From positions 1 through 23,810 of IMG/VR virus record IMGVR_UViG_3300049847_000195: 23,810 nt of DNA; one strand, 5' to 3'. Positions 1 through 23,810 of the stretch are shown here, one piece after another (the stretch's first letter is position 1; every line of letters begins with the position of its first letter). Source of the stretch: a virus. Below the pieces are notes generated by a model that saw nothing but the letters and a program-made list of their open reading frames with translations, had not been told where the DNA came from and made no database searches. The position numbers and the translations under genes are program-made.

Positions 1-1472
1 GCTGCGGCTTGGCCCACGGTATCGTCGCACATCGTGAACCATCCGATCTTGCCCGAGAACGGCCCAGAGTTCGGCGTACCGGCCGCTCCGATCGCAGTCG
101 TCTTGTTGGCGAGGATCGAGTCTGCACCGTTGTACGAGCCGCCCGTGTTCTGGTTGTCTTGGAACAGGATCGGTCTGACCGCAGCCTCGGCAGGCAAACG
201 AACGACCATGAACAGCGCGTACTTGGAGCTAGTGAACGCCGGGATCACCGTACGCTGCTGGTCATCGAACTGCGGCGCGGTAGATGCATTCGAGCCGCTT
301 TCAAGATTCGGCTTCAACCCGAGCGACGCGCCAGTGGTCGGGTTGGTAGCGGCTGCACTGAACCGGATCGCAGGTCGCCCGCCGATGCCGTTCTTGACGT
401 AGGTAGGCTGCTCGATGAGTTCCGTCTGCGACACGGCGCGGAACCCAGACCCGTCGTCCGGCCACAAGTCAACCGGATCGCCGTCGGCTAGGTCAAGAGC
501 CGCGCCGATAGTCGCCGCGTTGAAGTCGCACCAGATCCGCGTGTCGTAGTCGGTCAGGTCGGTGATCTTCCACTCGCGGGCCAAGTCGCGGGCGGTGTAC
601 GCCGTGTTGCGCGGGTCGCGTCCTCGCGTGAGGTTCTGCGGGTGGCAGGTCAGGATCGCGCCGTCCTTATCGCGCACGTCCATCCCGTTGACCGGGTAGG
701 GCACCTCGAACTCGAACGCGATCTCGGGATGCGGTGTCGTCAGACCGAAGTACACGCGCACCCAAGCCTGCCCCTTGTCGGGCTCGTTCTGAGCGCAGTA
801 CATGAGCCCATTTCGGACACGGATCGTCTCGGTGTACGCGAGCGGTTCAAGTTCAAAGAGTTTTTCTGTCTTCGTCTCGACCTTGCCCTCTTCATCTCGC
901 GTGCTGATCTGCTTGTATCCCCACAGGAGTGCGTCCTTCTGGATGCCACCTGCACTGACTCCTGCGAACACGACCTCGCTGTCCGCATCGACAAGACCCG
1001 ACATCGACGCGACGCGCAACGCTCGCACCGAAGCCGTCTCTTGTCTGACCGGAAGCGCCTGGGTCCACTGGAGTTCGAGCAGGCTGTTGCGCTTCTCGAT
1101 CGCAGCGAGCCCGTCGATAGCGTAGACGTTGCCTTGCTTGTCCGTGTCGATGTTCGTCACGGGCAGAGCCGACGCGGTTCGGATGCTGTGGCTAACGTCA
1201 GACGTGCCAAGAGGCGACGTACCGCTACTCACCTTGTCGGTGTAGACGATGTTCTTGCGCGGAAACGTCAGCGGACGAAGCGCGCGGATCGCATACGCGC
1301 CGTTCGCTTGGTCGTCGAGGTACTTGATGAGTCCGCAACGGGACGCGAGACGGATCTGCTTCGTACGCGGATCTTCGCCGCGCATGTTCAGGATGTCTCG
1401 CGTCGTCTCGCTCGTCTGCTGGCTGTCCGGCAGGATGTCGGCGACGCCTCGGATGGGGAGGCGGAGCTTCAT
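1..1472 (-). CDS. Tail protein, beta-propeller-like N-terminus plus lectin-like domain (3' partial)
   Basis: Reading leftward from an ATG at 1472, one frame stays open for 490 codons to the left edge, so the C-terminus is missing. Residues 1-60 (a LPIRGV start, then a KYLDDQ-type segment after a list of arginine-rich residues) resemble the opening of phage tail/nozzle-type proteins that list coordinates and then form beta-propeller blades; residues 60-300 are regular short beta-strands. From about residue 313, WCDFNAA, LWPDDGSG, QPTYVKNGIGGRPAIRF and LFMVV follow the pattern of concanavalin/LamG-like domains common in phage tail appendages. The gene starts 2 bases after the stop of the preceding gene, in the same leftward late cluster as the adaptor. 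No strong Shine-Dalgarno sequence is visible, so coupling to the upstream gene is likely. Tail role is inferred from domain style and position; the exact component is uncertain. Confidence 0.6.
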   Translation of the reverse strand, partial: MKLRLPIRGVADILPDSQQTSETTRDILNMRGEDPRTKQIRLASRCGLIKYLDDQANGAYAIRALRPLTFPRKNIVYTDKVSSGTSPLGTSDVSHSIRTASALPVTNIDTDKQGNVYAIDGLAAIEKRNSLLELQWTQALPVRQETASVRALRVASMSGLVDADSEVVFAGVSAGGIQKDALLWGYKQISTRDEEGKVETKTEKLFELEPLAYTETIRVRNGLMYCAQNEPDKGQAWVRVYFGLTTPHPEIAFEFEVPYPVNGMDVRDKDGAILTCHPQNLTRGRDPRNTAYTARDLAREWKITDLTDYDTRIWCDFNAATIGAALDLADGDPVDLWPDDGSGFRAVSQTELIEQPTYVKNGIGGRPAIRFSAAATNPTTGASLGLKPNLESGSNASTAPQFDDQQRTVIPAFTSSKYALFMVVRLPAEAAVRPILFQDNQNTGGSYNGADSILANKTTAIGAAGTPNSGPFSGKIGWFTMCDDTVGQAA

Positions 1473-1474
1473 CG

Positions 1475-2071
1475 CTACAGCGTCGAGGACACTTCGGAGT
1501 ATTCGATCTCGACAACAAGCCGCCCAACGCCACCGGCACCCATGGCGATCAAGTTCTGGACCATCAATCCTTCGTTGGCTTCGAGGCGAACAGGAACGCC
1601 TGAGTCCCTATTGAAGCACCGCTCGACAGAGAAGCCGTTTTTAGGAACAGCAGCGCCGGTCGCAAGCTCAGCGCACCAGCCTTGAAGAATACAGTCATTA
1701 GCTGTAGGAAGCGTGAATGTACCTGCCGTGAGTTGTGCTGTATCAGAGATGTTGATTCCACCAGCAACCGTAGCAGCAGCAGCCCCCCAACGCTTCGAGA
1801 TAGCACCAGATGTACCAATACCGGAATGAGGTGCCGTGTATCCACGGATAATCCACATCCCAAATCCGACTTCTTGCGCAGCCGTGAAGCCTGTCGTCGT
1901 GCGCCACGTCATTGCGACTCGGTGCACGAGGCACGACTTCGTGGTGCTCGTCCATCGGAACGCTGCGACCTGCCCGTTGGTCGTTCCGTTCCAGACGGCA
2001 ATGCCCGTCATCAATCCTGAAGACACACAGAGTTGGTAGGTCTGGTTGATCGGGTATGCGGGGAACGACAT
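1475..2071 (-). CDS. Putative virion/tail-associated protein, 198 aa
   Basis: A 198-residue protein starting with an ATG at 2071, lying between the head-tail adaptor and the edge-truncated tail gene, with gaps of 2 bases on each side. It is rich in Thr, Gly and Ala and appears all-beta, with short alternating hydrophobic strands such as YQLCVSSGLMTGIAVWNGT and a glycine-rich LIAMGAGGVGRLVVEIEYSEV end. I recall similar compact beta-sandwich proteins next to adaptors in environmental podovirus-like genomes, but no catalytic motif or named family is certain. Position in the structural cluster suggests a virion component at the neck or tail. No signal peptide or membrane segment is seen. Confidence 0.6.
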   Translation of the reverse strand: MSFPAYPINQTYQLCVSSGLMTGIAVWNGTTNGQVAAFRWTSTTKSCLVHRVAMTWRTTTGFTAAQEVGFGMWIIRGYTAPHSGIGTSGAISKRWGAAAATVAGGINISDTAQLTAGTFTLPTANDCILQGWCAELATGAAVPKNGFSVERCFNRDSGVPVRLEANEGLMVQNLIAMGAGGVGRLVVEIEYSEVSSTL

Positions 2072-2073
2072 GT

Positions 2074-2799
2074 CTACGGTCCTGTAATGGTGCCTGAGAA
2101 GATGATGCGCCCACGGTCAATCGGATAGTCCTGCACGGACCCTTCGATCTCGCCGAGGTCTGACTGCATCGCGCGGTCTTGGCGCACGGCAGACAGGAAC
2201 TCGGGCGACGTTTGCAGTTCAGCGAGCCGCTGCGACAGCGACCCCTGCTCCTCACGTTGCAGCCCGCGTGCGAACGCCATCAGGACGCGCACGAACAGAG
2301 CCTTCGTGTAGTCGGGGAACAGGATGTAGTCGCTGTCCGAAGTCAGATCGGCCCACTTCGCGCGGTATACGAGCGCCATAGCTCCAGTCGTCGTCGTACT
2401 TGGCACCGGGAACAGTTCCAAGTGCCGCACCGACGCGGTACTACCCGACGGCGTGGTATCGACGATCGCGTACATGTACGGATTGCCGGTCACACCGGAT
2501 GTCGTCGTACCGTTCTGGAGCGTTGCGATCGTCGCGTAGTCGCTCTCGGTGTAGTAGGCGTTCGCGCCAACACCTGCGAGCGTGATGACGCCGCCGAAGT
2601 CGTCTGGAGTCGTAACGTAAGATTGCGAGGCAACCGTGTCGCGCAGGGAGAACTTCCGCATCAAGAATCGCCACTTGCTCATGCCGCAGAAATGCGACCC
2701 GGCAAGGTTGACGAGTTCGAGCGTGTTCAGAACGGCATCGGGCCGACCACCGAGGGTCAACCGGATCCATTGCTCGCACTGTGTGACGGTGATTGCCAT
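2074..2799 (-). CDS. Head-tail adaptor (connector) protein
   Basis: A 241-residue mostly helical protein, the usual size of the podovirus adaptor that docks under the portal ring and closes the head after packaging. The N-terminal part, with WIRLTLGG, LELVNLAG and a following SKWRFLMRKF segment, matches the pattern of adaptor proteins, in which an early helix leads to a conserved Trp-rich WRFL-type stretch. A central beta-rich segment (residues about 60-145, including LELFPVPS and ALVYRAKWADL) is followed by helices (FVRVLMAFARGL, LSQRLAEL). It lies downstream of capsid and decoration genes, as expected for connector genes, and ends 2 bases before the next start. The ATG at 2799 lacks a strong Shine-Dalgarno sequence and follows a GC-rich hairpin. 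Family assignment is from pattern, not a search. Confidence 0.72.
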   Translation of the reverse strand: MAITVTQCEQWIRLTLGGRPDAVLNTLELVNLAGSHFCGMSKWRFLMRKFSLRDTVASQSYVTTPDDFGGVITLAGVGANAYYTESDYATIATLQNGTTTSGVTGNPYMYAIVDTTPSGSTASVRHLELFPVPSTTTTGAMALVYRAKWADLTSDSDYILFPDYTKALFVRVLMAFARGLQREEQGSLSQRLAELQTSPEFLSAVRQDRAMQSDLGEIEGSVQDYPIDRGRIIFSGTITGP

Positions 2800-2811
2800 G
2801 GTGTATGAGTA

Positions 2812-2841
2812 GCCCCAGCCCGCTGTGAGGCGAGCCGGGGC
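2812..2841 (-). other. GC-rich intergenic hairpin before the adaptor gene
   Basis: GCCCCAGC (2812-2819) faces GCCGGGGC (2834-2841), giving an 8-bp stem with one G-U pair and a 14-base loop in the leftward transcript. It sits in the 50-base gap between the decoration gene stop and the adaptor start. There is no U-tract after it on the minus strand, so it is not a standard intrinsic terminator. It could stabilise or process the upstream capsid-decoration mRNA or lower read-through to tail genes. Confidence 0.4.
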
Positions 2842-2849
2842 GTTTCAAA

Positions 2850-3341
2850 TCACGGAGCGATGGCGAGGCCGGGAGGGCGACCGTCGAAGAAGACGCGGAC
2901 ACGACCAGTCGTGGTCGCAATCTTCGTCATCCCGATCACCTTGGTCAGCGTCACGATCGCCGTCACTTCGCCAGTCAGCGCCGTGCCGTTGGTTCCGATC
3001 TTGGAACCAATCGTCGCGGAACTGGTGGCGAGGTTGAGGATCGTGTCGCCGAAGAGGCGGAACCGACCGGACGCGCCGGATGCGATGGCCTCTTGTGCGA
3101 CCAAGTGGAAGAACCCAGCAGCAGCCAAGTTCCCCGCCACGGTCGGCGCGATCACTTGCGTGTACTCGCCAGTCGTTGCGCTGACGCCAGCCGAAGACTT
3201 GTCCAGCATCACGAGGTCACCCTTGACGAGCGCGCCTCCTGTGCCGTTCTTCAACTGACAGTCGATGCCCCTGACGATGCCAGGGTACTGCTCATCAGCG
3301 AGTACCAGAGCTTCGCCTTCACTTGCTAGTCGGAAGTTCAT
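2850..3341 (-). CDS. Capsid decoration-like protein, copy 2
   Basis: A 163-residue, Gly/Ala/Thr-rich, beta-dominated protein with an excellent ribosome binding site (GGAGGT, 6 bases before the ATG at 3341). The segment LVKGDLVMLDKSSAG (residues about 38-52) has the same pattern as ALGDLIMLDMNNAA in the adjacent upstream gene, and both proteins end with a strand followed by FDG and a short Gly/Pro-rich tail, so the two are probably tandem paralogues. The GDLVML-type segment and small beta-barrel style recall phage head decoration or head-fibre proteins encoded right after the major capsid gene. It has no catalytic residues or membrane segment. Virion role is inferred from location and composition. 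Confidence 0.6.
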   Translation of the reverse strand: MNFRLASEGEALVLADEQYPGIVRGIDCQLKNGTGGALVKGDLVMLDKSSAGVSATTGEYTQVIAPTVAGNLAAAGFFHLVAQEAIASGASGRFRLFGDTILNLATSSATIGSKIGTNGTALTGEVTAIVTLTKVIGMTKIATTTGRVRVFFDGRPPGLAIAP

Positions 3342-3353
3342 GTGGACCTCCGA

Positions 3354-3878
3354 TTAGCTCAACAGCGGGTTGACTCCGAGGCCATTGATGCCATCGAAGA
3401 TGATCTGGTAGTTACCAGCAACGCCTCCGTTGGGTTCCCAGACTTTTCCAAGAACCTTCTTTCCTGCTGACACACCAGCCGAAAGCGTTTTCACGGCAGT
3501 CGTGCCAACGAGGTCGAGTCCGATCGTAGCAGCAGTCGAGGTCAAACTCGCCTTCTTGACGATACCTTGGAACTGGACCTTGACGCCGGTTGATGCGGCA
3601 CCTGCTCCACCGAGCAAGTCAACGACGATCCCGAACCAGTGTCCGCTGACGGTGGTGGTGCCACTCAATCCGCCGACGCCGATGACGTTCGGAAGCACAG
3701 CCAGCGAAAGCGGACTCAGGATGTTGCCAGGAATCAACGAGGTATTGGCCGCGTTGTTCATGTCAAGCATGATGAGATCGCCAAGCGCAAGCGTAGTGCC
3801 TGTGTTGTTGACAACGACACCGAAGGTGTCTTTCGGGAACGGGCCATAGCCCGGTCCCATCACATCTTGAAGTTCCAT
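3354..3878 (-). CDS. Capsid decoration-like protein, copy 1
   Basis: A 174-residue beta-rich protein directly downstream of the major capsid gene, 21 bases after its stop, with an AAAGGAAA ribosome binding site before the ATG at 3878. Residues about 31-45 (ALGDLIMLDMNNAA) match the pattern in the next gene, and the C-terminal YQIIFDGINGLG parallels VRVFFDGRPPGLA there. The protein is low in charge and rich in Gly, Thr, Val and Leu, as in small capsid-surface proteins. A head decoration or capsid-stabilising role is the best inference; a head-fibre base is possible. It is not a protease: no catalytic Ser-His-Asp pattern is visible. Confidence 0.6.
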   Translation of the reverse strand: MELQDVMGPGYGPFPKDTFGVVVNNTGTTLALGDLIMLDMNNAANTSLIPGNILSPLSLAVLPNVIGVGGLSGTTTVSGHWFGIVVDLLGGAGAASTGVKVQFQGIVKKASLTSTAATIGLDLVGTTAVKTLSAGVSAGKKVLGKVWEPNGGVAGNYQIIFDGINGLGVNPLLS

Positions 3879-3899
3879 CTGTTCAGTTTCCTTTCCCGA

Positions 3900-5084
3900 T
3901 CACGGGATGTTTGCGGTCGGGTAAACGATCCCGTGAGTCCGACGCTTGCGCGCCCACAGGTTGCTCATGGTCTCGAAGAAGATTGCGATGCGGTTCGGGT
4001 TGCCGTACTGCGACTGCGGATCGCTCGGGCGCATGAACCAGTCCTCCTTCACCACCAAGTCGAGATCGTTCGAGTTGATGAGGAAGTATCGCGGACCAGC
4101 GTTCGTGTTCGACGTGCTGGTTTCCGAGCCGTACGCACCGCTCGTGCCGGTCGGGTAGATCGACGCCGTGGTGAGCAGCGCGACAGACACGACAGGAACA
4201 CCAGCGTACGTCGGGCGACCACCGTAGGCGTCGCTGGGGGTGTCCCAACGGTCCTGCGAGTTGCGGCAGAGCTGCTTGAGCTTCACCGTGCCTTCTGGCG
4301 AGCAGGCAATGAACATCTGCGCGGGCAGAAGGCCACTGTTGTCGTCGAAGTACTGCTTGTTGGTCGGAGGAGCCTTGAAGTTCAGCTTCTCGTACGCGAG
4401 GTCGAACGCCGCGATCAGGTTCGACGGCGACGCGACGTTCACGTTGTTGTACGAGAACCGTTGCGGCGCGTAGTTCGAGAACCCGGTCGTGGTCGCGGCG
4501 GTCATGCCCTTCAAGATCGTCCACGCGGTCGTGCCGGTGGCAGTCGTGTTGGGAAGACCGTTCGTGAACTCGTTGACGAGAGCCGGAATCGAGTACGGGT
4601 TTTTGCCCGACGCGCCTTCCATGTCAGCCGAGATCGGCTGCGCCCACAGGTTGTCGTCGATCTTGTTGGCAAGGTCGATGTTCATTTCCTGGTAGTCGTT
4701 GTCCTTCATCGTCTTGTAGGTCTGGAAACCGCCATCGGTTCCAACAGACCCACCAGCGTTGAGGGCGCGAATGCGCTCGTCCCACGCGATGTGGGTGCGC
4801 ATGATTCGCCAGTACGCGCTCGCCATGACGCCCGTTTCGGTGATCGCCGGAGTCGTCGAGTCGAGGATGCCGATGTTCTCCGCACGCGGAGTCAGCGACA
4901 GCAGAAGTTGGTCAGTGAGGTACTGACCGCCCTTGACGACGCGCGACATCGGTTTGCCGCGCGCCAGGAAGCCTTGCGTCTCGTAGTTGAGGCGCGACAC
5001 GGCTGCGTGTCGAGCCCCCGGCCCCGTCATCAGGTTCGGGCCAGTGTCCAGCACGAAGCTGGCATAGGTGCTTGTAATCGTCAT
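3900..5084 (-). CDS. Major capsid protein (HK97-fold type)
   Basis: A 394-residue protein immediately downstream of the scaffold gene, the standard place for the major capsid protein. The N-terminal arm (GARHAAVSRLNYETQGFLARG), a long helix region around residues 85-150 (WRIMRTHIAWDERIRAL, then NIDLANKIDDNLWAQ), a middle A-domain-like region and a C-terminal segment with YFLINSNDLDLVVKEDWFMR and NPNRIAIFFETMSNLWARKRR fit capsid proteins of podovirus-like phages. No prohead protease is encoded nearby and the protein begins directly with its arm, so cleavage is not suggested. The ATG at 5084 follows AAGGA at about 6 bases, part of which lies in a hairpin arm. Assignment rests on size, gene order and pattern rather than a profile search. 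Confidence 0.82.
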   Translation of the reverse strand: MTITSTYASFVLDTGPNLMTGPGARHAAVSRLNYETQGFLARGKPMSRVVKGGQYLTDQLLLSLTPRAENIGILDSTTPAITETGVMASAYWRIMRTHIAWDERIRALNAGGSVGTDGGFQTYKTMKDNDYQEMNIDLANKIDDNLWAQPISADMEGASGKNPYSIPALVNEFTNGLPNTTATGTTAWTILKGMTAATTTGFSNYAPQRFSYNNVNVASPSNLIAAFDLAYEKLNFKAPPTNKQYFDDNSGLLPAQMFIACSPEGTVKLKQLCRNSQDRWDTPSDAYGGRPTYAGVPVVSVALLTTASIYPTGTSGAYGSETSTSNTNAGPRYFLINSNDLDLVVKEDWFMRPSDPQSQYGNPNRIAIFFETMSNLWARKRRTHGIVYPTANIP

Positions 5085-5091
5085 GTTCGTC

Positions 5092-5116
5092 CTTGTTCAC
5101 ATTGGGAGTGAACAAG
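5092..5116 (-). promoter_or_regulatory. Perfect hairpin in the capsid gene leader
   Basis: CTTGTTCAC (5092-5100) and GTGAACAAG (5108-5116) form a perfect 9-bp stem with a 7-base loop in the leftward transcript. It lies in the 52-base gap between scaffold stop and capsid start. The last three bases of its downstream arm (AAG) overlap the AAGGA ribosome binding site, so folding could partly mask it. It lacks a U-tract, so termination is unlikely. It may act as an RNA processing or stability element setting capsid expression above scaffold. Confidence 0.5.
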
Positions 5117-5136
5117 CGGCGACGTGATCGACTACC

Positions 5137-6162
5137 TCAAGTCAGGTTGAAGATGCGGTTGTACACCGCGCGATCCCGGTCCTCTTGCGAGTCGGATCTT
5201 CCCCTCGGGGCCTGTGAGGTGGTCGAAGCAACGCCGTTGCGCTTGCCACGGTTCGATTCGGGAACATTCGCGGACGCCTGGGGTGAACCGATCTCAATTC
5301 TGACTGCGTGTTCGATGGCCTGCCTTGGGTTGCCCTGATACTCGGGCAACCTTGCAAGCACGTCGGCACGTGCGAGAACGGAATTCCATGCGTCTGCTTT
5401 CCCGAGCTGCGGGTACGCCCCTTTCAGCTCGGCACGGATGCCCTCGGCAACGGTCAGTCCACTCGCGGTCTGGAGCTTCCCCAGACTTTCCTCAAGTTTT
5501 GCAACACGCTCGTCAGCGGCGCGTTGGATCACTTGGATACGCAAGTCAACTTCCTTGGCGAGTCCACCAATGAGGTTCTTCGTCGATTCGTCGTAGTCTG
5601 CGACTAAGGGTTGCACGTAAGCGGCAAGATCCTTCGCGGGTTGGTCGGGTGTTCCCGACGCCGCAACCTTGCCAGACCTAATGGCCTCGATCTGCTTTTC
5701 TAATTCGCCGAATTTCTGAGACAGCTTGCCGCTCTCCGCGATCTGCGCCTTCCAATCCTGTCCTGCTTGGACAAGCTCGGTCGGCGACATCGCATCGAGC
5801 GCCTTCGCTGGGATCTTCAATCGTTTCGCGTTGAGCAAAGCAGCCGCAAGGGCTTCCTTGTCCACGCTCTCCGCTTCCGATCCGTTTGCCTGCTCAGGCG
5901 CGTCTGCTTTTGCTTTCGCCGCCTGCGCTTGCTCGACTCCGGGGAGGAGGTTCTCCTTCATCCCGGCTCGCATCTTGTCGAACCACTCCTGCTCCTTCGC
6001 GGTCTTCTGCTCTTCGGCAGCCTTCGGAGTCGTCCATCGACCGTCAGCCCCGCGAGTGCGCTCCGGTGTCGGAGCGGCACCTGTGGTAGAGGCGTCAGGC
6101 TCTAACACAACCGGCGGGGGTTCAGGCTTGGAGTAGTTCGCGTCCATTTCAGAGTTGGTCAT
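5137..6162 (-). CDS. Scaffolding protein
   Basis: A 341-residue hydrophilic, Glu/Ala/Lys-rich protein directly upstream of the capsid gene. The first 60 residues are Pro-rich and disordered (EPPPVVLEPDAS, then TRGADGRW, a motif common near the start of phage scaffolds). The centre is highly helical, with a likely coiled coil around residues 140-165 (KLSQKFGELEKQIEAIRSGK) and further helices around residues 200-240. The C-terminus is basic (NRGKRNGVAS, then a short DRAVYNRIFNLT helix), as expected for a capsid-binding tail. Scaffolds guide procapsid assembly and are then released or degraded. The ATG at 6162 overlaps the end of the preceding gene by 14 bases, with AAGG upstream. Confidence 0.75.
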   Translation of the reverse strand: MTNSEMDANYSKPEPPPVVLEPDASTTGAAPTPERTRGADGRWTTPKAAEEQKTAKEQEWFDKMRAGMKENLLPGVEQAQAAKAKADAPEQANGSEAESVDKEALAAALLNAKRLKIPAKALDAMSPTELVQAGQDWKAQIAESGKLSQKFGELEKQIEAIRSGKVAASGTPDQPAKDLAAYVQPLVADYDESTKNLIGGLAKEVDLRIQVIQRAADERVAKLEESLGKLQTASGLTVAEGIRAELKGAYPQLGKADAWNSVLARADVLARLPEYQGNPRQAIEHAVRIEIGSPQASANVPESNRGKRNGVASTTSQAPRGRSDSQEDRDRAVYNRIFNLT

Positions 6163-6505
6163 GGCCTTGGTCCCAAACGTACTGGTGGTGCAGCGGGTTG
6201 GAACTGGCCCTCAATCTCGCCTGTAGTTCTACCCTGTCTCGCTTCCCTTCGCAAACAACGTGTCCGCGCTCGTCCCACTTCCCCCACATCCGGGCGAGGT
6301 CTTTGTCCTGCCAACGACGCGGCAAGGTGTAGGCGATGTGGCGCTCGTGACGATTGATCTGACTCGGAACGCCTTGCCCCGGAGTGGGTCCGAACTGAGC
6401 GAAGTACATCACGCCGTCATCGACGATCGAGTCGGGCACGTCGATCGCAGCGTACTCGCGCTCGATGAACCACCCGTCTTTGGATCGGAACTGGTAGACA
6501 GCCAT
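6149..6505 (-). CDS. Small FmdB-like protein lacking the zinc ribbon
   Basis: A 118-residue protein between portal and scaffold, starting 1 base after the portal stop. Its opening MAVYQFRSKDGWFIEREY has the order of the FmdB regulatory-like family (Met-x-x-Tyr-x-Phe/Tyr-Arg, then a short beta hairpin), and the later KWDERGHVVCEGKRD segment resembles the linker seen in phage relatives between portal and scaffold genes. FmdB-type proteins usually carry two CxxC zinc knuckles; here only one cysteine is present, so metal binding is unlikely. Function is unknown; placement suggests a head-assembly accessory. Family link is tentative. Confidence 0.5.
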   Translation of the reverse strand: MAVYQFRSKDGWFIEREYAAIDVPDSIVDDGVMYFAQFGPTPGQGVPSQINRHERHIAYTLPRRWQDKDLARMWGKWDERGHVVCEGKRDRVELQARLRASSNPLHHQYVWDQGHDQL

Positions 6506-6506
6506 G

Positions 6507-8504
6507 TTAGGCGGCCCCCACGGAGGCGGCTGCCTTGTTGCCTAGACTGCCCCCGGCGGAGCGTCCCGGCAAGGGGGTAGCCTTCGGTTTCGCAGCGTTC
6601 GCGGTCCCGCCGGTCGCTTGGGTCGCCGACTGCATCGGTTTTGCCGGGGCCGGAGTCGCCTGCGGGCCACCGCCTCCGCTGGACTTCTGTGGACCGGAAA
6701 CCGTCCCGTCGTCCTGCGCCTGACGTTCGGCAAACATGGCCAGCGCCTCGCTCTGGGCCATGATCGCGGCAACTTGGAGGTTCGCCATGACCCGCATCTC
6801 TTGGATCCCAGTCAGCTCGGCGGCGAGCCGGTGCCACAAGTCCCACTGGATGTAGGGCATCTGGACAATCAGGGGGGCAATCGTGATCGTGTAGTTCTGG
6901 ATGAACGTCATCTGGGCCAAAGCCACGGACTCCGACTTCCGGCGCATCGAGTACGCCTGGATTTCAAGGTCGAGCGAGTCGAACCAGTCGTAGTCCTCGG
7001 TCCCACCGAACACGTACGGCTGGGCGATGACCGGCTCACCCATCGGGTCCAACATCGGCTCGCCGTCCTCATCGCGCTGCTGGAGCTTCGACGTGTCCAT
7101 GCCGATCCGCATGGCCTCTTCGATCGAGATGGGCTGCGCGACGCCTCGGTCGTGGCAGAAGTACCACGCCGGGGTCATCAAGAGCTGGGACACCCCATCG
7201 CGCCAGTTTCGCTCCAAGCACGCCATACGCGCCCCGGACGCCTCGGACGCGAGCGCCGTCTCCGTGGCGGACCCCTCGCCGGTCACCGCGCCGCGCTGCA
7301 CGTCGCCCATGCCCAGCCCGCGATCGACCTTCTCCTTGGCGGTCTGGAGGTGGAGCATCATCTGGTTCGTGACGCCAGCGATCTCGAACGCCTCGGCTGC
7401 CCTGCCTTCGTATCCGGGCACCTCGAACACGTGGTCATGCTTCCCATTCTTGATCTTCTGCGCCAAGTCCTCGACCAGATCGTTGACGAGGATGAGCCGC
7501 TTGTAGTTCGCAGCCGCGTTGTCGGCCACGTCGTTCAGGCGGTTGAGGCGGCTGATCGCGCTGCGGATCGGCTGGATCGGAGACAGGAAGAACGGATCGT
7601 CACAGACGACGTGCGCGCCGATGAACGTGTACGGCCCCCAACGCGGCCCGAAGAACGGTCGCTCACGGATGATCTGCCCCTGAGTCTGACGGTCGCCACT
7701 GATCGTCATGGCGAGCGTGAACACCTTGCCGTGGTACAAGTCGCGTTCCTTCTCATCTTCGTCGGGCAGTTCCTTCTCCCAATCGATCTCGGCGTCGGCG
7801 ACCCACATCTCGCGGATCACGACCTCGTTGCGCGTCGGGTTTCCCGGCGACTGAGGCCGACCGACCTTTTGCAAGTCGGTGTCCACCGGGAGCGTCTGGA
7901 TGATGTCCATGTTCCAGCCGCCTTCGGGATCTTCCTTGGCGCGTCGGATCAGGTCGTCCTTGTCGAGCACCTCGATGTGGCCCGCGTAGCGCATGTCCCA
8001 CGGCGACGTAGCCAACGGATCGCGGAACGCATGGCGGAACGACAGCCGCTTGATGTACGGTCGGTTCGGGATGCCCCTGCGCGTCGAGCCGTTGCTGTTT
8101 TTGAACTCAGCCTCGCCAAGCTCGGGCGCGGGACGCTCTGACGTGACGAACACCGCCCACGCGACGGCATAGTCCTGTACGCCCTGCATGAGCGGCTGGC
8201 GCACTTTCGTCGCCTTGATCCAGCGGTTCATGGCGACTTCGAGTGCGAGTACCTCGTCCTGCTTGGACACCATCGGCGACTCTAGCGACACGATCGGGCG
8301 GTCGAACGCCAGCATCGAGTCGAGGTACGTCATGAACTCGTGCTCGACGTTCTCAGGCGCAGGCGACGTACCAGTCTTGACGGCGCGGTCGGGGCCGACG
8401 CGACGCGCAAGAGACTCGTCTACGCCGCGCAGCTTACTGTCGCGCTCGCGTTCGGCGTACTCGCACTCTTCGAGGAGGTTCTGCGGTCTGGTGTCGATTG
8501 CCAT
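6507..8504 (-). CDS. Portal protein
   Basis: A 665-residue protein directly after TerL, size typical of podovirus portal (head-tail connector) subunits, which form the dodecameric ring for DNA entry and exit. The ATG at 8504 (MAIDTRPQNLLEE) is chosen because the upstream open frame overlaps TerL and reads as Arg/Ser-rich antisense-like noise. Features include helical N-terminus, beta-rich wing region (residues about 130-240, ending in EVVIREMWVADAEIDWE), a stem/clip-like region with PIQPIRSAISRLNRLNDVADNAAANYKR near residue 330, the QRGAVTGEGSATETALASEASGARM helix common to portals, and helices near 540-590. The last 80 residues are Gly/Pro/Ala/Lys-rich and likely disordered. It is a strong match to the general portal pattern. 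Confidence 0.85.
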   Translation of the reverse strand: MAIDTRPQNLLEECEYAERERDSKLRGVDESLARRVGPDRAVKTGTSPAPENVEHEFMTYLDSMLAFDRPIVSLESPMVSKQDEVLALEVAMNRWIKATKVRQPLMQGVQDYAVAWAVFVTSERPAPELGEAEFKNSNGSTRRGIPNRPYIKRLSFRHAFRDPLATSPWDMRYAGHIEVLDKDDLIRRAKEDPEGGWNMDIIQTLPVDTDLQKVGRPQSPGNPTRNEVVIREMWVADAEIDWEKELPDEDEKERDLYHGKVFTLAMTISGDRQTQGQIIRERPFFGPRWGPYTFIGAHVVCDDPFFLSPIQPIRSAISRLNRLNDVADNAAANYKRLILVNDLVEDLAQKIKNGKHDHVFEVPGYEGRAAEAFEIAGVTNQMMLHLQTAKEKVDRGLGMGDVQRGAVTGEGSATETALASEASGARMACLERNWRDGVSQLLMTPAWYFCHDRGVAQPISIEEAMRIGMDTSKLQQRDEDGEPMLDPMGEPVIAQPYVFGGTEDYDWFDSLDLEIQAYSMRRKSESVALAQMTFIQNYTITIAPLIVQMPYIQWDLWHRLAAELTGIQEMRVMANLQVAAIMAQSEALAMFAERQAQDDGTVSGPQKSSGGGGPQATPAPAKPMQSATQATGGTANAAKPKATPLPGRSAGGSLGNKAAASVGAA

Positions 8505-8520
8505 GTGTTCGTTTTTGTTA

Positions 8521-10047
8521 TCAACCCATTTGGGCGATGCGGGTGCCCGAAGCCCACATACGGTGCCCGACCGTACCGGGAGGGTACGGGTTCTTGTTCT
8601 TGCGCTTCGGCGCGTTGCGTTTGAAGTTGAACATCGCCGCATACCGCGCCGCGTCGAGTCCGTCGTGCGGGATCGAGTCGTCCCACTTCTCCTTGATCGG
8701 GCGACCGTCGGCGGTCTTGAGCCACACAAGGTTCTGGATCTCATCGACCGTGCAGACAGAATGACCACGCTCGGCACTGAGCAGCGGGTCGCGTCCGTTG
8801 CGGAGCGCGTCATCGACGAAGTACATCTTCGCCTTGCCATGCCGGTCCTCGCGGAAACACTCCGACCCGCACTTCTCCGAGTGCCGATCACGAGTAAGCG
8901 CGGACTTCATCTCTTGGATACCGCCCTCGTGGTCGTTGTTCGCCTCGATGGCGATGCGCGACACCTTGCCGCCCTTGAACCGAGAGAGCCGATCGTTGAA
9001 CTGCACGCGCAAGTCAGCTCGCGCAGGGTCGCAGACGTACGCGACTGGACGGAACTCGGCGTATAGCTTGACCGCTTCTTCGGCCCAGAAGTCGATCGTC
9101 TGCTGGGTGCGGTACGTCTCGTGCACGAGGTACATCGCCCCGCGCGCATCGACGCCCCACATCTGGATGACACCAGCGTTGCGGAACCCCCAGTCAACCG
9201 AGCCGAAGTAATATTCGATCGTCGGCAAGTCGGCGCGGCGGATGACGTGATAACTCGGATCGAACTCGTCGTACACGAGTCCCTCCTCCGTACACCACTT
9301 GCCGAGATACAGCCGCTCGCGCCGTGCTCCGGTGTTGGCGTCGAGCTTCGCCATGTACCGCGCGCCGTCCTCGGTCCACTCACCCTTCTCTTCGTTCCAG
9401 TACGTCGGGTTGTCGGTGTGCTTAGTGATGAGCCGCAGCCGCTTGATCGGGCGCGTCGTCTTCTCCGACTTCGTTTCCGGCATGAACCGTTGGTTCAGGA
9501 AGTGGCCCGCGTACGACGGGTTGCAGTCGATCAACATGCAACTGTACGGACTCACCCGAGCGCCGCCGGGACGCAATCGACTGAACAGCGTCTCGTACGC
9601 TGCGACCGTGACCTCGGTGCCTTCGTTGAGCCACACGAGATCCCATGCGGTCGATTTGATCTTCTCCTCGTCCGTGATCCCGACGCACACGACGCGCGAC
9701 GCATTCGCATGGCCGACGACGTACGGGTACTGATAGAACGCCCGCTGCGTCCGGTCGCGTCCTTCGCATACCTCGGGCATGTGGTGTTTCAAGACCTCTT
9801 CCTCGTAGGTCTTCATGCACGACTCGCTCATCGTGTCGCGGTACTTGCGCACCATGAGCACTTGGATGCCGGGGTACATCAGGCACGCGCGGTGAATGAA
9901 CATCGCGTACGCGAGCGACTTGCCACCGCCAGCGACTCCCTCGAACAGTACCTCGTCGTACTCCTCAATCTTGTACTTGTAGAACAGCTCCCACGCCGCA
10001 CCACGCGGGCGGTAGACCTTCTGTTCGACTTCGGGGGAGGAGATCAC
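8521..10047 (-). CDS. terL: Terminase large subunit (ATPase and nuclease)
   Basis: A 508-residue packaging motor. The ATPase domain has Walker A GVAGGGKS at residues 37-44, a Walker B-like LVWLNE at 137-142 with Glu142 as likely catalytic base (the usual Asp is replaced by Asn141), and a coupling motif around MLIDCNPS (171-178). The nuclease domain (RNase H-like) has SVDWGF with Asp285, YVCDPARAD with Asp340 and HDGLDAARYA with Asp462/Asp465, the expected metal-binding triad. TerL cuts concatemers and pumps DNA through the portal. It starts at GTG 10047, overlapping the preceding TGA in a GTGA, and the portal follows 16 bases later. Confidence 0.92.
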   Translation of the reverse strand: MISSPEVEQKVYRPRGAAWELFYKYKIEEYDEVLFEGVAGGGKSLAYAMFIHRACLMYPGIQVLMVRKYRDTMSESCMKTYEEEVLKHHMPEVCEGRDRTQRAFYQYPYVVGHANASRVVCVGITDEEKIKSTAWDLVWLNEGTEVTVAAYETLFSRLRPGGARVSPYSCMLIDCNPSYAGHFLNQRFMPETKSEKTTRPIKRLRLITKHTDNPTYWNEEKGEWTEDGARYMAKLDANTGARRERLYLGKWCTEEGLVYDEFDPSYHVIRRADLPTIEYYFGSVDWGFRNAGVIQMWGVDARGAMYLVHETYRTQQTIDFWAEEAVKLYAEFRPVAYVCDPARADLRVQFNDRLSRFKGGKVSRIAIEANNDHEGGIQEMKSALTRDRHSEKCGSECFREDRHGKAKMYFVDDALRNGRDPLLSAERGHSVCTVDEIQNLVWLKTADGRPIKEKWDDSIPHDGLDAARYAAMFNFKRNAPKRKNKNPYPPGTVGHRMWASGTRIAQMG

Positions 10048-10439
10048 AGTAGTTCGCCGACCACCACGTCGTAGACCTGCACGTTGTTGCCTGACCCGAT
10101 CAAGGACACGATCTGGATGCGATACGTCTTGGCTCCTTGCAGCGCGTAGTCAGAAGGACTGAGGACGTAGCGGAAGTTGTAGCCACCAGAGTCGCCGAGC
10201 AGGTTCTCGGCGTCGTCGTGCTGGAGCGTGTCGAAGTACACAGTCGTCGGATCTACTGGTCCTTGCGAGTAAACCTCCGTCGCCTGCGTTGCCGATGTCA
10301 TGTCGAACACGTCGATGTTGACCGACGTTACCTGGGCCGCGAGCAGCGGCGTGCCACCTGCCGACTCGACGCGGGCGACCATAATGACCGGCTCGCCCTC
10401 CCAGACTTGGATGCGCTTGGCGATGAGACGTGTTGACAT
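10044..10439 (-). CDS. Unknown beta-rich protein upstream of TerL, 131 aa
   Basis: A 131-residue protein with alternating hydrophobic strands (EPVIMVARVESAGG, VTSVNIDVFDMT, TYRIQIVSLIGSG, VQVYDVVVGELL) that suggests a small immunoglobulin-like or beta-sandwich domain. It starts at ATG 10439, overlapping the stop of the giant appendage gene in TAATG, and its stop overlaps the TerL GTG, so three genes are translationally coupled. Similar small beta proteins occur just before TerL in environmental podovirus-like genomes. Function is unknown; a virion accessory role is likely from context. Confidence 0.62.
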   Translation of the reverse strand: MSTRLIAKRIQVWEGEPVIMVARVESAGGTPLLAAQVTSVNIDVFDMTSATQATEVYSQGPVDPTTVYFDTLQHDDAENLLGDSGGYNFRYVLSPSDYALQGAKTYRIQIVSLIGSGNNVQVYDVVVGELL

Positions 10440-13400
10440 TAGTTGATGACGGTGTACTGCTTGCCGTCTTGAAGCTCTTGGAACTCGGCTGGAGTCGCAA
10501 GGCCAACATTGGTGTGAGTGATCCGATTGGTCAAATTGACCTGCGTAGTAGGAGGCCAGTGCGAGTAGTTGTAGAGCGCATCGGTTCCTGCACCTGCGCC
10601 GGTGAACTGAACCAACCCGTTGTCGAACGCGCCGGTTTCCCAGAAGTCGAAAAGCTGCTTGTTGTTCGGGTTGTTGAACGTGAACGTATCAATCGTGATC
10701 GTCTGAACGCTTCGGAATTTGGCGAACTCAGAATGGTTGTTCGTGACGTTCGAGATGTAGTTTGTAACGTAGAACTCCTGGCATGAGTAGCCGTTCTCGT
10801 TGAGCCACATACCTTTCTCATTCGTATCGTCCTGAATCACGAAAGCCTGATCGGTCTGTCCTCCTTGCGCATTGGGAATCTCGTTGTGAGTGAACGTGTC
10901 CACGCGCACAACACCGAAGAAACCCCAGATCGACACGCAGCCTGCACTGTTACCTGCGCGGCCTGTACATCGAAGGATATTCAACGTCCCGCGCCCCGGC
11001 GGATACCCTGGACCAGTCGCACTGTGTTGCGACAGGTCGCCGCGAGCATCAACCTGAGTGAACGCGCGCTGGCTGAACGTCTTGAGTCCGTCAGGTGACG
11101 TACCGGCATGCGAGCAGTCGATGAAGAACGTATCGGATGGATTGATCTCGCCGTCGCTGTCCATGTAGCGCGCGTGCTCGTTCGACGGAGAGAACGTGCA
11201 TCGACGGATATCGCTTGTCGTCGGCGACTGCCCTCGAATGTGCCACTTCACTCCCCATCCGCCGTATGTCGTTGGATCGGACGACTCGAACACGCAGTCT
11301 GACAACCCCCAGACGCCTCCTCCTCCTGCGCCGCTCTGACCGGTAACAATAACTGCCGGAGCAACCTCCGTGCTCACAGGGTTGACGTACATGTTCTTGA
11401 AGAAGATGCCGTTGAACCCACCTTGAGCGTTGCCGAACGTCAGGTTCGTGATCCCCCAAGGTTGAGTCGAGACAAGCGCCATGACGCGGACACCAGTGAT
11501 CGGATACCGCTTCTCAACACTGTTGACCAGACCCTTCCAGTACGCAATCGAATTGGAAGGAGTGCCTGCATATGCGTTGCTAGCATCACCTCCGACTTCG
11601 ACACCTTGGTACAAGTAAGTACCAGAGTAGTAGAGCTTGATGCCTTGGATGTAGTTCGTCGTCGCTCCAACCCTGTAGATGTTTCCGAGCGGAACACCGG
11701 CCAACGATGTCGGGTCGCCTCCAGGCGTGATCGTCGCATCGCTCGTAGGCGGCGTACCTGTAAGAATGCGGATCTGGAAAGTTGACTTGCGCTCGTCGGC
11801 TCCCGTACTCGGGTTGTCGAGCGTGTAGACGATCTTCGTGACCATCCCGGTCCATGTTCCAGCAAGATCGCCGACCGTCTGCCCAGCAGAGATCGTCCCT
11901 TGCATTCCACTTAGAAGCGGATTGGTCAGATTTTGAAGCGCGAACCTACCGGCGATCGTGCGGTGTGATCCGTCCATCCTGATCTTGTCTCCAACCCTTG
12001 CCTGCCTGAGAGCATAGGCAAGATTCGGAGTTGAAGACGAATCGGTCTGCACCCGCGTCGTGAACAGTCCGGTCGGGCTGCTGATCTGCGTCGGGGTCAC
12101 GAGAATCGTGTACGCATCTTCGGCTGATGTGTAATCAACCGTTGGAGACGCATCAACCCAGACAACCTCCTGCGTCGTCGTTCTAGTCGATGCGCCGGTC
12201 CTAAGATTCGCCGGAACAGGCCCCATCATGTTGCGCGCAGTCCTCAACGTGTTGCCGGATGTGCCAACACTTGCGGCCCAGTTCGCACAGTAGCTATCAG
12301 TGGCCGCCGGTCCAGACAGCGGAGTGACGATGAACGCGATCGAACTGGTGTGTTCGCCTTCCTTGCTCCAACATCGAAGACGGAAGTAGTACTGAGTTCC
12401 TTCCGTCAGCCCGGTCAGATAGTCCGCATATCGCATCTCGCCCTGCGCTCCGGCTCCACCAGCAAGTTGCCCAGCAGGCGGCCCCCAGAACGAAACCCAA
12501 CGCGACTTATTACACGTTGCGATCGGAACAGTCGAGTTCGTGTCCCATTCCATTCGCATCCACATGCGCTGACCGTTGTGCTTGCAATAGAACCGCAAAC
12601 GCGCGGACTCGGCATCCATGAACGTCAAGTTCTGAGATGTCTGATTCTGAACAATGGCGACAGGGAAGTTTGCATTCGGCACCGGCACCGGCAAATCCAC
12701 CTGCGCCACAGCCGGATACGCGAAGATCGGAACCGCCGTCGCGTTGACCGCCTTGATCCGCCACTTCCACTGTGAGTAGATCGTCGCGCTCACGGGAACC
12801 GTAGGCGCAGGAATGAAGTCCGAGTGGTCCCCGATGCTCCATTGCTTCGTCGTGTCGGTGATCGTCTGCACCGTGCGCGAGACTGTCGTACCGCCTCCGA
12901 GCGTGTCCGACGCTGGGCAGTACTCGAACGTGATGTCGGTGTCCGAGCCGTTCGTCTGGACTGCACCTTCCATGTCGAAGTGGTGAGGAGTCAGGTTCTT
13001 GACGCTCTTGCATGTCAGAATCGGATTGGGGCTCGACGAGCCACCCGTTGTCGAGTTGCTTCCTTCGGCGGCGGCGATGTTCGACTGACCGATAGCGTTG
13101 CGGACTTTTGCGCGACAGTAGTACGTCGTGCTAGGAACAAGCGGAGGATATCCCGGTCCACCGAGCTGCACCGTGACCGGATACGTCCCGGCGACCTGAC
13201 CGACGTTCTGCTCGGCCATCACCACGTCGTATCCAGACCCGCTCGCCTGCATCGTGGTCCCGTACTCGAACCAGACGTACACGTCTCCGCCGCCCGTAGG
13301 CGCTGGAATCGTGACCGATGCAGTCGCTTGGATCGTGGTCGGCGTCGGGTTTGCAAGCACGGCGTTGCCGATCGTAGGCGCAACCACACTCGCCGTCGTG

Positions 13401-15355
13401 ATCGGGCCGTAGGTCGCCGAGTACGACGTGATCGGCCCGACGTTGTGGACCATCTTGACGCGCAGCCAGTACTGCGTCGCCGCCGTCAAGCCGGTGATCG
13501 TCGCCTGCGTCAGAGCGACCACGCTCGTACCGGCTCCGGTCGTCTCGATCGCAGTCTGTCCAGCGATTGCCGTGAATGCAGGCGTCGATGACGCTTGGAA
13601 CCGACAGTCCGTTGCTTCGCCGTTCGGGTTCACCGTCCCATCGCAGCGCAGCGACGTTGCAAGCGGCGACGTAGCGAGCGTCAGCACTCCGATCGCAGCC
13701 GGTGTGCCCGGAGCGGCGTTCGTCAGCACCGTGCGCGTCGTACCGTAGATCACATCCGGCGACCCAGAGTTCACCGCGCACAAGCGGAAGTTGTACGTCG
13801 TATTCGCCGAGAGCCCACTGATGGACTCCGACTCCGTGCGCGTACCAGCAAGACCCGTCAGCCCGTAGTCTTGAAACCTCGCCGTCGTGAACTTCTTGTC
13901 CTGACCAGTGACCCAATATTCGAAGTAGTGCACGGTCGGGATCACCGAATCCGCGATCGTTCCACTCACCGTCGCAGACGTGTTCGTGATATTCGTCGCA
14001 GGCGTCGTCGTCGTCACACCAACGACAACCTCGGTCGATCCACCCTGCGACTTGAACTGGATAACCTGACCAACGACCGAACCGTTGGCGTTGGTCGCCG
14101 TCATCCGGTAGTTGTAGAGGACGAACGGCTGGAGATTGCCTGCGAACCCAGGGAAGTCCACTTGCGACGTGCCGCTGCTCGTCGTCAGCGACGCGACCGT
14201 GTGCACGACACTCGGCAAGTCCTCGCGCCACCACTCGAACGATACAGTGGTCAACGCACCGCCTGGATTTACCAGCGCGTGCAGCGTCGCATTGAACGAG
14301 TTGATCTTATCCGGCAACGCCGTGTTGCCCGTCGGAAACGATCCCGCGCCGATCGTCGCAAACGTCTGGTCCGCACCAGTCGAGTTACCGATCGCGTTCA
14401 CCACGACCGCGCGCGTGTGGTACGTCTGACTCGCACTCAGACCGACGATCGGAATGACGAACGACGTACTGCCTGCGAGCACGTTGACCTGGAACGGATT
14501 GCCCGGCAACCCGTAGTTCGTGTCCAACCCAACCTGCACGACCACGGTGCAGTCAAGGTCGCCCGTGTCGTACGCGACCGTCGCCGTCGCTGTCGTCGCC
14601 GTGATGTTCGATACCGTCAGCACGCCAACCGTCGGCGCTGACGTGTCCGCGAGCGTGACGAAGCCAAGCAGATTCCCGTTCGTCGTCTGCCCCGCCGTGT
14701 TCGTCGCAACGATCCGCGTGAAGTACCCGCTCGACGCAACGAGGTCGGTCACTACAACGGCAACCTGCACCTGCGCCGAGCCGCTCCCGCAGTCAACCGC
14801 AGCCGTCGTGTGCTCGACGCCATCCGGCCCGAAGTAAGTGAACACCGCGCTCGTGCTCGTCCCCTGCGGGTTCACCGCGCCATGCAGCGTCGCGCTCGTC
14901 GAGCCGATGTTGTCCGCAGGTCTCGTCACCGCGACGGGAGGTGTGCTCGACGCAACCGGCGTAGTGAACAGCACCAAGTCGCCGCTCACCACCTGCGACG
15001 TGAACGGCCCGTCCGTGTGGAACACCGACGCTGTGACCTCGTACGCCTTGTTGAGCTGCAAGCCCACCACGTCGAACGTCACCGACGACACCGGAGTACT
15101 CGCCGACACGATCACCGTGCCAGTCACCGAAGCCTGAGCGGTCCCGGTCAACCGGTACGTCCAAAACACCCCGGTCGGATACCCGTTCGTCGTGACCGTG
15201 GCTTGGAACGTCGCATACGCCGTCGCCGGACCCGCTCCGACCGTGACCGCGCCCGTCACGACCTCGGGCCGCTTGGGGTTCGATGCGCCCGCCGCCGAAC
15301 CACCACCCGACGCTGCCGTAACGTAGAAGCCCGAAGCTGCCGCTCGACTCGTCAT
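10439..15355 (-). CDS. Giant modular protein: about nine FN3-like modules plus beta-helix
   Basis: A 1638-residue protein, best start ATG 15355 (AAGG 5 bases upstream; a GTG 18 bases earlier has no ribosome binding site). Residues about 30-1010 hold roughly nine fibronectin-III/Ig-like modules of about 100 residues. Several show the signature seen in bacterial surface FN3-like repeats: NPQG, NPGG and NPNG followed by FxY, then TYxxRxxxxNxxG near the module end. From about residue 1110, LAYALRQARVGDKIRMDG has the typical opening of right-handed parallel beta-helix (pectate-lyase-like) folds, and the rest to about 1600 is short repeating strands. This is the layout of a tail appendage or tailspike that binds or trims host surface glycans. 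No catalytic site can be assigned. No signal peptide. Confidence 0.75.
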   Translation of the reverse strand: MTSRAAASGFYVTAASGGGSAAGASNPKRPEVVTGAVTVGAGPATAYATFQATVTTNGYPTGVFWTYRLTGTAQASVTGTVIVSASTPVSSVTFDVVGLQLNKAYEVTASVFHTDGPFTSQVVSGDLVLFTTPVASSTPPVAVTRPADNIGSTSATLHGAVNPQGTSTSAVFTYFGPDGVEHTTAAVDCGSGSAQVQVAVVVTDLVASSGYFTRIVATNTAGQTTNGNLLGFVTLADTSAPTVGVLTVSNITATTATATVAYDTGDLDCTVVVQVGLDTNYGLPGNPFQVNVLAGSTSFVIPIVGLSASQTYHTRAVVVNAIGNSTGADQTFATIGAGSFPTGNTALPDKINSFNATLHALVNPGGALTTVSFEWWREDLPSVVHTVASLTTSSGTSQVDFPGFAGNLQPFVLYNYRMTATNANGSVVGQVIQFKSQGGSTEVVVGVTTTTPATNITNTSATVSGTIADSVIPTVHYFEYWVTGQDKKFTTARFQDYGLTGLAGTRTESESISGLSANTTYNFRLCAVNSGSPDVIYGTTRTVLTNAAPGTPAAIGVLTLATSPLATSLRCDGTVNPNGEATDCRFQASSTPAFTAIAGQTAIETTGAGTSVVALTQATITGLTAATQYWLRVKMVHNVGPITSYSATYGPITTASVVAPTIGNAVLANPTPTTIQATASVTIPAPTGGGDVYVWFEYGTTMQASGSGYDVVMAEQNVGQVAGTYPVTVQLGGPGYPPLVPSTTYYCRAKVRNAIGQSNIAAAEGSNSTTGGSSSPNPILTCKSVKNLTPHHFDMEGAVQTNGSDTDITFEYCPASDTLGGGTTVSRTVQTITDTTKQWSIGDHSDFIPAPTVPVSATIYSQWKWRIKAVNATAVPIFAYPAVAQVDLPVPVPNANFPVAIVQNQTSQNLTFMDAESARLRFYCKHNGQRMWMRMEWDTNSTVPIATCNKSRWVSFWGPPAGQLAGGAGAQGEMRYADYLTGLTEGTQYYFRLRCWSKEGEHTSSIAFIVTPLSGPAATDSYCANWAASVGTSGNTLRTARNMMGPVPANLRTGASTRTTTQEVVWVDASPTVDYTSAEDAYTILVTPTQISSPTGLFTTRVQTDSSSTPNLAYALRQARVGDKIRMDGSHRTIAGRFALQNLTNPLLSGMQGTISAGQTVGDLAGTWTGMVTKIVYTLDNPSTGADERKSTFQIRILTGTPPTSDATITPGGDPTSLAGVPLGNIYRVGATTNYIQGIKLYYSGTYLYQGVEVGGDASNAYAGTPSNSIAYWKGLVNSVEKRYPITGVRVMALVSTQPWGITNLTFGNAQGGFNGIFFKNMYVNPVSTEVAPAVIVTGQSGAGGGGVWGLSDCVFESSDPTTYGGWGVKWHIRGQSPTTSDIRRCTFSPSNEHARYMDSDGEINPSDTFFIDCSHAGTSPDGLKTFSQRAFTQVDARGDLSQHSATGPGYPPGRGTLNILRCTGRAGNSAGCVSIWGFFGVVRVDTFTHNEIPNAQGGQTDQAFVIQDDTNEKGMWLNENGYSCQEFYVTNYISNVTNNHSEFAKFRSVQTITIDTFTFNNPNNKQLFDFWETGAFDNGLVQFTGAGAGTDALYNYSHWPPTTQVNLTNRITHTNVGLATPAEFQELQDGKQYTVIN

Positions 15356-15366
15356 GCGCCTTATGC

Positions 15367-15382
15367 CTACCACGGATGGTAG
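15367..15382 (-). promoter_or_regulatory. Short hairpin before the giant gene
   Basis: CTACCA (15367-15372) and TGGTAG (15377-15382) form a 6-bp stem with a 4-base loop, 11 bases upstream of the ATG at 15355. It lies in the 62-base gap after the zinc-ribbon gene. It leaves the AAGG ribosome binding site free. It may be an RNA element, or the palindromic CTACC/GGTAG core may be a protein site like those in other gaps of this window. Confidence 0.3.
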
Positions 15383-15417
15383 CTTGGCGCAACGGCAATA
15401 CCAGACCTAGTGGAGGC

Positions 15418-15627
15418 CTAGTAGCTGTCCAACCCCGCCTCGACCAGCGCCCGCTTGAGCCAGTTCGCCCTCGCCTTGCGCTTGGCCGCCATCACGAACA
15501 TGGCCGACCGGCCGCACTTGGTACAGGTCTGACCAGGAACAGGCATGTCCCGACGCGCGGGCTTCTTCTCGACCATCCGTTCCACGATCTGCCCGCACTC
15601 GTCGCAGCGCAACCGTAGCCAGACCAT
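15418..15627 (-). CDS. Small zinc-ribbon protein, 69 aa
   Basis: A 69-residue protein with two CxxC knuckles, C8/C11 (RCDECG) and C35/C38 (CTKCG), 23 residues apart, the layout of a treble-clef or zinc-ribbon fold. The C-terminus is basic and helical (KRKARANWLKRALVEAG), compatible with nucleic-acid or protein binding. The ATG at 15627 has a strong ribosome binding site (GGAGGGTGAG). It follows the 73-aa gene by 4 bases and precedes the giant appendage gene. The zinc fold is clear from spacing; the target is unknown. Confidence 0.72.
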   Translation of the reverse strand: MVWLRLRCDECGQIVERMVEKKPARRDMPVPGQTCTKCGRSAMFVMAAKRKARANWLKRALVEAGLDSY

Positions 15628-15631
15628 GACC

Positions 15632-15853
15632 TCACCCTCCAGATGACCTGTCCTTGAGTCCCGTCAACATCGCCGCCACGCCCTCGATCCTACCCAACGC
15701 ACGCTCCGCTGCGCTACGGTCCTCAGTCCCAGCCGGGACGTACTTCGCCACCAGCCCCTCAAGCCCGTCCAGCTTCACCGGCTGACCGGCGCGGAACACC
15801 TCCTTACCGCTGACGGTTTCCATCAGCTCGGATGCGGCGCGTTCGAAGTTCAT
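15632..15853 (-). CDS. Unknown small helical protein, 73 aa
   Basis: A 73-residue protein predicted to be mostly helical (FERAASELMETVSG, then SAAERALGRIEGVAAMLTGLKD). Its ATG overlaps the TGA of the upstream gene in an ATGA, showing coupled translation. No cysteines, motif or membrane segment is seen. It is encoded in the leftward small-gene run before the appendage gene. Function is not recognised. Confidence 0.6.
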   Translation of the reverse strand: MNFERAASELMETVSGKEVFRAGQPVKLDGLEGLVAKYVPAGTEDRSAAERALGRIEGVAAMLTGLKDRSSGG

Positions 15854-16197
15854 TGGGTGGTTCCTGTCTGTCCTGTGGATCCTGAGTCACGCGGCGCTCC
15901 TGTGTCTTGACCTTGAGGTATGGTCCGCTGCGACGCCTTGGCGCGCGTCACTTGCGGCGCTGGGCGTTGCGGCACCCCATACCCCGCCAGATCCGCCATC
16001 ATCGTCTGCTTCAACAGCTTCCCCCACGCACCAGGGTTCACCAGATCCTCCGCCAGCAACACCCCAGGCATCCCGCCCGCAGCCGCTCGCCACAGCCCGT
16101 CGCGGAACGTATCACCCACGTACAGCCCCTCAGAGCCGTCCGAGTTGCGGTAGTAGTGGGCCTCGACAGTGCCGAACAGGAGGGTGTCGATTTTCAT
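15850..16197 (-). CDS. Unknown protein with disordered C-terminus, 115 aa
   Basis: A 115-residue protein. Residues 1-75 look folded: a beta-rich start (KIDTLLFGTVEAHYYRNSDG) and helices (GMPGVLLAEDLVNPGAWGKLLKQTMM). Residues 75-115 are Pro, Gln, Gly, Ser and Thr-rich and probably disordered. The ATG at 16197 follows a GAAGG ribosome binding site at about 11 bases. The gene starts 13 bases after its upstream neighbour and overlaps the next gene by 4 bases. No family is recognised. Confidence 0.6.
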   Translation of the reverse strand: MKIDTLLFGTVEAHYYRNSDGSEGLYVGDTFRDGLWRAAAGGMPGVLLAEDLVNPGAWGKLLKQTMMADLAGYGVPQRPAPQVTRAKASQRTIPQGQDTGAPRDSGSTGQTGTTQ

Positions 16198-16210
16198 AGA
16201 CTTTCAACCT

Positions 16211-16429
16211 TCATTTGATCCGCTCCACCGTGCTCCGCACGCGCAGCCACTCGCCATCCTGCTTGATGTACTTCGGAACGTAGTCATCGCCTACGTCGTG
16301 CCAGTGTGCCGACCGCTTGCAGTACGGCAACGGCGCATCATCCAGCGAGGCCGCATGGAGGCCGGTGTGGCCAGCCTCCAAGTCACACACGATCGACTCG
16401 GAGTATGGCGGTGACGCGACGCACCTCAC
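16211..16429 (-). CDS. Small Cys/His protein, 72 aa
   Basis: A 72-residue protein starting at GTG 16429, which overlaps the TGA of the GroES-like gene (GTGA). Residues C3, C15, H21, H25 and C37 could bind zinc: the CDLEAGHTGLH segment has the C-x5-H-x3-H spacing seen in small phage and actinobacterial proteins with a Cys...GHxGxH pattern. The C-terminal part is hydrophilic and mixed (KYIKQDGEWLRVRSTVERIK). The role is unknown; coupling to the co-chaperonin gene suggests co-expression only. Confidence 0.58.
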   Translation of the reverse strand: MRCVASPPYSESIVCDLEAGHTGLHAASLDDAPLPYCKRSAHWHDVGDDYVPKYIKQDGEWLRVRSTVERIK

Positions 16430-16752
16430 GGTGCGGCCTCGTCATCCCTCACACTCGCAAGGATCGACTTCTCCTGGATCAAGATGTACCGATCCTGTGC
16501 ATCCTCAACCTCGCACGCAAACTGGTTCCCCGCCACGTACACCCGCTCCCCCACCTTCAAGTCCATCGGCATCCGATACCCCGGAACCGCATCCGTCGCC
16601 GCGCCCGGACCAACCGCAACCACGGTCCCCGTACTCAGCCTCGTCCCCTTCACCAGCAAAATCCCCCCCTTCGTCACCGTCTCCTCACGGTCCATCCGCA
16701 CCAGCACCATCTCGTTCCTAGGAACCAACACCTCACCCTGGACTGCAACCAT
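16426..16752 (-). CDS. groES: GroES-like co-chaperonin (Cpn10)
   Basis: A 108-residue protein (E. coli GroES has 97). The ATG at 16752 is chosen because AAGGAG lies 6 bases upstream; an ATG at 16758 would sit directly against it. The Cpn10 order is visible: EMVLVRMDREE for the first strands, a mobile-loop-like segment with the hydrophobic ILL (31-33) after GG in place of the usual IVL, then TGTVVAVGPG (41-50), KVGERVYV (66-73) and YILIQEKSILA (89-99). Phage co-chaperonins such as T4 gp31 cap host GroEL for capsid folding. No GroEL is encoded in the window, so partnership with host GroEL is inferred. Confidence 0.8.
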   Translation of the reverse strand: MVAVQGEVLVPRNEMVLVRMDREETVTKGGILLVKGTRLSTGTVVAVGPGAATDAVPGYRMPMDLKVGERVYVAGNQFACEVEDAQDRYILIQEKSILASVRDDEAAP

Positions 16753-16981
16753 CGCCATCTCCTTGATTAGGACGCGGACCGACCGATGGACCACCCACCG
16801 GCTCGTTCCCCGTCACCTCCATCAGCGCCGCCCGCAACGCCTTCGAGTACGACCGCACCCCATACCTCGCCATCGCCGCGCGCAACACTCCCTCGAAACG
16901 CGGCCACTCCACAACCATCGTCACCGAGCGCCACGACGAGCCATCAGCGCGATCGACGGGGACGCGACGGGGAGGCCTCAT
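16733..16981 (-). CDS. Unknown small protein, 82 aa
   Basis: An 82-residue protein starting with ATG 16981, overlapping the start of the GroES-like gene by 20 bases. Residues 20-60 (VVEWPRFEGVLRAAMARYGVRSYSKALRAALMEVTG) are helical and amphipathic; the rest is Arg, Pro and Gly-rich. The first bases of the gene are one copy of an 18-bp direct repeat whose other copy lies 26 bases upstream and encodes the same MRPPRR start. No family is recognised; a ribbon-helix-helix-type regulator was considered but is not supported. Confidence 0.5.
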   Translation of the reverse strand: MRPPRRVPVDRADGSSWRSVTMVVEWPRFEGVLRAAMARYGVRSYSKALRAALMEVTGNEPVGGPSVGPRPNQGDGDGCSPG

Positions 16982-17007
16982 GAACGAGTGCGACGGGGAG
17001 GCCTCAT
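16964..17007 (-). repeat. Tandem 26-bp duplication of a gene start
   Basis: An 18-bp sequence (GCGACGGGGAGGCCTCAT on the plus strand) occurs at 16964-16981 and again at 16990-17007, 26 bases apart. Each copy, read leftward, begins ATGAGGCCTCC. The upstream copy opens a 9-codon frame whose TGA overlaps the real ATG at 16981. It looks like a recent tandem duplication. Confidence 0.85.
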
Positions 17008-17210
17008 CGAATCAACACCTCATCAGGGCCAACGAACGCCAGCCCATCCGGGTTCTCCACGGCACGCTGAGCCTCCCACGCCACTCGCGCATCATCGACT
17101 CGCTGCGCAGCATCAAGACTCGGCACCGAAAAGTGCGCATCGCACGCATCTCGCCACGCCTGCAACAACTCAGCGCACTCTCGGCTCGGAGTCCACATAC
17201 GGCGTAACAT
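17004..17210 (-). CDS. Unknown small protein, 68 aa
   Basis: A 68-residue helical protein (SRECAELLQAWRDACDAHF, then DAAQRVDDARVAWEAQRAVENP). The ATG at 17210 is taken as start; a TTG at 17234 and an ATG at 17198 are alternatives, none with a strong ribosome binding site. It is the first small gene after the repeat-bearing gap in the leftward series. Coding is supported by open frame and composition only. Function is unknown. Confidence 0.42.
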   Translation of the reverse strand: MLRRMWTPSRECAELLQAWRDACDAHFSVPSLDAAQRVDDARVAWEAQRAVENPDGLAFVGPDEVLIR

Positions 17211-17248
17211 GCCATCGTCACGAGCGAGGGGCAAGCGGGCTCGGTGGG

Positions 17249-17400
17249 TAAAAATCCAGAACTACCAGGGGTGGGGTAAAAAGCGGAACTGGTAGGGGTG
17301 GGGCAACGACGACGGAGCGGGGATAGGGCATGTACAGCGCGGGTCCCGTCGCCCGAGGGTGGTCGCCCCATGGTGGAGCTGGAAAGTACCAGGGGCGGGG
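17249..17400. repeat. Three G-rich imperfect repeats, two in tandem
   Basis: Two adjacent units (17249-17276 and 17277-17303) share TAAAAA at one end and GGGGTGGGG at the other; a third, shorter copy ending in GGGGCGGGG lies at 17381-17400. The middle of the first is CTACCAG and of the second CTGGTAG, exact reverse complements. The units fill the gap between the 68-aa gene and the possible small terminase gene. They could be protein-binding sites or G-rich structures. Confidence 0.6.
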
Positions 17401-17426
17401 TCCGCCACGCTTACGTTAGGGTTCAA

Positions 17427-17480
17427 CGTCTGATAATATACCATATGATGCATTGACCATATTGGCGTATCACCTTGTCG
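17427..17480 (-). promoter_or_regulatory. AT-rich island, candidate leftward promoter
   Basis: In an otherwise GC-rich window this stretch is AT-rich, with TATATT and TATTAT hexamers on the minus strand that could serve as a -10 element. A convincing -35 box at 16-18 bases is not seen. It lies just downstream of the 159-aa gene and upstream of the small-gene run, a plausible position for a promoter. Confidence 0.25.
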
Positions 17481-17483
17481 TCA

Positions 17484-17963
17484 CTAGACTTGCGGCGATT
17501 GCGGCGCGTCCGTGATCTTACTAGTTGAGACTGGATCGGTCGAATCGGCCGGCGAAGGGCTCGAAACGCTCGAATCGGGAGCCGAAAGCGCTGGCGTCGA
17601 GCCGCGCGCGTCACCGTCCGGGAGAATGCGTAGGTCCCGGGCGAGAGCGTGCTCATGTCGCCGGATAGTTTCCGGTCGCCAGCCGCTGATCTTGGCGAGG
17701 AGTTCAATCGAGCGCGCGTCACCCTCAAGCGCCATCCTCACGAGCGTCTGTAACACGGCATCCCCCGTGCGCTCCCCTGACGGAAGCCTGCGCGAGATGG
17801 CGGACCTAGCCTTACTTTCCCAATCCCATTTCTGCCCCTTCCGCGCCAGTCCACCCTTCCGCGCTGCCTCGATAGCCTCTTCGCGCGTCCATGGCACGGC
17901 AATCTTACCCCTTCCATGCGCTGGCGTTATCAGCTCGGGCCGTGCCTCGGGCGATCCATCCAT
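17484..17963 (-). CDS. Possible terminase small subunit (DUF5681-like)
   Basis: A 159-residue protein starting with ATG 17963, the first gene of the leftward series. The segment EEAIEAARKGGLARKGQKWD and then TLVRMALEGDARSIELLAKISGWRP (residues about 25-100) resemble phage proteins in which a basic Gly-rich stretch precedes a helical ALxGDxxAIELL segment; some are annotated as DUF5681 or small terminase subunits. Small terminases bind pac/cos DNA and regulate TerL. Residues 110-159 are Ser, Pro and Asp-rich and likely disordered. TerL is 7.4 kb away, unusual but not unknown. Function is tentative; a DNA-binding regulator is an alternative. Confidence 0.5.
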   Translation of the reverse strand: MDGSPEARPELITPAHGRGKIAVPWTREEAIEAARKGGLARKGQKWDWESKARSAISRRLPSGERTGDAVLQTLVRMALEGDARSIELLAKISGWRPETIRRHEHALARDLRILPDGDARGSTPALSAPDSSVSSPSPADSTDPVSTSKITDAPQSPQV

Positions 17964-18042
17964 GCCAGAACGCTACCCCTTCCGCGCTCCCCTTGCAACC
18001 CTACAGTCGACGTATCAACGCATCCGGATGCCTCGTTTCCTT

Positions 18043-18240
18043 GTCTACTATGTCTACCTTGTCTACCTCTGGGGGGCGCGCCCATATACGTTCTCATAGC
18101 GTAACGTCACACTCTCTCTCGCTACATTACTACCACAGAGGTATACATAGTAGACAAGAATAGCGTAAGCGTATGAGGAGAAAGGAGTTATGGCGTGTCT
18201 ACCTCGCTGAACAGGTAGACCGAGGTAGACCGAGGTAGAC
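18043..18240. repeat. Phased GTCTAC/GTAGAC array, candidate operator or origin
   Basis: GTCTAC occurs at 18043, 18052 and 18061 (9-base period) and at 18197; its reverse complement GTAGAC occurs at 18150, 18215, 18225 and 18235 (the last three at a 10-base period, as GGTAGACCGA units). The two outer clusters face each other as inverted arrays. TTGTCTACTATGT near 18042 is nearly matched in reverse by ACATAGTAGACAAG at 18145. Such phased sites are typical of iterons or cooperative operators. The array lies at the switch point between leftward and rightward genes. Confidence 0.7.
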
Positions 18241-18302
18241 GAGCTACCCCGCATGGGACGCTCCGGGTGAGGGTGTGACGTAACTCTAGGCGCGGCATGG
18301 GG

Positions 18303-18332
18303 TTGCGGAAAGGCGTGAAATAATCCTAAAAT
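18303..18332 (+). promoter_or_regulatory. Candidate sigma70-type rightward promoter
   Basis: TTGCGG (18303-18308) and TAAAAT (18327-18332) are separated by 18 bases in a local AT-rich stretch, matching a -35 box moderately and a -10 box well. It would start RNA about 80 bases before the first rightward gene at 18423. It lies 60 bases beyond the GTCTAC array. Confidence 0.35.
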
Positions 18333-18422
18333 TGTGTTGATACCATGCGCGCGTGAGCCGATACTTCTGGTGTCGGGGTTGCCCCCGGCTGACCTCTCAA
18401 CCTAGCCCGCGCCGCCCGGATC

Positions 18423-18803
18423 ATGGCGGCACCCGATGCGATGAAACTCTCCGCTCCGTTCGCAATCTCCGCCCGCTTGCTCCCCGCCGTCAATGTCGCC
18501 GAGGCGTGGATCTCGCTTGATGGCACCGTGTTCTATCTCGACTTGCCGGATGGATCGGAACACGTCGTGGATGATGTGCGCCCTCCCGCTTGCGGTCGAT
18601 TCGACTACCGGAAACACTTCTCCGCGCTGCTCTCGTTCCTTGGGGCGTGCGCAGAGTCTCGCGCCTATGGTGCGCGGACGGGATGCAAGGGAGAAAACTC
18701 TGACTTGTTCTCTGAGGCAATCGGCGCATGGGCCGAGGAAAACTCCGACAAATTGTCGATGCTGGCATGTGAGATTGAAGAATCCGCCGTGGAGGGCAAG
18801 TAA
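18423..18803 (+). CDS. Unknown protein, first of the rightward cluster, 126 aa
   Basis: A 126-residue acidic protein. Residues 25-52 form short strands (AEAWISLDGTVFYLDLPDGSEHVVDDV), and 60-126 are helical (YRKHFSALLSFLGACAESRA, then DLFSEAIGAWAEENSDKLSMLACEIEES). The start at ATG 18423 has a weak ribosome binding site, and ATG 18441 is possible. A longer-looking overlapping frame from 18493 was rejected upstream of 18805 because its residues are Arg/Ser/Pro-rich. One base separates its stop from the next ATG. No family is recognised. Confidence 0.6.
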   Translation: MAAPDAMKLSAPFAISARLLPAVNVAEAWISLDGTVFYLDLPDGSEHVVDDVRPPACGRFDYRKHFSALLSFLGACAESRAYGARTGCKGENSDLFSEAIGAWAEENSDKLSMLACEIEESAVEGK

Positions 18804-18804
18804 C

Positions 18805-19041
18805 ATGGCGCGCCAAATTCACATGGACCGAATGAGGCAATTCGTCCCCGTTGGCAGACGATACGGGCACCCAGTTCCCACAGTCCGCCGTTGGTGCGGA
18901 TCCAAGTCGGGGGTCTCGACCGGTTCGCGCGCGGCGTTCAACGCTGCGCCTAATCGGTGCCCGCGATGCGAAACTATGCTCCGCTCAGCCTACACCCTCA
19001 CCACCCCGCACGCCGAAGACTCGGAGAGGGGGTGCCGATGA
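18805..19041 (+). CDS. Small Cys-pair protein, 78 aa
   Basis: A 78-residue basic protein starting with ATG 18805, one base after the previous stop (TAACATG). It has C31 (WCGSKSG) and a CPRC knuckle at C52/C55, with C77 at the end; C31 with C52/C55 could form part of a zinc site. The frame is open further upstream but overlaps the previous gene in a noise-like sequence, so this start is chosen. It overlaps the next gene by ATGA. Zinc or nucleic-acid binding is inferred from Cys spacing and basic residues only. Confidence 0.55.
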   Translation: MARQIHMDRMRQFVPVGRRYGHPVPTVRRWCGSKSGVSTGSRAAFNAAPNRCPRCETMLRSAYTLTTPHAEDSERGCR

Positions 19042-19289
19042 AAGCGCGCAAGCCTACGCACCGTGCCCGGTTCTGCCCGGACGATTCCGATACTGGATTC
19101 GATCTGTGCGAGGGTACGCAGATGGACTGCACTATTGCGCTGAGTTACTACGCGCGCCATTCCGGCGTCCCGTGCGAGTACTCAATCGGCGAGGACGGAT
19201 TGCACCAAATCCGCCTTGGGGCGCATTACGGCGCACCCGGAGCCGGTTCGGGGAGCGTCCAACCCATGCCTGAGCGCAGACGACGCTAA
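19038..19289 (+). CDS. Unknown Cys-containing protein, 83 aa
   Basis: An 83-residue protein with four cysteines (C13, C24, C31, C46) not in CxxC pairs. Its ATG lies in an ATGA overlap with the previous stop and has a GAGAGGGGG ribosome binding site. The middle (MDCTIALSYYARHSGVPCEYSIGEDGLHQIRLG) looks like a small mixed fold, and the C-terminus is Gly/Arg-rich. Function is unknown; coupling shows it is made with its neighbour. Confidence 0.55.
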   Translation: MKARKPTHRARFCPDDSDTGFDLCEGTQMDCTIALSYYARHSGVPCEYSIGEDGLHQIRLGAHYGAPGAGSGSVQPMPERRRR

Positions 19290-19293
19290 CCCT

Positions 19294-19339
19294 CCCGCCC
19301 GGCAATGTCCGGGCCGGGTCCGTGGCTCGAATCGCCACG
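19294..19339. other. Two adjacent hairpins in the intergenic gap
   Basis: CCCGCCCGG (19294-19302) pairs with CCGGGCCGGG (19309-19318) around a 6-base loop with one bulge, and CGTGGC (19321-19326) pairs with GCCACG (19334-19339). They follow the stop at 19289 by a few bases, as a terminator would, but no U-tract follows. They may stabilise or separate the two halves of the cluster. Confidence 0.35.
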
Positions 19340-19385
19340 CTGACGAGCGCCAGAAGCGCGAAACCTACTAGCAGAGAAACGAACA

Positions 19386-19745
19386 ATGGAACGCGATTCG
19401 ACTGTCAATCCGGCCAAGCTTGCAGCGTGCATCCGTCAAGTCTCGCGCGCATTCGTACTATGTGGCGAACGGGAGCGCGACGTGCTCAAGTCTGCCCTTC
19501 GGCGCGCGATTGCGAACGGGCATCCGCCGGTATCGCTGGACGCGGACGCGAAGTCTATTGGCGAGTGCGATCAATGCGGCTCGACGAAATGGACGCCGAC
19601 GCCGGAGGGAATGACATGCGGCGATTGTGGGCGCTGCCCATCGAACGACGACGACTACGAGGGAGACTGGTTCGACGTTCACGAAGCGCGAATCGACATG
19701 GCGGTAGACTTCGTGGATCGACGAATCGAGCGCGACAGGAACTAG
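19386..19745 (+). CDS. Small zinc-ribbon protein, 119 aa
   Basis: A 119-residue protein. The N-terminal half is helical (NPAKLAACIRQVSRAFVLCG, then RDVLKSALRRAIANG). The centre has a zinc-ribbon layout: C61/C64 (CDQCG) and C78/C81 (CGDCG), with an extra C84. The C-terminus is acidic, then helical (HEARIDMAVDFVDRRIERDRN). The ribbon may hold a nucleic-acid or protein contact; the target is unknown. The ATG at 19386 follows a weak GAG-type ribosome binding site. It is the clearest zinc-ribbon of the rightward cluster. Confidence 0.65.
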   Translation: MERDSTVNPAKLAACIRQVSRAFVLCGERERDVLKSALRRAIANGHPPVSLDADAKSIGECDQCGSTKWTPTPEGMTCGDCGRCPSNDDDYEGDWFDVHEARIDMAVDFVDRRIERDRN

Positions 19746-19830
19746 TCCAGGCCGAAACGCTGCCCTAAGCGGAGCGTCAGCGTGTCAGCCACGCTCTGAC
19801 GAGGCCGTCAGCGAGAACCCTAGCAACCGT

Positions 19831-19848
19831 GCGCGGAGGAATCCGCGC
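19831..19848 (+). promoter_or_regulatory. GNRA-type hairpin in a gene leader
   Basis: GCGCGGA (19831-19837) pairs with TCCGCGC (19842-19848) around the tetraloop GGAA, an exact GNRA loop. The stem and loop include the only Shine-Dalgarno-like run (GGAGGA), 8 bases before the ATG at 19857 measured from the stem end. The fold would hide that run, so it may act as a translational control element or a stability element. It is the last part of the 111-base gap after 19745, which otherwise shows only short AGCGTG/CACGCT pairing. Confidence 0.5.
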
Positions 19849-19856
19849 GAGATACC

Positions 19857-20270
19857 ATGGAAACGCAACGAGAGTACGAAACGCGCGAGCTTAGAAGCCT
19901 CGCGGCGCAACTAGCCGCGTGCGTCAATGCGCCGCTGGCTGATCGCAAGGAAGCTCAGGCCGAATGGCGCAAGGCGCTAGTCGAAGCGCCCGACATGATT
20001 GCGGAGCGCGTGGGCTGGCTGATCGAGGGATGCTACGGATTCGGCGCGTATCTCCGCGCTCAAGAATCGCTCAAGAGTCGCGGGAATCGCCCGGCGCAGC
20101 TTGCGCTCTTGCTCGCACCGCTTGACTTTCAATGCCCGCAAGCCATGGCGCGCGCTGCGTTCGCGTCGATCACGGAAGAGCAACAGGAGCGCGTAACGGC
20201 GCTGATCGCGTTGGAGATCGAAGCCCGCATCGCGCAGGCCGCGCTCGAATCCCGCGAGGTGTCGCAATGA
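19857..20270 (+). CDS. Unknown helical protein, 137 aa
   Basis: A 137-residue mostly helical protein (ETRELRSLAAQLAACVNAPLADRKEAQAEW, then a long C-terminal helix from about 105). The centre has a glycine-rich turn with two aromatic residues (WLIEGCYGFGAYLRAQ). It has three scattered cysteines, not a zinc pair. It overlaps the next start by ATGA. Its leader carries a strong hairpin. No family recognised; an accessory or host-interaction role is only possible. Confidence 0.58.
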   Translation: METQREYETRELRSLAAQLAACVNAPLADRKEAQAEWRKALVEAPDMIAERVGWLIEGCYGFGAYLRAQESLKSRGNRPAQLALLLAPLDFQCPQAMARAAFASITEEQQERVTALIALEIEARIAQAALESREVSQ

Positions 20271-20545
20271 GCGGCGCGAGCGAGCGGGTGGCGCACGACC
20301 ATCTAATCGGGGTCAATGCCGAGTGCCCGAACACTGGCAAGCCCTATCCTGGCTGGTCGTGGACGGAGCGAAAGCCCTACGATTCCTGCGCGGCGTGCTC
20401 GCCGCATCACAGGATGGCGCGCGGGCTGGCCGTGAGCCTGCATGAACTAGCCGAGCGCCGGGAGCGGATCGGCGAGACACCCCAGCAGTACCGCGCCCGC
20501 ATGGGGATCGGCGAAGAGTTTGAGAGGGAGGTGGGCCGTGGGTAA
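20267..20545 (+). CDS. Small Cys-pair protein, 92 aa
   Basis: A 92-residue protein starting at ATG 20267 in an ATGA overlap, with a GAGGTG ribosome binding site. It has C20, then C41/C44 with H47/H48 (DSCAACSPHHR), a possible CxxC-centred zinc site. The aromatic PYPGWSWTERKPYD segment and a helical end (LAERRERIGETPQQYRARMGIGEEFE) are notable. The upstream part of the frame overlaps the previous gene and reads as noise, which supports this start. Function unknown. Confidence 0.58.
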   Translation: MSGASERVAHDHLIGVNAECPNTGKPYPGWSWTERKPYDSCAACSPHHRMARGLAVSLHELAERRERIGETPQQYRARMGIGEEFEREVGRG

Positions 20546-20843
20546 CCGAAACGAATGCTGCCGCGAGTCGCAGGTTGCGCTCGATGACATCGAAGCGGTC
20601 GTGCAGTCCTTCGACGCGCACGACGACTGGAGTTGGGACGATGCAATCAATGCTATCAGGGACGTTTTAGATTCGACAGGGCGCGATTGTGCGCCAATCG
20701 AAGACTCCGAAGACGAGCCCAGCGGCGGCCCTTGGCTTCGCCCTTGTGGGCACACGACGCCGACGGCAGAGGGCGATTGTCCTACCTGCACTCGGTTTCA
20801 GAATGCCGAGGACGCCAGAGAGGATTCGGAGGTGGCCGAATGA
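20538..20843 (+). CDS. Small acidic Cys-pair protein, 101 aa
   Basis: A 101-residue acidic protein starting at GTG 20538, overlapping the previous gene by 8 bases, with GAGAGGGAGG upstream; an earlier TTG at 20520 is possible but less well placed. Residues 10-50 are helical; the C-terminal half has C70/H72 (CGH) and C81/C84 (CPTC), a likely zinc site in the pattern of small ribbon-like folds. The acidic stretch EDSEDEPSGG separates them. ATGA overlaps the next gene. Function unknown. Confidence 0.6.
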   Translation: MGNRNECCRESQVALDDIEAVVQSFDAHDDWSWDDAINAIRDVLDSTGRDCAPIEDSEDEPSGGPWLRPCGHTTPTAEGDCPTCTRFQNAEDAREDSEVAE

Positions 20844-21148
20844 GACCCACCATGCCTTGCACCGAGATCCGCACGCCGGACTACGGGAAGATTTACATCG
20901 ACCGCGACGGCCTAGCTTGGACGGTGGATTCCAGGCGCTTGCCGGAGTATGACGCGAGCGGGCCGGAGCCGGAGCGCGTGGATCGGAATGCGGAGATTGC
21001 GCGAAAGCTGGCTCGATTGCATGAGGAAGCGCACGACTGGCCGCCGTCCGATGCCGCGTGGGCACGGATCCAAGCCATCGAAGACGCCGCCATCGCCGCC
21101 GGCTGCGAGCGCGAGTTCCGAGCGCTGGTGACGGGAGGTACAACGTGA
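20840..21148 (+). CDS. Unknown protein, 102 aa
   Basis: A 102-residue protein starting at ATG 20840 in an ATGA overlap with an excellent ribosome binding site (GGAGGTGG). Residues 15-35 form a beta hairpin (GKIYIDRDGLAWTVDSRRL), followed by long acidic/basic helices (DRNAEIARKLARLHEEAHDW, AWARIQAIEDAAIAAG). No motif or membrane segment. GTGA overlap with the next gene. Function unknown. Confidence 0.6.
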   Translation: MRPTMPCTEIRTPDYGKIYIDRDGLAWTVDSRRLPEYDASGPEPERVDRNAEIARKLARLHEEAHDWPPSDAAWARIQAIEDAAIAAGCEREFRALVTGGTT

Positions 21149-21774
21149 CCCTCGCCACCGACCTAGCCGCCCGCTTTCGCGAGTCCGAGAGCTTGCCCAA
21201 CGTGGATGACCGCAAGCGCGTGGCGTGGGACATCTACTTCGACGCCATGGCCTACGGTGTCCTCACGGAGTATCTCGCTGCCGTGCTGGGCTACACGCGG
21301 GCCGAGTGCCCAACGGCGCAGGACGGGCGCGGGAAGCCGCTCATGCCTCGATCTCAACCCAGCAAGCGTTACCCATCCGACCTCAAGCGCGCGGTCCTGA
21401 TCGCCGTCCTAGCGTGCGGCCCTTTGGCTTGGGCGGGCGCGAGGCAGACGCCGAGCTATTCGATCCAGGCGCTCTCGCCCGCGACGTTCCCGACGTTGCC
21501 GGGTATCCCGTGGCCACCCGTGCGCGAGCTTTGTCAGAGCGGAGCGGTGATCCGTTGCCCCACGGGCACGCCACCGCCCGCTTATGTCCGCTTCCGTGAT
21601 CGAAACGGCTTGGACTACGAGCTGCCGGTCACGGGGGCGACCCCGTGCGCTGGGGGCTGGGCGATCCAGACCCCGCACGCGCTTGTACCTCACTTGCTCC
21701 ACGGTATCGTGGGCGTGAGCGTGGGAACCCATGGCGTCACGGAGTCCTTGATGACGACGGCAACGATGCCCTAG
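21145..21774 (+). CDS. Protein with internal signal-peptide-like segment, 209 aa
   Basis: A 209-residue protein starting at GTG 21145 (GTGA overlap; GGGAGGT ribosome binding site). Residues 1-66 are a charged, helical region (DDRKRVAWDIYFDAMAYGVLTEYLAAVLGY). At M67 (position 21343) a positive region (PSKRYPSDLKR) is followed by a hydrophobic AVLIAVLACGPLAWAGA (82-98), the layout of a Sec signal peptide or anchor. The remaining 110 residues look exported, Pro-rich and beta-like with three cysteines. It could be one signal-anchored protein, or also an internal start at M67 that makes a secreted product. Lysis or envelope roles are possible but unproven. Confidence 0.62.
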   Translation: MTLATDLAARFRESESLPNVDDRKRVAWDIYFDAMAYGVLTEYLAAVLGYTRAECPTAQDGRGKPLMPRSQPSKRYPSDLKRAVLIAVLACGPLAWAGARQTPSYSIQALSPATFPTLPGIPWPPVRELCQSGAVIRCPTGTPPPAYVRFRDRNGLDYELPVTGATPCAGGWAIQTPHALVPHLLHGIVGVSVGTHGVTESLMTTATMP

Positions 21775-21782
21775 ATAGAACA

Positions 21783-21901
21783 TGCCGCGCGCTGCGCCGA
21801 TCACCGTCCGCTTTGCGACAAGATCAGGCGCTACCCGTCTGCTAGGTCGGGGACCGAAATTGCGGAGCGCGCGGCACCTACCTGACTGGATGGCACCTAC
21901 C
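21783..21901. repeat. Intergenic inverted and direct repeats
   Basis: TGCCGCGCGCT (21783-21793) is the reverse complement of AGCGCGCGGCA (21866-21876), 72 bases apart. Overlapping the second arm, GGCACCTACC occurs at 21873-21882 and again at 21892-21901, a 19-base step. They lie in the 153-base gap after the signal-peptide gene. Operator or transcript-fold roles are possible; no terminator U-tract is seen. Confidence 0.5.
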
Positions 21902-21927
21902 CGCCAGGGTGGATAGCAATACATAAC

Positions 21928-22143
21928 ATGAACACCGACACCGCCCGCCAGACCCGCTACCGCGCAGGCCCGACCTACGCCGCCCGTACCGACACGCCCG
22001 AGTGGCGTGCGGCCCAGGCTGAGAAGATGCGTAAGTGGCGCTCTGGTCCCAAGGGTCAGGCGTGGCTAGCCAAGCAACGCCAGAAGCGAGCCGACCTGCG
22101 GGCGCGCAAGCTCGCCGTGCTCAAGAAGGCTGGGCTGGCATAA
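21928..22143 (+). CDS. Small basic protein, 71 aa
   Basis: A 71-residue, strongly basic protein, about one third Arg and Lys, with helical arrangement (EWRAAQAEKMRKWRSGPKGQ, then AKQRQKRADLRARKLAVLKK). The SGPKGQAW segment is like small phage proteins with repeated SPKG-type units. It probably binds nucleic acid. Its 3' end overlaps the 3' end of the convergent primase/helicase gene by 23 bases. The ATG at 21928 has only a weak GGTGG upstream. Confidence 0.55.
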   Translation: MNTDTARQTRYRAGPTYAARTDTPEWRAAQAEKMRKWRSGPKGQAWLAKQRQKRADLRARKLAVLKKAGLA

Positions 22144-23810
22144 GGCGAGCGCGACGGCGTGACCCGTTGCCTTCGACCTCGATGCGTACAGAGCCAATCA
22201 CGCGGTTCGCTGCTGCATTGAGGACGTTGCGACCGAACGCGGTACGACGGCCACGGTCGGTAGACTGCGCGGTCTTGCGGGCGAAGAAGTCGTGCTTGTC
22301 GGCAAGCTCGAACAGGTCTTGAGCAGAAACCCACCACTCGGCGTTGGTGTCGTACCAAAGGGCGACGAACTGGCGCAGCTCGCTGGAGAAGTCGTCAGTC
22401 GTGCCACGCCACGCGCGCAGGTTGGTAAGCCACTCGGGGTAACCGGCCACGCCCATGATGCCGCCCGTGATCGAGGCCCAACGCTCGAAGCCGCCGAAAC
22501 CAACCGATCCAAGCGGACGGCCCGACTCGCGCCATGCTTGGACGAGTCCGAGCAGGGCGCCCAGGACACGGGGGCGCGAGGCTTCGACGTAGGCGCGCAG
22601 CAATGGGTGGCGGTAGTCCTGCCGGTCCTCGGGCGTCTCGGTGTCGGGCTGGAGCGAGATCGGAACGACGCGCTTCGATATTTCGCCTGTAGCGTGGACG
22701 TTGTTGCCGGTGCCAACGATCACGGCACCGTTGGGAAGCGGGAGCATCCGAGACTTGCCAAGCTCACGGCCACGGTAGACGGAGCTGGTGAGCAGCGAGG
22801 CGAGGGCTGGCGAGTCCACGAACTCGGTCAGGTTGTCCAGGTGCAGGACCGCATCGCCGCAAAGCAGGGACGCCGTGATCCGCTTCTCGCGCTCTTCCTC
22901 ACGGACGCCGAGTTGCATCGCTGGGGTGGGCTGGCCGATCACGCCGCAGCCGAGGACGATCTCGGCGAGCTTGGTCTTGCCGGAGCGTTCGATGGGCGAG
23001 CCGATCAGGTGCATCGGGACCGGTTCCAAGATGCACGGGCGCAGGATCACGGTGAGGAGCAGACCGAAGTAGTTGGCACGGTCGGCGGGTGCCGCGAATG
23101 GGAAATCGCAGACCAGATCCTCAAGCACCGCGCGTGCCTCGGCGAGCGGCAACGGTTCGGGCACGGGGCAGGTCGAGAACACGCCCGAATCGGCATTCCA
23201 GCCCAACTTGGCAGGCATGAAATCGTCCCCGACGCAGACCGGATAGGTCGCAACGTACCGCAACTCACGGATGCTGCCGCCTGTCGCCGCGTACTCCAGC
23301 AGCATCGCCGCGTAGTCCCGTGTACAGGTACGGTAAACGATCGTTGGCTCGTCGCCCTCGACCCGAGGCGGCTTGGCTGCGATCAGGCGCACGGAGGCGT
23401 CCACAATCGAGCGTAAGCGATCCGGGCTGACTTGGACGAACGACCCATCGGACAGCTCGCCGATAGCGCCTGCGCGACGGTAGAGAGCCGCAGGGTCAAT
23501 GGCGGCGAGGACCATCGAGCAGAACGTGTTGTTCCCCTGCTCGACATACTCGCCATCGGGCATGATGTGGGAGCCGGGGACGAGGACGTTGGCGGGCGTG
23601 TGGCGTGTGGCGGCGGTCTTCTTGGGCGCTGGACTGGTCCGTTCCGGTGCCTTCCTCGGCTTCTTAGCCCCCGCCTTGAGCCCGGACTGGATCGTCTTGG
23701 CCGCCTCGGCTTCGGGCAGACCTGCTATAGCAGCCGACGCGGCAAGCTCGGACTCGACGCGCTCGGCTGGCAACGCGCCGCCGGCAACGAGCTGGCCCAG
23801 GCTGTACGCC
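22121..23810 (-). CDS. Phage primase/helicase, C-terminal part (5' partial)
   Basis: The frame is open from the right edge, with a possible TTG at 23773, but in-frame residues upstream of it (AYSLGQLVAGGA) continue the PriCT-like pattern, so the gene starts outside. About 562 residues are visible. The opening region LxxAAxxxGLPEAEAxxTIxSGLKAG is the link that follows prim-pol domains in phage primases. From about residue 270, SPIERSGKT is a Walker A-type loop, LHLDN (about 322) the Walker B, TGNN (about 367) sensor 1, and KRVVPISL (about 379) an arginine-finger-like region, all in the order of phage D5-like/primase-associated AAA+ helicases. It would unwind and prime DNA at replication. It is divergent in direction from the early cluster and convergent with the 71-aa gene. 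Confidence 0.82.
   Translation of the reverse strand, partial: AYSLGQLVAGGALPAERVESELAASAAIAGLPEAEAAKTIQSGLKAGAKKPRKAPERTSPAPKKTAATRHTPANVLVPGSHIMPDGEYVEQGNNTFCSMVLAAIDPAALYRRAGAIGELSDGSFVQVSPDRLRSIVDASVRLIAAKPPRVEGDEPTIVYRTCTRDYAAMLLEYAATGGSIRELRYVATYPVCVGDDFMPAKLGWNADSGVFSTCPVPEPLPLAEARAVLEDLVCDFPFAAPADRANYFGLLLTVILRPCILEPVPMHLIGSPIERSGKTKLAEIVLGCGVIGQPTPAMQLGVREEEREKRITASLLCGDAVLHLDNLTEFVDSPALASLLTSSVYRGRELGKSRMLPLPNGAVIVGTGNNVHATGEISKRVVPISLQPDTETPEDRQDYRHPLLRAYVEASRPRVLGALLGLVQAWRESGRPLGSVGFGGFERWASITGGIMGVAGYPEWLTNLRAWRGTTDDFSSELRQFVALWYDTNAEWWVSAQDLFELADKHDFFARKTAQSTDRGRRTAFGRNVLNAAANRVIGSVRIEVEGNGSRRRARLMPAQPS

Follow-up and report, generated by a model that had tools for sequence, protein, structure and literature searches.

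Which protein reads a phased array of short repeats in the divergent region of an uncultured phage, and what is the array for? The stretch analysed, hereafter the window, comprises 23,810 nucleotides (IMG/VR record IMGVR_UViG_3300049847_000195, positions 1 to 23,810), and an earlier sequence-only reading had described eight GTCTAC/GTAGAC hexamers at 18043-18240, suggesting either cooperative sites for a replication initiator (iterons) or the operator of an early/late switch. All eight exact sites were confirmed (18043, 18052, 18061 and 18197 on the forward strand; 18150, 18215, 18225 and 18235 on the reverse), as were the steps of 9 bases between the three leading forward sites and 10 bases between the three final reverse sites. 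A ninth, degenerate site had been missed: GTATAC at 18141, in register 9 bases before the GTAGAC at 18150, making the middle a second stepped set that faces the first.

The array thereby takes the layout >9>9> 80 <9< 47 >18<10<10<. Its left inner iteron set consists of three GTCTAC copies at a 9-base step (18043-18066, forward strand), a set and step found again in L008, L042, L043, L319 and other loci, and its right inner set (18141-18155, reverse strand) of GTATAC, with one mismatch, and GTAGAC, also at a 9-base step, the arms at 18040-18059 and 18139-18158 being 95% complementary. Between them lies an inner spacer (18067-18140, no strand), presumed to be the melting region. A single outer site, an exact hexamer at 18197-18202 on the forward strand, stands 47 bases off the inner set, where 42-45 is canonical by comparison with other arrays, and is followed by a right outer set of three GTAGAC at a 10-base step (18215-18240, reverse strand), outer sets in other GTCTAC arrays being stepped at 10-12. 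A GTCGAC, which departs from the word at one base and lies 37 bases to the left of the inner set (18006-18011, no strand), is a weak candidate for a relic of the left outer set.

The hexamer is concentrated in the array: 19 copies were counted across the window relative to 7.5 expected in shuffles, with eight inside 200 bases and approximately 0.5 per kb in the remainder. No other hexamer in the window clusters as densely, and a cluster of eight for any hexamer arose in one of 100 simulated windows, a figure that does not yet count orientation and phase. When facing stepped arrays were scored with any hexamer allowed, the window scored 12 and the maximum in 100 simulated windows was 8, with 92 giving none; overlapping hexamers of the same repeats aside, it is the single such array in the whole window. 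The GTCTAC array is therefore real and not a product of chance.

Positions 18084-18150 are 58% A+T in a contig of 62% G+C, placing them at the 99.7th percentile of 67-base stretches. A GC-skew minimum had been predicted near 18.1 kb, and the cumulative minimum was indeed found at 18136, within the inner spacer, but it is flat to ~19.5 kb and coincides with the divergence of the genes. In relatives, the skew minimum roughly fitted the array in G022 and lay off it in G020 and G021, and because the latter two disagree, GC skew was given little weight.

Searches of IMG/VR with the pattern GTCTACnnnGTCTACnnnGTCTAC retrieved 75 stretches, 19 of which carried stepped arrays in both orientations, relative to one of the 120 listed matches to a reversed-word control, these being a sample of at least 120 matches that were mostly one-directional. 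Raw pattern counts thus fail to discriminate the word from its reverse, whereas the facing geometry does. The spacings recurred in unrelated contigs, with the inner sets, at a 9-base step, separated by 97-113 bases, or by 56-81 in some contigs and in the window; an outer site followed after 42-45 bases, and an outer set at a 10-12 step after another 14-24. The sets pointed either towards or away from each other. Helicase genes adjoined these arrays, namely those of D5_N (L008, L016, L047, L062 and L320, with L047 and L062 assigned via homology to L008), VapE (L018, L054, L061, L313 and the L319-L330 prophages, alongside PolA, VRR_NUC and SNF2 genes), Cch-like DUF927/HTH_56 (L009, L231, L245, L302) and DUF5906 (L040) types. 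Of 20 records, the window being one of the 20, 13 contained DUF5906 and one more contained DUF927. Searches of the literature on GTCTAC/GTAGAC as an iteron, or on VapE origins, found nothing relevant.

L319, L321, L323, L324 and L327-L330 carry low-GC prophage replication modules (PolA, VapE, origin, VRR_NUC, SNF2) that are near-identical to one another. Close to these prophages are L328, in which the outer sites have changed from GTCTAC to GTCAAC, and Clostridioides phage phiCDKH02, in which all sites have, such that coexisting GTCTAC and GTCAAC versions form a natural iteron-switch series. Eleven other stretches (L199, L206, L209, L210, L226, L238, L262, L263, L268, L272 and L273) are scaffolds of 'Terrabacteria group bacterium ANGP1' assemblies, where facing GTCTACnnn arrays of ~3-8 forward copies, 27-58 bases and 2-6 reverse copies occur on many scaffolds of three genomes; dispersed in this way, the arrays resemble a family of genomic repeats or hairpins more than a single origin. 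In L028 (8583-8755) and L053 (6937-7133), facing GTCTAC arrays fall within frames for RepA-like AAA_25 helicases, towards the 3' end, where coding and iteron function may overlap. A Rhodobacteraceae MAG (L216, 4673-4940) holds a dense mix of GTCTAC, GTAGAC, GTATAC and GTAAAC, stepped by 9 bases and running both ways, which suggests a reader tolerant of GTnnAC variants. Near the GTCTAC array of L072, a large terminase related to that of the window (2027-4414, reverse strand) contains an intein-like Hint region.

The same plan was also encountered with other words. In named phages, where just the regions that follow a VapE or related helicase were surveyed, arrays of this geometry were built from GTCAAC (phiCDKH02), GGAACA (Ruegeria phage V18), TGCAAC (Paenibacillus phage AJG77) and CGGGTA (Methanosarcinales virus vir525), and none was found in the three Bacteroides/Phocaeicola phages of that survey. 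Javan431, a VapE streptococcal satellite of the PICI type, has a facing array, GTGTAGAC / GGCTACAC, after VapE that is near-identical to the window word. A further survey assumed no word and took 49 loci by homology to the window helicase alone; 26 of these harboured a facing stepped array, relative to none of 200 shuffled regions, and the arrays were no more than a few hundred bases from where the helicase match ends (3'). Here the words were diverse (GCCCAA, CCTTGC, GGAACC, GGGAAC, AGACCC, ATTCAC, ACACTC and others) whilst the spacings persisted, and GTCTAC was accordingly rejected as a universal word. Several 56-58% identical relatives (L351-L356) showed no array with this method, and none turned up when the whole records of three of these were checked. 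The sequence-only reading had taken absence of the hexamer from the same locus in related genomes as grounds for its own dismissal, a rule that would have misled, as the word is not conserved at that locus among close relatives whilst the geometry is kept.

No initiator had been recognisable to the sequence-only reading, which looked instead to a small protein of the rightward cluster as the ligand. This was mistaken, as a candidate is encoded at 22121-23809 on the reverse strand: a Prim-Pol/SF3-like primase-helicase of 562 amino acids, a putative initiator by homology and by fold match to SaPI5 PriRep1. The frame matches phage primase/helicase families, including phrog_19930 (DNA polymerase/primase). 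Relatives were sought with a three-sequence alignment led by the window helicase, a five-sequence version being too divergent to scan with, and 77 loci were returned, 12 of them 56-60% identical over the length of the window helicase. These relatives are full-length proteins of 762-812 amino acids with an N-terminal Prim-Pol domain in all four of those tested, from which it follows that the contig end truncates the window copy. Other routes to relatives were unproductive, in that neither the leftward 159-aa protein nor the terminase, each scanned singly against IMG/VR, had any relatives there, and megablast against named phages gave no match.

Among known structures, SaPI5 PriRep1 with double-stranded DNA matched the fold of the window helicase model best (7pds, E 5e-7), although TM-scores were low (~0.3-0.45) despite that E-value, and the next structural matches were other D5-like helicases and SCCmec Cch. 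The AlphaFold model placed, with good confidence, a helix-helix-helix-strand-strand unit at the C-terminus, corresponding to a winged helix (helices 475-489, 496-505 and 518-533; strands 541-546 and 553-558) encoded at 22124-22387 on the reverse strand, which the model and sequence comparison point to as the probable iteron reader. The N-terminally truncated window protein is thus a putative initiator of the Rep/D5/Cch (primase-)helicase kind with a predicted C-terminal DNA-binding domain.

If this winged helix reads the word, the two should drift together, and comparison of helicases is consistent with this. Between the window helicase and its close relatives the core is 66-74% identical and the C-terminal domain 34-52%. 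At core identities of 0.94-0.96, C-terminal identity was 0.84 where the word is the same (L362 with L363 and L374) and 0.63-0.66 where it differs (L367 with L369, L373, L376 and L383), these pairs being few and not independent, and pairs involving L391 and L347 having been left out because the frames taken for these two were wrong. As judged from these alignments, the predicted winged helix diverges jointly with the word.

The window array is unusual in one respect, namely its distance of 3.9 kb from the helicase gene (18240 versus 22121), in a divergent region, when in nearly all relatives with an array the helicase gene is followed directly by it on the 3' side. In the window, the helicase gene overlaps at its 3' end an open frame at 21928-22143, leaving no room for another array after it. 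No close relative of the window phage was found to carry this word at the corresponding locus; L350 alone has some GTAGAC sites, likewise displaced, 2.2 kb downstream. We treat adjacency to the initiator gene as usual rather than as defining the mechanism, because the corresponding element of the crenarchaeal plasmid pRN1 works when moved (PMC4234260).

The array is very probably a phage replication origin of the SaPI/PICI/Sfi21/A2 kind, driven by the phage's own Prim-Pol/helicase, and the iteron half of the sequence-only reading is to that extent well supported by geometry, recurrence and helicase linkage. Geometry, recurrence, linkage to the helicase family, the predicted winged helix and its joint drift with the word form the observed base of this reading; binding, melting, loading and bidirectional forks we infer by analogy with SaPI Rep, Cch2 and the PICI origins. 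SaPI Rep and SCCmec Cch2 are self-loading helicases whose C-terminal domain binds origin iterons (PMC7581432), and in PICI/SaPI origins two iteron sets flank an AT-rich region, cloned rep-ori segments being able to replicate (PMC6092414). By this analogy, the C-terminal winged helix would read the 9-base GTCTACnnn iterons, and the two facing inner sets would place two helicase assemblies head to head around the 75-base, relatively AT-rich spacer. ATP-driven action would then melt the spacer, one helicase ring would load per strand, and the primase domain would prime, with forks departing both ways; the probable role of the outer set, at a distance of ~45 bases, is to stabilise the complex or to regulate it.

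Comparison with known systems places the window within a recognisable kind. With the SaPI/PICI origins (PMC6092414, PMC7581432) it shares two sets of short iterons around an AT-richer spacer and a primase-helicase initiator with a C-terminal DNA-binding domain (predicted in the window), SaPI5 PriRep1 being the best fold match, but its origin is not directly 3' of rep, and it encodes a large terminase and portal- and capsid-like proteins matched in L349, which make it a phage and not a satellite. The window also encodes a GroES-like co-chaperonin (Cpn10, E 1.9e-14) at 16426-16794 on the reverse strand. The origins annotated in the records of Streptococcus phage Sfi21 (NC_000872) and Lactobacillus phage A2 (NC_004112), downstream of the primase/helicase gene, likewise have facing iterons at an 8-9-base step and an AT-rich spacer of similar length, though the words are AGTTAC and CGGGAG, respectively, and the hosts are Gram-positive. 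SCCmec Cch and Cch2 share self-loading DUF927- and D5-class helicases, the Cch2 C-terminal domain binding direct repeats, but the putative Cch2 origin has just three AAGTG iterons and the primase-polymerase is separate (PMC7581432). Plasmid pRN1 combines Prim-Pol, SF3 helicase and winged helix, and requires an inverted repeat (21-nt stem, 58-nt loop) 3' of its replication gene; it differs in being an archaeal plasmid whose element was interpreted as a stem-loop rather than as facing iterons (PMC4234260). The dimensions of that stem and loop equal those of two facing iteron pairs, and the element may act as the iterons of an origin instead of as a structural stem-loop. In phage P4, the alpha protein, a primase-helicase, itself reads the short type I iterons of ori and crr, as proposed here, although P4 differs in having two separate cis regions.

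The position of the array between diverging gene clusters, and the cooperative look of its phased sites, would also suit the operator of an early/late switch, at which a phage repressor or activator controls the leftward and rightward transcripts. A sigma-70-like match at 18337-18365 could be cited in its favour, but one such match against 0.5 expected is at chance level, and no repressor or regulator was identified among the small window proteins tested. In relatives, moreover, an array of this geometry follows the helicase gene closely on its 3' side, in many cases with co-directional genes to either side (VapE-VRR_NUC in L319-L330; VapE-SNF2 in L018 and L061) and not at divergent promoters, and the word varies with the helicase C-terminus, rendering this half of the sequence-only reading very improbable. 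That co-variation of word and C-terminus also tells against a separate small DNA-binding protein, such as HTH_17, that would read the sites and then recruit the helicase. HTH_17 genes do adjoin the array in some D5 phages (L008, L320, L217), but none was found among the window proteins tested, nor beside most arrays, and SaPI Rep and Cch2 bind iterons by the helicase C-terminal domain itself (PMC7581432); a separate reader is hence likewise very improbable.

Attachment sites and coding repeats fare worse still. Arm-type integrase sites and partition centromeres are also phased repeats, and one-directional 9-base arrays elsewhere look coding (L002, L003, L010), yet neither an integrase nor a Par gene was noticed in the window, the occurrence of both orientations and of 10-base steps speaks against a coding repeat, and the geometry matches that of origins, so that a tyrosine recombinase attachment site, a centromere or a coding repeat is scarcely credible. 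A different proposal adds to the origin explanation without replacing it, namely that the primase-helicase, in binding the origin, also represses the divergent promoters and couples replication to transcription. Origin-binding initiators often autoregulate, and the window origin, unlike those of its relatives, lies in a divergent region, but the helicase is not transcribed from there; we regard this second role as possible, albeit rather unlikely.

With the array read as a replication origin, an uncultured phage gains a concrete candidate origin and initiator. The origin plan was described in 2018 as shared by PICIs and 'no other known bacterial replicon' (PMC6092414); the kind of origin is thus already known, and our survey, which met it in many phages equipped with terminase, portal and capsid genes, indicates that among ordinary phages it is common. 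Geometry alone finds such origins even when the word is unknown. Whether facing-iteron origins of fixed geometry and drifting word are general in those phages of bacterial and archaeal hosts that carry Prim-Pol, D5, VapE or DUF927 helicases, with word and winged helix co-evolving closely enough for an origin code, is in our estimation evenly balanced. Should that be the case, origins would become callable in uncultured phages and the pRN1 stem-loop would be recast as facing iterons. The many pairs of word and winged helix offer ready natural data from which a DNA-recognition code might be derived, and they may have a bearing on whether given satellites and phages can use or block each other's origins.
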